Positions 1 to 64,000 of a DNA stretch of 64,000 nt are shown here, piece after piece (the stretch's first letter is position 1; each line of letters starts with the position of its first letter). The notes beneath the pieces are model-generated. The model worked only from the letters and a program-made list of their open reading frames with translations. It was not told the DNA's origin and did not search any database. Origin of the DNA: Myroides oncorhynchi. Its GTDB lineage: Bacteria; Bacteroidota; Bacteroidia; Flavobacteriales; Flavobacteriaceae. The translations under genes were made by a program, and so were the position numbers. The stretch covers positions 1,251,501 through 1,315,500 of the forward strand of contig NZ_JAJJMP010000001.1 in NCBI RefSeq assembly GCF_020905415.1, given 5' to 3'.

Positions 1-754
1 ACATTTTGTTATACCATTACTTTTTTGATTTACTTCATTTTCTTTTTATAGATTTTTTACGTATAGGTTTTTTCGGAGGACTTTATCTTACGTCTTTAGT
101 TTTTTGGAAAAATAATAATCTTTTATAACGCTCTGAGATTTCCATATTTTTTTTTGAATGTGACTTAGTCCGTTTTATGGAAATTATAGCAAGGAAATTA
201 GTTTCTTTTAAAATGTATGTTTAAATGTTTTTATCTAATAATCGAAGTAGGCGATGTAGTTGTTCTATTTAGAAAAATGTTTTACACAAAATATTTTAAA
301 GGAATTGTAATGGGGTAAATAATAGTTCTCGATTTGTCTTTTTGTAGTTTAGTTCTTAGCTGTTGATCAAAGTATGTGTTCTGATTGTTGTATTTAAAAA
401 AATGTTGCACGTGGAATGTTTTAGGGAAGTAGTGAAGGGTAATCGAAATAATTATTTTTATAGTTTTCTCTTTTGTTAGTGTAAAGGGAAATGATTTATG
501 TAACTTTGGTTTTCTAAATTTATTAGGTTTCTTTACTATTGTAGATTTTTATTAAAACTTCGCGTCGTAGTTTTGATATTTGAATTTTACTTTATAGATG
601 CGTAGAATATTGAAAGCTCACGTGGTTGTATTGACTATGAGCATGTGTTTTGGTGCGTATTTAAGGGAGTTAAAGCTAATTCATTAACTATCTGAGTTTT
701 TAATTCGTAAGATTGATATTTTAAGGGCTTTTTAAGTCTATTTTTTATTTTTCC
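1..754. other. AT-rich noncoding stretch at left edge
   Basis: No plausible coding frame is visible on either strand. The stretch is very AT-rich and holds a degenerate parS-like site at 403-418 (TGTTGCACGTGGAATG, three differences from the common consensus) and another CACGTG core near 618. Clear DnaA boxes were not found by eye, so an origin is not claimed. Confidence 0.5.
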
Positions 755-757
755 GTG

Positions 758-765
758 TACCTTTG
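758..765 (+). promoter_or_regulatory. -7 promoter box of ybeY
   Basis: TACCTTTG matches the Bacteroidota -7 consensus TAnnTTTG. It lies 28 nt upstream of the ATG at 794. A GTG at 755 in the same frame would overlap this box, which argues against the longer protein. Confidence 0.75.
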
Positions 766-793
766 CAACAATTATTTTTTAATAGAGAAAAGA

Positions 794-1213
794 ATGATAT
801 TTTTTAACTATGAAACTGATTTTCAATTAGTTGATTTAACTAAATATGAAGATTGGATAGAAGAGATAGTAACTTCAGAAGGATTAATCCCTGGTGATAT
901 CAGTTATATATTTTGTGATGATGAGTACTTACATGAGATAAATGTAAAATATTTAGATCATGATACATTGACAGATATTATTAGTTTTGATTATTGTGAA
1001 GGTAAAATAGTTTCAGGAGATATTTTCTTGTCTGTAGAAAGAGTTCGTGAGAACGCCAAGGAATTTAATGTTGATTTTGATGTTGAATTAGTGAGAGTTA
1101 TGGCTCATGGTGTGTTACACTACTGTGGATATAAAGACAAATCACCAGAAGACGAGCGTTTAATGCGCAGTAAAGAAGAGGAGAAAATGGCTATGTTCCA
1201 CGTGGAACAATAG
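794..1213 (+). CDS. ybeY: endoribonuclease YbeY (rRNA maturation factor)
   Basis: Predicted single-strand endoribonuclease of the UPF0054 family, acting in 16S rRNA maturation and ribosome quality control in the cytoplasm. The 139-residue product carries the family zinc motif near the C-terminus as HGVLHYCGYKD: two histidines are present, while the third ligand position is Asp instead of the usual His, probably a lineage variant. The start at 794 is chosen because a longer GTG start at 755 would run through the promoter box. The final codons (MFHVEQ, stop) are written by a parS palindrome at 1194-1209. mnmG follows after 40 nt on the same strand. Confidence 0.9.
   Translation: MIFFNYETDFQLVDLTKYEDWIEEIVTSEGLIPGDISYIFCDDEYLHEINVKYLDHDTLTDIISFDYCEGKIVSGDIFLSVERVRENAKEFNVDFDVELVRVMAHGVLHYCGYKDKSPEDERLMRSKEEEKMAMFHVEQ
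1194..1209. other. parS-like centromere site 1
   Basis: TGTTCCACGTGGAACA is a perfect 16-bp palindrome, one base from the widely conserved ParB-binding consensus TGTTNCACGTGAAACA. It overlaps the last codons of ybeY, encoding FHVEQ. Two further good sites lie within 2 kb. Confidence 0.8.
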
Positions 1214-1237
1214 TATTTTCTAAGTAATTTAATTTAA

Positions 1238-1253
1238 TGTTTCACGTGGAACA
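1238..1253. other. parS-like centromere site 2, abutting the mnmG start codon
   Basis: TGTTTCACGTGGAACA has one difference from the ParB-binding consensus. It ends at 1253 and the mnmG ATG begins at 1254, so the site occupies the position of a ribosome binding site. Bound ParB could plausibly affect mnmG expression; that is inference. Confidence 0.8.
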
Positions 1254-3131
1254 ATGAGTATATTCGCTGATAAATATGATGTAATAGTAGTAGGAGGAGG
1301 GCACGCTGGTTCAGAAGCTGCTGCTGCTGCTGCAAATATGGGTTCTAAAACTTTATTGATAACAATGAGTTTGCAAAACATCGCCCAGATGTCTTGTAAT
1401 CCTGCAATGGGAGGAATCGCTAAGGGGCAAATCGTTAGAGAGATTGACGCTTTAGGGGGGTACTCTGGAATTGTCTCTGATAAAACAGCGATACAGTTTA
1501 AGATGCTTAACAAATCTAAAGGGCCTGCTATGTGGTCACCCCGTGTTCAGTCGGATCGTATGCGCTTCGCTGAGACATGGAGACTGATGCTAGAGGGAAC
1601 TCCTAATTTGGATTTTTACCAAGACATGGTACGCTCACTTATTATTAAAAATCATAAGATAGAAGGAGTAGTTACTAATCTGGGCTTAGAGATAAAAGCT
1701 GAAACGGTAATTCTAACTAATGGTACATTCTTAAATGGACTTATCCATATCGGTGAGAAACAATTCGGTGGAGGTAGAGCTGGAGAGAGTGCTGCTTATG
1801 GTATTACTGAAGACTTAGTGAAAGCTGGTTTTGTTTCAGGACGTATGAAGACAGGTACACCTCCGCGAGTAGATGGACGTTCTTTAGATTATAGTAAAAT
1901 GGAAGTTCAAGGTGGTGATGTTAACCCTTCTAAGTTCTCATATTTAGATATAACAAAACCATTAGTAGAGCAAAGAGATTGCTATATGACATATACTTCG
2001 CCTGAAGTGCATGACTTATTGCGTGAAGGATTTGATCGTTCACCGATGTTTACGGGTCGTATTAAAAGTATTGGACCACGTTATTGTCCATCGATAGAGG
2101 ATAAGATTAATCGCTTTGCTGATAAAGAAAGACACCAAATATTCGTTGAACCTGAAGGATGGAATACATGTGAAATTTATGTAAATGGGTTCTCTACATC
2201 GTTACCTGAGGAAGTTCAGTTTAAGGCTCTTCGTTCTGTAGCAGGATTTGAGAAAGCTAAAATATTTAGACCAGGTTATGCTATTGAGTATGATTATTTT
2301 CCACCTACACAGTTAAAGCATACATTAGAAACTAAATTGATAGATGGTTTATTCTTTGCTGGGCAGATTAATGGTACTACTGGATATGAAGAAGCTGCTG
2401 CGCAAGGATTAATGGCAGGTATGAATGCGCACTTAAAAGTACAGCAAAAAGGTGAATTAATTCTTAGAAGAGATGAGGCATATATAGGTGTTCTTATTGA
2501 TGATTTGATTACTAAAGGAACAGAAGAACCATATAGAATGTTTACTTCTCGTGCAGAATATCGTACACTTTTACGTCAAGATAACGCTGATTTTAGATTA
2601 ACACCTAAGTCGTTTGAACTAGGTTTAGCATCTGAAAAACGTATGAGAAGAATGGAGCATAAGCAAACTCAGGCTGAAAACTTCGTGCAATTCTTTAAAG
2701 AAACTAGTATTAAACCTGAAGAGGGAAACCCTATTTTAGAGGAGAAAGGATCGTCATTAATGCATCAAGCAGATAAGATGTTTAAGGTTTTTTCACGTCC
2801 TCAAATAGAGTTAGAAGATATCCTTAAATTCGAGAAAGTAAAGACGTATATCGAGGAAAACGATCTAGATCAAGAAATTCTAGAACAAGCTGAAGTACAA
2901 GTTAAGTACTCTGGATATATAGAGAAGGAGAAGAATAATGCAGATAAATTGACTAGGTTAGAGGATGTAAAAATACCTGAAAACTATGACTACGATAAGA
3001 TAGTATCACTATCATTTGAGTCTCGTGAGAAGTTTAAAAAGATTAGGCCTATTACTATTTCTCAGGCATCACGTATAAGTGGTGTAACTCCTACAGACAT
3101 ATCTATCTTGCTTATCCATATGGGTAGATAG
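1254..3131 (+). CDS. mnmG: tRNA uridine-5-carboxymethylaminomethyl modification enzyme MnmG (GidA)
   Basis: FAD-dependent enzyme that with MnmE installs the carboxymethylaminomethyl group on wobble uridine 34 of several tRNAs. The 625-residue length is normal. The N-terminus has the Rossmann dinucleotide motif VIVVGGGHAGSEAA (about residues 10-23), followed by the family blocks SCNPAMGGIAKG and GPRYCPSIEDK, and near residue 370 the FAD-contact region FFAGQINGTTGYEEAAAQG. The C-terminal helical domain that docks MnmE is complete to the stop. The start is set by the good N-terminus and the parS site ending one base upstream. gidA genes lie near the replication origin in many bacteria, which agrees with the parS cluster. 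Confidence 0.97.
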   Translation: MSIFADKYDVIVVGGGHAGSEAAAAAANMGSKTLLITMSLQNIAQMSCNPAMGGIAKGQIVREIDALGGYSGIVSDKTAIQFKMLNKSKGPAMWSPRVQSDRMRFAETWRLMLEGTPNLDFYQDMVRSLIIKNHKIEGVVTNLGLEIKAETVILTNGTFLNGLIHIGEKQFGGGRAGESAAYGITEDLVKAGFVSGRMKTGTPPRVDGRSLDYSKMEVQGGDVNPSKFSYLDITKPLVEQRDCYMTYTSPEVHDLLREGFDRSPMFTGRIKSIGPRYCPSIEDKINRFADKERHQIFVEPEGWNTCEIYVNGFSTSLPEEVQFKALRSVAGFEKAKIFRPGYAIEYDYFPPTQLKHTLETKLIDGLFFAGQINGTTGYEEAAAQGLMAGMNAHLKVQQKGELILRRDEAYIGVLIDDLITKGTEEPYRMFTSRAEYRTLLRQDNADFRLTPKSFELGLASEKRMRRMEHKQTQAENFVQFFKETSIKPEEGNPILEEKGSSLMHQADKMFKVFSRPQIELEDILKFEKVKTYIEENDLDQEILEQAEVQVKYSGYIEKEKNNADKLTRLEDVKIPENYDYDKIVSLSFESREKFKKIRPITISQASRISGVTPTDISILLIHMGR

Positions 3132-3156
3132 CAATATTTTATATAGATAAATTATT

Positions 3157-3194
3157 AAAATGCCTTTTGTTCCACGTGGAACAAAAGGCATTTT
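3157..3194. terminator. mnmG terminator hairpin containing parS-like site 3
   Basis: A perfect 38-bp palindrome with 19-bp arms (3157-3175 and 3176-3194) followed by a T run (3191-3196) has the form of an intrinsic terminator. Its core at 3168-3183 is TGTTCCACGTGGAACA, the same palindrome as parS site 1. One DNA segment thus appears to serve both as terminator and as a ParB site. Confidence 0.75.
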
Positions 3195-3196
3195 TT

Positions 3197-3687
3197 ATAC
3201 AATATACTTAGGTATTATTAATAGGTTAAAATGTTGTTTAGGCTACTGCTCTAAAGCTGTTTATCTATTAGAGTATTACTTTAGGTAATATATAAAAACC
3301 TTTAAATAGAGTGGATTATATTACTTATTTAAAGGTTAAATATAATAACAAGAAAGCTAGATATAATGTGTTATATTAATTCTATGTTGAATGTTTGAGT
3401 GATGTATAAAAAGCGTTTTGTGTATTCTGACTTTATTCTTTTAAGGAGGGTTTTCAATATTACTTGAAACCGAATTTACATAAGATGTTTTATTTATGAT
3501 TAAGATTAAATGAGGTAGAGGAGATGTATTTCGTTTTTATTATTATGTCTTTAAGAGTTGAAATTAAATGTAAGTACTTTTTTATTTCTAGAAAGGAAGG
3601 TTATGTTTATACCTTTTATTTACTTGCTGGAGTTATATTGTTTATCTTTTTTTTGATGTTTTAGAATCATAGGCAATTTATGTTGTT
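3197..3687. other. noncoding stretch
   Basis: About 490 AT-rich bases between the mnmG terminator and the next promoter. No ORF, repeat or convincing RNA fold was recognised. Confidence 0.4.
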
Positions 3688-3695
3688 TATATTTG
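3688..3695 (+). promoter_or_regulatory. -7 promoter box of the methyltransferase gene
   Basis: TATATTTG fits TAnnTTTG and lies 23 nt before the ATG at 3719. This supports that start over an in-frame ATG at 3680, which lies upstream of the box. Confidence 0.65.
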
Positions 3696-3718
3696 TGTGG
3701 CTTTTAAAAACTACATGG

Positions 3719-4567
3719 ATGGATATAAATGCAAATATTAAATATATCGAAGTAGAGGATTTCTCTGTATCGAAAGAAAAGTTCGAACTTTATTTTGATG
3801 AAACTTATCAGTTACTAAAAACTGAACCTGTTCCAGAATTAGATAAATTAGGTTTATACTATGAGAGTCCAGAATATATTTCGCATACAGATAGTAAAAA
3901 AACTTTCTTTGATAAAATATATCAGATAGTCAAATCAAAAGCGATACAAAATAAGTTTAAAATATTAGAAGATGTACATCCTGCTAAAGGATTACTCTTA
4001 GATATAGGCTGTGGTACTGCAGAATTTTTAGTTGAAGGAAATAATAGAGGATGGACTACTCTAGGATTAGAACCTAATCAAAATGCTCGTCAATTAGGAA
4101 TAGATAAAGGAGTAACTATGATTGATAGTTTAGATAATATTAGTGATCATTCTGTAGATGCTATTACAATGTGGCATGTATTAGAACATGTAGTTAATCT
4201 AGATGAACAAATAGAATCTCTTCAGCGAATTTTAAAAAAAGGAGGAACATTATTAATAGCTGTTCCTAATTATAATTCGTACGATGCTAAATATTATGGA
4301 AAACATTGGGCAGCGTTTGATGCACCTCGTCATCTTTGGCATTTTAGTCAGTCATCTATTCCTCTACTTTTTAATCCATATAATTTTGCACTTGTAGAAA
4401 CTTACCCAATGCTGTTCGACAGTTTTTATGTGTCGTTGTTATCTGAACAATATAAGACTGGTAAGAAAAATTGGTTTAAAGCATTTAGCATAGGATTAAA
4501 GTCAAATATAGAAGCTAGAAGTAATTTAGAATACTCTTCTTTGATTTATTACCTAAGAAAGGAATAA
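3719..4567 (+). CDS. class I SAM-dependent methyltransferase
   Basis: A 282-residue protein with a central Rossmann-type methyltransferase domain (Methyltransf_23-like). Motif I is LLLDIGCGTAEFL, the post-II acidic region is TLGLEPNQNARQLG, and WHVLEHV precedes the strand leading into LLIAVPNYNS. The N-terminal third is specific to the family. Substrate is not evident; relatives act on small molecules, lipids or sugars. No signal peptide is seen from the chosen start, and the hydrophobic MLFIFVWLL segment of a longer frame is considered untranslated. Monocistronic, with its own promoter box. Confidence 0.8.
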   Translation: MDINANIKYIEVEDFSVSKEKFELYFDETYQLLKTEPVPELDKLGLYYESPEYISHTDSKKTFFDKIYQIVKSKAIQNKFKILEDVHPAKGLLLDIGCGTAEFLVEGNNRGWTTLGLEPNQNARQLGIDKGVTMIDSLDNISDHSVDAITMWHVLEHVVNLDEQIESLQRILKKGGTLLIAVPNYNSYDAKYYGKHWAAFDAPRHLWHFSQSSIPLLFNPYNFALVETYPMLFDSFYVSLLSEQYKTGKKNWFKAFSIGLKSNIEARSNLEYSSLIYYLRKE

Positions 4568-4835
4568 GACGTATAGAATCTGATTGGTAGAAGATTTACA
4601 ACTATAATTAGTTATGTTTCTTATTTTAAAGCGATTTAAGATAGGGTTTAGTATAAAATTGAGTCAATGTATAGCTGTTTATAATTATTATCAGAATTAG
4701 TATTTAAAAAGAGTGTGTTTTGATTAGGTTTATCTATCTAAAATATGTTAAATGATAGTTTTTAATTATATGATAATTATTTTTAGGTAACTGTAAAAAG
4801 TTTATTACATTTACAACAGGTTTAAAAAAGCGAAA

Positions 4836-5426
4836 ATGAAAAAAACAATTTTAATGCTAGGTATAGCAGGATTATTATTTTCTTGTAATAATACGGCAAC
4901 TCCAACATCTGAATTCAAAACTGCTTACGTAGATTCTGCAAAATTGATGAAAGAGTATGATGAGATGAAAGATATGGAATCGAAGTACAAGATTCAATCT
5001 GAAGAAAAAGGAAAAAGCTTAGAAGCAGAAGTTGCACAGTTCCAAAGAGAGGTTCAAAACTTCCAAGCTAATGCTCGTCAAAAAGGTCAAGCTTGGGCTG
5101 AACAAACTGCTGCTGGTCTTCAAAAGAAAGAACAAGAATTACAATTTAAGCAACAAACTCTTATGCAATCTTTACAAAAAGAAAGTGGTGAGGAAATGGA
5201 AGCTGTTGTGAAAAAAGTAAAAGAGCACATCGCTGAATATGCTAAGAAAAATAAGTTAGACTATGTGTTTAATACAGAGGATGCTTCTACTGTAATTTAC
5301 AGTAAAGAAGGTAATGACATCACTGATGCAATGGTAAAAGAATTAAATGCTAAGTATAAAGGTAGTGCAACTCCTGCTAAATTAGAGGAGACTAAACCTG
5401 CTGCTGCAACTGAAGATAAGAAGTAA
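4836..5426 (+). CDS. OmpH/Skp-family periplasmic chaperone-like lipoprotein
   Basis: A 196-residue protein starting with a lipoprotein signal peptide (MKKTILMLGIAGLLFSC, lipobox cysteine at 17). It is followed by the OmpH/Skp pattern: a short strand (TAYVDSAKLMKEYDEM), a long Lys/Glu/Gln-rich coiled coil (about residues 45-135) and a C-terminal strand pair (LDYVFNTEDASTVIYSKEGNDITDAMVKELNAKY). Skp proteins hold unfolded outer-membrane proteins in the periplasm. A lipid-anchored version is likely here. A terminator follows at 5450. A weaker promoter box TACATTTA lies at 4806-4813. Confidence 0.85.
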   Translation: MKKTILMLGIAGLLFSCNNTATPTSEFKTAYVDSAKLMKEYDEMKDMESKYKIQSEEKGKSLEAEVAQFQREVQNFQANARQKGQAWAEQTAAGLQKKEQELQFKQQTLMQSLQKESGEEMEAVVKKVKEHIAEYAKKNKLDYVFNTEDASTVIYSKEGNDITDAMVKELNAKYKGSATPAKLEETKPAAATEDKK

Positions 5427-5449
5427 TTTGTTTGAATTGCTTTATAAAA

Positions 5450-5476
5450 GGCCTCTGTTTTTACAGGGGCTTTTTT
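5450..5476 (+). terminator. intrinsic terminator of the OmpH-like gene
   Basis: GGCCTCTGT, a short T loop and ACAGGGGC form a stem with one G-U pair, followed by six T. Confidence 0.7.
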
Positions 5477-5520
5477 AGTTTAGAACAACTTAATTATCGT
5501 ATTTTGTAAAAAAAATAGGA

Positions 5521-7800
5521 ATGAATAATTTTTCAGCAGAAGCGGAGTATGTACTTAAGTTTATTAATGAGACGAACAGGTCAATTTTCTTAACTGGTAA
5601 AGCGGGTACTGGTAAAACTACACTGTTAAAAGAGATCATAAACACGACCCATAAAAATGCAGTGATTGTTGCTCCTACTGGGATAGCTGCTCTTAATGCT
5701 GGTGGTGTGACGATACATTCATTCTTCCATTTACCTTTTGCGGCTTTTGTACCAGATACAAAGAATCCGCCTATATTCACTGATACGATTAAGTTTGAGA
5801 ATAGGGTGTCTCTAAGACGCCATATGTTGATGAATAATGCCCGTAAATCATTGTTTATTAGTATGGAGCTACTCGTGATAGATGAAGTGAGTATGCTACG
5901 TGCTGATGTTCTTGATGCCATGAATTTTATGCTTCAGACCGTTCGAAAAAGCCAACAGCCTTTTGGAGGAGTACAAGTTCTATTTATTGGAGATTTATTA
6001 CAGTTACCGCCAGTGGTTAAGAATCAAGAATGGGATGTTCTTAAACGCTATTACGATGGTGTATTTTTCTTTCATTCTGAAGTAGTACGTCAGTATCCTC
6101 CACTGTATATAGAACTTGAAAAAGTATATAGACAGTCTGATCAAATATTTATTAATCTACTTAATAATTTGCGTAATAATAACGTATCTAGAGAAGATGT
6201 AGCACTACTAAATCAATATACGAACCCAAATTTTAATATAAAAGATAATCCAGGGTATATCACTCTAAGTACACATAATGCTAAGGCAGACCAGATTAAT
6301 ACAGATGCTCTAAAGGGACTGACTACTAAGGAGTATAGCTTTATGTCAGAAGTGGTGGGAGATTTTCCTGAGAAAATATATCCTATTGAAGCGAAGTTAT
6401 CGTTAAAGGTAGGAGCACAGGTTATCTTTATAAAAAATGATCTTTCAGCAGAGAAGCGTTATTATAATGGGAAGATGGGTATAGTGAAGACCTTAACGAA
6501 GCATGAGATATTTGTAGAGTTTGAAAATAAGGAAGTTATCGAAGTAGAGCGCTACGAGTGGCAGAATGTAAAATTTACGGTTGACCCTAATACTAAAGAA
6601 ATTGTAGAGGAAGTTATGGGTACATTTAGTCACTATCCTCTTAAGCTAGCATGGGCTATCACAGTGCATAAAAGTCAAGGTTTAACGTTCGATAAGGCTA
6701 TACTAGATGTATCTAAAGTGTTCTTACCTGGGCAGGCTTATGTAGCTTTATCTAGACTTCGTTCATTAGAAGGACTGGTTTTATTATCACCTATTCAGAT
6801 GAATGGACTAGTTAATGATGGCGATGTCATGAGTTATGCACAGAATAAAGCAGGTGTTGAAGAACTTAATTTACAACTTCGCCTAGAGACGAAGAACTTC
6901 TTAGGTAAGTTTTTAATTGAGACCTATTCGTGGTTTAACCTAAGTACGCAGTGGCATTCACACTTACATAGTTATAATACAGAGACAGAACGCAGTAAGA
7001 AGAACAGTTTTAGAAATTGGGCTCAGAAGATGAATAATTCTTTAGATGAGATGGTAATACACTCTGAGAAGTTTGTTAATCAGTTGAGAGCGTTGTTTGC
7101 TGAAGAGCCATTTAGATTTGAATATACGAAGGAACGTGTGCTTAAAGCATATGATTACTTCTTTCCGCGTATGGATCACATGGTGTTTGAGTTGCTATTT
7201 ACTATTGCTCAGGTTAAGACGGCTAAGAAATCAAAAGCGCTCTATGATGAGTTAGTACCTTTAGAAGAAACTTTATTAAAGACAGTTATCCAGATGAAGA
7301 AAGCTTCTATAGTGCTTAAACTTATAGAGGAAGATAAGAAGATATGCAAGGAGAATCTGCGTTCACTAGAGATTAGTGAATATAAGATAAATCACTTGGT
7401 TAATATTGCTAATCTGATTAGAAGCACTAAGCTAGGAGTAGAAGAGGAGCAAGATATAGAAATCTATTCATCTACACCTAAGAATGGTGTGAAAGAGAAA
7501 AAGAAATCTACCTTTGTAACTACTTTAGAGATGTGGAAAGAGAATCCTAATATAGAGGATATCGCATTGACTAGAAAGCTTACGACAACGACTATCTATT
7601 CTCATTTAGGTAAGTTGATAATGGATGGTCATATAGAGCTAAAAGAAGTATTACCAGAAGCTCGTATTAAAGAGTTAGAGCAACTTTTTATTAGTAATGA
7701 AGGGAAACCTTTATCAGAAATAAAAGCGAGTACAGAAGAGCAGTTTTCATGGGAAGAACTTAAACTCTATCAACGAGCTATTTCAGAGAAAAAAGAATAA
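5521..7800 (+). CDS. Pif1/RecD-like ATP-dependent DNA helicase with C-terminal helix-turn-helix
   Basis: A 759-residue superfamily 1 helicase. Walker A is GKAGTGKTT (residues 26-34), Walker B is LLVIDEVSML (near 120), with IGDLLQLPPV as motif III. The later motifs are TVHKSQGLTFDKAILD and AYVALSRLRSLEGLVLL, as in Pif1/RecD/TraA helicases. The region after about 450 is not helicase core, and the last 100 residues contain a helix-turn-helix segment (TTLEMWKENPNIEDIALTRK onward) like the HTH_40 domain at the end of some RecQ helicases. Probably acts in replication fork or recombination maintenance; the exact role is unknown. It ends in a bidirectional terminator shared with holB. Confidence 0.85.
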   Translation: MNNFSAEAEYVLKFINETNRSIFLTGKAGTGKTTLLKEIINTTHKNAVIVAPTGIAALNAGGVTIHSFFHLPFAAFVPDTKNPPIFTDTIKFENRVSLRRHMLMNNARKSLFISMELLVIDEVSMLRADVLDAMNFMLQTVRKSQQPFGGVQVLFIGDLLQLPPVVKNQEWDVLKRYYDGVFFFHSEVVRQYPPLYIELEKVYRQSDQIFINLLNNLRNNNVSREDVALLNQYTNPNFNIKDNPGYITLSTHNAKADQINTDALKGLTTKEYSFMSEVVGDFPEKIYPIEAKLSLKVGAQVIFIKNDLSAEKRYYNGKMGIVKTLTKHEIFVEFENKEVIEVERYEWQNVKFTVDPNTKEIVEEVMGTFSHYPLKLAWAITVHKSQGLTFDKAILDVSKVFLPGQAYVALSRLRSLEGLVLLSPIQMNGLVNDGDVMSYAQNKAGVEELNLQLRLETKNFLGKFLIETYSWFNLSTQWHSHLHSYNTETERSKKNSFRNWAQKMNNSLDEMVIHSEKFVNQLRALFAEEPFRFEYTKERVLKAYDYFFPRMDHMVFELLFTIAQVKTAKKSKALYDELVPLEETLLKTVIQMKKASIVLKLIEEDKKICKENLRSLEISEYKINHLVNIANLIRSTKLGVEEEQDIEIYSSTPKNGVKEKKKSTFVTTLEMWKENPNIEDIALTRKLTTTTIYSHLGKLIMDGHIELKEVLPEARIKELEQLFISNEGKPLSEIKASTEEQFSWEELKLYQRAISEKKE

Positions 7801-7803
7801 AAT

Positions 7804-7838
7804 AAAAGGCTGTCATGTATGCTTATGGACAGCCTTTT
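7804..7838. terminator. bidirectional terminator between convergent genes
   Basis: AAAAGGCTGTC (7804-7814) pairs with GACAGCCTTTT (7828-7838). It has flanking A and T runs and sits between a plus-strand gene and the end of holB. Confidence 0.8.
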
Positions 7839-7840
7839 GT

Positions 7841-8989
7841 TTATTTTTTATGTATCAACCTTGTCAGTTTTATAGACAAGTCTGTAAATATCATTTTAGC
7901 GTTCCCATTTCGTTCAATATGGTATATAGCATCACCTAGTTCTTTATATATTTCGGTTATATTTCCTCCGTTTACGAATGGGGCAAAGTTTTCTAGTTTA
8001 AATTTATCTACTGTCGTTTTATAGTAGACTAGTTCTGGAGCTTGATAATTAAGTAACAATGCCTGTCTGAATAGCTCTATACAGAATTCTAGGAACTGCT
8101 TTTGTTGTTCTCTACCTAAAGCGGCTAACTCTTCACTCCATTCTATTAGTTCTTGTATGACAGCCGCATTTCCCTTAGCTCTAAAGGCTGCTCTCACCCA
8201 CTGTACGAACCACTTTTCGAATGGTAAAGCGTTCGCTTTGTTATTCAGTAAACTAAGTGCTTTATTATAGCTGCCTTGAGCCTGATTAGCAATAATCGTT
8301 GCTTCTTGAGGGTCGCATTGTTCACGTTGGATTAGCGCTTCTTGTATTTCACTTGTATTTAATGGAGCAAACTTAAGCACCTGACATCTTGATAAGATCG
8401 TCTGTAAGATGTTCTTTTCATTCTCTGCTATCAGTATAAATACTGTCTTAGCAGGAGGTTCTTCTAATAACTTTAATAATTTATTAGAAGCCTCTGTATT
8501 TAGCTTATCTGCCATCCAGATGACCATAATCTTATAACCACCTTCATAAGACTTAAGAGATAGCTTTTTAAGTACTTCACTAGCTTCATCCACTCCTATT
8601 TGACCTTGTTTATTCTGAATGTCAATGTGAGAATACCAATCGAAAAGATTACCGTATTTATTGGTCTTAAGAAAGGCACGCCATTGATCAGAAAACAAAT
8701 CACTAGTAGCATTTTTCTTTACAGCTTCAGTATTTGCTACTGGATATACAAAGTGTAAATCAGGATGAGCTAGATTATTAAACTTGATATTACAAGCTTC
8801 ATTTCCACCATTGTTTTCATTGCCTACATTCTTACATAACAAGTATTGAGCGTAAGCGATCGCCATCGGAAGTGTACCTGTACCTTCACCACCAATAAAT
8901 AACTGAGCATGTGGTACTCTACCAGATGCTGCTGATTGTATTAAGTGATTTTTTAGGAAGGATTGACCTATGATATCTGAAAATTGCAT
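7841..8989 (-). CDS. holB: DNA polymerase III delta-prime subunit
   Basis: A 382-residue AAA+ clamp-loader protein. The N-terminus (FSDIIGQSFLKNHLIQSAAS, then VPHAQLFIGGEGTGTLPMA) matches delta-prime/DnaX-like ATPases, but the P-loop reads GGEGTGTLP and lacks the usual GKT/S. Delta-prime is commonly ATPase-inactive, so this fits the stator subunit rather than DnaX. Later marks are MADKLNTEASNKLLKLLEEPP and TILSRCQVLKFAPL (SRC motif). The start ATG is only 4 nt from a -7 box, implying an almost leaderless mRNA. Confidence 0.88.
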   Translation of the reverse strand: MQFSDIIGQSFLKNHLIQSAASGRVPHAQLFIGGEGTGTLPMAIAYAQYLLCKNVGNENNGGNEACNIKFNNLAHPDLHFVYPVANTEAVKKNATSDLFSDQWRAFLKTNKYGNLFDWYSHIDIQNKQGQIGVDEASEVLKKLSLKSYEGGYKIMVIWMADKLNTEASNKLLKLLEEPPAKTVFILIAENEKNILQTILSRCQVLKFAPLNTSEIQEALIQREQCDPQEATIIANQAQGSYNKALSLLNNKANALPFEKWFVQWVRAAFRAKGNAAVIQELIEWSEELAALGREQQKQFLEFCIELFRQALLLNYQAPELVYYKTTVDKFKLENFAPFVNGGNITEIYKELGDAIYHIERNGNAKMIFTDLSIKLTRLIHKK

Positions 8990-8993
8990 AAGG

Positions 8994-9001
8994 CAAAGAT
9001 A
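8994..9001 (-). promoter_or_regulatory. -7 promoter box of holB
   Basis: On the minus strand TATCTTTG, matching TAnnTTTG, ends 4 nt before the ATG. Transcription would begin at or beside the start codon. Confidence 0.6.
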
Positions 9002-9685
9002 AATTAATTATCAAGTGTTTAAAATATTCATGGTTATAATTGTCTAGGTATTTTAGTGATAATGAGTATCGGTGTTGTTCTGTATACATGTGTATTAAAC
9101 AACTATACAAATTGATTATTTAATGGAATTCACCTAGTATGCAGTAAAGTGCATTGTCAAAAGGTAGTACTGAAAATGTATTTCTTGTTTTAAAGGTTAT
9201 TAGCCTAATTTATAGTTTATTATATTAAGTTATTTGACTTGGTATTGGGGTCTAGTAAGTTTTGTTTTTAGCGTATTTAGATTGATTTTTAACTTATTGG
9301 TATTCAGTTATTAATGTAGGTGATCGGGATGTGGTCGGCATATGATCGGCTTATATAAGTAAAAAACAGCCTATCATTAGGGGAGCACCTGCCTAACATA
9401 AGGGAATCATGGTGACTTAGTATTGGATTGTTTTATGAGAATACTTATTCTGTAGGAGAAGAATTATAGTATTAATTACTTGTTAGTGTAAAAAAATGTA
9501 TCCTCTTTATATTTTGTATTTATGTATGTAAATAGTTTAATTACGAAAATTATAATCATGTATTATGTGTTTTTATTGTATTAAATTTAGTTTATTGACT
9601 ATTATGTGATATAGTAATAAGTGTATATTGTTAAAATAATTGTATAACAGTATAATAATCAAGTACTCTGATATGTAAAAAGATT
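9002..9685. other. noncoding stretch between divergent holB and pgk
   Basis: About 680 AT-rich bases without a gene. The only ordered structure seen is a set of three GRTCGG repeats with an 11-bp period at 9322-9350. The remaining sequence shows no clear hairpin terminator or known RNA. Confidence 0.5.
9322..9350. repeat. three direct repeats at 11-bp spacing
   Basis: GATCGG, GGTCGG and GATCGG begin at 9322, 9333 and 9344, one DNA helical turn apart, in otherwise AT-rich intergenic DNA. They could be a protein-binding site or chance. No function is assigned. Confidence 0.4.
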
Positions 9686-9693
9686 TATATTTG
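9686..9693 (+). promoter_or_regulatory. -7 promoter box of pgk
   Basis: TATATTTG fits TAnnTTTG, 34 nt upstream of the pgk ATG. Confidence 0.65.
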
Positions 9694-9727
9694 TGTAACT
9701 TATGGTATAATATTTAAATACGTAAAA

Positions 9728-10918
9728 ATGAAATCTATTGATAGTTTTGATTTTAAAGATCAAAAAGTACTAGTTAGAGTTGACTTTAATGTTCCCTTAG
9801 ATGAGAACTTTAATGTTACAGATACGAATAGAATTGAAGCTGCTAAACCTACTATTGATAAAATAGTAAAGGACGGTGGTGTGGCTATTCTAATGTCGCA
9901 TTTAGGAAGACCAAAGGGAGAGCGAAATGATAAGTATTCACTGCGTCATATCGTAAGTAAGACTGAAGAAATATTAGGTCGTAAAGTTACATTTGTTACT
10001 GACTGTGTTGGAGCTACAGTTAAGGATGCTATCGCTGCTAGTAAGGCTGGAGACATCATTTTATTAGAGAACTTACGTTACTACGCTGAGGAGGAGAAGG
10101 GCGATGAAACATTCTCTAAACAATTAGCTGATCTAGCTGATTTTTATGTGAATGATGCATTCGGGACAGCTCACCGTGCGCATGCTTCTACTACCATTGT
10201 AGCTAAGTATTTTGGAGAGAAGAAATGCTTTGGTTATTTATTAGCAAAAGAAATAGACAGTTTAAATAAAGTACTTAATAGTACTGATAAACCTGTAACT
10301 GCTGTATTAGGAGGATCTAAGGTGTCTTCTAAAATTACGATTATAGAGAATATTTTAGATAAGATCGATCACATGATTATCGGTGGTGGTATGACTTTTA
10401 CGTTTATTAAAGCGTTAGGTGGTAAGATTGGTAATTCTATCTGTGAAGATGATAAAATCGAATTAGCTTTAGATATTCTTAAAAAAGCAAAAGAGAAAAA
10501 TGTACAGATACACTTACCAGTGGATATTATAGCTGCGGATGCATTCTCTGCAGATGCTAATGTACAAGTGGTAGCTGCTAATGAGATTCCTGATGGATGG
10601 CAAGGGCTTGATGTAGGACCAAAGACATTAGAGAGCCTTAAGCCTGTGATAGCTGAGTCTAAAATTATCTTATGGAATGGACCATTAGGAGTATTTGAGA
10701 TGGATAAATTTGCTAATGGAACTATCGAGCTTGGTAACTTCATCGCTGAGGCTACTAAGAATGGTACTTTCTCATTAGTGGGAGGTGGAGATTCTGTGGC
10801 TGCTGTTAAGCAGTTTGGTCTAGCGCCTAAGATGAGTTATGTATCTACCGGTGGTGGTGCAATGTTAGAGATGTTAGAAGGACAAGTATTACCAGGAGTA
10901 AAAGCAATACAAGAATAA
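9728..10918 (+). CDS. pgk: phosphoglycerate kinase
   Basis: Glycolytic enzyme interconverting 1,3-bisphosphoglycerate plus ADP with 3-phosphoglycerate plus ATP, in the cytoplasm. The 396-residue length is typical. The signature [11 protein letters not shown] sits near residue 15. The substrate-binding [10 protein letters not shown], the hinge/nucleotide region [25 protein letters not shown] and the C-terminal GGGDSVAAV and [13 protein letters not shown] are all intact. A single-gene unit with its own promoter box and a strong hairpin after the stop. Confidence 0.98.
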
Positions 10919-10924
10919 TTAGTA

Positions 10925-10958
10925 GATCCCTATGCTTGGATACTCAAGCATAGGGATC
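10925..10958 (+). terminator. hairpin downstream of pgk
   Basis: GATCCCTATGCTTG (10925-10938) pairs perfectly with CAAGCATAGGGATC (10945-10958). The T tract after it is short, so termination efficiency is uncertain. Confidence 0.65.
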
Positions 10959-10975
10959 TTAATATACATAGCGCA

Positions 10976-12487
10976 ATGAATTACAAAGTATTAACGTTAT
11001 TGGCCTTTGGGTTGATTTCTTTTTCATCAATGGGACAGAATCAACCGAGTACGCCGACAGAGCCTTTAAAGAAGGAGATGGATCCAGCAGTGTATTTGGA
11101 TTCGATCAAAAAAACATTTGTTAATCATGCTAATAGTGCTTCTATTGAGAAGCGTTGGCTGAATGAATTAATGAATCAAGATTTGTTTAATGAGTTAGAA
11201 AGTGAGTTAGCTGATGCAAACTTCGATGACGAAGATATTCGTTTAGATGAGTTGCCTACTGAGCTTTTAAAAGAACGTTTAAAACGATTAAATGAGAAAA
11301 CACCATTTAATGTAGAGTACAACGAAACATTAGAAAAGGTGATTAAATCATTCTTAAAGAAGAGAAAACGTTCTTTTGAGAGGTTAATAGGTTTATCTGA
11401 ATACTATTTTCCAATGTTCGAAGAACAATTAGCTAAACAGAATGTCCCATTAGAAGTTAAGTATCTATCTATTGTAGAGTCTGCGCTAAATCCAGTGGCT
11501 CGTTCTAGAGTGGGGGCAACAGGTCTATGGCAGTTCATGTATCCTACTGGGAAACAGTATAACTTAGAGGTAACATCTTATATAGATGATCGTATAGATC
11601 CATTAAAATCATCTGAGGCAGCTGCTAAGTTCCTTTCTGATTTATATGGTATGTTCGGTGATTGGGATTTAGTTTTAGCATCTTATAATGCTGGACCTGG
11701 TAATGTGAGTAAAGCGATTCGTCGTTCTAATGGATATACAAATTATTGGAATATTAGACCGAATCTTCCACGTGAAACACAAAATTATTTGCCCGCTTTC
11801 TATGCTACGATGTACATCTTTGAGTATGCTAAAGAGCATGGTATTGTATCAAAGAAGACTCCTATAAAAGTTGTTGAAACAGATACTATTGCAATTAAGA
11901 AGACAATGTCTTTTGACCAAATCGCTAGTTTATTAGATGTTTCTAAAGAGGAGATAAATTTCTTGAATCCTACCTATAAATTAGGTGTAATCCCTTATGA
12001 TAGTGGTAAACAAAACTTTTTGAGATTACCTATTAAGAAGATTGGTTTAATGGCTTCAAATGAAGAAAAGATGTATGCTTATGTTGATTTTTTAGATGCT
12101 AGAAAAGAGCAACCAAATTATAGTATTGTAGCTGAATCTATTGTTGAAACAGCTTCTGTCAACCCACGTTACCATACTATTAAAAAAGGGGAAAGCCTTG
12201 GAAGTATTGCTAAGAAATATGGACTGTCTCAGGCAGATCTTAAGAAACTGAATAACATGAAAAGTAGTGTTATTTATCCTGGTAAAAAACTAGTTATTGG
12301 TAAAACAGCAGTTGCTCAGGCTTCTAGTAAAGGTAGTAAGAGTAATTTCTATACCGTTCAAAAAGGAGATTCACTATCTTCTATCAGTAAGAAATTTGCT
12401 GGAGTTTCAGTGACTAAGTTGAAGTCTTTAAATAACATGAAAGGATCTGATGCAATACGTCCTGGAATGAAGTTGAGAGTGAATTAG
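10976..12487 (+). CDS. mltD: membrane-bound lytic murein transglycosylase, MltD type with two LysM
   Basis: A 503-residue exported protein. A signal peptide (about residues 1-20) is followed by a spacer and a lysozyme-like SLT domain. The catalytic Glu lies in the motif VESALNPVARSRVGATGLWQF, followed by SYNAGPGNVSKAI and NLPRETQNYLPAF. Two LysM modules occupy the C-terminus (YHTIKKGESLGSIAKKYG and FYTVQKGDSLSSISKKFAG). It should cleave glycan strands of peptidoglycan in the periplasm. No lipobox cysteine is seen. The following DUF4837 gene starts 25 nt downstream and is likely co-transcribed. An internal CACGTG sequence at 11764-11779 resembles parS but encodes the conserved LPRET segment. 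Confidence 0.93.
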   Translation: MNYKVLTLLAFGLISFSSMGQNQPSTPTEPLKKEMDPAVYLDSIKKTFVNHANSASIEKRWLNELMNQDLFNELESELADANFDDEDIRLDELPTELLKERLKRLNEKTPFNVEYNETLEKVIKSFLKKRKRSFERLIGLSEYYFPMFEEQLAKQNVPLEVKYLSIVESALNPVARSRVGATGLWQFMYPTGKQYNLEVTSYIDDRIDPLKSSEAAAKFLSDLYGMFGDWDLVLASYNAGPGNVSKAIRRSNGYTNYWNIRPNLPRETQNYLPAFYATMYIFEYAKEHGIVSKKTPIKVVETDTIAIKKTMSFDQIASLLDVSKEEINFLNPTYKLGVIPYDSGKQNFLRLPIKKIGLMASNEEKMYAYVDFLDARKEQPNYSIVAESIVETASVNPRYHTIKKGESLGSIAKKYGLSQADLKKLNNMKSSVIYPGKKLVIGKTAVAQASSKGSKSNFYTVQKGDSLSSISKKFAGVSVTKLKSLNNMKGSDAIRPGMKLRVN

Positions 12488-12512
12488 ATAAAGTTTATAA
12501 AGTTAAGTACTA

Positions 12513-13505
12513 GTGAGATATTTATTAGGTTGTTTTATAGTAATATTGTTTTCTTTATTTGTAAGCTGTAAGGACAGAACAGCTAATGATATAGGGACAA
12601 ACCATACTGAAGAATCTAGTCAGATATTAGTAGTTATAAATGATAGACTTTGGTATGGAGCAGTAGGTGATAGTATTAGAGAATATTTAGCCGAACCTAT
12701 AGAAGGTATATCTCCTCCAGAGTCAAAGTTTTTTATAGAACAGATTTCTCCTAACCTTTTCTCTTCTAGAACGAAGAATAGGAGAAATATTATCGTGTTT
12801 TCAGATAATTATAACAAGAATAGCTTCCAGTTTGAACAGAACAAGTTTACAGATCTACAAATGTATTTTTCAGTAAGTGGAGAGTCTAAGATTGGTTTGA
12901 TTAATGAATTTAAAAAGAATGTAGATTCTATCACTAATTCTATTCTTAATTCTGAATTTGATGTTATTACAAAGCGAATAAGTCGAGGAAGTATAATTGA
13001 TCCTAATTATTTTCAGGATAAGTTTAAAGTTCATTTGACACTACCATCAACTTATAAACTTGTGAGTAATCACAATCGATTTGTTTGGTATAAAAAAGAT
13101 ATTGCATCTGGAAATAGCAACGTTCTAATTTATGATATACCATTGAGTAGGATTGAAAATAATAAGAATACGATAGCAAACAATCTTCTGTTTGTCAAAG
13201 ATTCTGTAAATGGAATGTATATTCATTCCATAGAAGATAATTCATTTATGAGTCCTAATGAAGGTTCTATTCCTATAAAACGTGAATCAACTAAACAGGG
13301 AAGAAAAGTGTATGAGTTTACAGGAGATTGGGACATGCAAAATAGTTTTATGAGTGGACCTTATCTAAGTTATGCTATTAGAGATGTAAAGACAAATAGA
13401 TACTTGTTTATTGAAGGTTTGGTTTATAATCCTTCTATGGGAAAGAGAAGTATCTTAATGGAAGTTGAAGCTATCATAAATACGCTTAGTTTTAATGATA
13501 ATTGA
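12513..13505 (+). CDS. DUF4837 family lipoprotein
   Basis: A 330-residue protein beginning at GTG, with a lipoprotein signal (RYLLGCFIVILFSLFVSC, cysteine about residue 19). It resembles the DUF4837 family of Bacteroidota, which is often found just downstream of mltD-like genes. Function is unknown; an envelope role beside the transglycosylase is inferred from linkage. Typical segments are VVINDRLWYGAVGDSIREYL near the N-terminus and YEFTGDWDMQNSFMSGPY near the C-terminus. No ATG is available closer to the signal peptide. It ends in a bidirectional terminator shared with kup. Confidence 0.8.
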   Translation: MRYLLGCFIVILFSLFVSCKDRTANDIGTNHTEESSQILVVINDRLWYGAVGDSIREYLAEPIEGISPPESKFFIEQISPNLFSSRTKNRRNIIVFSDNYNKNSFQFEQNKFTDLQMYFSVSGESKIGLINEFKKNVDSITNSILNSEFDVITKRISRGSIIDPNYFQDKFKVHLTLPSTYKLVSNHNRFVWYKKDIASGNSNVLIYDIPLSRIENNKNTIANNLLFVKDSVNGMYIHSIEDNSFMSPNEGSIPIKRESTKQGRKVYEFTGDWDMQNSFMSGPYLSYAIRDVKTNRYLFIEGLVYNPSMGKRSILMEVEAIINTLSFNDN

Positions 13506-13520
13506 TAAGATTATTAGTAT

Positions 13521-13555
13521 AAAAAAAGACACCTAATTTTTAGGTGTCTTTTTTT
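13521..13555. terminator. bidirectional terminator between DUF4837 and kup
   Basis: AAAAAAAGACACCTA (13521-13535) pairs with TAGGTGTCTTTTTTT (13541-13555) around a five-base loop. A and T tracts on both sides serve both strands. Confidence 0.85.
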
Positions 13556-13558
13556 ATA

Positions 13559-15541
13559 CTAATATTTTCTTTTTAAGGGTAGTTCTTCTATTGGATTTAT
13601 AATCATAGGGAAACGTTCTACGGTTACTGCACTGCTGTCAAGACCAAAAGCTTTCTCTTCCGATAAGGCTAGTTTCTTAAGCCATTCATACATCGTAAGT
13701 ATAATCTTTTCATGTGCAGGTAGCTCATTGTCATATGACAATTCTTTTTCTATCAATACGTATTCAAAATCAGTGTTGATATTGTTCTTTTGTAATGAAG
13801 CATATTTACTAATAACATCAATCTCTCCATTATCAACTAGCTCTTTTAAAACTTGTTTTAATAATACACTAATTTTTTGATCGTTTCTAAAACCTAAGTA
13901 GAAGTCAACACGTATAATATTATCGGCTCCCATCTTTTGTATTTTATACTCTAAATTATAAGGTTGATCACTTACATTAACATGAACGAACCAATAGTTA
14001 TCTGCTCTTTTTGGTCTTCGTTGAGTAATTGAGAATAAGGCTTTATATTCTATTTTGGAGCAGGTATTAGAATTCGTTAAATAAATCAAGTTGGAAGCAT
14101 ATTTTGGTATACTTGTATCAGAGCTTATATCTATTAAAATATCTTTATAAGTATCTATACTGACAAATTCGGTATAATTCTTTCTAATCTTTTTGGCTAA
14201 GTAATTAATTATCATTGTACCTGCAAGTAACGAAGCGATAAATACTGTGACATAACCACCATGAGTAAATTTTTGTACATTGGCGATAAAGAAAGATATT
14301 TCTAAGGCTAAATAGGCAGCTTCGACTAAGATGATAACTAGTATGTGTACTCGTTTAAGATACATATAGTATCCTAATAATATAGTCGTCATAATCATGC
14401 ATAGCGTGATTGCTAGACCATAAGCAGCTTCCATATTACCTGATTCTTCGAAATGTAGTACAACGAAAACACAACCTAAGAATAATAACCAGTTTATAGA
14501 AGGAATATACAGTTGACCTTTTATGTTAGTAGGGAATTTTACTTTTACTTTAGGCCATAAGTTTAGACGTATAGCTTCATTAATTAGGGTGAATGATCCA
14601 CTGATTAATGCCTGAGAAGCAATTACTGCTGCTAAGGTAGCAATAGCTATACCGAATGGTAAAAACCAATCTGGCATAACTAAAAAGAAGGGATTTGCGG
14701 GATTAACTTTATCTGGTGAGAGACTTAGTAGTGTCTGACCTGAATAACCTATTAAATAAGCTCCTTGTCCAAAATAACACAATACTAGCATTGATTTTAC
14801 AAAAGCCCAGGTGATACGAATATTTTTTATCCCACAGTGACCTAGATCACTATAAAGTGCTTCAGCACCTGTAGTACATAAAAATACAAAACCTAGTACG
14901 AAGTATCCTTCTGAATGAATAGATAGTAGATGTACAGCATAGTAAGGATTTAGTGCTTTAAATACGGAAGGATTATCTACTATATGTGTTAAACCGATAA
15001 CGCCAATCATTAAAAACCACAATGTCATCATAGGACCAAAGAATTTACCTATAGCTTTAGTACCAAACTGCTGTATAGCAAATAGAATAAAAATAATGCC
15101 AATAACAATAGGAATAGTTTTAAGGTTAGGTTCATAGATTCTCAGTCCTTCTACAGCTGATGATATCGAGATAGGAGGAGTGATAATACCATCAGCTAAT
15201 AATGCACTACCACCGATAATGGCAGGTATGATTAACCAGCGTTTCTTCAGTCTCTTCACTAGAGTGAAAAGTGAGAAAATCCCACCCTCACCATTGTTAT
15301 CTGCTTTAAGGGTTAGAAATACGTACTTAATCGTAGTTTGTAACGTAAGGGTCCAGAATACGCATGAGATTGCACCTAAGACAATGTCTTCTCGTATAGT
15401 TTCTTGACCCAGTATCGCTTTCATTACATAAAGAGGTGACGTACCAATATCCCCATAGATAATACCTAAAGTGACTAATAGGGTTCCCAATGTTATTTTA
15501 TTTAGTTGGGAGTGATTGCCATGCGATGAATTTGCTTGCAT
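13559..15541 (-). CDS. kup: Kup-family potassium uptake transporter
   Basis: A 660-residue inner-membrane protein. The family signature KITLGTLLVTLGIIYGDIGT opens the first of about 12 hydrophobic segments, and GIIYGDIGTSPLYV is the classic KUP/HAK motif. Further marks are NNGEGGIFSLFTLVKR, TTGAEALYSDLGHCG and NPFFLVMPDW. A hydrophilic C-terminal domain of about 200 residues follows the membrane part, as in E. coli Kup (622 residues). It imports K+ with protons. Single gene; its stop codon abuts the shared terminator. Confidence 0.95.
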   Translation of the reverse strand: MQANSSHGNHSQLNKITLGTLLVTLGIIYGDIGTSPLYVMKAILGQETIREDIVLGAISCVFWTLTLQTTIKYVFLTLKADNNGEGGIFSLFTLVKRLKKRWLIIPAIIGGSALLADGIITPPISISSAVEGLRIYEPNLKTIPIVIGIIFILFAIQQFGTKAIGKFFGPMMTLWFLMIGVIGLTHIVDNPSVFKALNPYYAVHLLSIHSEGYFVLGFVFLCTTGAEALYSDLGHCGIKNIRITWAFVKSMLVLCYFGQGAYLIGYSGQTLLSLSPDKVNPANPFFLVMPDWFLPFGIAIATLAAVIASQALISGSFTLINEAIRLNLWPKVKVKFPTNIKGQLYIPSINWLLFLGCVFVVLHFEESGNMEAAYGLAITLCMIMTTILLGYYMYLKRVHILVIILVEAAYLALEISFFIANVQKFTHGGYVTVFIASLLAGTMIINYLAKKIRKNYTEFVSIDTYKDILIDISSDTSIPKYASNLIYLTNSNTCSKIEYKALFSITQRRPKRADNYWFVHVNVSDQPYNLEYKIQKMGADNIIRVDFYLGFRNDQKISVLLKQVLKELVDNGEIDVISKYASLQKNNINTDFEYVLIEKELSYDNELPAHEKIILTMYEWLKKLALSEEKAFGLDSSAVTVERFPMIINPIEELPLKRKY

Positions 15542-15640
15542 AAATGTGAGGTTTAATACTTAAAATGTTGTAACTGTATGGTTACTAAAAGTGGGGTAGT
15601 CAAAGTGTGTAACAAAAACATCCAATAGGCTAACAATACT

Positions 15641-16501
15641 CTAGTAAAGATATTTTGACTTTAATAAAGGTATATCCACATCTAGAGCATCAATTAAAAA
15701 GCTCTCAACTGTACTATAGTGTTGCTCGATAGTGGTTAATGCCTTATTTAGATATTGTTCTTTTACAGTAAATAATGTAAGTAAAACGTTTGTTTGATCA
15801 TCATTTAGTAGAAACTTCTCTTGCATGTTTAGAGTATCTAGATTCACACATTGGTTAGTCAGCAGATAGTCTTCTCTTACTGTATTTATATCTACTCCTA
15901 ACGCTGTTAGTAATAAAGCAGCTGCTAATCCTGTTCTATCTTTACCTGCTGTACAGTTAAACATAAGAGGAGCATTAGCACCTTGTACTTCTTTGAAGAA
16001 GGCTTTGTATTCATTTTGGTTGTGTAATACTAGTTGTTCATTGATGTCAACTAGTAATTTATTTGCGAGTTCGTCATTAGCATCCATGACGATTTTCATC
16101 ACATTATTTTTACTTAGATTACCAGGTCTTATAGGTAGTAATATCTCATTAGAAACTGTTGAAGGCAAGAGTGTTTTCTGTTCTATGCTTTCTTCTTCAC
16201 TTCTAAAATCTATGATAGTTGTAAGAGGTATAGAAGATAAGTAGTTTAAATCCCTTGTCGTGAGGTTACTTAATTGGCCAGATCGAAATAGCTGTCCCCA
16301 TTTTACAATTCTGTTATCTTTGGTTTTATAACCACCTAAATCTCTAAAATTTGATTGTCCTTCCAATGGAAGCTGACGAAGACCACTTACAGTTATTTCT
16401 GTATCTGTTTCTAATACACAAAGCTCAAAGGTCTCTATGTTTTTTGTAGAGATTACATCAGTTCTTTGAATAGAATTGTTGTCTTTTTTTAAATTTCGCA
16501 T
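15641..16501 (-). CDS. tyrosine/dual-specificity protein phosphatase (IphP-like)
   Basis: A 286-residue protein with the Cys-phosphatase P-loop NCTAGKDRTGLAAALL (CX5R form) near residue 180. The preceding segment NFRDLGGYKTKDNRIVKWGQ, followed by LFRSGQLSNLT, is typical of the Y_phosphatase3/IphP group found in bacteria. No signal peptide is visible, so it is probably cytoplasmic. The substrate could be a phosphotyrosine protein or a phosphoinositide-like compound; the sequence does not decide. No operon partner is evident. About 100 bp separate it from the divergently oriented regulatory side of kup. Confidence 0.82.
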   Translation of the reverse strand: MRNLKKDNNSIQRTDVISTKNIETFELCVLETDTEITVSGLRQLPLEGQSNFRDLGGYKTKDNRIVKWGQLFRSGQLSNLTTRDLNYLSSIPLTTIIDFRSEEESIEQKTLLPSTVSNEILLPIRPGNLSKNNVMKIVMDANDELANKLLVDINEQLVLHNQNEYKAFFKEVQGANAPLMFNCTAGKDRTGLAAALLLTALGVDINTVREDYLLTNQCVNLDTLNMQEKFLLNDDQTNVLLTLFTVKEQYLNKALTTIEQHYSTVESFLIDALDVDIPLLKSKYLY

Positions 16502-16721
16502 AGTGCTACCATTATATATTCTCTAATATTTTTAGAGGTAATTATTATAGGCTTTTGTAAGATCTACAAGTATTTATACATGTCGAGTTTTAAGCATTCG
16601 GTATTAGTTCTAACTTACTTGACTTGATATTAATATGAAAGATTATTAAATAATAACTCATAAAAGTATTAAGTTAAGTGTTATTCTTATATGCTGCAAA
16701 TATATTGTGGAAAAAAGAATT

Positions 16722-17132
16722 TTATAAAGAATCTTCTTCTTTTTTTTCAGTAGTAGCTTCAATGAATTTCTCAAAAAGCTTGACCATTTTATTGTTAACT
16801 TCTTCGAATGTCAATCGATCTTTTGATTGATAGAATAACATCATTGAATAAGGCTTATCTAAACTAACATGATCTAATAACATGTGTTTATTTATTCTAT
16901 ATGCTTCGCGTAATAACCTTTTAAAGTAGTTGCGATCTACTGCTTTTTTATAGTGACGTTTAGATACAGAAACGCCAACTTTAAGAGGTAAATTATCATC
17001 ATTGGATATCTGAACATAGACCATTCTCAATGGATATTTAGTTACAGTCTTACCTGTAGTAAATAGTTCCTCAATAGCGATTCTACTCTTTAGCTTTTCC
17101 TTCTTAGGGTATGTAAATTTCTTTTGTTCCAT
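16722..17132 (-). CDS. rnpA: ribonuclease P protein component
   Basis: A 136-residue basic protein that assists RNase P RNA in 5-prime maturation of tRNAs. Typical marks are YPKKEKLKSRIAIEELFTTG at the start, GVSVSKRHYKKAVDRNYFKR and LLREAYR (the RNR motif region VDRNYFKRLLREAYR). The start is placed at 17132 (MEQKKFTYPKKEK). A longer frame to 17234 would cross both a promoter box at 17141-17148 and the terminator hairpin of the upstream peptidase gene. The usual neighbour rpmH is not adjacent here. Confidence 0.93.
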   Translation of the reverse strand: MEQKKFTYPKKEKLKSRIAIEELFTTGKTVTKYPLRMVYVQISNDDNLPLKVGVSVSKRHYKKAVDRNYFKRLLREAYRINKHMLLDHVSLDKPYSMMLFYQSKDRLTFEEVNNKMVKLFEKFIEATTEKKEEDSL

Positions 17133-17140
17133 ATCATTGA

Positions 17141-17148
17141 CAAAGGTA
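17141..17148 (-). promoter_or_regulatory. -7 promoter box of rnpA
   Basis: Minus-strand TACCTTTG fits TAnnTTTG and ends 8 nt before the ATG at 17132, implying a very short leader. Confidence 0.65.
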
Positions 17149-17210
17149 ACAAAGGAATGCGAGATATTTATAAATAAAATGAAAGAACAAGATTCGAGAA
17201 TTGAATAAAA

Positions 17211-17239
17211 AAACGGTGATCTTATTAAGATCACCGTTT
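17211..17239 (-). terminator. terminator of the M1 peptidase gene
   Basis: AAACGGTGATCTT pairs with AAGATCACCGTTT around three bases. On the minus strand the hairpin is followed by a run of T. Confidence 0.8.
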
Positions 17240-17242
17240 AGG

Positions 17243-19138
17243 TTATTTATTATAAACACTATTTTCTTGATTGACATCAGCCATAAACTGGCTTGGATCT
17301 ATCATAATAGTTTTTATTGTAGCTTTTGGTTTATTGATTGTAAATTTGTATTGTGGTTGTGCCCATCCCCATCCATCTAATACTGTTCTTTCGTATTGTA
17401 CATATTGATTAGGTTTAATCCAATGCATTGAAGTGTAAGGAATGTAGAATGTTTCTTTTGTTCCATCTTCATATTCAACCAGAATATCTAAAGGCATTCC
17501 CATTCTTCCTAATCGACCAAGAGTAACTAAAGTTTGATTCTTTTGTAATTCTTCTACAAATAGGATAGAGTAGTCAATTGTATTATTTGTCTGCGTCCAA
17601 TCGATCATATATTGATCTAATACTGCTCCTGATACTTTTTCAGCCACACGTTTAAAATCATTAGGTGTAGGGTGAGTAAACTTGTATTCATTATAATATG
17701 TCTGTAATGTCTTCATCATATTATCCCACCCGATTAGATAAGATAATTGAGTTAAGAAGATTGAACCTCTACTATATGCAGATATTGAGTAAGCTCTATT
17801 AGTCATATAGTGATCTGCGTGAGTACTAAGTGGTTCTTGCATTCCTTTAGCCACAAGGTTGTAGTAGCTTTTATATGTAGAAGCAAAAGGATTATCATCT
17901 TCATGTTGATCTTTTGGCAATGCTTTTAGTACTGCTAAATCAGATATAAATGAAGTAAAACCTTCATCCATCCATTCATGCTTAGTTTCATTAGTTGCTA
18001 ATGCATGTTGGAACCAACTATGGGCTAATTCATGTGCAGTTACACCTACTAAACTTGGGAAGGTGCGTTCTCCTGTGATTAATGTACACATAGAGTATTC
18101 CATTCCACCATCTCCACCTTGTATTACTGAATATTGGCTGTATGGATAAGGACCTACATTCTCATTAATGAACTCCATTAAATCCGATGTGACTGGTTGT
18201 AGTTTTTTCCAGTTGTCTACTATTTTTGGATTGTTTTTATATAAGAAGTGCAATTTTACACCATTCGGGCCATTATATATATCGTGGATATAGTCAGGGT
18301 CAGCTGCCCAAGTGAAGTCTAATACATTCTTTGCTTTAAAATTCCATGTTAGATCTTTTCCTTTTTTTATTGAATTGTTATCAATGCCAGCGTCTTGATA
18401 GCCATAACCTACCTCATTGTTATTTACTACTTCACCAGTCCCTCCTAAAATGTAATTTTTGTCAATAGTAATCTTTACATCAAAATCTCCCCATACACTG
18501 TGAAATTCTCTACCTAAGTATTGTTCTGCATGCCAGCCTTCGAAGTCATATTCAGCTATTTTTGGAAACCATTGAGACATTGATAGTGCCACGCCTTCTT
18601 TTGAGTTTCTACCTGCTCTGCGAATCATTACAGGAGCTTGACCATTAAAGTTAAGGTTAAATGTACTAGATGATTTTGGTGCAATAGGTTTTTTAAGTAT
18701 TACCTGAAGCACCGTACCTACCTCTTTAGTATCTACACTCTCTCCATCTTGTGTCATCTTAGATACCTTCATATATCCGATTTCACTATCTTTAAGTTTA
18801 GATATTCTACTTTCGAATACTTTTCGCCCTCGTATTGTTTTTGTATCTACCATACGAGAATCTGGATCTGCAATATTAGATAATAAAGCATCCATATCAC
18901 TGTTTGGTTGGAATGCGTTGTAGTATAAGTGAAAGTAAACAGTTTTTAATGTATCAGGCGAATTGTTCGTGTATGTTAGTTTTTGTGTACCTGAATATTG
19001 ATACTTTTTTACATCCATTTTTACATCCATTTTATAGTCAACATGCTGTTGCCAATAACCTGGGTTTGGATTGTTTTGAGCGAATGCGTCTATAAGTGAG
19101 ATAGAGCAAATCGCTAGTGCTAGTAAAATTTTTTTCAT
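17243..19138 (-). CDS. secreted M1-family zinc aminopeptidase
   Basis: A 631-residue exported metallopeptidase. The signal peptide ends near the Ala-Gln at residue 21. The gluzincin motif is intact: HELAHSWFQHALATNETKHE gives HExxH followed by the third ligand Glu, with GGMEYS (GxMEN-like exopeptidase motif) about 20 residues before it. The N-terminal beta domain reads YSGTQKLTYTNNSPDTLKTV. A C-terminal beta region follows the catalytic domain. It should remove N-terminal residues from peptides in the periplasm or outside the cell. No C-terminal type IX secretion domain was recognised. Single gene with its own terminator. Confidence 0.9.
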   Translation of the reverse strand: MKKILLALAICSISLIDAFAQNNPNPGYWQQHVDYKMDVKMDVKKYQYSGTQKLTYTNNSPDTLKTVYFHLYYNAFQPNSDMDALLSNIADPDSRMVDTKTIRGRKVFESRISKLKDSEIGYMKVSKMTQDGESVDTKEVGTVLQVILKKPIAPKSSSTFNLNFNGQAPVMIRRAGRNSKEGVALSMSQWFPKIAEYDFEGWHAEQYLGREFHSVWGDFDVKITIDKNYILGGTGEVVNNNEVGYGYQDAGIDNNSIKKGKDLTWNFKAKNVLDFTWAADPDYIHDIYNGPNGVKLHFLYKNNPKIVDNWKKLQPVTSDLMEFINENVGPYPYSQYSVIQGGDGGMEYSMCTLITGERTFPSLVGVTAHELAHSWFQHALATNETKHEWMDEGFTSFISDLAVLKALPKDQHEDDNPFASTYKSYYNLVAKGMQEPLSTHADHYMTNRAYSISAYSRGSIFLTQLSYLIGWDNMMKTLQTYYNEYKFTHPTPNDFKRVAEKVSGAVLDQYMIDWTQTNNTIDYSILFVEELQKNQTLVTLGRLGRMGMPLDILVEYEDGTKETFYIPYTSMHWIKPNQYVQYERTVLDGWGWAQPQYKFTINKPKATIKTIMIDPSQFMADVNQENSVYNK

Positions 19139-19214
19139 ATTGTGTTTGAAATCAAAACTCCACAGATATGAGACATAAATGTGGAGTATTTATTAAGGTT
19201 ACTTAGTTTACGGT

Positions 19215-20828
19215 TTATTTTTTCGCTTGAGACAGCTTTTCTGCTAATAATAATGCGTTGTATGCATTAACAAATTTACCTGATGTCGAGATTGTTTGGA
19301 AGTTTCTAATTTCCTTTTTCTCACCTACTACTACATCAAAGTTTACTGCAACACCTGAATCCATAATAATCTTTTTTACTTCTCCAGCTGAAAACTGAGG
19401 ATAATAAGCTCTTACTAATGCAGCTACACCAGCTACGTTAGGAGATGCCATAGAAGTCCCTTGCAAGTACTCGTATGTGTTGTTAGGTACAGTTGCGTAA
19501 ATTTTTACACCTGGAGCAAATACGTCTACATCATAATCACCATAGTTAGAGAAACGAGCTACCATATTCTTACCAAATTCTGGATTAAGTGCTCCTACTA
19601 CTAAGAAGTTGTTTGATATCTCTGGTCCCATCTTTACGTTATCGTTAGGGTAACGCTCTACACCACCAGCAATATTTAAGTCCATAGCATCATTACCTGC
19701 TGCTACTACGATAAGTACATCTTTTTCTTCAGCATATTTGATAGCATCTCGTACCCACTGGCTGTTTTCTTCATAGTATTTACCGAAACTTCCGTTGATT
19801 ACTTTAGCTCCATTATCTACAGCATATCTGATTCCTAATGCAATATCTTTATCATACTCATCCCCATCAGGAACAGCTCTAACTGCCATTATCTCGACAA
19901 CTTGCGATGCTACTCCATCTCCTCCAAGATTATTACCACGCGTCTGTGCGATAATACCTGCTACGTGAGTACCATGTTTTGCTTCGTCTCTTACTGGACC
20001 TAATACATTGTTATCTCCGTAAATTTTATCATTGATGTTAGTGTGATCATCACCTACTAATTTTCTACCTTCATAGTCTAGGTTAAGATGATATTTTAAT
20101 TTGCTATCTACACTATTTTTGTAAGAGTCTAACCAAGATAATTCTCTACCACCAGATAAGATATTGTACATTACATTTTTAGAATGAATAATTTCTTCAG
20201 GGGAATCTAAAGAGATAGTATTTAAGTCTTCTAACGTGTAATTAGTTTTATTTAAGTGTTTTGCAATTCGTTCATTTGCACGTGTTAACATGTCTAGACG
20301 CAATTTGCTTTCTACTACTTCACCTACTTCTTTATCAAGTTGTTCTAATGCTCTTTTATATTGTTCAGAACCATCATCTCCTCTTCGTATAACACGAACT
20401 AACTCCATGTTTTCGTGTACAGATTTACCTAAGAAATTCCAGCCATGAATATCGTCAATGTATCCATTGTTATCATCATCTATACCATTACCTATAATCT
20501 CTTTTGGATTAGTCCAAACTTGTGTTTTTAAATCATCGTGATCGATTTCAATACCTGAATCTACCACACCAACTATTACTTTTGATGGAAGTTTTTTGCC
20601 TTTTAAGATTTCTTCATAAGCTCTATCCACTGACATTCCTGGGACAGTATCATTAAGGATGTCTAAATGACTCCATCTCTTTAACTGTTCTTCAGTTAGT
20701 TTGGTTGTTCTTTTAGGTAAATTATCTACTCCACTTATAGGAGTACTTACCACCTTACTTGTAGTCCCACAGCTCGTTAGAGCTAAAGCTAAAGCAGCTG
20801 ATAGGTATAAAGGTTTAATCAATCGCAT
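19215..20828 (-). CDS. subtilisin-like S8 serine protease, lipoprotein
   Basis: A 537-residue protease with a lipoprotein signal (LYLSAALALALTSC, cysteine about residue 20). The catalytic triad is readable: Asp in VGVVDSGIEIDHDDLK, His in HGTHVAGIIAQTRGNN, Ser in GTSMASPNVAGVAALV, with the oxyanion Asn region IVVAAGNDAMD. An insertion of roughly 130 residues sits between the Asp and His blocks. It is expected to be anchored at the cell envelope and degrade proteins. It lies 76 nt upstream of the M1 peptidase on the same strand, so two envelope peptidases are neighbours, though an operon is not proven. Confidence 0.92.
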   Translation of the reverse strand: MRLIKPLYLSAALALALTSCGTTSKVVSTPISGVDNLPKRTTKLTEEQLKRWSHLDILNDTVPGMSVDRAYEEILKGKKLPSKVIVGVVDSGIEIDHDDLKTQVWTNPKEIIGNGIDDDNNGYIDDIHGWNFLGKSVHENMELVRVIRRGDDGSEQYKRALEQLDKEVGEVVESKLRLDMLTRANERIAKHLNKTNYTLEDLNTISLDSPEEIIHSKNVMYNILSGGRELSWLDSYKNSVDSKLKYHLNLDYEGRKLVGDDHTNINDKIYGDNNVLGPVRDEAKHGTHVAGIIAQTRGNNLGGDGVASQVVEIMAVRAVPDGDEYDKDIALGIRYAVDNGAKVINGSFGKYYEENSQWVRDAIKYAEEKDVLIVVAAGNDAMDLNIAGGVERYPNDNVKMGPEISNNFLVVGALNPEFGKNMVARFSNYGDYDVDVFAPGVKIYATVPNNTYEYLQGTSMASPNVAGVAALVRAYYPQFSAGEVKKIIMDSGVAVNFDVVVGEKKEIRNFQTISTSGKFVNAYNALLLAEKLSQAKK

Positions 20829-20904
20829 TATAGTTAAATTTAAATTATCAATGTTATTCGTGCTAAAAATATAAATAAGTTACTTCTTAGCAGGGTACTT
20901 AACA

Positions 20905-21765
20905 CTAAATTAAGATTTCATTAGCTTTTAAATTCTCATTTAGTCTTACTCCTTTTTCTGTATGTTGTACTGTTATAATCTCGTTATAAGCATCATGTTC
21001 TAAGAATAAATACCAGTTTTCATCAGCAGCTATCTTTAAAAACTTCTCTTTCTCTCCTAAAGTCAACAATGGTCTAGTGTCATAACCCATAACATAAGGT
21101 AGAGGAATGTGCCCTACAGTAGGAAGTAAGTCTGCTACATAGGCAATCTTCTTACCGTTAAAATTGATAATAGGGATCATCTGCTTCTCAGTATGTCCAT
21201 CTGCAAAGAAAATATCAAAGCCTAGTTCTGAGTTATGTAACAAGTCAGATTCTGATCTACTTATAAAATTAAGTGCTCCGCTCTCGTGGATGGGGAAAAT
21301 GTTTTCAGATAAGAATGACGCCTTTTCACGAGCATTCGGTTTAGTTGCCCATTCCCAGTGATTCTCATTTGTCCAGTATTTTGCATTCTTAAACGCATTT
21401 ACATAACCCGTCTTATCTGCATTCCAATCCACTGCACCTCCTACGTGGTCAAAGTGTAAGTGTGTCAAGAATACATCTGTGATATCATCTCTGTGAAATC
21501 CGTGCTTAGCCAGTGATCTATCGATAGTGTGATCTCCCCATAGATTGTAGTATCCGAAGAATTTATCTGATTGCTTATTTCCCATTCCCGTATCTATAAG
21601 TATAAGCCTGTTTCCCTCTTCTATTAATAATAGTCTAGCACCTAAGTCGATTAGGTTATTAGAGTCAGCAGGGTTCGTCTTATTCCAGATAACTTTGGGT
21701 ACTACTCCAAACATAGCACCACCGTCTAGTTTAAAGTTTCCACTTTCTATAGCATATAATTTCAT
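20905..21765 (-). CDS. MBL-fold metallo-hydrolase
   Basis: A 286-residue metallo-beta-lactamase-fold protein. The metal motif is HLHFDHVGGAV (HxHxDH), with later ligands in FADGHTEKQMIP and YVADLLPTVGHIP. The N-terminus LYAIESGNFKLDGGAMFGVV resembles the group that includes quorum-quenching lactonases and many uncharacterised hydrolases. No signal peptide is seen. Substrate unknown. Single gene, bordered upstream by a MITE-like repeat at 21845-21953. Confidence 0.85.
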   Translation of the reverse strand: MKLYAIESGNFKLDGGAMFGVVPKVIWNKTNPADSNNLIDLGARLLLIEEGNRLILIDTGMGNKQSDKFFGYYNLWGDHTIDRSLAKHGFHRDDITDVFLTHLHFDHVGGAVDWNADKTGYVNAFKNAKYWTNENHWEWATKPNAREKASFLSENIFPIHESGALNFISRSESDLLHNSELGFDIFFADGHTEKQMIPIINFNGKKIAYVADLLPTVGHIPLPYVMGYDTRPLLTLGEKEKFLKIAADENWYLFLEHDAYNEIITVQHTEKGVRLNENLKANEILI

Positions 21766-21844
21766 AATTGATTTAGTTTATTTGAGTTAGGTGCAAATTA
21801 CATAATTAATCAGAGAGTAGAATGTATTTTTTAGAAAAAGGCGT

Positions 21845-21953
21845 ATTAAACCCAGATTCCGTGATAGACATATAAACGAAAAGTAATTATACAAAATAGC
21901 TCTGAATTAGAATTGCTTTGTAGTATTTGGCTAATGCGGAATCTGGGTTAAAT
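21845..21953. repeat. MITE-like repeat, copy A (complete inverted ends)
   Basis: A 109-bp element bounded by AACCCAGATTCCG (21849-21861) and CGGAATCTGGGTT (21937-21949), a perfect 13-bp inverted pair. The interior is nearly identical to a stretch at 44900-45060, and its right end recurs at 56414-56438. It has no coding capacity. The form fits a non-autonomous transposable element; the parent IS is not in the window. Confidence 0.65.
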
Positions 21954-22068
21954 GGAGGTAGTAACTAAAATGCTCTACCTAAAATACCTCTCCATTTTAG
22001 AAATGATGGTGTTGTTAAAGTATCTTAATTTTAATATATTTATACTGCTATTTATTTAAAATAAAACT

Positions 22069-22638
22069 ATGGAAAAGAATGAATACTTAAAAGATTTGAC
22101 CCCTTGCTCTACATTAATGACTGAAGATCAATACTGGTCTTTAATCGCTGATTCGTTAAAATTAGCAAAAGCTTCAGAAGGGCAGGATGAATATTTAATT
22201 CAACGATTAAAGGAGCTCAGCCCAGTTGAGATCATTGGGTTTGATTTGACTACTGATGATTTGACTAATAAGATTTATACCTCTACTATGTGGTGCGCAG
22301 GTTATCTAATGAATGAGGGATGCTCAGATGATGGATTTATCGACTTTAGAAACTGGGTAGTCTCTCGCGGTAAGGATGTTTATTATAAGGCGGTAGAAGA
22401 TGCGGATACTTTAATTAGTCAAACTAAGATTATGGATGATGATGATATACCTGGATTTGAAGAGTTTGGTTATGTGGCTTCGGTCGCTTTTAAGATAAAG
22501 ACTGGAGGTGATATAGAGGATTATGTTGATTCACCTATCGTGTATAATCAGGATATTGATTTTGATTGGGATGATGATGAACCTGAGACTATGCAAGCAG
22601 TATGTCCTCTGTTATATAATTATTATTGGGAGGAGTAG
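22069..22638 (+). CDS. DUF4240 domain protein
   Basis: A 189-residue acidic cytoplasmic protein. Its N-terminal part (MTEDQYWSLIADSLKLAKAS, then LIQRLKELSPVEIIGFDL) and the following WCAGYLMNEGCSDDGFIDFR match the DUF4240 family, widely scattered in bacteria and of unknown function. The C-terminal third is very rich in Asp and Glu. No signal peptide or membrane segment is present. It stands alone between a MITE-like repeat and a convergent lipoprotein gene, which suggests accessory rather than core content. Confidence 0.78.
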   Translation: MEKNEYLKDLTPCSTLMTEDQYWSLIADSLKLAKASEGQDEYLIQRLKELSPVEIIGFDLTTDDLTNKIYTSTMWCAGYLMNEGCSDDGFIDFRNWVVSRGKDVYYKAVEDADTLISQTKIMDDDDIPGFEEFGYVASVAFKIKTGGDIEDYVDSPIVYNQDIDFDWDDDEPETMQAVCPLLYNYYWEE

Positions 22639-22738
22639 GGTGGTGTGTTCCTATAGAAAAATCATCTTTTATATTACCTATAGCTGCCACAAAATTGACA
22701 TTCATTCTAAGGGTAGAGTGATATTTAATCGCATAAAA

Positions 22739-22768
22739 AAAGTTGCTTACAATCCTGTAAGCAACTTT
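22739..22768 (-). terminator. terminator of the small lipoprotein gene
   Basis: AAAGTTGCTTAC (22739-22750) pairs with GTAAGCAACTTT (22757-22768). On the minus strand it is followed by a T run. It may also serve the plus-strand DUF4240 gene. Confidence 0.8.
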
Positions 22769-22781
22769 GATTTTATTAGTC

Positions 22782-23267
22782 TTACATTTTTCTATAGTAA
22801 TATAAGATGTATTCTGTGTCCCTAGGCATGTTACTTTGTTGTACTTCTCTAGGTGTAGTGTGATAACGGATATACATTGAACTCTTTGTTATTTCATCAA
22901 TAGTGTATATTTCTAAATCGTTTAGTCCTAATTTTTTATCAATCATTAGTAGTTGATTGTCTTTTACATGGTAGTCAAAGTCCCAATTAATGATTATATC
23001 TTCTCCTTTATTCCCTTTTTCAAATCTTGTTTGGCGACCGTCATTCTTTCTAAAGAAGAGCTCAGTCTCTTTCCAGTTAAAATCATTAATTGCAGGAATA
23101 ACACCTGAGATACGTTTTCTGTCTTTGTTTAGGTATGAGAAATTCACAAGCCTCCATGCTTCTTGTATTCCTTCCTCTTTATTAGGAACTATGTCATCGT
23201 CTTTAGAACACGATGTCGCTGTTAATCCTAGTACAGCAACAAGCATTAGTAAAAATATCTTTTTCAT
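22782..23267 (-). CDS. hypothetical lipoprotein
   Basis: A 161-residue protein with a lipoprotein signal peptide (MKKIFLLMLVAVLGLTATSC, cysteine 20) and a charged linker (SKDDDIVPNKEE). The rest is predicted beta-rich (EAWRLVNFSYLNKDRKRISG, then DWDF-like and YYYRKM strands) and is compatible with a lipocalin-like barrel, but no family signature is certain. Probably anchored in the envelope. Single gene with its own terminator. Confidence 0.6.
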   Translation of the reverse strand: MKKIFLLMLVAVLGLTATSCSKDDDIVPNKEEGIQEAWRLVNFSYLNKDRKRISGVIPAINDFNWKETELFFRKNDGRQTRFEKGNKGEDIIINWDFDYHVKDNQLLMIDKKLGLNDLEIYTIDEITKSSMYIRYHTTPREVQQSNMPRDTEYILYYYRKM

Positions 23268-23363
23268 ATTAATTGTTTTTATACAAATTTACTAGAAAAA
23301 CTCATCTTAACTTTAAGGTTGTAAAAAAAACAAGGGAGATAAAAATATTTTATTTTTAATATG

Positions 23364-23590
23364 TATATTTACAAAGTATTGAATATCTGCATTCAATCGT
23401 TTTTTTTAGGCCAATCTCGAGGCTAATATTTAAAAATAATCAGAACAATATACGTTAAGAGGAAAGATAGTCATCTTTATGCACTTTTGTTTGGATACTG
23501 TCAATATACTGTCATATCAAACCAGATAGGAACGTCATAGATAGGGACTGATAAATAAGGTAGTTTTTCTTTTTCTTTGGACAAGGAATC
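23364..23590 (+). ncRNA. repeated promoter-plus-RNA-like element, copy 1
   Basis: A -7-like box TATATTTA (23364-23371) is followed by the hairpin ATTGAAT/ATTCAAT, a T tract, and the block TTTAGGCCAATC-TCGAGGCTAATATTTAAAA (around 23405-23437). It aligns along about 220 bp with 61237-61470. No ORF is present in either copy. The conserved promoter, stem and loop sequence suggest a small RNA. The Flavo-1 RNA class of flavobacteria is a possible identity, but was not checked. Confidence 0.5.
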
Positions 23591-24313
23591 CAAAACACAA
23601 TCTTTATAAATACTTAAATCATTGATTTATAATTATAAATAAAATAAGAAGTGAATCGAATTTACGAAATTAAATGTATAAGAATAAAGTTGACTTAAAT
23701 GAGTTCTGTTTTTTTAAAGTTAAGATAACTTCGAAGCACTAATGATATGCTGTATCAAGATAGGACTTTTTTATTTAGAGGAAATAATTAGGTTTGTTAC
23801 TAATAATAAATATTAAAAAAAACGATCTTTTTAATGATGTATAGGTGTTATGTAAGAATAACGGTGACAATGTTTAATAGTGATAGTAAAACGTTGTTAA
23901 CTAGATAAAAGATGTCTTTTAGTTAGTTAAGCAGTTATTTTATCTTAAAGAGATATTTTCGGTTGGTTTATTAGATCAATTTTGAATAATTTATATAATT
24001 ATGTTTTGGTATTTTGTTCCTAAAGGATAACTTTGTCTTTTTTGTAAAGATTAATGGTTTTACCATTAAATGTTCAATACATTCTTTTAAATGTCCTTGA
24101 AATTTAGAGCTAAAGTTGCAATCTTTGTAGAGTGTTTAGAAATAAAGGTAATCAAAGAATAGTAAGTGATTAGTTATTAGTAGGTTTTTCACTAAAGTAT
24201 TTCGGAAAGAATACCAAAAAACAAGTTCTAACGATAGTTTTTATTGATATTAGTATTAAAACTTCTAATCGTTATAAATATGTTAGTTAGCGTAAGAAAC
24301 CATTTTTTTATGA
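23591..24313. other. noncoding stretch upstream of sufA
   Basis: About 720 AT-rich bases with no gene. One short perfect hairpin (TTAATGGT/ACCATTAA, near 24053-24070) is seen. The rest shows nothing recognised. Confidence 0.4.
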
Positions 24314-24321
24314 TACCTTTG
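24314..24321 (+). promoter_or_regulatory. -7 promoter box of the suf operon
   Basis: TACCTTTG fits TAnnTTTG, 38 nt before the ATG of the sufA-like gene. Confidence 0.7.
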
Positions 24322-24359
24322 TAAATCAAAATTTAGAAGTAATCTATTTTAAAAAAGGT

Positions 24360-24689
24360 ATGATAAAAGTTTCAGATATAGCGAGAAAACGCGTTGCCCT
24401 TTTGATGGAAGATGAAGGGTTTGACCACACAGCAGATTATGTGCGTGTAGGTGTTACTAGTGGAGGATGTTCCGGACTTTCGTATCAATTAAAGTTTGAT
24501 CGTGAAGTGGGCGAAGATGATAAGATTTTTGAAGACAATGGCGTGAAAATTGCTGTTGATAAGAAAAGTTTTTTATATCTAGTGGGAACAACTTTAGAGT
24601 ATTCTGGAGGATTAAACGGAAAGGGGTTTTACTTCAATAATCCAAATGCAAGTAGAACTTGCGGATGTGGAGAGAGCTTTTCATTATAA
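24360..24689 (+). CDS. sufA: HesB/IscA-type iron-sulfur assembly protein
   Basis: A 109-residue A-type carrier for Fe-S clusters. The three family cysteines are present: GGCSGLSYQL near residue 38 and the C-terminal pair in RTCGCGESFSL. It heads the operon sufA-sufB-sufC-sufD (108 nt to sufB), so the SUF pathway is its natural context, passing clusters from the SufBCD scaffold to target proteins in the cytoplasm. Named sufA from context; iscA-like would be equally valid by sequence. Confidence 0.92.
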   Translation: MIKVSDIARKRVALLMEDEGFDHTADYVRVGVTSGGCSGLSYQLKFDREVGEDDKIFEDNGVKIAVDKKSFLYLVGTTLEYSGGLNGKGFYFNNPNASRTCGCGESFSL

Positions 24690-24797
24690 AACTTCAAGGA
24701 AGAGAGAGACGGATTTTTCATCTGTTTTTCTTTCCTTTTGATAATTAGTTAAATAAAAGAAGCGTACGAGAAAGTAGTGGCTTTTAAGTATAAATAT

Positions 24798-26246
24798 ATG
24801 AGTAAGTATACAGAAGAAGATTTAAAGAAAGAATTAGAGACCAAGGAGTATGAGTATGGATTTTATACTGATATAGAGTCTGAGACGTTTCCTGTGGGAC
24901 TAAATGAAGATATTGTAAGAGCTATCTCTGCTAAAAAGGGTGAGCCTGAATGGATGACAGATTGGAGACTAGAGGCATTCCGTATATGGAAGACTATGGT
25001 AGAACCTGAATGGGCTAATGTACATTATACAAAACCTGACTTCCAAGCAATCTCTTATTATTCTGCTCCTAAGAAAAAGGATGAATATAAGAGCTTAGAC
25101 GAGGTTGATCCTGAATTAATAGAGACTTTTAATAAACTGGGGATTTCGCTTAATGAACAAAAGCGATTAACTGGTGTGGCGATGGATATCGTTATGGACT
25201 CAGTGTCTGTAGCGACTACTTTTAAAGAAACATTGGCAGAACGTGGTATTATTTTCTGTTCTATCTCTGAGGCGATTAAGACGCACCCAGAGCTAGTGAA
25301 GAAATATTTAGGATCTGTAGTACCACAGACAGATAACTTCTATGCAGCGCTAAACTCTGCTGTATTCTCTGATGGATCGTTCTGTTATATTCCTAAAGGG
25401 GTTCGTTGTCCAATGGAATTATCTACTTACTTCCGTATTAATCAGGCTGGTACTGGTCAATTCGAACGTACATTAGTTATTGCTGATGAGGGAAGTTATG
25501 TTTCTTACTTAGAGGGATGTACTGCTCCATCACGTGATGAGAACCAATTACACGCTGCTGTAGTAGAACTTATTGCTATGGATGATGCTGAGATTAAATA
25601 TTCTACTGTGCAAAACTGGTTCCCTGGGGATAGTAGTGGAAAAGGAGGGGTGTTTAATTTCGTAACGAAGCGTGGTTTATGTGAGAAGAATGCTAAGATA
25701 TCTTGGACACAAGTGGAGACAGGATCTGCTGTAACGTGGAAATATCCTTCTTGTATCTTGAAAGGGGATAACTCTATCGGAGAGTTTTACTCTATCGCTG
25801 TGACGAATAACTTCCAACAAGCAGATACTGGTACTAAAATGATTCACTTAGGTAAGAATACAAAGTCGACAATTATTTCGAAAGGTATTTCTGCTGGTAA
25901 ATCTCAAAATAGTTATAGAGGATTGGTTCACATGGGACCAAGAGCTGAGAATGCTCGTAACTTCTCTCAATGTGACTCTTTATTAATGGGTAATGAGTGT
26001 GGTGCTCATACATTCCCTTATATAGAGGCGAAGAATACGACTGCTAAGATAGAGCACGAAGCTACTACTAGTAAGATTGGTGAAGATCAGATCTTCTACT
26101 GTAATCAACGTGGTATTCCTACTGAGAAAGCTATTGCACTTATCGTTAACGGATTCTCGAAAGAGGTGTTAAACAAGTTGCCAATGGAGTTCGCTGTAGA
26201 AGCACAAAAATTATTAGAGATTTCTTTAGAAGGAAGTGTAGGTTAA
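24798..26246 (+). CDS. sufB: Fe-S cluster assembly scaffold SufB
   Basis: A 482-residue scaffold subunit of SufBC2D, which builds Fe-S clusters. The N-terminus from 24798 ([20 protein letters not shown]) is the usual family start. A GTG seven codons upstream is possible but unlikely. Characteristic blocks are [40 protein letters not shown] and the C-terminal [19 protein letters not shown] with [17 protein letters not shown]. Downstream sufC begins after 61 nt. Confidence 0.97.
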
Positions 26247-26307
26247 TCTACCATCGACTAAAGAATAAAAATCAGATTACCTCAACAAAATTAAACAAGA
26301 CAATCTT

Positions 26308-27060
26308 ATGTTACAGATAAAGAATTTACACGCAAGTGTTGAAGATAAAGAAATATTAAAGGGAATTAACTTAGAAGTGAAAGCGGGTGAAGTACACGCT
26401 ATCATGGGACCTAATGGTGCTGGTAAGAGTACATTATCATCTGTAATCACAGGTAATGAGGCATTCGAAGTAACAGAAGGTGAGATCATCTTAGAAGGTG
26501 AGGAGTTAGGAGAATTAGGACCAGAAGAGAGAGCACATAAAGGAGTTTTCTTATCGTTCCAATATCCAGTAGAGATCCCAGGTGTTTCTGTAACTAACTT
26601 TATGAAAACAGCAATCAACGAATCACGTAAAGCACAAGGACTTGAAGAAATGCCTGCTAGTGATATGTTGAAAAAAATTAAAGAGAAAGCGGAGTTATTG
26701 GAGATCGATAGAAAGTTCTTATCTCGTTCTCTTAACGAGGGATTCTCTGGTGGTGAGAAGAAGCGTAATGAGATCTTCCAGATGGCTATGTTAGAGCCTA
26801 AGTTAGCGATCTTAGATGAGACTGACTCAGGATTAGATATTGATGCACTACGTATCGTAGCTAACGGAGTTAATAAATTAAAAAGCAAGGATAATGCAGT
26901 AATCTTGATTACGCACTACCAACGTTTATTAGACTATATCGTGCCAGATTTCGTACACGTATTATACGATGGAAAAATCGTTATGACAGGTGGAAAAGAA
27001 TTGGCATTGGAATTAGAAGAAAAAGGATACGATTGGATCAAAGCTTCTTTAGAGAAGTAG
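26308..27060 (+). CDS. sufC: Fe-S cluster assembly ATPase SufC
   Basis: A 250-residue ABC-type ATPase that powers the SufBCD scaffold. Walker A is GPNGAGKST (near residue 35), the signature is SGGEKKRNE, and Walker B is LAILDETDSGLDIDAL, the Asp-Ser-Gly-Leu-Asp form typical of SufC. The H-loop ITHYQRLLDYI is intact. It lies 43 nt before sufD in the same operon. Confidence 0.98.
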   Translation: MLQIKNLHASVEDKEILKGINLEVKAGEVHAIMGPNGAGKSTLSSVITGNEAFEVTEGEIILEGEELGELGPEERAHKGVFLSFQYPVEIPGVSVTNFMKTAINESRKAQGLEEMPASDMLKKIKEKAELLEIDRKFLSRSLNEGFSGGEKKRNEIFQMAMLEPKLAILDETDSGLDIDALRIVANGVNKLKSKDNAVILITHYQRLLDYIVPDFVHVLYDGKIVMTGGKELALELEEKGYDWIKASLEK

Positions 27061-27103
27061 TCAAGAGAATCAATCATTTTAATCTAATTGCAAAGAAAGA
27101 ATT

Positions 27104-28423
27104 ATGGAGCTTAAAGATAAATTAGTTACGTCTTTTGTAGCTTTTGAACAAGGATTGAAAGGTGAGCACGAAGGGCTACACAACATCCGTTTAGAGGCAT
27201 TAAAGACATTCGAAGATAAAGGTTTTCCTACTAAGAAGGATGAAGCGTGGAAATACACATCATTAAATTCAGTTTTAAAGAATGAGTTTCGCGTACTTCA
27301 AAAAGAGGAAAAAGCGATAGAATACAAAGAAGTTAAAAGGTATTTCTTAAGTGATTCTGATACATATAAATTGGTATTTATCAATGGTGTATTCAGTTCT
27401 CACTTATCATCTACTACACACGATGGATTAGATGTATGTCTAATGTCGTCTGCTATGACTAAGCCTAAATATAAAATGGTAATTGATGCCTTTTATAATA
27501 ACTCGGCTGATAAGTCTGATAGTATGACTGCCTTAAATACTGCATTTGCTACTGAAGGAGCGTTTATTAATGTTCCTAAAGGTAAGGTAGTGGCTAAGCC
27601 TATCGAGATTATATATTTATCTACAGTAGAAGATAAAGCGTTATTAGTACAGCCGCGTAACTTAGTGGTAGTAGGTGAGAATGCTTATGTTCAGATCGTA
27701 GAGAGACACCAGTCTCTTAATGAAGAGATAGTATTAACAAATGCTGTAACAGAGATCGTAGCACAGAAACGTGCTATCGTAGATTTCTATAAACTACAGA
27801 ATGATACGGATAGTGCTACTTTAGTTGATAATACTTATGTGACACAGAAGCAAGAAAGTAGAGTGTCTGTACATACGTTTTCATTCGGTGGGAAGTTAAT
27901 GAGAAACAACTTGAATTTCTACCAAGATGGCGAACGTATTGATAGTACACTGAAAGGCATAACACTGATAGGAGCAAAACAGCATGTGGATCACTATACA
28001 TTAGTATCTCATAATCAACCGAACTGTGAGAGCCATCAAAACTATAAAGGTATCTATGATGATAACTCTACAGGGGTATTTAATGGTAAGATCTATGTAG
28101 ATAAAATAGCACAGAAGACAGATGGTTTCCAAAAGAGTAATAACATATTACTAAGTGAGAAAGCAACTATCTATGCTAAACCACAGTTAGAGATCTTCGC
28201 TGATGATGTGAAGTGTTCACACGGATGTACAATAGGACAGCTGAATGAGGATGCAATGTTCTATATGCGTCAAAGAGGTATTCCTCAAAAAGAGGCAAAA
28301 GCATTACTGATGTATGCTTTTACAGATGAAGTAATGGAGTCTGTAAAAATACCTGAGCTAAAAGCAAAAGTAGCTAAGGTTATTGCTAACAAATTAGGAG
28401 TATCAATGGGATTTGAAATTTAA
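27104..28423 (+). CDS. sufD: Fe-S cluster assembly protein SufD
   Basis: A 439-residue partner of SufB in the SufBC2D complex. It has the shared SufB/SufD beta-helix core and the C-terminal marks VKCSHGCTIGQLNEDAMFYM and RQRGIPQKEAKALLMYAF. The N-terminal helical region includes FPTKKDEAWKYTSLNSVL. It is the last gene of this half of the suf locus and is followed by a terminator at 28451. The cysteine desulfurase partner sufS lies about 8.8 kb further on. Confidence 0.96.
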   Translation: MELKDKLVTSFVAFEQGLKGEHEGLHNIRLEALKTFEDKGFPTKKDEAWKYTSLNSVLKNEFRVLQKEEKAIEYKEVKRYFLSDSDTYKLVFINGVFSSHLSSTTHDGLDVCLMSSAMTKPKYKMVIDAFYNNSADKSDSMTALNTAFATEGAFINVPKGKVVAKPIEIIYLSTVEDKALLVQPRNLVVVGENAYVQIVERHQSLNEEIVLTNAVTEIVAQKRAIVDFYKLQNDTDSATLVDNTYVTQKQESRVSVHTFSFGGKLMRNNLNFYQDGERIDSTLKGITLIGAKQHVDHYTLVSHNQPNCESHQNYKGIYDDNSTGVFNGKIYVDKIAQKTDGFQKSNNILLSEKATIYAKPQLEIFADDVKCSHGCTIGQLNEDAMFYMRQRGIPQKEAKALLMYAFTDEVMESVKIPELKAKVAKVIANKLGVSMGFEI

Positions 28424-28450
28424 TTTCACGTTTTTTATACTTGGTCAAAT

Positions 28451-28483
28451 AAAAAAGAGACTGCCAATCGGTAGTCTCTTTTT
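28451..28483 (+). terminator. terminator after sufD
   Basis: AGAGACTGCC pairs with GGTAGTCTCT around AATC, flanked by A and T runs. Confidence 0.8.
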
Positions 28484-28557
28484 GCATTTATATTAATGCA
28501 TGTGGTTGTTCTGGTGGTGTATATCTTGCTTATAATGTCAATGTTTTGGTTTTATTA

Positions 28558-28593
28558 AAACGACCTAGTTACTTGGGGATAACTAGGTCGTTT
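28558..28593. repeat. perfect 14-bp inverted repeat
   Basis: AAACGACCTAGTTA (28558-28571) and TAACTAGGTCGTTT (28580-28593) flank eight bases. There is no long T run on the plus strand and only four T on the minus strand. It lies between the terminators of two convergent transcripts, so it is not clearly a terminator. Confidence 0.6.
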
Positions 28594-28971
28594 AAGAAAA
28601 AGAATGTTTGTTGTTTTTGTTGTACTATGTCTATTACATATACCGTGCTAAAAAAAATAGTTTATCGTATTTTAATATTGATATATGTTGTTTTTATTAT
28701 GTTTTTAAATTAATTAAGCTGTTTTTTGTTTTATTAATGTGTTAATAAGTTGATGTAAATATAAAATGTGAATTGGTCTATCGTAGAGATGATGAGGTAC
28801 TTAGCTCCTTCAGTTAATAGGTAGTGGCAGCAATATGTATAGTTTTGAGGTATTTTAAGCTTATTTGAGCTCATTTAGTAGATCAAGAGATGTACACTTT
28901 GTTTTTTAGGAAATAATATCTTCTTAGAGCTATTTATTTGGAAGGGAAATAATAGACTGAGTATAGGTAAC
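28594..28971. other. noncoding stretch
   Basis: About 380 AT-rich bases between the inverted repeat and the nrdA terminator. Nothing recognised. Confidence 0.4.
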
Positions 28972-28975
28972 AAAA

Positions 28976-29003
28976 AAAGAGAACCTCCGTAGAGATTCTC
29001 TTT
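28976..29003 (-). terminator. terminator of the nrdBA operon
   Basis: AAAGAGAACCTC pairs with GAGATTCTCTTT with one mismatch. A seven-T run follows on the minus strand. Confidence 0.75.
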
Positions 29004-29031
29004 ATAGATATAAGATAATAATCGAAATTAT

Positions 29032-30729
29032 TTACGATTCACAACTGCTACAAGTAACTAAGTTAGTTACCATTTCTTTAGATACACTTTGACTGCGTTG
29101 GTAGTAAAGTGTTTTAACTCCTAGTTTCCACGCTTCGATCATTAAGTTGTTAACTTCTTTAATAGGAAGGGCAGAAGGGATGTTAAGGTTTAAACTCTGT
29201 GCTTGGTCCACATATTTTTGTCTAACAGCTGCCTGTTGTACAATCTCTAGTTGACTAATCTCTTTAAATGTTTTGAATACTGCTTTTTCTTCTTCAGTTA
29301 ATCCTTCTATCGTCTGGACACTACCGCCGTTTAGCATAATAGTTCTCCATGTCTCTTCATTGTCTAGACCTTTTTGTTCTAAAAGTTGCATTAGATATTT
29401 GTTCTTACGCATGAAGTTTCCTTTAGATAGTCCAGCTTTGTAGTAGTTACTACTAAATGGCTCGATACCTGGAGATGTCTGTCCTAAGATAGCTGATGAA
29501 GATGTAGTAGGAGCAATAGCCATCGTAGTGGTATTACGTCTTCCGTATCCTTTTAATATCTCTGGTTCTCCGTAGATACGCGCTAACTCTTGAGAAGCTT
29601 TATCTGCTTTAGTGCTGATGTTTTGGAATATAGAGTTTGTTAGCATTTTAGCTTGTAACCCTTCAAATGGGATCATATTCTTCTGTAAATATGAGTGCCA
29701 TCCTAATACTCCTAATCCTAGGGCTCTATGACGTTTAGCAAAGCGATTAGCTGCTGCTAAGTAATAGTTACCTTCTGTCTTCTCGATGAACTCCTGTAAT
29801 ACAGCATCAAGGAAGAATATAGCTAACTTCACTGCTTCTGTGTCTTTCCACTCATCATATAGTTCTAAGTTCATAGATGATAAACAGCAGATGAATGATT
29901 CGTCATCAGATGAAGGAAGCATAATCTCAGAACATAAGTTACTTGCGTTCACACGCATATTAAGATCTTTATATACTTGAGGTTTATTACTATTCACGTT
30001 GTCAGAGAAGAATAAATAAGGCATTCCTTTCTGTTGACGACTTTCTAATACTTTAGCCCATAACTGTCTTTTATCTCTATCTCCATCAATCATCTCTTGC
30101 ATCCAGTAGTCTGGAATACAAACACCGTAGAATAGATTCTGAATAGGGTTACCAATATTTTTAATATTTAGGAATTCCTCACAGTCAGGGTGATCGATGT
30201 CTAAATAAGCTGCAAATGCACCACGGCGTACACCTCCCTGAGAGATAGTGTCCATAGCCGTGTCAAATAACTTCATGAAACTTACTGCACCACTACTTTT
30301 ACCATTATCAGTAACTGCACTTCCACGCTCACGTAGCGTACCAAAATATCCAGAAGTACCACCACCAATCTTAGTTTGCATAATCACTTCACCAAGTTTA
30401 TGTGTAATACCTTCTATACCATCAGGTATATGTACGTTAAAACACGAGATAGGCAATCCTCTTTCTGTACCCATATTAGCCCATATAGGAGAGCTTAAGC
30501 TCATCCATCCACGTTCTATCATCTCTTGAAAAGATTCTTTTAATTCTGGTTTATATAAACGTTTAGCAGCAGCAGTCGTAATACGGTCAATAGCTCCTTC
30601 AACTGTCTCGCCTTTTAATAAGTAACCTCTGTTAAGGATTTGCTCACTTTCAGAGTTCTTCCACCATAGTTTAGGTACTAGGTTATTATCGTTATCTTCA
30701 GTCTGTAATGGTAATGAGAAATTATTCAT
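29032..30729 (-). CDS. nrdA: class I ribonucleotide reductase, large (catalytic) subunit
   Basis: A 565-residue alpha subunit reducing ribonucleotides to deoxyribonucleotides. It is much shorter than E. coli NrdA (761) because it begins directly at the ten-stranded barrel region with no N-terminal ATP-cone. Catalytic cysteines occur in GLPISCFNVHIP and NASNLCSEIMLP. The radical/redox C-terminus ends TCSSCES, and two Tyr for radical transfer lie in KTLYYQRSQS. GGGTSGYFG and SQGGVRRGAFAAYLD are family blocks. It lies 28 nt after nrdB. Absence of the ATP-cone in both subunits implies no classical dATP overall inhibition by that module. Confidence 0.95.
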   Translation of the reverse strand: MNNFSLPLQTEDNDNNLVPKLWWKNSESEQILNRGYLLKGETVEGAIDRITTAAAKRLYKPELKESFQEMIERGWMSLSSPIWANMGTERGLPISCFNVHIPDGIEGITHKLGEVIMQTKIGGGTSGYFGTLRERGSAVTDNGKSSGAVSFMKLFDTAMDTISQGGVRRGAFAAYLDIDHPDCEEFLNIKNIGNPIQNLFYGVCIPDYWMQEMIDGDRDKRQLWAKVLESRQQKGMPYLFFSDNVNSNKPQVYKDLNMRVNASNLCSEIMLPSSDDESFICCLSSMNLELYDEWKDTEAVKLAIFFLDAVLQEFIEKTEGNYYLAAANRFAKRHRALGLGVLGWHSYLQKNMIPFEGLQAKMLTNSIFQNISTKADKASQELARIYGEPEILKGYGRRNTTTMAIAPTTSSSAILGQTSPGIEPFSSNYYKAGLSKGNFMRKNKYLMQLLEQKGLDNEETWRTIMLNGGSVQTIEGLTEEEKAVFKTFKEISQLEIVQQAAVRQKYVDQAQSLNLNIPSALPIKEVNNLMIEAWKLGVKTLYYQRSQSVSKEMVTNLVTCSSCES

Positions 30730-30757
30730 ATAATAGTATGGAATGTAAAGTGATTAA

Positions 30758-31735
30758 TTAAAAAAGGTCATCTGCAGAGAAACTCTTATCATGTTTTGTA
30801 TAATCTACTGGTCTCTTTGCAAAGAAATCATCTAAACTGTTAGCAAATACATCCTCTTCAAACCATTTCATCGGGTTATATTGTTCGCTAGTAATGTTAT
30901 ATACTTTTTTCAAACCTATTTTTTGCATGCTTTCATCAACTCTGAATTTCATGAAGTTTAAAAGATCTGCTTTATTTACAGTTTCAATTTCTCCAGTACT
31001 AAAGATCCAATCCAATATTCTACTTTCAATATCAATTGATTTATGAATTACTTCATTTACATGGTTGATTAGGTCTTCATCGAAAAAGTCTGGGAATTCA
31101 TCTCTAATAATATTGACAATGTAGATACCCGCATTAGCGTGTACTTGTTCATCTACAGAAGTCCAAGCTATTATATTACTAACGTTTTTCATTAATCCTT
31201 TGAAACGCGTAAAAGATAAAATAATAGCAAACTGACTAAACAAAGAGACATTCTCTATAAGTAAAGAGAATAAGATAAGTGATACTACATATTTCTTGCG
31301 GTCAGTATAGTTACCTGAATTTTCTAAAACTTCAGTTAAATACTCTACTCTTTCTTTGATAACAGGTACAGTTAATAAGTTCTCAAACTCATCATTGTAA
31401 CCTAAAACATCTAACAATCTTGAATATGCTTCAGAGTGTCTGAATTCGCACTCCGCAAATGTACTTCCTAGTCCATTAAATTCAGGTTTTGGAAAATGTT
31501 GATATAAGTTTCCCCAGAAAGTCTTAACTGCTACTTCGATTTGAGCGATAGCCAATAAACTGTGTTTAATAGCTAGTTGTTCTTCTTTCGTTAAGTGTGA
31601 ATGGAAGTCTTGTGTATCTGCTGTGAAGTCAACTTCACTATGTACCCAAAAAGACTTATTAATAGCATCCGTGAATTGGTATATACCTGGATATTCAAAA
31701 GGTTTGTAGTTTACTCTTTTATCAAAAATCGACAT
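30758..31735 (-). CDS. nrdB: class I ribonucleotide reductase, small (radical-generating) subunit
   Basis: A 325-residue ferritin-like beta subunit. Metal ligands are readable: Glu in AQIEVAVKTFW, Glu and His in CEFRHSEAYSRL, Glu in LLIENVSLFSQF, Glu and His in VDEQVHANAG. A Tyr is present four residues after the first His, in the usual radical position. The first ligand is Glu rather than the Asp of E. coli. The protein looks related to the Flavobacterium johnsoniae enzyme, described as class Id with a dimanganese cofactor; that assignment is inference. First gene of nrdBA, with a long leader. Confidence 0.92.
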   Translation of the reverse strand: MSIFDKRVNYKPFEYPGIYQFTDAINKSFWVHSEVDFTADTQDFHSHLTKEEQLAIKHSLLAIAQIEVAVKTFWGNLYQHFPKPEFNGLGSTFAECEFRHSEAYSRLLDVLGYNDEFENLLTVPVIKERVEYLTEVLENSGNYTDRKKYVVSLILFSLLIENVSLFSQFAIILSFTRFKGLMKNVSNIIAWTSVDEQVHANAGIYIVNIIRDEFPDFFDEDLINHVNEVIHKSIDIESRILDWIFSTGEIETVNKADLLNFMKFRVDESMQKIGLKKVYNITSEQYNPMKWFEEDVFANSLDDFFAKRPVDYTKHDKSFSADDLF

Positions 31736-31874
31736 AGCTGTATTTTATTTGGTTTATAAGTCTTGTCAAATTCTGCTACCTCAAAACGACTTGTTTTGTA
31801 CATGGCTAATTGTTTTAAACTAGCTAAAACACTGTGATAAGTGCCTAAAGCATTGTAAAGAACTGACAAAGTTA
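31736..31874 (-). promoter_or_regulatory. nrdBA promoter and long leader with two inverted repeats
   Basis: Minus-strand -7 box TAACTTTG (31867-31874) lies 131 nt before the nrdB ATG. The leader contains CAAAAC/GTTTTG (31782-31787, 31793-31798) and TGTTTTA/TAAAACA (31811-31817, 31825-31831). The two could be stem-loops or operator sites. No obvious NrdR box pair was recognised. Confidence 0.5.
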
Positions 31875-32016
31875 TCTTAGCTAATTTACTGTTTACTAAG
31901 GACTAAATCAATAAAAAATATTTGAAATGTGTAATTAGTTATTAAATATCTGTTGATAACTATTCTTTGAATAAATGTTGTGATTATCAATTTTTAGGTA
32001 GGAGTATTTATATTTT

Positions 32017-33004
32017 ATGTATGTCCGTTATTTGTCATAAGCTGTAATATTGGCAATAATAAGCCTATCAAAGAGCTTTTCACCAAAGTATCTTCTATTA
32101 AGTTTATAAACGAATTCATCTAAGTAAGCTTGAAGGTATTTTCGTTTAATTTTATGGTAATTTCCCAGTAGATTTCTTTTAGCATTACTGATAGCTATAT
32201 GTACCCATTTTAGAGTCTCTTTTGTTGTTTGTTCTGATGATTTTTCAGTAATATGTATCTGAACAAAATCTGAAATATCTACATAAGAAGTACTCTTATC
32301 AGTTAAGACAATGCTACTTTCTTCAATATTTTTCCTGATCATTTCATTAACACTTTCAGCTTTATGATCTTCTAAAACAACAGCTTTAAAAAAGCGTACA
32401 TGATTTTGTTTTTCACCTGTTTCTATGTTCTCTAAAACTGTACTTTCAGCCATAATAGCAACATTTTGAACACCTGTAGATCCTCGACCACTTTTAGTTT
32501 TAGATTTCTCTATTTCAGATGTTTCTACTTTAAAATATCCCTCATCCATCTCTAACATTCCCTCTAAAGTATACTTGCTATCTCTATTACCCATTGCCTT
32601 GCGAAGCTTATGTACCATTGCCCATACTGGCTCATATCTTTTTAGTCCTAATTGCTTTTGAATTTCTAAAGTTGAAAAGCCTTTTTTAGTCGCTGTCATT
32701 AAGAACATTGTCTTATACCATATCAAAAAAGATAGTTTTGAATGCTCCATAATTGTACCACTTTTTAAAGTCATACGAGAACGACATTTTTTACATTCAT
32801 AACTCCATCTACTTTGAATCCAATAGTGGGCATCATGACCACATCTTTGACAAGTAACTCCTAACTTATCACGTTGCTCTTTAAAATGTAAACGGCAAGC
32901 TTCTTCACTTGTAAATTCAGCCGAAAAGGTAAAAAGGTTTAGCATGACTTTCTTATGTTTTAGACTACAAATATAGCATTATGTCGTTAAACGGAGATAC
33001 ATTT
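32017..33004. mobile_element. IS1595-family insertion sequence, apparently intact
   Basis: About 986-988 bp. The left end ATGTATGTCCGTTA (32017-32030) matches the right end read on the other strand, ATGTATCTCCGTTTA (33002-32988), with two or three differences. One full-length transposase fills it, and its stop codon lies inside the left inverted repeat. TATATTTT occurs at 32009-32016 and 33005-33012, a possible 8-bp target duplication, although the exact edges are ambiguous in AT-rich DNA. Confidence 0.8.
32028..32945 (-). CDS. IS1595-family transposase (ISXO2-like DDE domain)
   Basis: A 305-residue transposase. The N-terminus has a zinc-ribbon-like part (CQRCGHDAHYWIQSRWSYEC and KKCRS, Cys pairs). 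The helix-turn-helix-like QKQLGLKRYEPVWAMVHKLR comes next, then the catalytic core: Asp in LEMDEGYF, Asp in IVLTDKSTSY and the block WVHIAISNAKRNLLGNYHKI with LQAYLDEFVYKLNRR that marks the ISXO2-like family. No frameshift is seen, so the element may still be active. It separates nrdBA from the heme genes. Confidence 0.9.
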   Translation of the reverse strand: MLNLFTFSAEFTSEEACRLHFKEQRDKLGVTCQRCGHDAHYWIQSRWSYECKKCRSRMTLKSGTIMEHSKLSFLIWYKTMFLMTATKKGFSTLEIQKQLGLKRYEPVWAMVHKLRKAMGNRDSKYTLEGMLEMDEGYFKVETSEIEKSKTKSGRGSTGVQNVAIMAESTVLENIETGEKQNHVRFFKAVVLEDHKAESVNEMIRKNIEESSIVLTDKSTSYVDISDFVQIHITEKSSEQTTKETLKWVHIAISNAKRNLLGNYHKIKRKYLQAYLDEFVYKLNRRYFGEKLFDRLIIANITAYDK

Positions 33005-33254
33005 TATATTTTAATTTATTGTTATTAGATTATCCTAATCCCATTTAGCTATTTCTGCTTTTTACAGAAAGGAGGTGGAAAATATGTAATTTGTGTTTTT
33101 TGAGATGTAGAAGGTGGTCTACTTATTAGATGATTTTATAGAAGGGTATCGTATAATTTTTTCTATTTTCTACGTACCGTATTTTGCAACTCTAAGAAGA
33201 TTTAGGAGATTTACCTAAGTTTATTTTGCAATATAGAATGAGCTAAAAATAAAA

Positions 33255-33278
33255 ATGCGGAAGAATAATCTCCCGCAT
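33255..33278 (-). terminator. terminator of the hmu operon
   Basis: ATGCGGAAGA pairs with TCTCCCGCAT (one G-U type pair on the transcript), followed on the minus strand by TTTTTATTTTT. Confidence 0.75.
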
Positions 33279-33289
33279 CTAAAATATAA

Positions 33290-34330
33290 TTAAGCTAGTT
33301 TAGCTACTAATTCTCTCCATTGTTCTAATTCTGGTATTCCTGGTTTTCTCTTACCAAAGAATTGAACGATGATTTCTCCTATTTCATTAAATACTTCGAT
33401 AGAGGTAACAATGCCATCTTCAGTTGGCTTGCGTACAACCCAAGTCTGAGCGATCTTATCCATATCTAAGTGCATATTGAAGTCTGGGTCAAGTACATTG
33501 TACCAGTTCTGGTGCCACATCGTTCTCTTAACTTCACCTGTATGGATCTGAATATTTCCTCTGTTTCCTACGAATACCATAATCGGTGTTTGAGATTCAG
33601 AAGCTCCTTCTAACATAGTTACGATTGCATCCTTAGTGATTTGTTTGGCATAGAATTCATCTGGTGCAAGGCGTAGTGCTTGTGTACGAGTTACATTAAA
33701 CTTTCTTAGTAACATAAAGAAATCATGTGTATCCTTTAATTCTTTCCAAGCGCTTCTGAAACCTTCTACATCAATCTCCTCATCTAATCTCTCGTCAAGA
33801 TTATGTAAGTAAGCTTCAGTAGTTTCTTCTGTTGATTGATCATCAGAAGTATATTTCTTTACTAAGGCGTGAAATGCCTCTTCATTACTCTGTGTTACTA
33901 AATATATCTTGTGAATAGCTTCTCCATCTTTACCAAAGAATTGTAAGCTCATTCTATCTTTATCTCCTGTTTTCTCTACTACAGCAAAGACTTTTTTCCA
34001 ATGGCTTAAGAAGATTCTCAAGTCAATATCAGGATTGACAAATAAACCTGCATGAGGGCTGCTAAAGTCTGGATTAGCATACACTCCTTTGCGTTCGTGT
34101 ACACATTCGTCATTGCGTGTTAGTGCCATCACTTTACCTAAAGATTCTACTTCAGATAGCATTGCTTCAAATTCAGGTCTTAATCTAGTAACAGAATCAC
34201 CTATTTGAGTAGCTAATAACTCCATTTCACTAACGTTAAGTTCGTTAGCAGCGTTGCGTATTCTAGTATGAGGATTGGTAGCTTTTAAAGCATCCCAACG
34301 TTCTTTTAAAGTTTGAGTGTTTGTATTCAT
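33290..34330 (-). CDS. hmuS: heme-degrading/heme-handling factor HmuS
   Basis: A 346-residue cytoplasmic protein of the HemS/ChuS/HmuS family, with the internal duplication typical of the group. The two halves carry similar blocks: VMALTRNDECVHERKGVY with LRIFLSHWKKVFAVVEK, and PIMVFVGNRGNIQIHTGEVK with HLDMDKIAQTWVVRKP. It takes heme delivered by the transporter and degrades it or passes it on to release iron. It is the last gene of hmuT-U-V-S, 11 nt after hmuV. Confidence 0.92.
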   Translation of the reverse strand: MNTNTQTLKERWDALKATNPHTRIRNAANELNVSEMELLATQIGDSVTRLRPEFEAMLSEVESLGKVMALTRNDECVHERKGVYANPDFSSPHAGLFVNPDIDLRIFLSHWKKVFAVVEKTGDKDRMSLQFFGKDGEAIHKIYLVTQSNEEAFHALVKKYTSDDQSTEETTEAYLHNLDERLDEEIDVEGFRSAWKELKDTHDFFMLLRKFNVTRTQALRLAPDEFYAKQITKDAIVTMLEGASESQTPIMVFVGNRGNIQIHTGEVKRTMWHQNWYNVLDPDFNMHLDMDKIAQTWVVRKPTEDGIVTSIEVFNEIGEIIVQFFGKRKPGIPELEQWRELVAKLA

Positions 34331-34341
34331 AGTTGTTGTTT

Positions 34342-35118
34342 TTATGTTCCAAAGATGATTAGAGGATTATTACTCACTGGGTTTTTAGCCACTACACAGG
34401 GGAAGTTATATACTTTAGTAATAATTTCTTGTGTTAGTACCTGTTCAGGGACATCATATATTACTTTCTTACCTTTTTCTAAAAGCAATATCTTATCTGC
34501 ATATTGAGCGGCTAGATTTAGATCGTGTAATACTACAATGGCAGTATTGCCTTTAGCAGTAAATTCCTTTATGATATCCATAATGCGATGCTGATGCAAG
34601 ACATCAAGATTGTTTAAAGGCTCATCTAAGAATAACAGTTTATTCTCTACATTATTGTTTAATTGCGATAGAACTCTGGCTAAATGTACACGTTGCTTTT
34701 CACCACCGGATAAGTGATTGTATTCTCTGTGTTGTAACGGGCAGATATCTATGCAGTCCATACTCTCCTTCACTGCAGTTTTATCTTCCTCAGTAGGGAT
34801 ATGATCAAAGTAAGGGTATCTTCCCATCATCACTACGTCTTCTACATTAAGCGGAATATCGCCATTGTGATGTTGTGAGAACTTCGCTTTGTGCTTTGGT
34901 AGCTCTTTTGTACACCATTTAGGATATTCACATGATTTAAGAAGTACTTTGTTACCTTTCTCATGTATTTCATCAGCTAGTATACTTAAGAAAGTTGACT
35001 TACCAGCTCCATTAGGCCCAAGAATAGCGATAAACTCACCTTCTTTACATTCGAAGTCTATATCATTGATTATATAGCTTCCCTTGGCCAAGTAGTTTAT
35101 TTTATATGCTTCAATCAT
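34342..35118 (-). CDS. hmuV: heme ABC transporter ATP-binding protein
   Basis: A 258-residue ABC ATPase. Walker A is GPNGAGKST (residues about 34-42), the signature is LSGGEKQRVHLARVL, Walker B is KLLFLDEPLNNLDVLHQ, and the H-loop is AIVVLHDLNLA. It is of the FepC/HmuV type and energises uptake of heme with HmuU and HmuT. Overlap with neighbours is absent, but the spacing is only 3 nt to hmuU and 11 nt to hmuS, so co-transcription is expected. Confidence 0.93.
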   Translation of the reverse strand: MIEAYKINYLAKGSYIINDIDFECKEGEFIAILGPNGAGKSTFLSILADEIHEKGNKVLLKSCEYPKWCTKELPKHKAKFSQHHNGDIPLNVEDVVMMGRYPYFDHIPTEEDKTAVKESMDCIDICPLQHREYNHLSGGEKQRVHLARVLSQLNNNVENKLLFLDEPLNNLDVLHQHRIMDIIKEFTAKGNTAIVVLHDLNLAAQYADKILLLEKGKKVIYDVPEQVLTQEIITKVYNFPCVVAKNPVSNNPLIIFGT

Positions 35119-35121
35119 GGT

Positions 35122-36153
35122 TTAGAGTGATTTTTTAAACTTTATCAATATAGCTATAAATACTGGTGCTCCCATGATAGAAGTTAGTATTCCGATAGGT
35201 ATCTCTGATGGAGGTACTAACGTTCTACTTATTGTATCTGCTACGAGAAGTAAGATACTTCCACATAGTGTTGATAATGGCAAGATAAAGTAATAATTAG
35301 ACTTAAATACTAGGCGTAAAATATAGGGAACAATTAGTCCTACAAATCCGATAGTACCAGTGAAAGCTACGATAGTCCCTACCATTAAAGCAGATAGTAA
35401 GACGATCATTTTTTTAGTTCTCTCAACTGGAATTCCTAGGTGAGTCGCATCTCGTTCACCTAACATCATTGCGTTTAAAGCCTTGCCTTTATTGATAAGT
35501 AAGACAATAGAAGTAAGTACTACTGCAGCCAGAATACCTACTTTAGTCCACGTGGCTCCAGCTAAACTCCCCAATGTCCAGAAAGTAAGGTTTCTTAGTT
35601 CTTCATCACTTGATAAGTAAGTAAGTAGACCTGTTGCTGCACCTGTAAGAGCTGTAATAGCAACTCCCGATAACAAAAGTATACTTACATTAGTTTTACC
35701 TCCATTCGTAGACATTTTATAAACGAATGTCATCGTTATAATTGCTCCTACGAAACTCATTATACTTAATAGTGAGTAGTGTATTACCTCTGGAATTAGC
35801 GGTTTGATATGTGCTCCTAACACGATAGTTAGGGCAGCGAATAATACTGAACCTGCGGTAATACCTATAAGATCTGGGGATGCCAAAGGATTCTTGAACA
35901 TTCCTTGTAAAGTTGTTCCTGCAAGAGATAGTCCAGCGCCCGTTAAGATTGCCATTATAACTCTGGGAAGTCGAACATCAAAAAATACATAATGGTCGCT
36001 TGGATTTACCTCTTGCGTTGTGAACAATATTGTATATAATGTCTGAAACGTACCCGCTTCAAACTGGTAAACTCCTATAAATATAGACACAGTGGCTATT
36101 ACAATTAAGATAATAGATAATAGCAATGCGTAAAAAGAGAGTTTGGTTTTCAT
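35122..36153 (-). CDS. hmuU: heme ABC transporter permease (FecCD family)
   Basis: A 343-residue inner-membrane permease with about ten hydrophobic segments. FecCD marks are DVRLPRVIMAILTGAGLSLA, GTTLQGMFKNPLASPDLIG and FIGFVGLIVP-like TGTIGFVGLIVPYILR, and the C-terminal RTLVPPSEIPIGILTSIMGA. It forms the channel for heme across the inner membrane. The gene starts 7 nt after hmuT. Confidence 0.93.
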   Translation of the reverse strand: MKTKLSFYALLLSIILIVIATVSIFIGVYQFEAGTFQTLYTILFTTQEVNPSDHYVFFDVRLPRVIMAILTGAGLSLAGTTLQGMFKNPLASPDLIGITAGSVLFAALTIVLGAHIKPLIPEVIHYSLLSIMSFVGAIITMTFVYKMSTNGGKTNVSILLLSGVAITALTGAATGLLTYLSSDEELRNLTFWTLGSLAGATWTKVGILAAVVLTSIVLLINKGKALNAMMLGERDATHLGIPVERTKKMIVLLSALMVGTIVAFTGTIGFVGLIVPYILRLVFKSNYYFILPLSTLCGSILLLVADTISRTLVPPSEIPIGILTSIMGAPVFIAILIKFKKSL

Positions 36154-36160
36154 TCTGTGA

Positions 36161-37018
36161 TTATTCTGATAGTAGTTTGTTTAATTCTTTTGCTGCTTGA
36201 CCTACTCTTGGTCCGAAACCATTAAGTAATTGACCATCCATAGCGATTATCTTTTTGTTTTTACCTGCATTAGTTTTGCTGATACCGTCTATTTTTAGAA
36301 CGCCATCTACACCACCCATACTTTCTAATCCTGTCGTAAACATTAAGATATAGTCAGGGTTACTGTTTAGAAGTGACTCTGGAGTAAGAGGTTTAAAATC
36401 TTCAAACTCAGTTACTGCATTTTGTCCTCCTGCTAAGTTGATGATACTGTTAGCTGGTGTTTTATCACCTGCTACTAGTAATGTTGCTGCGCCACGAGCA
36501 TAGATAAATAATACTTTAGGAGCTTTCTCAAATTTAACTACACCTTCTAAGTCTTGATCTATTTTATCCTGAAGTTCTTTGTAATTATCTTTGTTTAAAG
36601 ATTTAGCTACAGCTTGTATTAATTGTTTAGATCCTTCTAATGTGAACTCTTGTTTAAGGATTTCTAAACGGATGTTTGCTTTTTGAAGAGATGCTTTAAA
36701 GTCATCTTTTAGGTCTTTCTCTGTCGCATAGATAACAGTTGGCTTTAAAGCCATAATGCTTTCTACAGATATTTTAGAAGTATGACCTAGATCTTGTGCT
36801 GTTTCTTTTAAATCTGTAGGGTATGTACTTGTTACGTCTACAGCGATGATATTTTCTTTTTCTCCTAGGACTACTAATGTTTCACTGATAGCTCCATTTA
36901 GTGAGATAATTCTTTCTTTAACTTGAGCAGTTTCTACTGGTGTAGACTCTTGTTCTTTTTTGTTGTTACAGCTTACTACGGCTGTTGCGATTAGAAATAA
37001 TGCGACTAGTTTTTTCAT
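36161..37018 (-). CDS. hmuT: heme-binding periplasmic lipoprotein of ABC transporter
   Basis: A 285-residue type III substrate-binding protein (BtuF/HmuT fold). It begins with a lipoprotein signal (MKKLVALFLIATAVVSC, cysteine 17). Core blocks are ISLNGAISETLVVLGEKENI, VDVTSTYPTDLKETAQDLG, VLFIYARGAATLLVAGDKTP and NSIINLAGGQNAVTEF. It is first in the operon with a promoter box 35 nt upstream. A TonB-dependent heme receptor is not in the window. Specificity for heme rests on the linked hmuS. Confidence 0.9.
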   Translation of the reverse strand: MKKLVALFLIATAVVSCNNKKEQESTPVETAQVKERIISLNGAISETLVVLGEKENIIAVDVTSTYPTDLKETAQDLGHTSKISVESIMALKPTVIYATEKDLKDDFKASLQKANIRLEILKQEFTLEGSKQLIQAVAKSLNKDNYKELQDKIDQDLEGVVKFEKAPKVLFIYARGAATLLVAGDKTPANSIINLAGGQNAVTEFEDFKPLTPESLLNSNPDYILMFTTGLESMGGVDGVLKIDGISKTNAGKNKKIIAMDGQLLNGFGPRVGQAAKELNKLLSE

Positions 37019-37053
37019 AAAGGTTGGTTATTTGAAATAGTTCTAAATTATGG

Positions 37054-37084
37054 CAAAAATAGAATGTTTTTTATGTGATACAAA
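37054..37084 (-). promoter_or_regulatory. hmu operon promoter (-33 and -7 boxes)
   Basis: Minus-strand TTTG (37084-37081), a 19-nt spacer, and TATTTTTG (37061-37054) fit the Bacteroidota TTTG / TAnnTTTG layout. Regulation by an iron repressor is plausible, but no box is asserted. Confidence 0.7.
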
Positions 37085-37139
37085 ACATATTTAGATTAAT
37101 TTTAAATTATTATTTAGTAGGCTAAAGTATACTAATGCG

Positions 37140-37147
37140 TATCTTTG
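37140..37147 (+). promoter_or_regulatory. -7 promoter box of sufS operon
   Basis: TATCTTTG fits TAnnTTTG, 47 nt before the ATG at 37195. It shows that the second half of the suf locus has its own promoter, divergent from that of hmuT. Confidence 0.7.
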
Positions 37148-37194
37148 CTATTATATTTTATTAGCGCTAGAGCGAATAAAGGATTTTTAATTAA

Positions 37195-38421
37195 ATGAAA
37201 AGTAATATGTTAGATATAAAGGCGATACGTAAGGATTTTCCTATCCTTACCCAATCAGTAAATGGGAAACCGTTAGTTTATTTTGACAATGCTGCTACTG
37301 CACAGAAACCTAAAGTAGTAGAGGATGCTATTATTCATTACTACGAAACTATCAACGCAAACATACATAGAGGAGTACATACATTAAGCCAATTGGCAAC
37401 AGATGCGTATGAAGAGTCTCGTAAAAAGGTACAAAGACATCTTAATGCTAAGTATGATTATGAAGTACTGTTTACAGCAGGTACTACTTTTGGTATTAAC
37501 CTTGTAGCGAATGGTTTCGGAACGATGTTAAAAGCGGGTGATGAGATACTTATATCAGCTTTAGAGCATCACTCTAATATAGTACCTTGGCAGTTTGCAT
37601 GTGAGCGTTCTGGGGCTACTCTTAAAGTGATTCCTATGAATCTTGATGGAGATTTGATTATGGCAGAATTCGATAAGTTATTAACATCGAATACTAAAGT
37701 GGTTGCTGTGAATCATATTTCAAATGCACTGGGAACAATCAACCCTATTAAAGAGATTATTGAGAAAGCGCATAAAGTAGGAGCTGCTGTTCTAATAGAT
37801 GGGGCTCAAGCTACTCCACATGTTAGACCTGATGTTCAGGATTTAGACTGTGATTTTTATGTGTTTTCTGGACATAAAGTGTGTGGACCTACTGGTACTG
37901 GTATTCTTTATGGTAAAGAGGAGTGGTTAAATAAATTACCTCCTTATCAAGGTGGTGGAGAAATGATCAAGACAGTTACGTTTGAGAAAACTACGTATGC
38001 ATGTTTACCTCATAAGTTTGAAGCAGGTACTCCGAATATCGCTGGCGGTATTGTATTAGGAGTTGCTTTAGACTACTTAAATGAGTTAGGGTTTGAGAAT
38101 ATTGAAGCCTATGAGCATGAGTTACTTGAGTATGGAACGAAGTGTTTACTTGAGATCGAAGGACTTAAGATATACGGTACAGCGAAAGAGAAGACATCTG
38201 TAATTTCTTTTAATCTTGAGGGAATACACCCTTATGATGTTGGAGTGATTGTAGATAAGCTTGGTGTAGCTGTACGCACAGGTCATCACTGTACTCAACC
38301 GATTATGGATTTCTTCGGAATACCAGGTACAATCAGAGCTTCTTTTGCTTTCTATAATACGAAAGAAGAAATAGATGTGTTAGTAGAGGCAGTGAAGAAA
38401 GCACAAATGATGTTAGCTTAA
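37195..38421 (+). CDS. sufS: cysteine desulfurase SufS
   Basis: A 408-residue PLP enzyme that takes sulfur from cysteine for Fe-S assembly. Marks are YFDNAATAQKP, EHHSNIVPWQ, the PLP-lysine region FYVFSGHKVCGPTGTGILYG, and the catalytic cysteine in VRTGHHCTQPIMDFF. An in-frame ATG at 37207 (MLDIKAIRKDFP) matches the common family start and may be the true one. sufE follows after 20 nt. This gene normally stands directly behind sufD in relatives; here it is separated by an opposite-strand block. Confidence 0.96.
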   Translation: MKSNMLDIKAIRKDFPILTQSVNGKPLVYFDNAATAQKPKVVEDAIIHYYETINANIHRGVHTLSQLATDAYEESRKKVQRHLNAKYDYEVLFTAGTTFGINLVANGFGTMLKAGDEILISALEHHSNIVPWQFACERSGATLKVIPMNLDGDLIMAEFDKLLTSNTKVVAVNHISNALGTINPIKEIIEKAHKVGAAVLIDGAQATPHVRPDVQDLDCDFYVFSGHKVCGPTGTGILYGKEEWLNKLPPYQGGGEMIKTVTFEKTTYACLPHKFEAGTPNIAGGIVLGVALDYLNELGFENIEAYEHELLEYGTKCLLEIEGLKIYGTAKEKTSVISFNLEGIHPYDVGVIVDKLGVAVRTGHHCTQPIMDFFGIPGTIRASFAFYNTKEEIDVLVEAVKKAQMMLA

Positions 38422-38441
38422 ATTAAAAAAAATATTACGAT

Positions 38442-38864
38442 ATGACAATTAAAGAAATTCAAGAAGAGATAGTTGACGATTTTTCAATGTTCGACGATTG
38501 GATGCAGCGTTATGAGTATATTATAGAATTAGGGAAGTCCCTTCCTCTAATTGATCCTCAGTATCAGGTAGAACAAAACCTAATTAAAGGATGTCAATCG
38601 CAAGTTTGGTTATACGCAGAATTAAAAGAAGATAAAATATTCTTTACAGCAAATAGTGATGCTATTCTAACGAAAGGGATTATTGCTATTTTGATTCGTG
38701 TATTCTCTGGACAGAAAGCGGAAGATATTTTGAAGGCTGATATGTCTTTTATCGATGAGATTGGTTTGAAAGAGCACCTATCACCGACAAGAGCTAATGG
38801 ATTAGTGTCAATGATAAAACAAATTAAAATGTACGCTTTAGCTTTTGAAGCTAAACAACAATAA
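38442..38864 (+). CDS. sufE: sulfur-acceptor protein SufE
   Basis: A 140-residue activator of SufS that accepts the persulfide sulfur and carries it to SufB. The acceptor cysteine lies in LIKGCQSQVWLYAEL near residue 50. The family blocks MFDDWMQRYEYIIELGKSLP and SPTRANGLVSMIKQIKMYA are present. Spacing is 20 nt after sufS and 11 nt before the DUF59 gene. Confidence 0.96.
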   Translation: MTIKEIQEEIVDDFSMFDDWMQRYEYIIELGKSLPLIDPQYQVEQNLIKGCQSQVWLYAELKEDKIFFTANSDAILTKGIIAILIRVFSGQKAEDILKADMSFIDEIGLKEHLSPTRANGLVSMIKQIKMYALAFEAKQQ

Positions 38865-38875
38865 TAAAACATAGT

Positions 38876-39196
38876 ATGGAAGAAATAGATGTACAACAAT
38901 TAGGAGAGAATATAGTTAAGGTACTTAAGACTATTTATGACCCTGAGATTCCAGTTGATATATATGAGTTAGGACTTATTTATGATGTATTCGTAAATGA
39001 GAGTCACGATGTGAAGATATTGATGACACTAACTTCACCTAACTGTCCTGTAGCAGAAACTTTACCTATGGAAGTAGAAGAAAAGGTTCGTTCTATAGAC
39101 AATGTTAAAGGAGTTGAAATTGAATTGACTTTTGATCCTTCTTGGACAAAGGACTTAATGAGTGAAGAAGCAAAGTTAGAGCTTGGTATGCTATAA
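38876..39196 (+). CDS. DUF59/MIP18-family Fe-S assembly protein (SufT-like)
   Basis: A 106-residue protein with the MIP18 domain: TIYDPEIPVDIYELGLIYDV, LTSPNCPVAETLPMEVEEKV (with the conserved cysteine) and VEIELTFDPSWTKDLMSEEA. Members such as SufT help maturation of Fe-S proteins. Here the operon position between sufE and a DUF2480 gene supports that role. It is 2 nt from the next start. Confidence 0.92.
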   Translation: MEEIDVQQLGENIVKVLKTIYDPEIPVDIYELGLIYDVFVNESHDVKILMTLTSPNCPVAETLPMEVEEKVRSIDNVKGVEIELTFDPSWTKDLMSEEAKLELGML

Positions 39197-39198
39197 GT

Positions 39199-39714
39199 AT
39201 GGAAGGAGAAATCGTAAATAAAGTAGCGAATAGCGCTTTGAAAGTTTTTGATTTAGAGGATTTATATCCTGCTAATCCTCGTATGGATATTGATATTGCG
39301 CAGTGGTTATATGAAGGTTTTGTATTAAGAGAAAAGGAGTATAGAACCGCTCTTAAAGAGGTTGATTGGACTGTTTATAAAGGAGCTTATGTGGGACTTT
39401 TTTGTTCGACAGATGCTATCTTGCCGGGATGGGCATACATGTTATTGACAAGTCATTTACAACCTGTGGCTGAACGTATTTTTCTTGGAGATAAAGCTCA
39501 TTTAGAAAAATCTATTTATCAAGAGTTATTATTTGCATTAGATTATTCGCAATATGAAGATTTGCCTGTTATTATTAAAGGGTGCTCAAAGAAGGAAATT
39601 CCTGATGAAGCTTATGTTTTAGCTACACAATTAATGATGAATCACGCGCGTTCAGTAATGTTCGGTGAAGCGTGCTCTGCAGTGCCAGTTTATAAACGTT
39701 CGTCTAAAAAGTAG
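39199..39714 (+). CDS. DUF2480 family protein of the suf operon
   Basis: A 171-residue cytoplasmic protein with no signal peptide. It fits DUF2480, a family of Bacteroidota found at the end of suf gene clusters (VANSALKVFDLEDLYPANPR, then PGWAYMLLTSHLQP, then KGCSKKEIPDEAYVLATQLM). Function is unknown; an accessory role in Fe-S biogenesis is inferred from tight linkage (2-nt gap to the DUF59 gene). A cysteine in KGCSKKEIP and one in GEACSAVPVY are visible. Confidence 0.85.
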   Translation: MEGEIVNKVANSALKVFDLEDLYPANPRMDIDIAQWLYEGFVLREKEYRTALKEVDWTVYKGAYVGLFCSTDAILPGWAYMLLTSHLQPVAERIFLGDKAHLEKSIYQELLFALDYSQYEDLPVIIKGCSKKEIPDEAYVLATQLMMNHARSVMFGEACSAVPVYKRSSKK

Positions 39715-39720
39715 TTCATT

Positions 39721-39753
39721 TTTTGCGAATTTAACTCATTGTTATTATTTTTG
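39721..39753 (+). promoter_or_regulatory. promoter of the DUF3078 gene
   Basis: TTTTG at 39721-39725 and TATTTTTG at 39746-39753 with a 20-nt spacer match the Bacteroidota -33/-7 pattern. The ATG follows at 39771. Confidence 0.7.
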
Positions 39754-39770
39754 ATTAAAATTTTAACATT

Positions 39771-40625
39771 ATGAAAAAACTTTTAGTAGGATTATTTACT
39801 GTATTAGCGGTGTATTCGACTCATGCTCAGGAAACTGAAGCAACTACTACACCTGAAATGGCTAGTCCATGGACAAAGGCTGGAAACTTTACTTTTTTGC
39901 TTAATCAGTCTAGTTTTTCTAACTGGCAAGCTGGTGGAGATAATAATATCTCTGGAAACATTAAGGTGAACTATGATTTTAATTACAAAGAAGGTGATTG
40001 GAATTGGGACAACAAAGTTTTAGGAAGTTATGGATTGACTAAATTACAAGGTCAAGATCAGAAGAAAACTGACGATAGATTTGAGTTCAATTCATTATTA
40101 GGTAAAAAAGCACAAGGGAATTGGTTCTATTCTGCTTTTGTAAACTTTAAGACTCAATTTGATAGAGGAGTTAGTAAAGAGGGAGAGTATAATTCGCACT
40201 TTATGTCTCCTGCTTATTTACAAATTGGACCTGGTATGTTATGGAAGAAGAGTGATAATTTAAAAGTGAATATTGCACCTGCTACTTCACGTCTTATTTT
40301 TGTTCACAACCATTTTACTGAATTAGGTGATGCTTTTGGTGTTGAACAAGGTAAATCAATGAAGTACCAACTGGGGATGTCTATTAATGGATACTATAAA
40401 TTCGATGTTATGGAGAATGTATCTGTTGAGAATATCTTAAACTTATATTCTAACTACTTAAAGAAACCTGAGAACGTAGTTGTAGATTACCAATTGAATG
40501 TAGTAATGAAGATTAATAAATATCTTTCTACTAACTTCACATTCCAAACTATCTATGATGATCTTGCATTCCAAGGTTTCCAAATTAGAGAAATGATTGG
40601 TGTAGGAGTTAATTATAATTTCTAA
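39771..40625 (+). CDS. DUF3078 outer-membrane-type protein
   Basis: A 284-residue exported protein: signal peptide cut after THAQ (about residue 20), then alternating beta-strand patterns and a C-terminal aromatic (GVGVNYNF) typical of outer-membrane barrels. WTKAGNFTFLLNQSSFSNWQ, then AGGDNNISG, matches DUF3078 of Bacteroidota. Function unknown. It has its own promoter but directly follows the suf genes. A long palindromic terminator follows. Confidence 0.85.
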   Translation: MKKLLVGLFTVLAVYSTHAQETEATTTPEMASPWTKAGNFTFLLNQSSFSNWQAGGDNNISGNIKVNYDFNYKEGDWNWDNKVLGSYGLTKLQGQDQKKTDDRFEFNSLLGKKAQGNWFYSAFVNFKTQFDRGVSKEGEYNSHFMSPAYLQIGPGMLWKKSDNLKVNIAPATSRLIFVHNHFTELGDAFGVEQGKSMKYQLGMSINGYYKFDVMENVSVENILNLYSNYLKKPENVVVDYQLNVVMKINKYLSTNFTFQTIYDDLAFQGFQIREMIGVGVNYNF

Positions 40626-40647
40626 TTAGTGCCAAAGATATAATAAG

Positions 40648-40673
40648 AAAGCTCGGTGATATCACCGAGCTTT
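40648..40673. terminator. bidirectional terminator between DUF3078 and asnA
   Basis: GCTCGGTGAT/ATCACCGAGC is a perfect 20-bp palindrome with flanking AAA and TTTT. Confidence 0.8.
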
Positions 40674-40679
40674 TCTTGT

Positions 40680-41684
40680 TTATAGTAGATTGATTCCTTC
40701 TAATTCTGTTTGTTTTCTTACATCCTCAGGCCAGATACTTGCTTGTACTTCACCTATGTGTCTTTTGCGCAATAGGAACATACAGATTCTTGATTGTCCT
40801 AATCCACCACCGATGCATAGAGGTAACTTTTCTGCTAGCAATAAGCTGTGATATAACAGTGTTTTCTTATCTGATGCACCAGCTAAATCTAACTGGTGTT
40901 CTAATGCTTCTTTATCTACTCTTATTCCCATTGAAGATAGTTCTAGAGACTTCTCATGTACTGGGTTCCATACTAGTAAATCTCCATTTAATCCTTTGTA
41001 ACCTTCTTCTGTAGCTGTAGTCCAGTCATCATAATCAGCAGATCTGCTATCATGCGCCTCGCCATTCGATAGTTTACCTCCGATACCGATGATAAATACA
41101 GCTCCATAATCCTTCGCTATGGCGTGTTCTCTTTCTTTTGGAGATAGAGTAGGGTATAACTGTAATAATTGCTCAGAGTGAATAAATGACAACTTTTTTG
41201 GTAAGATAGGTTCTATTCCTTGATCTTTGTACACTTGCTCTTCTGTATCTAATAAGGCTTGGTAGATTTGACGTACTATATTCTTTAGGTAACTAAGTGT
41301 TCTATCTGTTTTTTCTATTCTTAATTCCCAGTCCCATTGGTCAACATAGATAGAGTGGATAGGGCTACTGTCTTCATCAGGACGCAATGCTTTCATATCT
41401 GTTAGGATACCTTCGTGAGCATCTAGTTCTAGTTCTTGTAGTCTGATTCTTTTCCATTTTGCCAAAGAGTGAACCACTACACCACGATTGTTATTTAGAA
41501 ATTTTACAGGGAATGACACTGGACGCTCTATCCCGTTTAAGTCATCGTTAATACCAGTCCCCTCATTTACGATCATTGGTGATGAAATTGGGAATAAGTT
41601 AAGTGCATCACATAGGCTTTTAGAGAATTGTGCTTTCACTAAGGCAATGGATTTTTCTGTCTGTAAAATTTCTTTTTTGCTCAT
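40680..41684 (-). CDS. asnA: aspartate-ammonia ligase (asparagine synthetase A)
   Basis: A 334-residue ATP-dependent enzyme making asparagine from aspartate and ammonia, related to class II aminoacyl-tRNA synthetases (E. coli AsnA is 330). Family blocks are LFPISSPMIVNEGTGINDDL, NNRGVVVHSLAKWKRIRL, SIYVDQWDWE, GIGGKLSNGEAHDSRSADYD and GGGLGQSRICMFLL. Directly upstream lie an intrinsic terminator (41715-41743) and an Asn-rich short ORF (41769-41849) on the same strand. This arrangement suggests control by asparagine supply through transcription attenuation. Confidence 0.96.
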   Translation of the reverse strand: MSKKEILQTEKSIALVKAQFSKSLCDALNLFPISSPMIVNEGTGINDDLNGIERPVSFPVKFLNNNRGVVVHSLAKWKRIRLQELELDAHEGILTDMKALRPDEDSSPIHSIYVDQWDWELRIEKTDRTLSYLKNIVRQIYQALLDTEEQVYKDQGIEPILPKKLSFIHSEQLLQLYPTLSPKEREHAIAKDYGAVFIIGIGGKLSNGEAHDSRSADYDDWTTATEEGYKGLNGDLLVWNPVHEKSLELSSMGIRVDKEALEHQLDLAGASDKKTLLYHSLLLAEKLPLCIGGGLGQSRICMFLLRKRHIGEVQASIWPEDVRKQTELEGINLL

Positions 41685-41714
41685 GATTTTTTGTTTTTGA
41701 AAATGTTTTAAAAT

Positions 41715-41743
41715 AAAAAAAGGCTCCTCAGAGAGGAGCCTTT
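41715..41743 (-). terminator. attenuator terminator in the asnA leader
   Basis: On the minus strand AAAGGCTCCTC (41743-41733), loop TCT, GAGGAGCCTTT (41729-41719), then an unbroken run of seven T (41721-41715) and ATTT. It stands 30 nt before the asnA ATG, downstream of the Asn-rich ORF and not after any long gene. TCCTCT within its 5-prime arm and loop can also pair with AGAGGA (41800-41795) inside the leader ORF. Confidence 0.85.
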
Positions 41744-41768
41744 AAACGGATAATGAAATAATATATAA

Positions 41769-41849
41769 TTAACTTAAATCAATGCCAATAGGATTCCTCT
41801 TCGAGTCGTAGATACGATTCAAATTATTATTAGAGAAATTATTATTCAT
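41769..41849 (-). CDS. asparagine-rich leader peptide of asnA
   Basis: A 26-codon ORF starting ATG at 41849 and ending TAA at 41769. The peptide begins MNNNFSNNNLNRIYD and contains 8 Asn (positions 2-4, 7-9, 11, 19), all AAT codons. It lies upstream of a terminator and of asnA on the same strand. The layout (regulatory codons, a segment able to pair with the terminator arm at codons 17-19, the terminator, then the biosynthetic gene) is that of amino-acid attenuators such as trp and his leaders. A ribosome slowed at Asn codons would leave codons 17-19 free to block the terminator. Seen in the sequence; the mechanism is inference. Confidence 0.8.
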   Translation of the reverse strand: MNNNFSNNNLNRIYDSKRNPIGIDLS

Positions 41850-41885
41850 TGATAGATACATATAATCAGCTTTTTAGCAATACTG

Positions 41886-41893
41886 TAAAAATA
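41886..41893 (-). promoter_or_regulatory. possible -7 box of the asnA leader
   Basis: Minus-strand TATTTTTA differs from TAnnTTTG at the last base and lies 36 nt before the leader ATG. A clear -33 box is not seen. Confidence 0.4.
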
Positions 41894-41947
41894 GAAAAAT
41901 ATTATTACATACAGTTATTTTGTTAATTTATTTTATGAACAAATATT

Positions 41948-43180
41948 CTATTCTTCTTCCGAAGGCTCCATTAAATGTTCATAATCGGGGAATAAAAAGT
42001 TGTTATACGGGAAGCGCGTAACGTGTATTTGACGTACCGTCTCGTATATTTTCTTTCTAAATTCTTCGAAGTTTTCCTTCTCTGTAGCAGAGATAAATAT
42101 GGTGTTCTCTTCTCCCACTTTACTCATCCACGTTTTCTTCCACTCTTCTATTGTATAGTGTTTAGAAGTACGCTCTGTCATTAAATCATCTTCTTCTATA
42201 GTCTCCGCTTTATAAGCATCGATCTTATTAAAGACCATGATTGTTGGCTTGTCGTCACTCTTGATATCCTTTAGGATCTCATTTACAGATTCGATATGCT
42301 CTTCAAAATCGTGATGTGAGATATCCACTATGTGTAACAGTAAATCTGCCTCTCTTACCTCGTCAAGTGTACTTTTAAATGACTCAACTAATTGAGTAGG
42401 TAGCTTGCGGATAAATCCTACCGTATCTGATAATAAGAATGGCAAGTTACCAATTACGATCTTACGCACTGTAGTATCTAATGTTGCGAATAGTTTATTC
42501 TCAACAAATACTTCACTCTTACCCACAGCATTCATTAGGGTAGATTTACCTACGTTAGTATATCCTACTAGTGCTACACGTACCATTGCTCCTCGATTTC
42601 CACGTTGAGAAGCCATCTGTTTATCGATAACCTTTAGTTTCTCTCTAAGTAAAGTGATACGGTCGCGTACGATACGTCTATCCGTTTCGATCTCTGTCTC
42701 TCCAGGTCCTCTCATACCAATACCTCCACGCTGTCTCTCTAAGTGAGTCCACATACCTGATAGTCTAGGTAGTAAATATTGGAACTGTGCTAACTCCACT
42801 TGCGTACGTGCATATGAAGTCTGTGCTCTTTGAGCGAAGATATCTAGGATTAAGTTTGTACGGTCTAATACCTTACAATCTAATTCTCTAGAAATATTTT
42901 TTTGTTGAGCTGGTGTCAACTCATCATCGAATATTACCGTATGAATATCGTTCTCTACAATGTAACTATGGATTTCTTCCATTTTCCCCGTACCTACGAA
43001 GGTCTTAGGATTTGGCTTATCCATCTTTTGTGTAAAGCGCTTATATACTTCTCCTCCTGCTGTAAATGTCAAAAACTCTAGCTCATCTAGATACTCTTTA
43101 AGTTTCGACTCATCTTGATTTTGTGTAATGATTCCTACGATTACAGAACGTTCAAAATTTATTTCTTCTCTTTCAATCAT
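41948..43180 (-). CDS. hflX: ribosome-associated GTPase HflX
   Basis: A 410-residue GTPase that splits or rescues stalled ribosomes. The N-terminal HflX domain (SVIVGIITQNQDESKLKEYL to VGTGKMEEIHSYI) and the glycine-rich linker LERQRGGIGMRGPGETEIET precede the G domain: G1 GYTNVGKSTL, G3 DTVGFIRKLP, G4 FNKID. The C-terminal tail is acidic. Its promoter box lies at 43200-43207. It is upstream of the asnA leader on the same strand, but with about 100 bp and a new start signal between. Confidence 0.95.
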   Translation of the reverse strand: MIEREEINFERSVIVGIITQNQDESKLKEYLDELEFLTFTAGGEVYKRFTQKMDKPNPKTFVGTGKMEEIHSYIVENDIHTVIFDDELTPAQQKNISRELDCKVLDRTNLILDIFAQRAQTSYARTQVELAQFQYLLPRLSGMWTHLERQRGGIGMRGPGETEIETDRRIVRDRITLLREKLKVIDKQMASQRGNRGAMVRVALVGYTNVGKSTLMNAVGKSEVFVENKLFATLDTTVRKIVIGNLPFLLSDTVGFIRKLPTQLVESFKSTLDEVREADLLLHIVDISHHDFEEHIESVNEILKDIKSDDKPTIMVFNKIDAYKAETIEEDDLMTERTSKHYTIEEWKKTWMSKVGEENTIFISATEKENFEEFRKKIYETVRQIHVTRFPYNNFLFPDYEHLMEPSEEE

Positions 43181-43199
43181 ATAAACTTATATTATACTA

Positions 43200-43207
43200 C
43201 AAAATTA
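43200..43207 (-). promoter_or_regulatory. -7 promoter box of hflX
   Basis: Minus-strand TAATTTTG fits TAnnTTTG, 19 nt before the ATG. Confidence 0.55.
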
Positions 43208-43419
43208 ATAAAATTGTCAGACTAAATGAGAATATACAGTAAATAACTGTTTATTAATTTGTTATCAATACCTTTAAATGAACAAATATTATGAAAACAT
43301 TTGCGTTTTTTATGATATCAAGAATGTTTTACTTCTTGTTTTTCAGTACCTTGCTATAGATTGTTATGGTACGTTTATTGCCATTATAAAAGACAGATAA
43401 CCTCTTACAATTAATTGAA

Positions 43420-44754
43420 ATGAAGAAAATACATTATATATCACTTATACTTCTGACGCTATTCACGACACTAAGTTTTGGACAGCGAGCAGTCGTAACC
43501 GCTAATAGCTATGACATTAGCGACAACTTAGACCTTCAGGCAGTAGCCTCAATCTTCGGTGAATCTAAAGATCTTGCAGACTTTGAGTTTAGGTTAAATG
43601 ACCCTAATCTACGCATTAATAACCTTGATTTAAATAGAGATGGGTATGTAGATTATCTACGAGTTGTGGAATTAGTGGAGGGGAGAACACATCTTGTAGT
43701 AATACAGGCTGTGTTAGGAAAAGATTTATTCCAAGATGTTGCAACTATAGAATTAGAAAAAGATAGCAGACAGAATGTAGTGCTAATGCAAGTAGTCGGT
43801 AACTCATACTTATATGGGCCTAATTATATTTATGAGCCAGTATATATCAGTAGACCTCCTATGTTTACTCTATTTTGGACTAATAACTATAGACCATATA
43901 GCTCTTCTTGGGGATGGAATTATTACCCTGATTATTATTATGGTTATTCTCCATATGCTACAGATCGTTATATGAGTCACGTTAACATCCAGATTAATCA
44001 TTATAATAATTATTATTATTCTAATAACCGTTATAGTACAAGGGCTCAACGTATGCATTATGATGTGAGACAGGATTCTTATGAACGCCAAAATCCAAAC
44101 CAATCATTTAGAACGAGATATGGAGAGGATAGTTTCTATAACCGCAATGATTTAACTAGCTCAAGAGGTAATACTAGTTCGCGTAGTAGTTATTCTCGTG
44201 ATAGCTATTCTAGTTCTACTAATGGCCGAGCTGCTTATACTGATAATAGTTCTCGCAGTAGCTATAGTAGAGGAAATAGCGCGAGCGACAACAGTAATTC
44301 TTCTTATAGCAGAGATAATAATACAAGTGGATCAAGTAGAAGTAGCTATTCTAGAGGTAGCTATACTGGTGATGGTTCATCATCTAGTAATAGTGCAAGT
44401 TCTAACGCAAATAACTCATCTTATTCAAGAGGTAGCTATAGCAGTGGAAGTACATCTACACCGAGCACTTCTAATAACTCATCTTACTCAAGATCTAGTT
44501 ATAGCTCAGGTAGTTCGTCATATCCGAGTAGTTCTAGTAGTTCTTATGGCAGATCATCTAGTAGCTCGTCTTATCCTAGCAGTAGCTCGTCATCTAGATC
44601 TAGTTACAGTGGTGGAAGTAGTTCATACCCTAGTAGTTCAGGTAGTAGCTACAGCAGATCGTCTGGAGGTAGTAGTTCCTCAGGAGGATATAGCAGAGGA
44701 AGTAGTGGTAGCTCATCTTCTTCATCTTCATCGAGATCAAGTTATAGCAGATAA
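43420..44754 (+). CDS. secreted protein with Ser/Tyr/Arg-rich low-complexity tail
   Basis: A 444-residue exported protein of unknown function. A signal peptide (cut after LSFGQ, about residue 22) leads into a globular part of about 130 residues (DLQAVASIFGESKDLADFEF, DLNRDGYVDYLRVVE, a Ca-binding-like DLNRDGYVDY loop). A Tyr/Asn-rich segment (about 140-210) comes next. The last 200 residues are repeats of the type SSYSRGSYS and SSSYPSSSSS, almost only Ser, Tyr, Arg and Gly. The tail resembles adhesive or phase-separating sequences. Codons AGT, AGC and TCT dominate, which creates long spurious ORFs in other frames. Followed by two hairpins. Confidence 0.75.
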   Translation: MKKIHYISLILLTLFTTLSFGQRAVVTANSYDISDNLDLQAVASIFGESKDLADFEFRLNDPNLRINNLDLNRDGYVDYLRVVELVEGRTHLVVIQAVLGKDLFQDVATIELEKDSRQNVVLMQVVGNSYLYGPNYIYEPVYISRPPMFTLFWTNNYRPYSSSWGWNYYPDYYYGYSPYATDRYMSHVNIQINHYNNYYYSNNRYSTRAQRMHYDVRQDSYERQNPNQSFRTRYGEDSFYNRNDLTSSRGNTSSRSSYSRDSYSSSTNGRAAYTDNSSRSSYSRGNSASDNSNSSYSRDNNTSGSSRSSYSRGSYTGDGSSSSNSASSNANNSSYSRGSYSSGSTSTPSTSNNSSYSRSSYSSGSSSYPSSSSSSYGRSSSSSSYPSSSSSSRSSYSGGSSSYPSSSGSSYSRSSGGSSSSGGYSRGSSGSSSSSSSSRSSYSR

Positions 44755-44791
44755 TATAACATAGCGTAGTACAATATACTTAGCTATTTGG

Positions 44792-44875
44792 GCACTTTTA
44801 TAAAGTGCTTTATCCTTCCAATAATAAAAAAGAGAAGACATTATTCAAGTATAGAATAATGTCTTCTCTTTTTTT
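44792..44875 (+). terminator. two consecutive terminator-like hairpins
   Basis: GCACTTT/AAAGTGC (44792-44808) is followed by a strong stem: GAGAAGACATTATTC with GAATAATGTCTTCTC (44832-44868) flanked by A and T runs. Confidence 0.75.
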
Positions 44876-44899
44876 AGTTACCTAATCGAGAGTTCTTGT

Positions 44900-45060
44900 T
44901 TAACCTAGAATAAATGATAGGCAGATAAATGAAAAGCAATTATACAAAATAGGTCTGAATTAGTGACAAAAGCATACTATAGTATGGTTGAGAAGCTAAT
45001 GAAAGAGTCATAAAGTAGAATTACTTTGTAGCATTTGGTTAACGCTGATTCTGGGTTTAA
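44900..45060. repeat. MITE-like repeat, copy B (diverged, with insertion)
   Basis: Aligns with copy A at 21845-21953: GATAGGCAGATAAATGAAAA and the following AATTATACAAAATAGGTCTG are nearly identical, as is the right end TAGCATTTGGTTAACGCTGA before TTCTGGGTT. About 50 extra bases lie in the middle, and the left terminal repeat is degraded. Confidence 0.6.
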
Positions 45061-45721
45061 GGACTATTGTTGCCTTTTTTTAGCGGGAAGTACTATTTGT
45101 GTCTTTTCTATTCATTCATTGTTTAAATGGAGATATCTATGGTTTTTTAAGGGATGAGTATATCAGATAAAGAGATTGTTTGTTTGAAACTCAAATACAA
45201 CAGCGTTGACTAGAAACTATATTTATAATTGATGACCTTTAGCTGAAGCATGACAGAAGGATAAGAGGGGTATTGTTGGGCATAAGGCCTTATTACCCAA
45301 GTATTATCCAAGAATTGTCCTACTAAAGGCAACTAGTGCCTGTGTTTACTAGCGTTAAGCTGTGTTTGTGATATTAGTCTACCAAGTGTTTTTTTAGTTA
45401 TTTTGTTACAAGTCAGATAATTATGTTTTTTTATCTATAAAAATAAAATTAAAAAAAATGTCTTTTAGCCACTTTATGGAAATATAAAAAGGATATAACC
45501 CCAAAGAGATAGTTCCATAGGTATGCTATTTTGCTTTTTATAGTTATTTTGCCGAAGATATTTAAAAAAGGAAGTAAAAAAAATAGGGTGTAGCAAGTAG
45601 TATTCTTTGTTGCTATTTTTTGTTTTGAAGTTGAATTTATAGCTTCAAACTACAATAAATTGTTTTAAGAGGGATGCCAATGGGTTGAGATAGGAGGGGG
45701 ATGTTGACTAAGGGAAAGAAA
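45061..45721. other. noncoding stretch
   Basis: About 660 bases between the repeat and the terminator of the nuclease gene. No ORF or clear RNA structure was recognised. Confidence 0.4.
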
Positions 45722-45750
45722 AAAGGGAAAGCACAGTGTACTTTCCCTTT
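45722..45750 (-). terminator. terminator of the S1/P1 nuclease operon
   Basis: AAAGGGAAAG (45722-45731) pairs with CTTTCCCTTT (45741-45750). A T-rich tail follows on the minus strand. Confidence 0.7.
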
Positions 45751-45772
45751 GATATATGTGATAAAAATCGGA

Positions 45773-46561
45773 TTATTTGAAGATGTCGTTTAGAACTTCA
45801 GCAAGTCTTAATCCTCCTTTTAGCAATTGTGCTTCTATATTATCTTTCTGATCAAAGTGATAACGGTAGCTTAATGATTCTTCTGGTTGTACACTATTAT
45901 AGATTTTGTTAGCCATCGTATATGAATCGAAGATCCAGTCTTCTAATGTACCAGCTGTTAGCTTTTGATTATAAGCTTTACCATGTACATCTAATACTGT
46001 AGCATATTCTGTATAACTATATTTGTCAAAATCTACTAATGAAGAGTCCCAAATACTGTGTAAGTTAGTTGATTTTCTAAACCATTCTAATTTTACTCTA
46101 TTTCCACCTAAGTCATCAGCTCTACCTATGTGTAAAGGCTGGTGTGCATCACCAATAATGTGAATTAGAAAATATAAGTTCTCTTGTTTCTTTGCTAATG
46201 GAAGGTTCTTGTCTTTTAATTCTTCAATTAAGACAAGGGCTCTTTTATACAAGTTGGCATCTGTAGAGTTTGCTAATTCTTTATCAAAAGCAGCTCTGTC
46301 TAGATCACCAGGTAAGTTGATATAATGCCAGCTATCTGAAAACTTCCAAGTAGGATCAGACTTTAAAAAATCTGGCCAATTTGCCCAATATGCTAATTGT
46401 TGATTACCAATGATTTCTTTAAGTTGTTTCTTTGCTTTTTTGCTAAGGTTTCTTTCAGCTAATTCGGCTACTACTCTATGTCCTGTAGTACCCCATGCAA
46501 ATATATTCGCTGTCTGTAATGCGAAAAACGCTACTACTAGTAGTGATAATAATTTTTTCAT
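45773..46561 (-). CDS. secreted S1/P1-type zinc nuclease
   Basis: A 262-residue phospholipase-C/P1 nuclease fold protein. The signal peptide ends at ANIFA, leaving Trp as residue 1 of the mature chain (WGTTGHRVVAELAE), as in P1 nuclease, where the N-terminal Trp binds zinc. Other ligands are in WANWPDFLKSD, SWHYINLP, HIIGDAHQPLHIGRADDLGG and LHSIWDSSLVD. It should cleave single-stranded nucleic acid outside the cytoplasm for nutrient or phosphate gain. It lies 6 nt after the thioesterase gene, probably co-transcribed. Confidence 0.92.
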   Translation of the reverse strand: MKKLLSLLVVAFFALQTANIFAWGTTGHRVVAELAERNLSKKAKKQLKEIIGNQQLAYWANWPDFLKSDPTWKFSDSWHYINLPGDLDRAAFDKELANSTDANLYKRALVLIEELKDKNLPLAKKQENLYFLIHIIGDAHQPLHIGRADDLGGNRVKLEWFRKSTNLHSIWDSSLVDFDKYSYTEYATVLDVHGKAYNQKLTAGTLEDWIFDSYTMANKIYNSVQPEESLSYRYHFDQKDNIEAQLLKGGLRLAEVLNDIFK

Positions 46562-46567
46562 AATGTA

Positions 46568-47080
46568 TTAATCATTAAATAGAGCTTTAAGCTCTGTTGC
46601 ATCTGTTGGTTTCATTTTACCAGCTATGACTAAACTCAGTTGTTTACGTCTTAAAGCACCGATATATCTTTCTTTTTCTAAGTCAGTTTCTGGGATTAGT
46701 TCTGGGATAGAAACAGGATGTCCTGTGTCATCTACTGCTACGAATGTATAGATAGCTTCATTTGCTTTCTTTTTGATTCCAGATTCTCTATCTTCAATCC
46801 ATACGTCTAAATATACTTCCATAGACGAATTAAATGAACGTGATATCTTAGCCTCTACAGTCACTACACTACCTAGGGGAATTGGTCTGTTAAAAGCTAC
46901 GTGGTTAACGGATGCTGTAACACATACTCTACGTGAGTGTCTTCTGGCAGCGATACCAGCAGCTCTGTCCATACGAGCTAAAAGCTCTCCACCGAACATA
47001 TTGTTTAGAGGGTTAGTTTCTCCTGGTAGAACCAAGTCAGTCATTAAAGTTGCTGATTCAGATACTAGTTTTGCTTCCAT
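46568..47080 (-). CDS. acyl-CoA thioesterase, hotdog fold
   Basis: A 170-residue YciA/ACOT-like thioesterase. The hotdog motif reads LPGETNPLNNMFGGELLARM, followed by DRAAGIAARRHSRRVCVTAS with Asp as the probable catalytic residue, and NEAIYTFVAVDDTG near the C-terminus. It hydrolyses acyl-CoAs in the cytoplasm. The start at 47080 (MEAKLVSESATLMTD) is preferred over 47110, because the promoter box at 47096-47103 lies between the two. Confidence 0.88.
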   Translation of the reverse strand: MEAKLVSESATLMTDLVLPGETNPLNNMFGGELLARMDRAAGIAARRHSRRVCVTASVNHVAFNRPIPLGSVVTVEAKISRSFNSSMEVYLDVWIEDRESGIKKKANEAIYTFVAVDDTGHPVSIPELIPETDLEKERYIGALRRKQLSLVIAGKMKPTDATELKALFND

Positions 47081-47095
47081 TGTGAATATTTTCGA

Positions 47096-47103
47096 CAAAT
47101 ATA
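47096..47103 (-). promoter_or_regulatory. -7 promoter box of the thioesterase-nuclease operon
   Basis: Minus-strand TATATTTG fits TAnnTTTG, 15 nt before the ATG at 47080. Confidence 0.65.
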
Positions 47104-47121
47104 GAGACATTAAACAAAAAA

Positions 47122-47144
47122 TCCCGAACTTTTAAAGTTCAGGA
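47122..47144 (-). terminator. terminator of the HU/SPOR gene
   Basis: TCCCGAACTT pairs with AAGTTCAGGA (one mismatch or G-U). The minus-strand tail is TTTTTTG. Confidence 0.7.
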
Positions 47145-47159
47145 CTCATGTTTAACTAT

Positions 47160-48104
47160 TTATTGTACTAAAATCCAAGCATCAATATTAATCGTGTTAT
47201 GGATTTTTCTCATTTCAGTTTGTGCTTGATTTTGAGTTGCATGGCCTCCATACGATACAGGATATACACCATATTTAGTACGAGGTAAGGCTACAGCATT
47301 TTCAAACCCTTTTTGTCTTAGTTTAAGTGCTTCAGCTTCAGAAGTGCGTTCGGCTCTAAATGCGCATGCTATAATGTGGTAAGGCGTGTTATTTATCACA
47401 GGAGCTTCTTCTATTACTTCTTCTTTCACAGGAATAGATATAGTAGTAGCAGCAGGTTCTATTATAAAAGTAGCTTGTTGTATTTTGCCTTGTACTTTAG
47501 CCTGTACATTTTTTTCTACGATATATGATTGATCATTTAAGTATGCTTCATATCCGTTGTTTACTAATACACTAGCTGTGCTAGCGAATATAGCAATGAC
47601 AGCTGCATATTTTAAGTAAGTAAATACCTTGTTTTTCTTTGCTACAGGTACTGCTACAGTTTCTATAAGAGGAACGATAGGCGTACGAGTGATCATATTA
47701 GCATCTACTGTAGACAGACCGAAAGATGTCGTTAGATAATTGCTGTTAATTATTGGCTCGAATACTAGGTTTCCTTCATTATTAGATTGGAATACTCCAA
47801 TACTAGTTAGACTTAGTCTACCAATATTAGTTAACTCTAGATTCCATCGATTAACTTCAGTTTTGATTAGAAGAACTGCTTCATCATAAGAAATACTCTC
47901 TTCTGTAGCAATGTGATTAGCTAACAAACCATCATTGTGCTTTATATTAACATTGAAAGAAAGACTCTTCTGTGGAGGGAAGAAGCAAAGCTTCTCCTCA
48001 CTGTAGTAAGATGACTTTATTTCTGTTAGCAATGCCCCGAAACCTGGTATGATAACACACTGGTATCTATATAGTAACGCTGATATGTATTTTTCGATCT
48101 TCAT
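47160..48104 (-). CDS. HU-CCDC81/SPOR domain membrane protein
   Basis: A 314-residue protein. The N-terminal 130 residues (MKIEKYISALLYRYQCVIIP, then GFGALLTEIKSSYYSEE) match the bacterial CCDC81-type HU domains. A single transmembrane helix follows (about residues 178-196, YLKYAAVIAIFASTASVLV), and a C-terminal SPOR domain (YHIIACAFRAERTSEAEALK, then YPVSYGGHATQNQAQTEM). SPOR domains bind denuded peptidoglycan at division sites, so an envelope or division role is likely. The ATG is 5 nt from a -7 box, implying a leaderless message. Confidence 0.88.
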   Translation of the reverse strand: MKIEKYISALLYRYQCVIIPGFGALLTEIKSSYYSEEKLCFFPPQKSLSFNVNIKHNDGLLANHIATEESISYDEAVLLIKTEVNRWNLELTNIGRLSLTSIGVFQSNNEGNLVFEPIINSNYLTTSFGLSTVDANMITRTPIVPLIETVAVPVAKKNKVFTYLKYAAVIAIFASTASVLVNNGYEAYLNDQSYIVEKNVQAKVQGKIQQATFIIEPAATTISIPVKEEVIEEAPVINNTPYHIIACAFRAERTSEAEALKLRQKGFENAVALPRTKYGVYPVSYGGHATQNQAQTEMRKIHNTINIDAWILVQ

Positions 48105-48109
48105 AAGGA

Positions 48110-48117
48110 CAAAATTA
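48110..48117 (-). promoter_or_regulatory. -7 promoter box of the HU/SPOR gene
   Basis: Minus-strand TAATTTTG fits TAnnTTTG and ends 5 nt before the ATG. Confidence 0.5.
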
Positions 48118-48305
48118 CATTAAACAATAACTCAATCAAAAGAATATTCACAATTATTTTTAATATCTCCTAATTTTTTTAAGTCAAGTGAGGTCTATTT
48201 CTAAAAGAATTGAAAGATTATAAGGGATTGGACTATTGCTGGATAGGTTTTTGATGCTCTTAAGGGAAGGTACAAAAAGTTATATAGATTAGCAATTCAA
48301 GTGTT

Positions 48306-49417
48306 ATGGAAAAAGAGAATTTGTTATATATGTTAGCCCTACAAAGTACATCTGGAGTAGGCCCAATTACAGCAAAGAGATTATTAGAATATTTTGGGTC
48401 AGCTAAGAATGTTTTTTTGGCTAAAGAAAAAGACATTTTAACAGTTCATCGTATAGGAGGGTTATATGGAAAAATCTACAGAATAAGGAGGTTCTAAAAA
48501 GAGCAGAGAAGGAGTTGAATTATATTGATGCCTATAATCTATTTTGTTATAGTTATCAAGAAGAGGCATATCCTATGCTTTTAAAGGAGTGCGATGACGG
48601 GCCTATTTTATTATTTAGTACTACACCTAATTTCAATTTTGTCAATAGAAAAATGATAAGCTTTATAGGAACTCGAAATCCTAGTAAACGTGGTATAGAT
48701 ATTTGTTGTGAATTAATTAAAGATCTTAAACCCTATAATCCTGTTATAATAAGTGGATTAGTGTATGGGGTAGAGGTAGCAGCTCATTTAGCAGCATTAG
48801 AGCATGGTCTGGATACTTATGCTGTATTAGGACATGGTCTTAATCGTATTTATCCTGATGTACATACTTCTATAGCACGTAAGATAGATGAGAATGGCGG
48901 TGGATGTCTATCTGAGTTTTGGATAAATAGCAAGGTAGATAGAGAGAATTTTATTCAACGAAATAGAATAGTCGCTGGAATGACTCAGGCAACTATTGTA
49001 ATTGAGAGTGCGATTAAAGGTGGCTCTATGAGTACTATAACATTTGCGAATGATTATAATCGAGATGTATTTGCTGTGCCTGGTAGAGTTGGTGATATCA
49101 TGAGTGAAGGTTGTAATAATGTGATAAAAAAAAACAGAGCGCAACTACTGGCTTCTGCTAATGACATTATAGAGACACTGAATTGGGATAGTACTGTGAA
49201 AACTCCTAAAGTTATTCAACCGCAGCTGTTCTTAGATCTCAACCCAGAAGAGCAACTAATAGTTGATTTTTTAAGTAAGAGTGAATGTGAGTTATTAGAT
49301 ATTATAGCATTGAGTAGTTCTCTCCCTATTTATAAGGTAAGCAGTATTCTTTTGAATCTTGAAATGTTAGGGCTGGTAAGACCGTTACCTGGGAAGTATT
49401 TTGAGTTGATTCGCTAG
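48306..49417 (+). pseudogene. dprA: DNA-processing protein DprA, frameshifted
   Basis: Two reading frames together give one DprA. The first part (48306 to about 48460) encodes the helix-hairpin-helix region LQSTSGVGPITAKRLLEYFG. The second, in the -1 frame, continues as VIWKNLQNKEVLKRAEKELN and then the Rossmann core (MISFIGTRNPSKRGIDICCE, VISGLVYGVEVAAHLAALEH, RNRIVAGMTQATIVIESAIK, GGSMSTITFANDYNRDVFAV) and a C-terminal winged helix to 49417. One extra G in GGAGGG near 48455-48460 would restore IGGVIWKNL. DprA loads RecA on incoming single-stranded DNA in transformation. The break is a real mutation or a sequencing error; no slippery site is seen. Confidence 0.85.
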
Positions 49418-49430
49418 AGGTAATTTAGTA

Positions 49431-49460
49431 AAAAGCCCCATACGACTGTATGAGGCTTTT
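49431..49460. terminator. bidirectional terminator between dprA and trpS
   Basis: AAAAGCCCCATAC pairs with GTATGAGGCTTTT with one mismatch. Confidence 0.75.
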
Positions 49461-49484
49461 TGGTTTTGTAAATAATAAGATTGG

Positions 49485-50462
49485 TTACTTCGTACCGTAT
49501 CCTAGCTTTTCTCTTACTTTATTTAATGTTCTTGTAGCAATAACAGAAGCTTTATCAGCTCCGATACCTAATAGGCGGTCTACTTCTTCTAAGTTATTGA
49601 TATAGTATTCGTACTTCTCGCGGATATCTTTAAATTTCTCCACGATAAGTTCGTATAATTCTTGTTTTGCGTGTCCGTAACCGTAGTTTCCTCCTAAGTA
49701 TTTTGCTCTCAGTTGCTCGGTTTGTTCTGGAGTAGCTAGTAGCTTATACATAGTGAATACGTTACAAGTATCAGGATTTTTAGGATCTTCTAGTGGTGTA
49801 CTATCTGTCTCTATACCCATCACTTCTTTTCTCAATACTTTATCCGTTTGAAATATGTTGATCGTATTGTGTCTAGACTTACTCATCTTGTTTCCATCAG
49901 TACCAGGTACTACCATTACATCCTCTTGGATTTTTGCTTCAGGTAATACAAATGTTTCACCCATTTGGTGGTTAAAACGAGAGGCTACATCACGAGTGAT
50001 TTCTAAGTGCTGTAATTGGTCTTTCCCTACAGGTACAAATTCTGCATCGTATAGCAATATATCTGCAGCCATCAACATCGGGTAAGAGAATAAACCAGCA
50101 TTAACATCTGCTAACACATCTGCTTTATCCTTAAATGAATGTGCTAAAGTAAGGCGTTGGAATGGGAAGAAGCAACTAAGGTACCAAGTAAGTTCAGTTG
50201 TTTGCGGTACATCTGACTGGCGGTAAAAAGTTACATGACTAATGTCTATACCACAAGCAAGCCAAGTAGCCGCAACGCTATAGGTGTTTTCTTGTAAAGT
50301 TTTTGCGTCTTTAATTTGCGTTGCAGAGTGCAAGTTCGCAATAAATATAAAAGACTCATTTTCTTTTTTGTTCGCCATTTCTACTGCTGGTAGAATAGCA
50401 CCTAAAAGATTTCCTAAGTGTGGAGTTCCTGTACTCTGAACTCCTGTTAGAATTTTAGCCAT
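49485..50462 (-). CDS. trpS: tryptophan-tRNA ligase
   Basis: A 325-residue class I aminoacyl-tRNA synthetase charging tRNA(Trp). The HIGH-type motif is TPHLGNLLGAI near residue 15, and the KMSKS motif appears as DGNKMSKSRHNTI near 195. Blocks SYPMLMAADILLYDAEFVPV and GKDQLQHLEITRDVASRFN are typical. Length is normal. Preceded by promoter box 50490-50497. No attenuation leader is present. Confidence 0.97.
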   Translation of the reverse strand: MAKILTGVQSTGTPHLGNLLGAILPAVEMANKKENESFIFIANLHSATQIKDAKTLQENTYSVAATWLACGIDISHVTFYRQSDVPQTTELTWYLSCFFPFQRLTLAHSFKDKADVLADVNAGLFSYPMLMAADILLYDAEFVPVGKDQLQHLEITRDVASRFNHQMGETFVLPEAKIQEDVMVVPGTDGNKMSKSRHNTINIFQTDKVLRKEVMGIETDSTPLEDPKNPDTCNVFTMYKLLATPEQTEQLRAKYLGGNYGYGHAKQELYELIVEKFKDIREKYEYYINNLEEVDRLLGIGADKASVIATRTLNKVREKLGYGTK

Positions 50463-50489
50463 TGCGTGATATTAATTAATTTAAAAGAA

Positions 50490-50497
50490 CAAAGATA
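50490..50497 (-). promoter_or_regulatory. -7 promoter box of trpS
   Basis: Minus-strand TATCTTTG fits TAnnTTTG, 27 nt before the ATG. Confidence 0.6.
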
Positions 50498-50561
50498 AGG
50501 GAATTAGATTTTAGTTGCCTTGTTTTTATTGGCAATATGCTTATTAGGCGTGAGAATTGTG

Positions 50562-50569
50562 TATTTTTG
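50562..50569 (+). promoter_or_regulatory. -7 promoter box of plsC
   Basis: TATTTTTG fits TAnnTTTG, 33 nt before the ATG. Confidence 0.5.
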
Positions 50570-50602
50570 AGGTTAACAAAAGAAAGAATATAAGTCAGTA
50601 AG

Positions 50603-51361
50603 ATGAAGGTAATACGCGTGTTTTTTAGTTCACTTTGGCGGTTGTGGTTTTATGTGTGGATGGTGATTGTGATTGTGATTTTGTCTCCTGTGTTGTTGTG
50701 TACAATACAATCAGAGAAGACTTATCCCACATTTTTTAAAGTTGCACGTCTATGGGCTATCCTTACTTTTTATGGTATTGGGATGAGGTATCATATCGAA
50801 GAAGAGCATCCATTAGAGAAAGGACGAAGCTATATGTTTATTGCTAATCACACGTCAATGTTAGATGTTATGATGATGTTGATCTTAGTGAAGGATAATC
50901 CATTTGTATTCGTTGGGAAGGCAGAGTTAGCGAAGATACCGGTATTTGGATATTTCTATAAACGCACTTGTATTTTAGTAGATAGAAAAGATGCTGCAAG
51001 TAAAAAGCGAGTTTTTGACAGCGCACAAGAACGTCTAAGTAGAGGACTTAGTATTTGTATCTTTCCGGAAGGAGGAGTGACAGATGATAGAAGTATCATT
51101 TTAGATAGCTTTAAAGACGGTGCATATAGACTAGCAATAGATCATCAGATACCCATAGCTCCATTAGCATTCGGAAGGTTGAGACATTACTTTCCGTTCG
51201 TCTGGGGGATTGGACATCCAGGAGTAGTGCCTGTGAGGATCTATGCACCTATAGTGACTACAGGATTGACTATGACAGAGAGAAAAGAGTTAAAAGATAG
51301 TACATTCGACTTACTTTATAAGCCAGTGTTGGCTTGGGAAGAGGAATACAAGAATAAGTAA
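50603..51361 (+). CDS. plsC: 1-acyl-sn-glycerol-3-phosphate acyltransferase
   Basis: A 252-residue membrane-bound acyltransferase making phosphatidic acid from lysophosphatidic acid. It has two N-terminal hydrophobic segments, the catalytic NHTSMLD (HX4D, about residue 80), GKAELAKIPVFGYFYKRTCI, and ICIFPEGGVTD (acceptor binding). The C-terminus is short and basic. Start chosen by frame and promoter spacing. Terminator at 51365. Confidence 0.92.
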   Translation: MKVIRVFFSSLWRLWFYVWMVIVIVILSPVLLCTIQSEKTYPTFFKVARLWAILTFYGIGMRYHIEEEHPLEKGRSYMFIANHTSMLDVMMMLILVKDNPFVFVGKAELAKIPVFGYFYKRTCILVDRKDAASKKRVFDSAQERLSRGLSICIFPEGGVTDDRSIILDSFKDGAYRLAIDHQIPIAPLAFGRLRHYFPFVWGIGHPGVVPVRIYAPIVTTGLTMTERKELKDSTFDLLYKPVLAWEEEYKNK

Positions 51362-51364
51362 TGC

Positions 51365-51402
51365 AAAAAGCGATGAGGTACAGAGTACTTCACCGCTTTT
51401 TT
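51365..51402. terminator. bidirectional terminator after plsC
   Basis: AAAAAGCGATGAGGTAC pairs with GTACTTCACCGCTTTTTT with two mismatches, flanked by A and T runs. Confidence 0.7.
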
Positions 51403-51424
51403 AGTTATATATGGTTTATGGGTA

Positions 51425-52306
51425 TTAAAGGACAATGATTCCAGCACCTGATATTCTACCACTCGCAAGAACAAAGTCGTTCATAGATTGGTTTTGTTCA
51501 GTGGTATATTTGCTGTAATTGATGTCTATTTTTGAGCGACTCATCGCTAGGTCAAATAGTTCTTTTTGGATATCCTTTTGTTTGCCTGCATCAGTAGAAG
51601 TGCGGAACTCAGCTAGTAGTTCCATCTCTTTCTTATATGAGCTAAGCATTTCTTGGTTATCTATAGCTGGTAGTTTTAATTCTACAGTATTGGGTTCAGT
51701 GATGGTGCACTCGCCATTATCTATTTTGTTTTGTGCGTAATATCCCTTGTGTTCTGCAGGCATATCTTCATCGTAGAACGCTACGAACTCCGCTTTAGTA
51801 AAGAACTTATTATAGAAGTTACCTACCGCATTTTTGTTGCTCGTAGTTAGTTCTTCAGGATATTCTTCTCCTAGATAATAGGAGCATCTGTATAGGTTAT
51901 TATCGATAAACAATGCATTAGTAGATTTGATATTATCAGTATACGTCACTCCGTCGATATTAACTTCTCTATTAGTAGAACCAAATTTGTCAAAGTTACC
52001 CTCTGTTGCGTACACCATAGAGTAGATGTAGTGAGGTTCTAAGGTAGGGTTAATGATACCCCCAGTGTTTTGTTTTAATACGTTAAACTTATTTTTTTGA
52101 CCGTTGTATTCTAATTCATGGTTTCCATTATCTAGCTTTAATACTTCGAAAGTATTAGGAGCTAGTGTATATTTCTTACCATCTATAGATACTGAAATCT
52201 CTTTATCAGTAGGGTTAGAAAGATAAAAGTCTTGTCTCTTAAATGGGTCATCACAGCTAATTAAAGTTGTAATCGTTAGCAGTAATGCTAATAAGCGTAA
52301 TCTCAT
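51425..52306 (-). CDS. hypothetical lipoprotein
   Basis: A 293-residue protein with a lipoprotein signal (MRLRLLALLLTITTLISC, cysteine 18). The first half looks like a beta domain (DFYLSNPTDKEISVSIDGKK, then YTLAPNTFEVLKLDNGNHEL), similar in feel to small beta-sandwich modules. The second half is predicted mostly helical (LPAIDNQEMLSSYKKEMELL). No family was recognised. Probably anchored in the envelope. Single gene. Confidence 0.6.
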   Translation of the reverse strand: MRLRLLALLLTITTLISCDDPFKRQDFYLSNPTDKEISVSIDGKKYTLAPNTFEVLKLDNGNHELEYNGQKNKFNVLKQNTGGIINPTLEPHYIYSMVYATEGNFDKFGSTNREVNIDGVTYTDNIKSTNALFIDNNLYRCSYYLGEEYPEELTTSNKNAVGNFYNKFFTKAEFVAFYDEDMPAEHKGYYAQNKIDNGECTITEPNTVELKLPAIDNQEMLSSYKKEMELLAEFRTSTDAGKQKDIQKELFDLAMSRSKIDINYSKYTTEQNQSMNDFVLASGRISGAGIIVL

Positions 52307-52424
52307 GTTTTGTATTATGTTTTTGTAAGTACAAAAATAAGGGATTCCGCTTATGTTGGCTAGTAAGAATAGAGTTTTATATAAAAGGCGTTTGTGTAGA
52401 ATAATATTAGTAACTTGTTAACGT

Positions 52425-52432
52425 TATTTTTG
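52425..52432 (+). promoter_or_regulatory. -7 promoter box of the small membrane protein gene
   Basis: TATTTTTG fits TAnnTTTG, 43 nt before the ATG. Confidence 0.45.
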
Positions 52433-52475
52433 TGAATGATTTATTAGATAAAATTTATAACGTATTGAACTTATA

Positions 52476-52763
52476 ATGATGACGTTTTTTGATAATTTCT
52501 TTGTGAAGCTTGTTGCTAGAATTATACTTCTAACGATTCCTTATCTATTAGCAGTTCAAGTTTATAATCAACAAGATCAGTGGGAAGCATCGATGTTAGC
52601 CGTTTTTACTCTATTTGGGATGGCTATAGGGGCTATTCTATATCTATTGCTATTTAGACCAGATAGTGATGATAAACATGGTTCAATATTATATGTTATA
52701 GGGATTATTTATATTGTAGCCTTGATGGGACGATATGCCCAATTAGCCGAGTTTATAAAGTAA
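52476..52763 (+). CDS. small membrane protein of unknown function
   Basis: A 95-residue protein with three predicted hydrophobic helices (about residues 8-26, 39-61, 70-87) and short polar loops containing DQWE and PDSDDKHG. No family was recognised. It stands alone between a lipoprotein gene and recA, with its own promoter box and a terminator. The reading frame is plausible by its clean membrane pattern and codon use. Confidence 0.6.
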   Translation: MMTFFDNFFVKLVARIILLTIPYLLAVQVYNQQDQWEASMLAVFTLFGMAIGAILYLLLFRPDSDDKHGSILYVIGIIYIVALMGRYAQLAEFIK

Positions 52764-52774
52764 TATATAAAAAA

Positions 52775-52802
52775 CCCCCTAACAACTTTCGTTATTAGAG
52801 GG
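52775..52802. terminator. terminator between the membrane protein gene and recA
   Basis: CCCCCTAACAAC and GTTATTAGAGGG form a stem with two mismatches. An A run precedes the stem, so it best fits termination of recA on the minus strand. Confidence 0.55.
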
Positions 52803-52824
52803 CTACGTATAAGGATAGAATATA

Positions 52825-53829
52825 TTATGCTTCTTTAGATTTAATGACTTCCTTGATAAGTTGTTCAAGTTCTTCCATTAACTCAGGGTTGTCTTTGATT
52901 ACTGATTTAACAGCATCACGTCCTTGCCCTAATTTAGTATCACCGTAGCTAAACCAAGAACCGCTTTTCTTTACGATTTCATAGTCAACAGCCATATCTA
53001 ATACTTCACCTACTTTAGATATACCTTCACCATACATAATGTCAAACTCTGCAGTACGGAAAGGTGGAGCTACTTTATTCTTAACGATCTTCACTTTCGT
53101 TCTGTTACCGATTACGTTCTCACCATCTTTGATTTGAGTTGATCTACGGATATCTAAACGAACAGAAGCATAGAACTTCAATGCGTTACCACCAGTAGTC
53201 GTCTCAGGGTTACCAAACATAACACCAATCTTATCACGAAGTTGGTTAATGAAGAATACAGTACAGTTTGTTTTACTAATTGTAGAAGTAAGTTTTCTCA
53301 ATGCTTGAGACATTAAACGAGCGTGAAGTCCCATTTTAGAGTCACCCATTTCCCCTTCGATCTCACTCTTAGGAGTCAAGGCAGCAACAGAATCGACTAC
53401 AACTAAGTCGATAGCACCTGAACGGATTAAGTTCTCAGCAATCTCTAAAGCTTGCTCACCATTGTCTGGTTGAGATATAATTAAATTGTCAATATCTACG
53501 CCTAATTTTTGTGCATAAAAACGGTCAAACGCGTGCTCCGCATCAATGAAGGCAGCAATACCACCTGCTTTTTGAGCTTCTGCAATAGCGTGTAACGTTA
53601 AAGTCGTTTTACCAGATGATTCAGGACCATAGATCTCTATGATTCTTCCTCTAGGAAACCCTCCTACACCTAACGCAAGGTCAATACCAAGAGAACCAGA
53701 AGAGATAACCTCTACTTCTTCTACTGCTGTATCACCTAACTTCATCACAGTTCCTTTACCATAAGTTTTGTCTAACTTATCAAGTGTAAGTTGTAACGCT
53801 TTTAATTTTGCTTCTTTATCTGCACTCAT
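52825..53829 (-). CDS. recA: recombinase RecA
   Basis: A 334-residue recombinase and SOS coprotease. Walker A is GPESSGKTT (residues about 69-77), Walker B is [11 protein letters not shown], and loop L2 lies around [27 protein letters not shown]. The C-terminus is short and acidic. Length is slightly below E. coli (353), usual for the phylum. A weaker promoter box (TACTTTTA) lies at 53858-53865 on the minus strand. No LexA box was identified by eye. Confidence 0.98.
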
Positions 53830-54073
53830 TTTTTTAAAAATTAGATTCTTACTGATGTAAAAGTAATATAAAATAATTACAGTCCAAGAGTGTTAAGGTA
53901 TTATGCTATGAATTATAGCAGGCGGAGTAGTCTCCTTTGCTATGATATAATTTATAGCAATACTGTTGGTTGATAGGTTTGTTTAATAACATTGAAGTAA
54001 GGTAAATTATTTAGGCTGAGTTTATTGTGTGTTTTCTATCTTATATCGACCTTTGTAGTTAAATAAGACAATA

Positions 54074-54652
54074 ATGAAATTAGCAATATTAGCATATGGT
54101 AATAAGAAGCTTACCGTTGACTGTGAGCCTATAGAGAAGAATACAGCAGAGTTAGGTGCTCTTATAGATAGTATGTGGGAGACAATGGAAGGAGCTTATG
54201 GATGTGGGTTAGCAGCTCCGCAAATAGGAGAGGTAAAACAATTATTCGTAGTGGATAGTATAGTGATGTATGAAAATGCTGAGGATGATGAACGTGAAGC
54301 TAACTTTGTTGAGGGGGATATGGGAATGCGTGAGACGTTTATTAACGCGCGTATCATCGGTAAGTCTGATGAGACTTGGGATGAATTAGAAGGATGTTTG
54401 AGTATTCCTGATATCTTTAAACGTGTGACTCGCCCATGGTCTATTACTATAGAGTATTTAGATCGTGATTTTAATCCGCATACAAAGACATTTTACGGAA
54501 CGTCAGCACGTATTATTCAGCATGAGTATGATCATACAAGAGGTGTGTTATTTACAGACCGTCTAAGCACTTTCACAAAGAAACTTATAGCTGCAAAGTT
54601 AAATAAGATTATGAAAGGCAAGGTCTTTACAGATTATAAAATGAAACCATAA
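54074..54652 (+). CDS. def: peptide deformylase
   Basis: A 192-residue metalloprotease removing the formyl group from nascent proteins. The three motifs are readable: GCGLAAPQIG (motif 1), EGCLSIPDIF (motif 2, metal Cys), and QHEYDHTRGVLF (motif 3, HExxH). An insertion between motifs 1 and 2 (MYENAEDDEREANFVEGDMG) lengthens the loop, as in many Bacteroidota. A near-consensus promoter box (GACCTTTG) lies at 54048-54055. Confidence 0.95.
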   Translation: MKLAILAYGNKKLTVDCEPIEKNTAELGALIDSMWETMEGAYGCGLAAPQIGEVKQLFVVDSIVMYENAEDDEREANFVEGDMGMRETFINARIIGKSDETWDELEGCLSIPDIFKRVTRPWSITIEYLDRDFNPHTKTFYGTSARIIQHEYDHTRGVLFTDRLSTFTKKLIAAKLNKIMKGKVFTDYKMKP

Positions 54653-54919
54653 TGATGGAATAAAGAAGATCCTTATAATGTGTTTAATTGTAGGGATTTT
54701 TTGGTTTTAGATGGATGAAGTTAATTGCTATTTAATATAGTTGTATTATTCTTTTGGGATCTTGTAATACTTTGTAAGAATATTTTGGAAAACCTCTTGT
54801 CATTATTTAACTAAAAAACGAATTGTAGTGAGAAAGTCTATTTGTAATTAATTGTATTTCTGCTTGTTGTTCGTGGAGTTAAATTATTCTTAAAATGAAA
54901 TTTTCACACTCTAGTGATA
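54653..54919. other. noncoding stretch
   Basis: AT-rich and without a gene. A weak hairpin plus T run lies just after def (about 54665-54702). Nothing else recognised. Confidence 0.35.
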
Positions 54920-54927
54920 TACATTTG
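54920..54927 (+). promoter_or_regulatory. -7 promoter box of the lipoprotein pair
   Basis: TACATTTG fits TAnnTTTG, 29 nt before the ATG at 54957. Confidence 0.6.
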
Positions 54928-54956
54928 GTCTATCAAAATTAAAGATTTATATCGCT

Positions 54957-55382
54957 ATGAAATTAACAAAAATGACTTTAGCTATTGCATTAGTAGCTAT
55001 TACTTTCGCTTCTTGTAAACAACAAACTGAAGCTCCTGTATCTGAAGAAACAACAACTACTGAAGTAGTAGAAGAGACTACAGCACCTGAAGCTGTGGAC
55101 ACTACAATATTAGTTGCTTCTTGGACTCAACCAAATCCTATTAATGATAAAGAAGTACAAGGATTCGAATTAAAAGAAGACGGAACAGCTACTTCTATTA
55201 ATATGGCTACACTTAAAACAAATAAGTGGTGGGTAGAAGGAGATAAATTGTTCTTAGAACAAGAGAGCATTGGTAATGGTACATCTAGTGTAGATACTGT
55301 GTCATACCAATTTGAGGTAGTTGATGGTAAAACATTAAACCTAGTGAATGGTGAGTCAAAAGATTCATTCACTAAAAAATAG
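54957..55382 (+). CDS. lipocalin-like small lipoprotein, first of a tandem pair
   Basis: A 141-residue protein with a lipoprotein signal (MKLTKMTLAIALVAITFASC, cysteine 20) and a Thr/Glu-rich linker of about 30 residues. A small beta domain follows: ASWTQPNPINDKEVQGFELK, then EDGTATSINMATLKTNKWWV and SYQFEVVDGKTLNLVNG. The pattern of a single tryptophan-led strand followed by EDGTATS and KWWVEGD resembles the lipocalin-like DUF4923/5004-type families; the exact family is uncertain. Function unknown, envelope-located. The next gene is a paralogue 25 nt downstream. Confidence 0.72.
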   Translation: MKLTKMTLAIALVAITFASCKQQTEAPVSEETTTTEVVEETTAPEAVDTTILVASWTQPNPINDKEVQGFELKEDGTATSINMATLKTNKWWVEGDKLFLEQESIGNGTSSVDTVSYQFEVVDGKTLNLVNGESKDSFTKK

Positions 55383-55407
55383 TCTAATTTAGATTTTTTA
55401 AGTACAA

Positions 55408-55812
55408 ATGAAACAAACAGTTCTTGCTTTAGCTTTTGTAGCTATCGCTATCGCTTCTTGTAAAAATCAAACTGAAGCTCCTGTTGTGGAAGAAAATACT
55501 GTAATAGCAACAGAGCAGACTACTCCAGTGGTTGACAATATTTCTAAGCTTGTTGGTACATGGAGATTACCAGAAGGCAATAAAAATTATGTTCTACCTG
55601 ATTTTCAACTAAAGGAAGACGGTACTGTGGTTAATGTTGATGATAAAGTCACTATGTCATTTAAAAAATGGAAAGTAGTAGACAATACATTAGTTTTGGA
55701 AGGTGATGGAGCCGTATCAACAGAGATAGGCGTGTTTCCTTTTTACGCAATAGAGGATCATGTATTAACGTTAGATGTAGAGGGCGTAGTTGAAGAGTAT
55801 ATTAAGCAATAA
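55408..55812 (+). CDS. lipocalin-like small lipoprotein, second of a tandem pair
   Basis: A 134-residue paralogue of the preceding gene. The signal and linker are close (LAFVAIAIASCKNQTEAPVV against AITFASCKQQTEAPVS), and the domain keeps GTWRLPEGNKNYVLPDFQLK and EDGTVVNVDDK with KKWKVVDNTLVLEGDG. The pair most likely arose by tandem duplication and is transcribed as one unit, ending at a hairpin at 55833. The core domains have diverged clearly more than the signal peptides, so function may differ. Confidence 0.72.
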   Translation: MKQTVLALAFVAIAIASCKNQTEAPVVEENTVIATEQTTPVVDNISKLVGTWRLPEGNKNYVLPDFQLKEDGTVVNVDDKVTMSFKKWKVVDNTLVLEGDGAVSTEIGVFPFYAIEDHVLTLDVEGVVEEYIKQ

Positions 55813-55832
55813 TACTACAGTAATACACATAT

Positions 55833-55859
55833 AAAAGCTACCTGATAAGGGTAGCTTTT
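55833..55859 (+). terminator. terminator after the lipoprotein pair
   Basis: AAAAGCTACC pairs with GGTAGCTTTT, followed by G and TT. Confidence 0.7.
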
Positions 55860-55917
55860 GTTATTTATAGTCTATTTGACATAGCAAGTAGTTCACTTGA
55901 CTCTATATTCAAAATAT

Positions 55918-56241
55918 TTATTTAATAAAAGTAAATGTTTTATCAGCCCACTCTCCTATAACTGGTAATGGTTGTTGTTTTTCATTTGCTGCATTAATAA
56001 TACCAATAATCCAGAATAACATAATAGCGTATCCAATGTATGCTAAGAAATATAATGAAGGTATAATAGAAATAACAATGACAAGTGCAACATTTAGGAC
56101 GATAGAGATCAGCATTATTCCTAATGATTGTCTTAAGTGATATTTTAATAAGTCATCTGCTTTTTCCTTTCCTATAAAATAGGCTACTAACCATCCGATT
56201 ATCGTGATGTATGATACGATTGATAAAGTTTTGTTATCCAT
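55918..56241 (-). CDS. DUF4870/Tic20-like small membrane protein
   Basis: A 107-residue integral membrane protein with three predicted helices (about residues 7-22, 36-58 and 60-82). The sequence SIVSYITIIGWLVAYFIGKE, then LLKYHLRQSLGIMLISIVLN, matches the DUF4870 (Tic20-like) group. The start at 56241 (MDNKTLSIVSYI) is preferred over 56265. Function unknown. Confidence 0.78.
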   Translation of the reverse strand: MDNKTLSIVSYITIIGWLVAYFIGKEKADDLLKYHLRQSLGIMLISIVLNVALVIVISIIPSLYFLAYIGYAIMLFWIIGIINAANEKQQPLPVIGEWADKTFTFIK

Positions 56242-56413
56242 TTTTTTAAGTTTTATTTTAATCAAATATCTGTATAAATATTTGATTTATTATTGTTTAT
56301 GGTCTGAAAATTTATTAAAATGGCTATTTATAGGGATATATGGGAGGTTAGAAAAAGAATCAGTTAAGTTCAATGATAAACTTGAATAATATTCTTTTTA
56401 AATATTATTCAAG

Positions 56414-56438
56414 TAGTATTTGGCTAATGCATAATCTG
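56414..56438. repeat. MITE-like repeat, copy C (right-end fragment)
   Basis: TAGTATTTGGCTAATGCATA, then ATCTG, matches the right end of copy A (21921-21945) with two differences in 25 bases. The rest of the element is not recognisable here. Confidence 0.5.
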
Positions 56439-56543
56439 AAGTAAAATAGAAGTTGAGGTTCTAAAAAAGAGATTGAATGTTTTGATAGTTAGTTATTTAT
56501 GTAAATTTTATTCTATTAAAACCTCTATTGTAGTTCAAAATAT

Positions 56544-56551
56544 TATCTTTG
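56544..56551 (+). promoter_or_regulatory. -7 promoter box of the trhO operon
   Basis: TATCTTTG fits TAnnTTTG, 62 nt before the ATG at 56614. It rules against a start at 56473, which would place the promoter inside the gene. Confidence 0.65.
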
Positions 56552-56613
56552 CAGCGAAATTCTTCCATTTAGGGTTTCAAACATATAATAATCTACACTT
56601 AAAAGTTTATAGC

Positions 56614-57972
56614 ATGCAACTGTATAACACATTAAGCGCAGAAGAGAGAGCAGATCTTATCGAGCAAGCGGGAGAGAACCGTTTGACTTTGTCTTTCTAT
56701 GCGTACGCCAAAATAGAAAACCCACAACAATTTAGAGACGAGTTATTCCTAGCATGGGATGCATTAGACGCTTTAGGACGTACTTATGTAGCACATGAAG
56801 GTATTAATGCACAAATGTCTGTACCTGCATCACAATTTGATGCATTTAGAGATACGCTAGAGCAATATGACTTTATGAAAGGTATTCGTCTGAATGTTGC
56901 CGTTGAACAAGATGATTTGTCTTTCTTAAAACTAACAGTTAAAGTTAGAAATAAGATTGTAGCAGATGGTCTGAATGACGACACATTCGATGTTACAAAT
57001 AAGGGAATTCACTTAAAGGCAAAAGAATTTAATTCATTATTAGAAGATCCAAACACTGTAGTAGTTGATTTCCGTAATCACTATGAGAGTGAAGTGGGAC
57101 ATTTCGTAGGTGCGATCACACCAGATGTGGATACTTTCAGAGAATCATTACCTATCATTAAAGACCAACTAGAGAACATTAAGGAAGAGAAGAACTTACT
57201 GATGTACTGTACAGGTGGTATCCGCTGTGAGAAGGCATCAGCTTACTTTAGACATCACGGGTTTAAGAATGTGTACCAACTAGAAGGAGGTATCATTGAA
57301 TACACACGTCAGGTAAAAGCAGAAGGACTGGAAAGTAAATTCATCGGTAAGAACTTCGTGTTTGACCACCGTCTAGGAGAGCGTATTACAGATGATATTA
57401 TCTCTAATTGCCACCAATGTGGTAAGCCATGTGATACACATGTGAACTGTGCGAATGAAGCATGTCATCTATTGTTTATTCAATGTGATGAGTGTGCTGA
57501 GAAAATGCACGGATGCTGTTCAGACCCATGTTTAGATATTATTCAATTACCAGAAGACGAACAAAAGCGCTTGCGTCAAGGTGTTCAGAAGGGTAATCTT
57601 ATCTTTAAAAAAGGTCGTTCAGAGAATCTTGAGTTCCAAAAGGAACGCAATATATTCGATGAGATTAAAGCGGTTAAAGTTAGCGCAGTAACACAGATTC
57701 GCAAGAAACAAGTGGAACGCAAAGTACTTATTGGTTCAGCACAACACTACTTTACTAAAGCTAGTGTAGCACAGTTTATTGTAGACAAGGAGTTAAATAT
57801 AGGGGATAAAATCGCTATCGTAGGGCCTACGACAGGAGATGAACGTCTAACTATAGAGAAGATGATGGTGAATGGTGTGGAAGTTAGCACAGCTAATAAT
57901 GGAGATAAAATGACTATGGAAGTAGAATTCCGTATTCGTAAGAATGACCAATTGTTTAAAATAACAGAATAG
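56614..57972 (+). CDS. trhO: tRNA uridine hydroxylase TrhO (YceA-like) with extra C-terminal TrhP-type domain
   Basis: A 452-residue rhodanese-like enzyme that, with oxygen, makes 5-hydroxyuridine at tRNA position 34. The N-terminal acylphosphatase-like part carries YVAHEGINAQMSVPASQFD. The rhodanese domain has VDFRNHYESEVGHFVGAI and the catalytic loop MYCTGGIRCEKASAYFRHHG (Cys199 and Cys205). Cys-rich HQCGKPCDTHVNCANEACHL and DECAEKMHGCCSDPC follow. The last 80 residues (VLIGSAQHYFTKASVAQFIV to RIRKNDQLFKITE) match the C-terminus of the neighbouring U32 protein and are not part of E. coli TrhO (350). First of trhO-trhP-fdx. Confidence 0.93.
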   Translation: MQLYNTLSAEERADLIEQAGENRLTLSFYAYAKIENPQQFRDELFLAWDALDALGRTYVAHEGINAQMSVPASQFDAFRDTLEQYDFMKGIRLNVAVEQDDLSFLKLTVKVRNKIVADGLNDDTFDVTNKGIHLKAKEFNSLLEDPNTVVVDFRNHYESEVGHFVGAITPDVDTFRESLPIIKDQLENIKEEKNLLMYCTGGIRCEKASAYFRHHGFKNVYQLEGGIIEYTRQVKAEGLESKFIGKNFVFDHRLGERITDDIISNCHQCGKPCDTHVNCANEACHLLFIQCDECAEKMHGCCSDPCLDIIQLPEDEQKRLRQGVQKGNLIFKKGRSENLEFQKERNIFDEIKAVKVSAVTQIRKKQVERKVLIGSAQHYFTKASVAQFIVDKELNIGDKIAIVGPTTGDERLTIEKMMVNGVEVSTANNGDKMTMEVEFRIRKNDQLFKITE

Positions 57973-57981
57973 ATAAAGAAT

Positions 57982-59223
57982 ATGACAGTTTCAGGAAGAG
58001 TAGAGCTTATGGCTCCTGCAGGTAACTTCGAGTCTTTACAGGCAGCATTAGATAACGGTGCAGACTCAGTATATTTCGGAGTAGACCAATTAAATATGCG
58101 CGCACGTTCAACAGTGAACTTCTCTATAGATGACTTAGAGGAAATTGCTAGACGATGTAAAGAGAAGAATGTACGTACTTATTTGACGTTAAACACTATC
58201 ATTTATGACCACGATTTATCAGTGGTAAAGACATTGTTAAACAAAGCAAAAGAAGCAGGGCTTACTGCAGTTATTGCATCTGATCAGGCAGTTATTGCTT
58301 CGGCAAGAGCTATTGGATTAGAAGTGCATATCTCTACTCAACTTAATGTGACGAACATTGAAACTGTTAAGTTTTATAGCTTATTCGCTGATACGATCGT
58401 GCTTTCTCGTGAGCTAAGCTTACGCCAAGTGAAAATGATCACTGAAGGTATCGAACGCGAACAAGTAAAAGGACCATCAGGTAATCTTATCGAGATAGAA
58501 ATATTCGGTCACGGCGCATTGTGTATGGCTGTATCAGGTAAATGTTATCTAAGTCTACATTCTCATAACTCTTCTGCTAACAGAGGAGCGTGTAAGCAAA
58601 ACTGCCGTAAGAAATATACGGTTATCGATCAAGAAACAGGTTTTGAGATAGAGATAGATAACGAGTATATGATGTCTCCTAAGGATTTGTGTACGTTAGA
58701 CTTTTTAGATCAAGTGATTGAGGCAGGCACTAAAGTATTAAAGATCGAAGGTAGAGGTAGAGCCCCTGAGTATGTAGCTACTGTGATTCGCACTTACCGT
58801 GAAGCTATAGATGCTGTAGCAGATGGAACCTATTCTCAAGAAAAAGTAGTTGAGTGGATGAAAGCACTAGAGACGGTATATAATCGCGGTTTCTGGAGCG
58901 GATATTACTTAGGACAGAAACTTGGTGAGTGGAGTGATAATCCCGGAAGTAATGCTACTCAAAAGAAAGTATATGTAGGTAAAGCTGCTCATTATTTCCA
59001 AAAAGCGTCTATCGGAGAGTTTAAAATTGAAGCTTATGATATTAAGGTTGGGGATAGAATTCTTATCACTGGACCAAGTACTGGTGCCCAAGAGTTAGTA
59101 GTGGAAGAGCTATTTGCAAACGAGCAAAAAGTCGAGAAAGCAACTAAAGGGGATGACTGCACTATTAAACTTCCATTTAGAGTTCGCCTATCAGATAAAC
59201 TATATAAAATAGTGGAAGCATAA
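57982..59223 (+). CDS. trhP: U32-family tRNA hydroxylation protein TrhP
   Basis: A 413-residue U32 peptidase-fold protein, most likely TrhP (YegQ-like), which makes tRNA 5-hydroxyuridine by the oxygen-independent, prephenate-dependent route. Marks are ELMAPAGNFESLQAALDNGA and SVYFGVDQLNMRAR at the start. The U32 signature and cysteines appear in FGHGALCMAVSGKCYLSLHS, NRGACKQNCRKKYTV and MSPKDLCTLDFL. A C-terminal barrel of about 80 residues (VYVGKAAHYFQKASIGEFKI) is shared with the upstream TrhO. It lies 9 nt after trhO and overlaps the ferredoxin gene by one base. Confidence 0.92.
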   Translation: MTVSGRVELMAPAGNFESLQAALDNGADSVYFGVDQLNMRARSTVNFSIDDLEEIARRCKEKNVRTYLTLNTIIYDHDLSVVKTLLNKAKEAGLTAVIASDQAVIASARAIGLEVHISTQLNVTNIETVKFYSLFADTIVLSRELSLRQVKMITEGIEREQVKGPSGNLIEIEIFGHGALCMAVSGKCYLSLHSHNSSANRGACKQNCRKKYTVIDQETGFEIEIDNEYMMSPKDLCTLDFLDQVIEAGTKVLKIEGRGRAPEYVATVIRTYREAIDAVADGTYSQEKVVEWMKALETVYNRGFWSGYYLGQKLGEWSDNPGSNATQKKVYVGKAAHYFQKASIGEFKIEAYDIKVGDRILITGPSTGAQELVVEELFANEQKVEKATKGDDCTIKLPFRVRLSDKLYKIVEA

Positions 59224-59453
59224 TGGTTATAGTTACTTTACAGCGAGATAAGTGTATCGGGTGTAATTATTGTGTTGAGGTAGCTCCTCTGCAGTTCCAA
59301 ATGTCTAAGAAGGATGGAAAGACAGTTTTATTAAAATCTGTCAATAACAAGGGGTTTCACACGCTGAAATCATCAGATTATACTATCTTAGACAGCTGTG
59401 AGCAGGCAGAAAAAGTGTGTCCTGTACACATCATCACTGTAAAAGATGTATAA
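59223..59453 (+). CDS. small [4Fe-4S] ferredoxin
   Basis: A 76-residue electron carrier. Cys11, Cys14 and Cys17 (DKCIGCNYCVEVAP) and Cys66 in EKVCPVHI can hold one cluster; the residue at the next usual position is not Cys, so the protein is a single-cluster type. It starts in TAATG overlapping the trhP stop. Translational coupling to trhP, an Fe-S protein, suggests an electron-supply role in tRNA hydroxylation; this is inference. Confidence 0.88.
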   Translation: MVIVTLQRDKCIGCNYCVEVAPLQFQMSKKDGKTVLLKSVNNKGFHTLKSSDYTILDSCEQAEKVCPVHIITVKDV

Positions 59454-59454
59454 C

Positions 59455-59811
59455 ATGAGAAAGATATATTATTTAAGTACTTGTAGTACATGTAAGCGTA
59501 TTCTAGGTGAAATGCCAGAACTCGATACATTTGAATTACAAGAAATCAAGAAGAATCCAGTAACCGATGCTCAGTTGGAAGAGATGTACGCGGTAGTAGG
59601 TAGTTATGAAAAACTATTTAATAAACGTGCTCAACTCTATAAAAGCGAAGGGCTAAAGGATAAGAATCTTCAAGAAGAGGACTATAGAAAGCTTATTCTA
59701 GAGCAGTACACTTTTCTAAACCGCCCAGTAATGTTTGTCGATGGTAATATTTATGTTGGGAATAGTAAGAAAGTAGTAGAAGCTGCTATGGAACAAGTAA
59801 AGAATAAATAA
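59455..59811 (+). CDS. ArsC/Spx-like thioredoxin-fold protein
   Basis: A 118-residue protein of the arsenate reductase (ArsC/YffB) family. The CxxC motif is in YYLSTCSTCKRIL near residue 10, with FLNRPVMFVDGNIYVGN near the C-terminus including the cis-Pro. It may not act on arsenate: members of the family serve as general thiol reductases. The start at 59455 lies 1 nt after the ferredoxin stop; an ATG at 59446 overlaps that gene. Last of the trhO-trhP-fdx operon, ending at a hairpin. Confidence 0.85.
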   Translation: MRKIYYLSTCSTCKRILGEMPELDTFELQEIKKNPVTDAQLEEMYAVVGSYEKLFNKRAQLYKSEGLKDKNLQEEDYRKLILEQYTFLNRPVMFVDGNIYVGNSKKVVEAAMEQVKNK

Positions 59812-59818
59812 ATAGAGA

Positions 59819-59847
59819 AGAGTCAGTATACCGCTGACTCTTTTTTT
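59819..59847 (+). terminator. terminator of the trhO operon
   Basis: AGAGTCAG (59819-59826) pairs with CTGACTCT (59834-59841), followed by seven T. Confidence 0.85.
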
Positions 59848-59981
59848 GTTTCAGTTTGACATTAGTTATTGTCATTAATAGCTGATACTGACGTTTCAGA
59901 AGGCTTTTTTACCGTTTAGAGTAAGTTTATGTGAGTAGTGGGATTAAAATAACGACTTTAGATCTTCTAAAGCGATGTTTT

Positions 59982-60509
59982 ATGAGAGAGGTAGTTTTAT
60001 ATATTTCGTGTAGTTTAGATGGATACATTGCTAAGCCAGGAGATGATTTGAGTTTCTTAGATGCAGTGCAGATAGAAGGAGAGGATTATGGGTATACCAC
60101 ATTTACAGATAGTATAGATACTGTATTAATAGGTCGACGCACTTATGACTGGGTAGTTAAGCAAGGACAGGGATTTCATCATGCGGATACGGAAACGTAT
60201 GTGATGACGCGACAGGATTTGCCTAGTGAAGGAAATGTAATATTCTATAATGGTGATTTAAAAGAATTAGTAGCTAATCTTAAAGCCAAGGAAGGGAAAG
60301 ATATATTCTGTGACGGGGGAGCACAATTAGCAAATCAATTATTAACAGATAAGCTGATAGATAAGATCATTTTATCTGTTATACCTGTGATGTTAGGAGC
60401 TGGGATACGATTATTTGAGGAGGGTTCTCCTGAGCAAAGATTAGTGTTATTAGATTCTAGTGCTTTTGAATCAGGATTAGTACAGCTTACTTATAAAGTA
60501 GAAAAATAA
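59982..60509 (+). CDS. dihydrofolate reductase/RibD-like protein
   Basis: A 175-residue protein with the RibD C-terminal/DHFR fold. YISCSLDGYIAKPGDDLSFL, IDTVLIGRRTYDWVV and FCDGGAQLANQLLTDKLIDK match the DHFR-family group (YyaP-like) often annotated as deaminase/reductase. The start at 59982 (MREVVLYISCSLDGYIA) is preferred over 59931. Substrate unknown. Single gene followed by a noncoding stretch ending at the terminator at 60707. Confidence 0.85.
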   Translation: MREVVLYISCSLDGYIAKPGDDLSFLDAVQIEGEDYGYTTFTDSIDTVLIGRRTYDWVVKQGQGFHHADTETYVMTRQDLPSEGNVIFYNGDLKELVANLKAKEGKDIFCDGGAQLANQLLTDKLIDKIILSVIPVMLGAGIRLFEEGSPEQRLVLLDSSAFESGLVQLTYKVEK

Positions 60510-60546
60510 TACAGGTTAATATAGATACTTGTTTTGACATATAATT

Positions 60547-60707
60547 GAACCAATACTTCGCCGGTTCTATAAAAGTAAACGAATGACTTTAGGTAGCCTT
60601 AAAGTTTAAGTTTTGTGTAAGTAAACTAAGTTGATTTTCAAGAATCAAATAATTAGGTTTTTATTTAATGTTTTGAGCTAAGGCACATTGTGTCTTAGCT
60701 TTTTTTT
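60547..60707 (+). ncRNA. candidate small RNA or 3-prime UTR ending in a strong terminator
   Basis: Three hairpins in a row: GAACC/GGTTC (60547-60551, 60563-60567), CTTTAGG/CCTTAAAG (about 60589-60606), TTGATT/AATCAA (about 60632-60650). A strong terminator follows: AGCTAAG (60676-60682) with CTTAGCT (60694-60700) and eight T. It may be the 3-prime end of the preceding gene or a separate RNA. No ORF inside. Confidence 0.4.
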
Positions 60708-60930
60708 AATAACTAAGTAGCTTAAAAACAAAATGTTATGTGATTTGTTTCTTTTTTTTTTGAATTCGAGTGTGACCAAATGTGATGTTTGTTGTCTTAA
60801 TATTGAAAACGAAAGGGAAGAATTGCTATAATTCCTTTATAAAAAGAAAAGAAAGAAAAAGTTTTAAGTGTTTGGGAATTAAATTAAAACATAAGGTTTA
60901 GGTTAGGTTGTTTGTTTTAAGAAAGGAATT
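60708..60930. other. noncoding stretch
   Basis: AT-rich bases between the two candidate RNAs. No ORF. Nothing further recognised. Confidence 0.4.
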
Positions 60931-61120
60931 TAATTCACATAGTTTCATCGCAGTTACTAAACTATTGCTGACTTTGTAGATTGTGGTGGTCTAAATAAGG
61001 ACTTAGAAGGCGTAGTTCATAGTTATGGTTGTTTTGGTTATCTCCTATTTAGGCGATGAAACGAATTATAGTAGGAGTATAAAATACAAAAGAGAGCTTA
61101 TGGGCTCTCTTTGTTTTTTT
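60931..61120 (+). ncRNA. candidate structured RNA with long closing stem and terminator
   Basis: TAATTC (60931-60936) pairs with GAATTA (61063-61068), and GTTTCATCGC (60942-60951) pairs with GCGATGAAAC (61053-61062), a 16-bp closing stem with a five-base bulge around about 100 nt. Inside, AACTA (60960-60964) can pair with TAGTT (61014-61018). A terminator follows: AAAGAGAGC/GCTCTCTTT (61089-61112) with seven T. No protein is encoded. A roughly 190-nt terminated RNA of this form could be a regulatory RNA (6S-like in size); identity is not established. Confidence 0.55.
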
Positions 61121-61236
61121 GAGCTATTAGACATTTTGTTCTGTCTATATAGTTTAAAACGCTTAAGAATATGTTGTTTCTTTATCTTAATTTAGAAAAA
61201 ATATAAGGGTGTATTAAAAGGTTAGAATTTAATACT

Positions 61237-61470
61237 TATATTTGTAAAGTGTTGAACATTAGTGTTTAATACAGTTTTTTAGGCCAATCTTCGAGGCTAA
61301 TATTTAAAAAAAATCAGATCAGACGTTAATAGGGGAAAATAGGCATTTTTATGCAGTTTTGGTTCGAGTGAGTCCATAGTGACTCCATTAAAACGAGCTT
61401 TTTAATGGAGTCATTATGCACACACGATGGTATCAATATACTTTCATACAAAGCCACATAGCAACTTCGT
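61237..61470 (+). ncRNA. repeated promoter-plus-RNA-like element, copy 2
   Basis: A -7 box TATATTTG (61237-61244) begins a region aligning with 23364-23590. It includes hairpin GTTGAAC/GTGTTTAAT, the block TTTTTAGGCCAATCTTCGAG with GCTAATATTTAAAA, and TTTTTATGCAGTTTTG. Within it GACTCCATTAAAA (61381-61393) pairs perfectly with TTTTAATGGAGTC (61400-61412). The other copy lacks that exact hairpin. No ORF. Confidence 0.5.
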
Positions 61471-61700
61471 AGGTAGGAAAAGGTAATAAAAAAAAGGTGG
61501 TTTATTTTTTTTGAGATAGGTGATACAATCTATAGTCCTTACAAGGGTTAAGGTCTTTGATTTCTAATGAGATAGAAATGATAATAGAGCTACAAAAGTA
61601 CAGATTTATTGTGTGACTTCTTATCTTTATGAAATAATAGCATTAGATATGTGCTTTAATAGTTGTGTGTAGAGTATTTTTGATACAATATCCATTTAGT

Positions 61701-61792
61701 TTGTCACCCTGAGGAACGAAGGGTCTCACGAGCAATTCTAGCAAGCACTATATTTAATATAAAGTGACACTTCCTTGCCGTCAGGGTGACAA
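61701..61792. repeat. palindromic repeat linked to a GIY-YIG remnant
   Basis: TTGTCACCCTGA (61701-61712) and TCAGGGTGACAA (61781-61792) form a perfect 12-bp inverted pair around 68 bp. Sequences of the GTCACCCTGAG type occur as dispersed intergenic repeats in many Bacteroidota, often beside GIY-YIG genes. One lies directly next to such a gene here. Confidence 0.65.
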
Positions 61793-61819
61793 TAGCATCA
61801 AATAAATATGGCGATTTTA

Positions 61820-62056
61820 TTACAAGAAAATAGTTTTTAAATATGGATTTATAGTTTTTATTAAGGCTATCTTTTTATCTTTTTTCCACCCTTTTAGTTC
61901 CTTATCACGTGTGATAGCGTTATTTATATAGATTGACTGTTCATAATATATTAGTTCTATAACATTGTATTTTGCAGTAAAACATGAAGTGTTTGTTTTG
62001 TTTATATGCTCGTATACTCTTCTTTGTAAGTTATTTGTTACTCCTATATAGAACAT
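61820..62056 (-). pseudogene. 5-prime truncated GIY-YIG endonuclease remnant
   Basis: A 78-residue frame that begins at FYIGVTNNLQRRVYEHINKT, the YIG half of the GIY-YIG fold. It continues with LIYYEQSIYINNAITRDKEL to the family end LIKTINPYLK. In-frame sequence upstream (HTYIFYKYRK) resembles the missing first strand, but has no start codon before a stop near 62107. Family members normally start about 12-15 residues earlier. It is probably nonfunctional, or uses an unusual start. It sits beside the GTCACCCTGA palindromic repeat. Confidence 0.65.
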
Positions 62057-62106
62057 TTTTCTGTATTTATAGAAGATATAGGTGTGAAAAAAACCTGTTA
62101 TTTGTG

Positions 62107-62370
62107 TATTAATTCATTAGGAATTGCTGCTTGAGCTATTTGATCCCATATCTAGTTTTTTTATTAAGATAATGCTTTCCCCCTATTGATGTGAACTAGT
62201 ATTAGGTATTTTTTGAGTACTTAAATTTTTTACCAATTATTCTTTGATTCCTTGCATTCTCTTTTACTAGAGGGCTAACTTAAATTCTACTAAAGTTGTG
62301 AATGATTATAAATATCCCCATCGTAGTCAGTATTTTGTGCTATTTATAAGCTAGTTAGTAATGATTTTCA
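62107..62370. other. noncoding stretch before yicC
   Basis: AT-rich, no gene or repeat recognised. Confidence 0.4.
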
Positions 62371-62378
62371 TACCTTTG
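62371..62378 (+). promoter_or_regulatory. -7 promoter box of the yicC-gmk-nadD operon
   Basis: TACCTTTG fits TAnnTTTG, 22 nt before the yicC ATG. Confidence 0.75.
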
Positions 62379-62400
62379 TAGCTATTATTTTTTTTAATAT

Positions 62401-63261
62401 ATGATACAATCGATGACAGGATTTGGTAAAGCATGTTTGCAATTACCAACAAAGAAAATCACAGTAGAAGTAAAATCGCTTAATAGTAAAAGCTTAGATC
62501 TAAATGTCAGACTACCATCGACTTATAGAGAGAAAGAATTACCACTTCGTAACCTTATAGCATCTGAATTAGAGCGTGGTAAAGTTGACTTCTCATTATA
62601 TAGTGAGATAACAGCTGAGGAGACTTCTAATAAGATCAACGGGCCTATCGTGATGGCATATATTAATCAGATGAAAGACATCATCGCTGATGCTGATACG
62701 ACAGAGTTGATGAAAATGGCTGTTCGTATGCCTGATGCTTTAAAAGTAGAACGCGCTGAACTAGACGAGAACGAGTGGAAAGAGATTGAGAAGGTTATCA
62801 CTGAGGCGATCGCTAATATGAAGGAGTTTCGTGCTAGTGAAGGAGCATCATTAGAAAAAGACTTTAGACTGCGTATCGGTAATATCCGCAAGTATATGGA
62901 TGAGGTGTCTGAGTTAGATAAAGAACGTATTGTAACTGTAAAAGAGAGACTACGTGCTAATCTAGTGGAGCTTCAACTGAATATAGATGAGAATAGATAT
63001 GAGCAAGAAGTAATCTATTATCTAGAGAAGATGGATATCACAGAGGAGAAAGTACGTCTAAGTAAACACCTTGATTACTTTATCGAAACAATAGAGGGGT
63101 CAGAAGCAAATGGTCGTAAGCTTGGATTTATTGGTCAGGAGATGGGGCGTGAGATCAATACTATGGGATCTAAATCTAACCATGCTGAGATGCAGAAGAT
63201 AGTAGTGAAGATGAAAGATGAATTAGAGAAAATAAAAGAGCAGGTACTTAACGTGCTTTAG
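62401..63261 (+). CDS. yicC: YicC-family endoribonuclease
   Basis: A 286-residue YicC/YloC protein, a family shown to have endoribonuclease activity on RNAs. The N-terminus MIQSMTGFGKACLQLP and VEVKSLNSKSLDLNVRLP, and the C-terminal blocks IEGSEANGRKLGFIGQEMGR and EINTMGSKSNHAEMQKIVVK are the family signatures. Acts in the cytoplasm. gmk begins 30 nt later, the usual yicC-gmk pairing. Confidence 0.95.
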   Translation: MIQSMTGFGKACLQLPTKKITVEVKSLNSKSLDLNVRLPSTYREKELPLRNLIASELERGKVDFSLYSEITAEETSNKINGPIVMAYINQMKDIIADADTTELMKMAVRMPDALKVERAELDENEWKEIEKVITEAIANMKEFRASEGASLEKDFRLRIGNIRKYMDEVSELDKERIVTVKERLRANLVELQLNIDENRYEQEVIYYLEKMDITEEKVRLSKHLDYFIETIEGSEANGRKLGFIGQEMGREINTMGSKSNHAEMQKIVVKMKDELEKIKEQVLNVL

Positions 63262-63291
63262 TAGATATATACAACACGACAGAATATTATT

Positions 63292-63861
63292 ATGCAAAGA
63301 GGTAAATTAATTGTCTTTTCTGCGCCATCAGGTTCAGGTAAGACTACGATAGTAAGACATTTATTAGAACAAGAAGAATTGAACTTAGCGTTCTCTATCT
63401 CTTGTACATCTCGTGAGCCTAGAGGTGAAGAGGTTAATGGTCAAGACTACTATTTTATTTCTCTTGATGAGTTTAAACAAAACATTAAAGGAGAGAAGTT
63501 CTTAGAATGGGAAGAGGTATATAGAGATAACTTCTATGGTACACTTAGCAGCGAAGTAGAACGTCTATGGGCAGAAGGTAAGAATGTTATATTCGATATC
63601 GATGTAGCAGGAGGTCTTCGTATTAAACGCAAGTTTCCTGAGGAGACTTTGGCTGTTTTTGTAAAGCCACCAAGTATAGATGAACTGAAGATCCGTCTGA
63701 AGAAACGCTCAACTGAGAGTGAAGATAAAATCAATATGCGTATCGCTAAGGCTTCTGTAGAGTTAGCTACAGCTCCTCAGTTTGATTTGATTATTAAGAA
63801 TTATGATTTAGATACGGCTAAGAATGAAGCTGTAGAGCTAGTGAAGAATTTTATAAAATAA
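63292..63861 (+). CDS. gmk: guanylate kinase
   Basis: A 189-residue kinase converting GMP and ATP to GDP and ADP. The P-loop is SAPSGSGKTTI at the N-terminus. GMP-binding residues lie in SCTSREPRGEEVNGQDYYFI, and the lid and core regions read NVIFDIDVAGGLRIKRKFPE and RLKKRSTESEDKINMRI. Length is normal. nadD starts 12 nt after its stop. Confidence 0.97.
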   Translation: MQRGKLIVFSAPSGSGKTTIVRHLLEQEELNLAFSISCTSREPRGEEVNGQDYYFISLDEFKQNIKGEKFLEWEEVYRDNFYGTLSSEVERLWAEGKNVIFDIDVAGGLRIKRKFPEETLAVFVKPPSIDELKIRLKKRSTESEDKINMRIAKASVELATAPQFDLIIKNYDLDTAKNEAVELVKNFIK

Positions 63862-63873
63862 AAGAATAAAGTA

Positions 63874-64000
63874 ATGAAGGTTGGGTTATATTTTGGGACG
63901 TTTAATCCGATACACATTGGGCATTTAGTGATTGCGAACCATATGGTGCAGTATACTGATCTCGATGAGGTATGGATGGTGGTGACGCCTCATAGTCCAC
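63874..64000 (+). CDS. nadD: nicotinate-nucleotide adenylyltransferase, cut by window edge
   Basis: The first 42 codons of NadD, which adenylates nicotinate mononucleotide in NAD synthesis. The start [20 protein letters not shown] shows the nucleotidyltransferase motif [10 protein letters not shown], followed by [10 protein letters not shown]. The rest lies beyond 64000. It follows gmk after 12 nt in one operon. Confidence 0.9.

Follow-up and report, generated by a model that had tools for sequence, protein, structure and literature searches.

The asnA leader in the window

The 64,000-nucleotide stretch of Myroides oncorhynchi DNA analysed here (the window) carries on its minus strand asnA, whose identity as the gene for aspartate--ammonia ligase is given by TIGR00669 (E 4.5e-124, above the NCBIfam cut-off). 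Between the stop codon of the preceding gene, hflX, at 41948 and the asnA start at 41684, and on that same strand, lie a short open reading frame (ORF) rich in Asn codons and a predicted intrinsic terminator. The features to which we refer below, all on the minus strand, are as follows.

41886 to 41893, minus strand: predicted -7 promoter box (TATTTTTA), from comparison of the sequence with the flavobacterial consensus TAnnTTTG, from which its last base differs
41769 to 41861, minus strand: leader ORF of 30 codons plus stop, with eight Asn codons (6, 7, 8, 11, 12, 13, 15 and 23), from the sequence
41832 to 41853, minus strand: region 1, the first Asn codons and the NFS codons, predicted partner of region 2 and beyond (fold, relatives)
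41817 to 41846, minus strand: main Asn-codon run (Asn at 7 of the 10 codons), where the ribosome is predicted to stall, from the sequence
41778 to 41801, minus strand: partner strand of region 1, including region 2 (fold)
41790 to 41800, minus strand: region 2 (AGAGGA..CCT), predicted antiterminator arm (duplex tests)
41741 to 41778, minus strand: A/T-rich spacer, part of which folds onto the start-codon region (alignment, fold)
41732 to 41741, minus strand: region 3 (AGG.TCCTCT), which spans the terminator's 5' arm and loop and can pair with either region 2 or region 4
41710 to 41743, minus strand: predicted intrinsic terminator, a stem (41743 to 41719) and T-rich tail (sequence; covariation in relatives)
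40680 to 41684, minus strand: asnA, aspartate--ammonia ligase (TIGR00669 over cut-off), the regulated gene in our proposal

The -7 consensus is that given in the searched text of PMC9723704, and the position of the box predicts an RNA start near 41881. An earlier note on this DNA had described a leader ORF of 26 codons (41849 to 41769) with eight AAT codons, seven of them within the first eleven; that frame is present on the minus strand, but its start probably lies further out, at ATG 41861 (MYLSMNNNFSNNNLNRIYDSKRNPIGIDLS), to give 30 codons, because this ATG is kept in all seven of the closest leaders (L001 and L024 to L029) whereas the inner ATG at 41849 is replaced by TTG in two of them and by TTA in two more. 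The spacer from 41778 to 41741 is almost unchanged in an alignment of the same seven leaders, for which the fold offers a reason, in that part of this A/T-rich stretch pairs with the start-codon region. The terminator that the note had placed upstream of asnA was recovered as a stem of 11 bp, six of them G-C, followed by a T tract, and the complete leader and terminator folded with a z-score of -4.1, none of 200 shuffles being as stable. Both AGAGGA (41800 to 41795) and TCCTCT (41737 to 41732) lie where they had been placed, and the short competing pairing proposed between them exists as complementarity but understates the duplex, which is longer, CCT at 41792 to 41790 also pairing with AGG at 41741 to 41739. 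A separate terminator-like hairpin, legible on both strands, occupies 40647 to 40674, between the convergent asnA and an ORF at 39771 to 40625.

The locus combines an upstream ORF on the strand of the gene, a series of codons for the amino acid that the regulated pathway makes and a predicted intrinsic terminator, as do leader-peptide attenuators. Judging from sequence, we consider it very likely that the Asn-codon ORF and the predicted terminator constitute a ribosome-mediated transcription attenuator, which would switch on asnA under a shortage of charged tRNA-Asn. What we infer, along the following lines, is that transcription terminates, that ribosomes stall and that the system responds to asparagine. 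With ample Asn-tRNA, the ribosome would pass the Asn codons and cover region 2, leaving regions 3 and 4 to form the terminator and transcription to end before asnA. With scarce Asn-tRNA, the ribosome would stall on the Asn codons and block the pairing of region 1, so that region 2, which starts about 10 nt on, could pair with region 3, no terminator would form and asnA would be transcribed. If the leader were not translated at all, the terminator would form by default, with region 2 taken up by region 1.

Leaders and alternative pairings at related asnA loci

The gene asnA is itself scarce, being found in 13 of 299 genus-sample, 23 of 299 family-sample and 14 of 296 phylum-sample genomes (each count includes the window's own). 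Within the genus, an ORF and terminator precede asnA at all 13 loci, and at 12 of these the ORF holds at least four Asn in 12 codons, the single exception being L033, with four Asn in its whole leader; the absence from close relatives which the earlier note had named as fatal to its reading was therefore not what we found. Outside the genus, the unit is missing from the majority of asnA genes. It is present at 7 of 20 evaluable loci from other genera of the family (L002, L003, L004, L005, L006, L008 and L010; L017 and L023, cut by contig ends, are excluded from the count) and at 2 of 12 further phylum loci (L037 and L042, spotted by eye and confirmed by script), while 9 of 79 named loci passed automatic screening (the best 80 of a longer list, 79 of them with enough upstream sequence). 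The named carriers are Hymenobacter frigidus, H. pini, H. gummosus, Hymenobacter sp. CRA2, Solirubrum puertoriconensis, Vaginella massiliensis, an uncultured Mesonia, a Bacteroidales MAG and, as a weak pass with four Asn, Rhinopithecimicrobium faecis; NCBI taxonomy assigns Hymenobacter to Cytophagales and Vaginella to Flavobacteriaceae. In total, the unit stands at 31 of 124 evaluable asnA loci and is lacking from 93, among them 13 of the 20 other-genus family loci, in a set that includes the named loci (the best 80 of a longer list) and in which some genomes were perhaps sampled twice, L039 and L054 looking identical in source. Tandem pairs at six loci (L002, L003, L005, L006, L068 and L083) bring the number of units to 37, in whose leaders Asn accounts for 254 of 909 residues (28%) and is the commonest residue in all but one (36/37). 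Among asnB loci, 29 of the 30 that could be judged have no Asn leader, and L157 has only 73 nt upstream.

Several loci show peculiarities of their own. L030 to L033 have few Asn codons, from six down to four, and retain the terminator, and seem to be losing these codons. The second leader ORF of L005 and L006 has no stop ahead of the terminator, its reading frame being open through it, and the second unit at both loci encodes NNN[SD]PPPGGE, a proline run following the Asn run; in L002, L003 and L083, too, the second unit has prolines beyond its Asn run. At L035/L036 (G468) the asnA match falls in two adjacent pieces in different frames (residues 7-269 and 271-334), hence the gene at this locus may be broken, or its sequence misread.

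Leader ORFs elsewhere can act on translation or mRNA stability, and with the asnA start only 30-odd nt past the hairpin in the window, the position of the ribosome on the short ORF might instead expose or hide that start. Control of this kind seems to us quite improbable, given that the hairpins end in T tracts and that in 12 of the 37 units over 140 nt separate the end of the terminator from asnA, too great a distance for it to hide the start directly.

Still less probable is that the hairpin merely terminates hflX, the Asn-rich ORF being a by-product of AAT repeats in A/T-rich DNA. The leader region is A/T-rich, and hflX does precede it, in the same orientation, both in the window and at 12 of the 31 leader loci, but hflX is missing from the fetched stretch at the other 19; the unit accompanies asnA, not its neighbour. 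Nor is the pattern common in the same A/T-rich genome: across the window and 40 further stretches of 20 kb (864 kb of 4.16 Mb), 413 upstream regions were scanned, 59 of which held a terminator, and asnA alone had an ORF with at least five Asn in 12 codons ahead of one. Run for each of the 19 remaining amino acids, the identical scan gave three matches (two Leu, one Val). The Val match, a Val/Ile-rich leader, precedes a gene identified by eye as ilvD-like, and so is an unplanned positive control. Covariation of regions 2 and 3, and the presence of the same leader-terminator unit before gatC (both below), also tell against a by-product. The window's genome has one asparaginyl-tRNA synthetase (AsnRS) above cut-off, no asnB above the family cut-off and no gatB, which leaves asnA as its sole source of Asn among those searched for.

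A T-box or riboswitch-like leader RNA which senses tRNA or a ligand, the ORF being incidental, we regard as very improbable too, for although T-boxes reportedly govern Asn-tRNA supply in Clostridium, and sub-threshold Rfam matches overlap with some leaders (Phe_leader in L053, E 0.31, and L034, E 0.95; L10_leader in L037, E 0.55; STnc100 in L001, E 0.12), no Rfam 15 family reached its gathering score in the window, no T-box matched at E <= 1 in 11 related loci, and Asn makes up 28% of leader residues.

The attenuator proposed above requires pairings that exclude one another. For regions 2 and 3, we took the best duplex between the stretch from the last clustered Asn codon to the terminator, and the 5' arm and loop of the terminator. 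In 35 of 37 units this duplex begins 3-17 nt beyond that Asn codon (at 30 nt in L031 and L032), near the expected edge of a ribosome stalled on that codon. It was stronger than in shuffled sequence at p <= 0.05 in 25 of all 37 units (200 shuffles), and in 13 of 19 clade representatives (2000 dinucleotide shuffles; Fisher p 1.1e-14), the shuffles being of a kind that does not preserve coding, and the representatives having been picked by the author after the all-unit test, with five second or tandem units and three members of one Hymenobacter-like group among them. The summed energy of the 19 true pairs is -240.8 kcal/mol; with arms swapped among them it averaged -169.6 (sd 10.3), and no permutation out of 20,000 did better than -213.1. 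The letters of the duplex differ between clades, being AGAGGA/TCCTCT in L001, CGGGAAGTT/GGCTTCTCG in L035 and GAGGAAGATTT/AAGTCTTCCTC in L002, which argues that it is the pairing, and not the sequence, that is conserved. A predicted antiterminator that would exclude the terminator is thus found in relatives, weakly so in L030 to L033, where the pairing is no better than in shuffles (p about 0.6); taken singly, L034, L005.2, L068.2, L083.2 and L052 are also not significant.

Region 1, composed of the first Asn codons and those that follow (AATAATTTCTCT in the window), resembles region 3 in its letters, and in the fold pairs with region 2 and the stretch past it, enclosing an inner hairpin. This predicted protector, which includes the control codons, is likewise found in relatives: in the part ahead of the terminator, 12 of the 19 representatives beat shuffles at p <= 0.05 (Fisher p 9e-14), for a longer fold that was tested after a weaker result on a shorter segment (Fisher p 1e-4). 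The window's own leader without its terminator is not significant alone (p 0.16), and in the MAFFT alignment A2 the inner hairpin is not aligned across clades. The terminator alone appears in the RNAalifold consensus, and in the leaders of 24 relatives 7 of its 10 pairs show double changes that keep the pairing. Covariation, for which the earlier note had suggested looking, extends from the terminator to the pairing of region 2 with the terminator arm, and the competing structure that it had set against the terminator is backed by both shuffles and between-clade arm swaps; its attenuator reading is supported.

Leaders before gatC and other genes

A covariance model built from 24 asnA leaders alone was run on 249 genus and 249 family genomes. 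In the genus, 10 matches reached E <= 1e-9; all are asnA leaders, either included in the model or almost identical to it, and so arise largely by construction. The family gave 29 matches at E <= 2e-5, every one of which lies ahead of asnA or the gatC system: four before asnA, again by construction, and 25 before gatC, which, unlike the strong asnA matches, do not arise by construction. No asnA was found in any of these 25 genomes. The gatC leaders encode 14-16 residues (for example MINNNNNNNFNNPNF) and have regions 1-4 as in asnA leaders, with the pairing of regions 2 and 3 significant at p <= 0.05 in 24 of the 25 leaders and the upstream fold reaching that level in 17, all being close relatives and not independent.

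The next ORF after the leader encodes a GatC-like protein of 87-89 aa at all 25 loci (two tested gave TIGR00135 E 3e-4 and 1e-4, below cut-off). GatA follows at nine of nine loci read further (TIGR00132 E 3e-131 for one tested in full, below the curated cut-off), and after it, in all five stretches taken further, comes a protein of 1110-1112 aa, one of which was scanned and has GatB and bacterial aspartyl-tRNA synthetase (AspRS) domains above cut-off. By position, a long-frame gatB lies on the contig of the leader in 23 of 25 genomes (in G170 it is on a different contig and in G124 the contig ends), which traces an operon gatC-gatA-gatB::aspS. The GatB-AspRS fusion is already named by NCBI, our query from G163 being identical to a protein of Algibacter luteus. 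The GatC-like protein has an Asn-rich linker, such as TNNNSFNNNRNN (L232-L258, L295-L302, L304-L310), which is also present in most operons that have no leader.

Of 32 genomes tested, all have AsnRS and 31 a separate AspRS above cut-off, while gatB occurs in 24 of the 25 gatC-leader genomes versus none of the seven asnA-leader genomes tested. An asnB above cut-off is present in 8 of 25 gatC-leader and 8 of 20 asnA-leader genomes, so that, among asnA, asnB and gatCAB, the fused system would be the sole Asn route in 17 of 25 genomes, two of which are under 90% complete. According to the searched text of PMC4206432, GatCAB together with a non-discriminating AspRS can supply Asn in Bdellovibrio; the gatC-gatA-gatB::aspS operon is expected to make Asn-tRNA. 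The leader is not obligatory: gatB is found in 40 of 249 family genomes and the leader match in 24 of them, and of the 16 operons that lack a match, 15 have no Asn-rich ORF within 230 nt of gatC and one is cut by a contig end.

Among the matches listed, the family also has many weak ones, and 133 of the 143 genus genomes with a match have only matches above about 1e-4; weak matches are excluded from all counts of Asn leaders. Thirty-one were inspected, some of which are ilv-type or Cys-rich leaders, the remainder resembling gene ends or chance. Short Asn-containing ORFs with terminators at L215-L217, L228 and L230 were rejected, four of the five having no following ORF of at least 60 aa and one having it at 747 nt. 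The ilv-type leaders, which came from the upstream scan or from the model, precede genes named by eye, ilvD-like at L199 (G000), L259 and L312, and ilvE-like at L211, L214 and L313; like the Asn leaders of the same family they comprise a short ORF, a terminator and a similar region 2 (GGAAGGCTATTG), but their codons are for Val, Ile and Leu. The likeness of region 2 raises the possibility that the two kinds share an origin. At L218, a Cys-rich short ORF picked out by eye (MIFTICNMCCCMGKISAEMTIA; leader 1501-1619, gene 615-1307, minus strand) has GCAGAG opposite the CTCTGC of a terminator, 193 nt upstream of cysH (NF002537 above cut-off), which makes it a candidate Cys attenuator, with similar-looking loci at L213 and L220.

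Relation to known systems

The earlier note had known of no described Asn attenuator before asnA, and in keeping with this no Asn leader was found among Rfam 15 matches or in the literature searched, comprising, among others, the searched text of PMC7366714, PMC4833913, PMC2965389, PMC4206432 and PMC9723704; a term search of PMC1262725 found none of the terms sought. The searched text of PMC9723704 gives clues to leader-peptide attenuation before amino-acid operons of F. psychrophilum, asparagine going unnamed in its main text. In the same body of literature we found no paper on the GatB/AspRS fusion or its control.

More broadly, we think it probable, though with rather less assurance than for the attenuator at asnA, that Bacteroidota possess an Asn attenuation regulon, in which one leader design serves whichever route of supply a genome has, free Asn from AsnA, or Asn formed on its tRNA by GatC, GatA and GatB-AspRS. 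If so, asparagine becomes a further amino acid that leader-peptide attenuation senses, and a single regulon spans two enzyme systems that are unrelated, in a phylum where RNA-based control has received little study. In the gat version the Asn-tRNA sensed would be the product of the operon itself, closing a direct feedback loop, and the leader points to a function for the GatB-AspRS fusion in bacteria that possess AsnRS and a separate AspRS as well. The two attenuators in series at six asnA loci might make a tighter switch, and offer a natural test case for serial attenuators.

Two known systems control Asn supply by other means. In E. coli the same gene, asnA, is controlled to the same end, the matching of Asn synthesis to need, by AsnC, a DNA-binding protein which acts at the promoter and involves no attenuator, whereas the asnA of the window would be governed through its leader. 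In Clostridium acetobutylicum, tRNA-dependent Asn synthesis is reportedly under T-box control, as Saad is said to have described in 2012; that system likewise senses the charging of tRNA-Asn and controls aspS and gatCAB genes, the counterparts here encoding a bifunctional GatB/AspRS fusion (so named among NCBI proteins), but the T-box binds the tRNA directly, whereas the Asn leader would sense it via the translating ribosome. The closest likeness in design is to the ribosome-mediated leader-peptide attenuators known for the trp, his, ilv, leu, phe and thr operons, which similarly place a short ORF rich in codons for the product, mutually exclusive regions 1-4 and a terminator before the first gene. 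The Asn leader would differ from the trp and his type in sensing asparagine, in its targets, asnA and gatCAB::aspS, and in the two serial units at six asnA loci; the logic of attenuation is trp-like, and what looks new is that asparagine is sensed, that the regulon covers two routes and that units occur in tandem.
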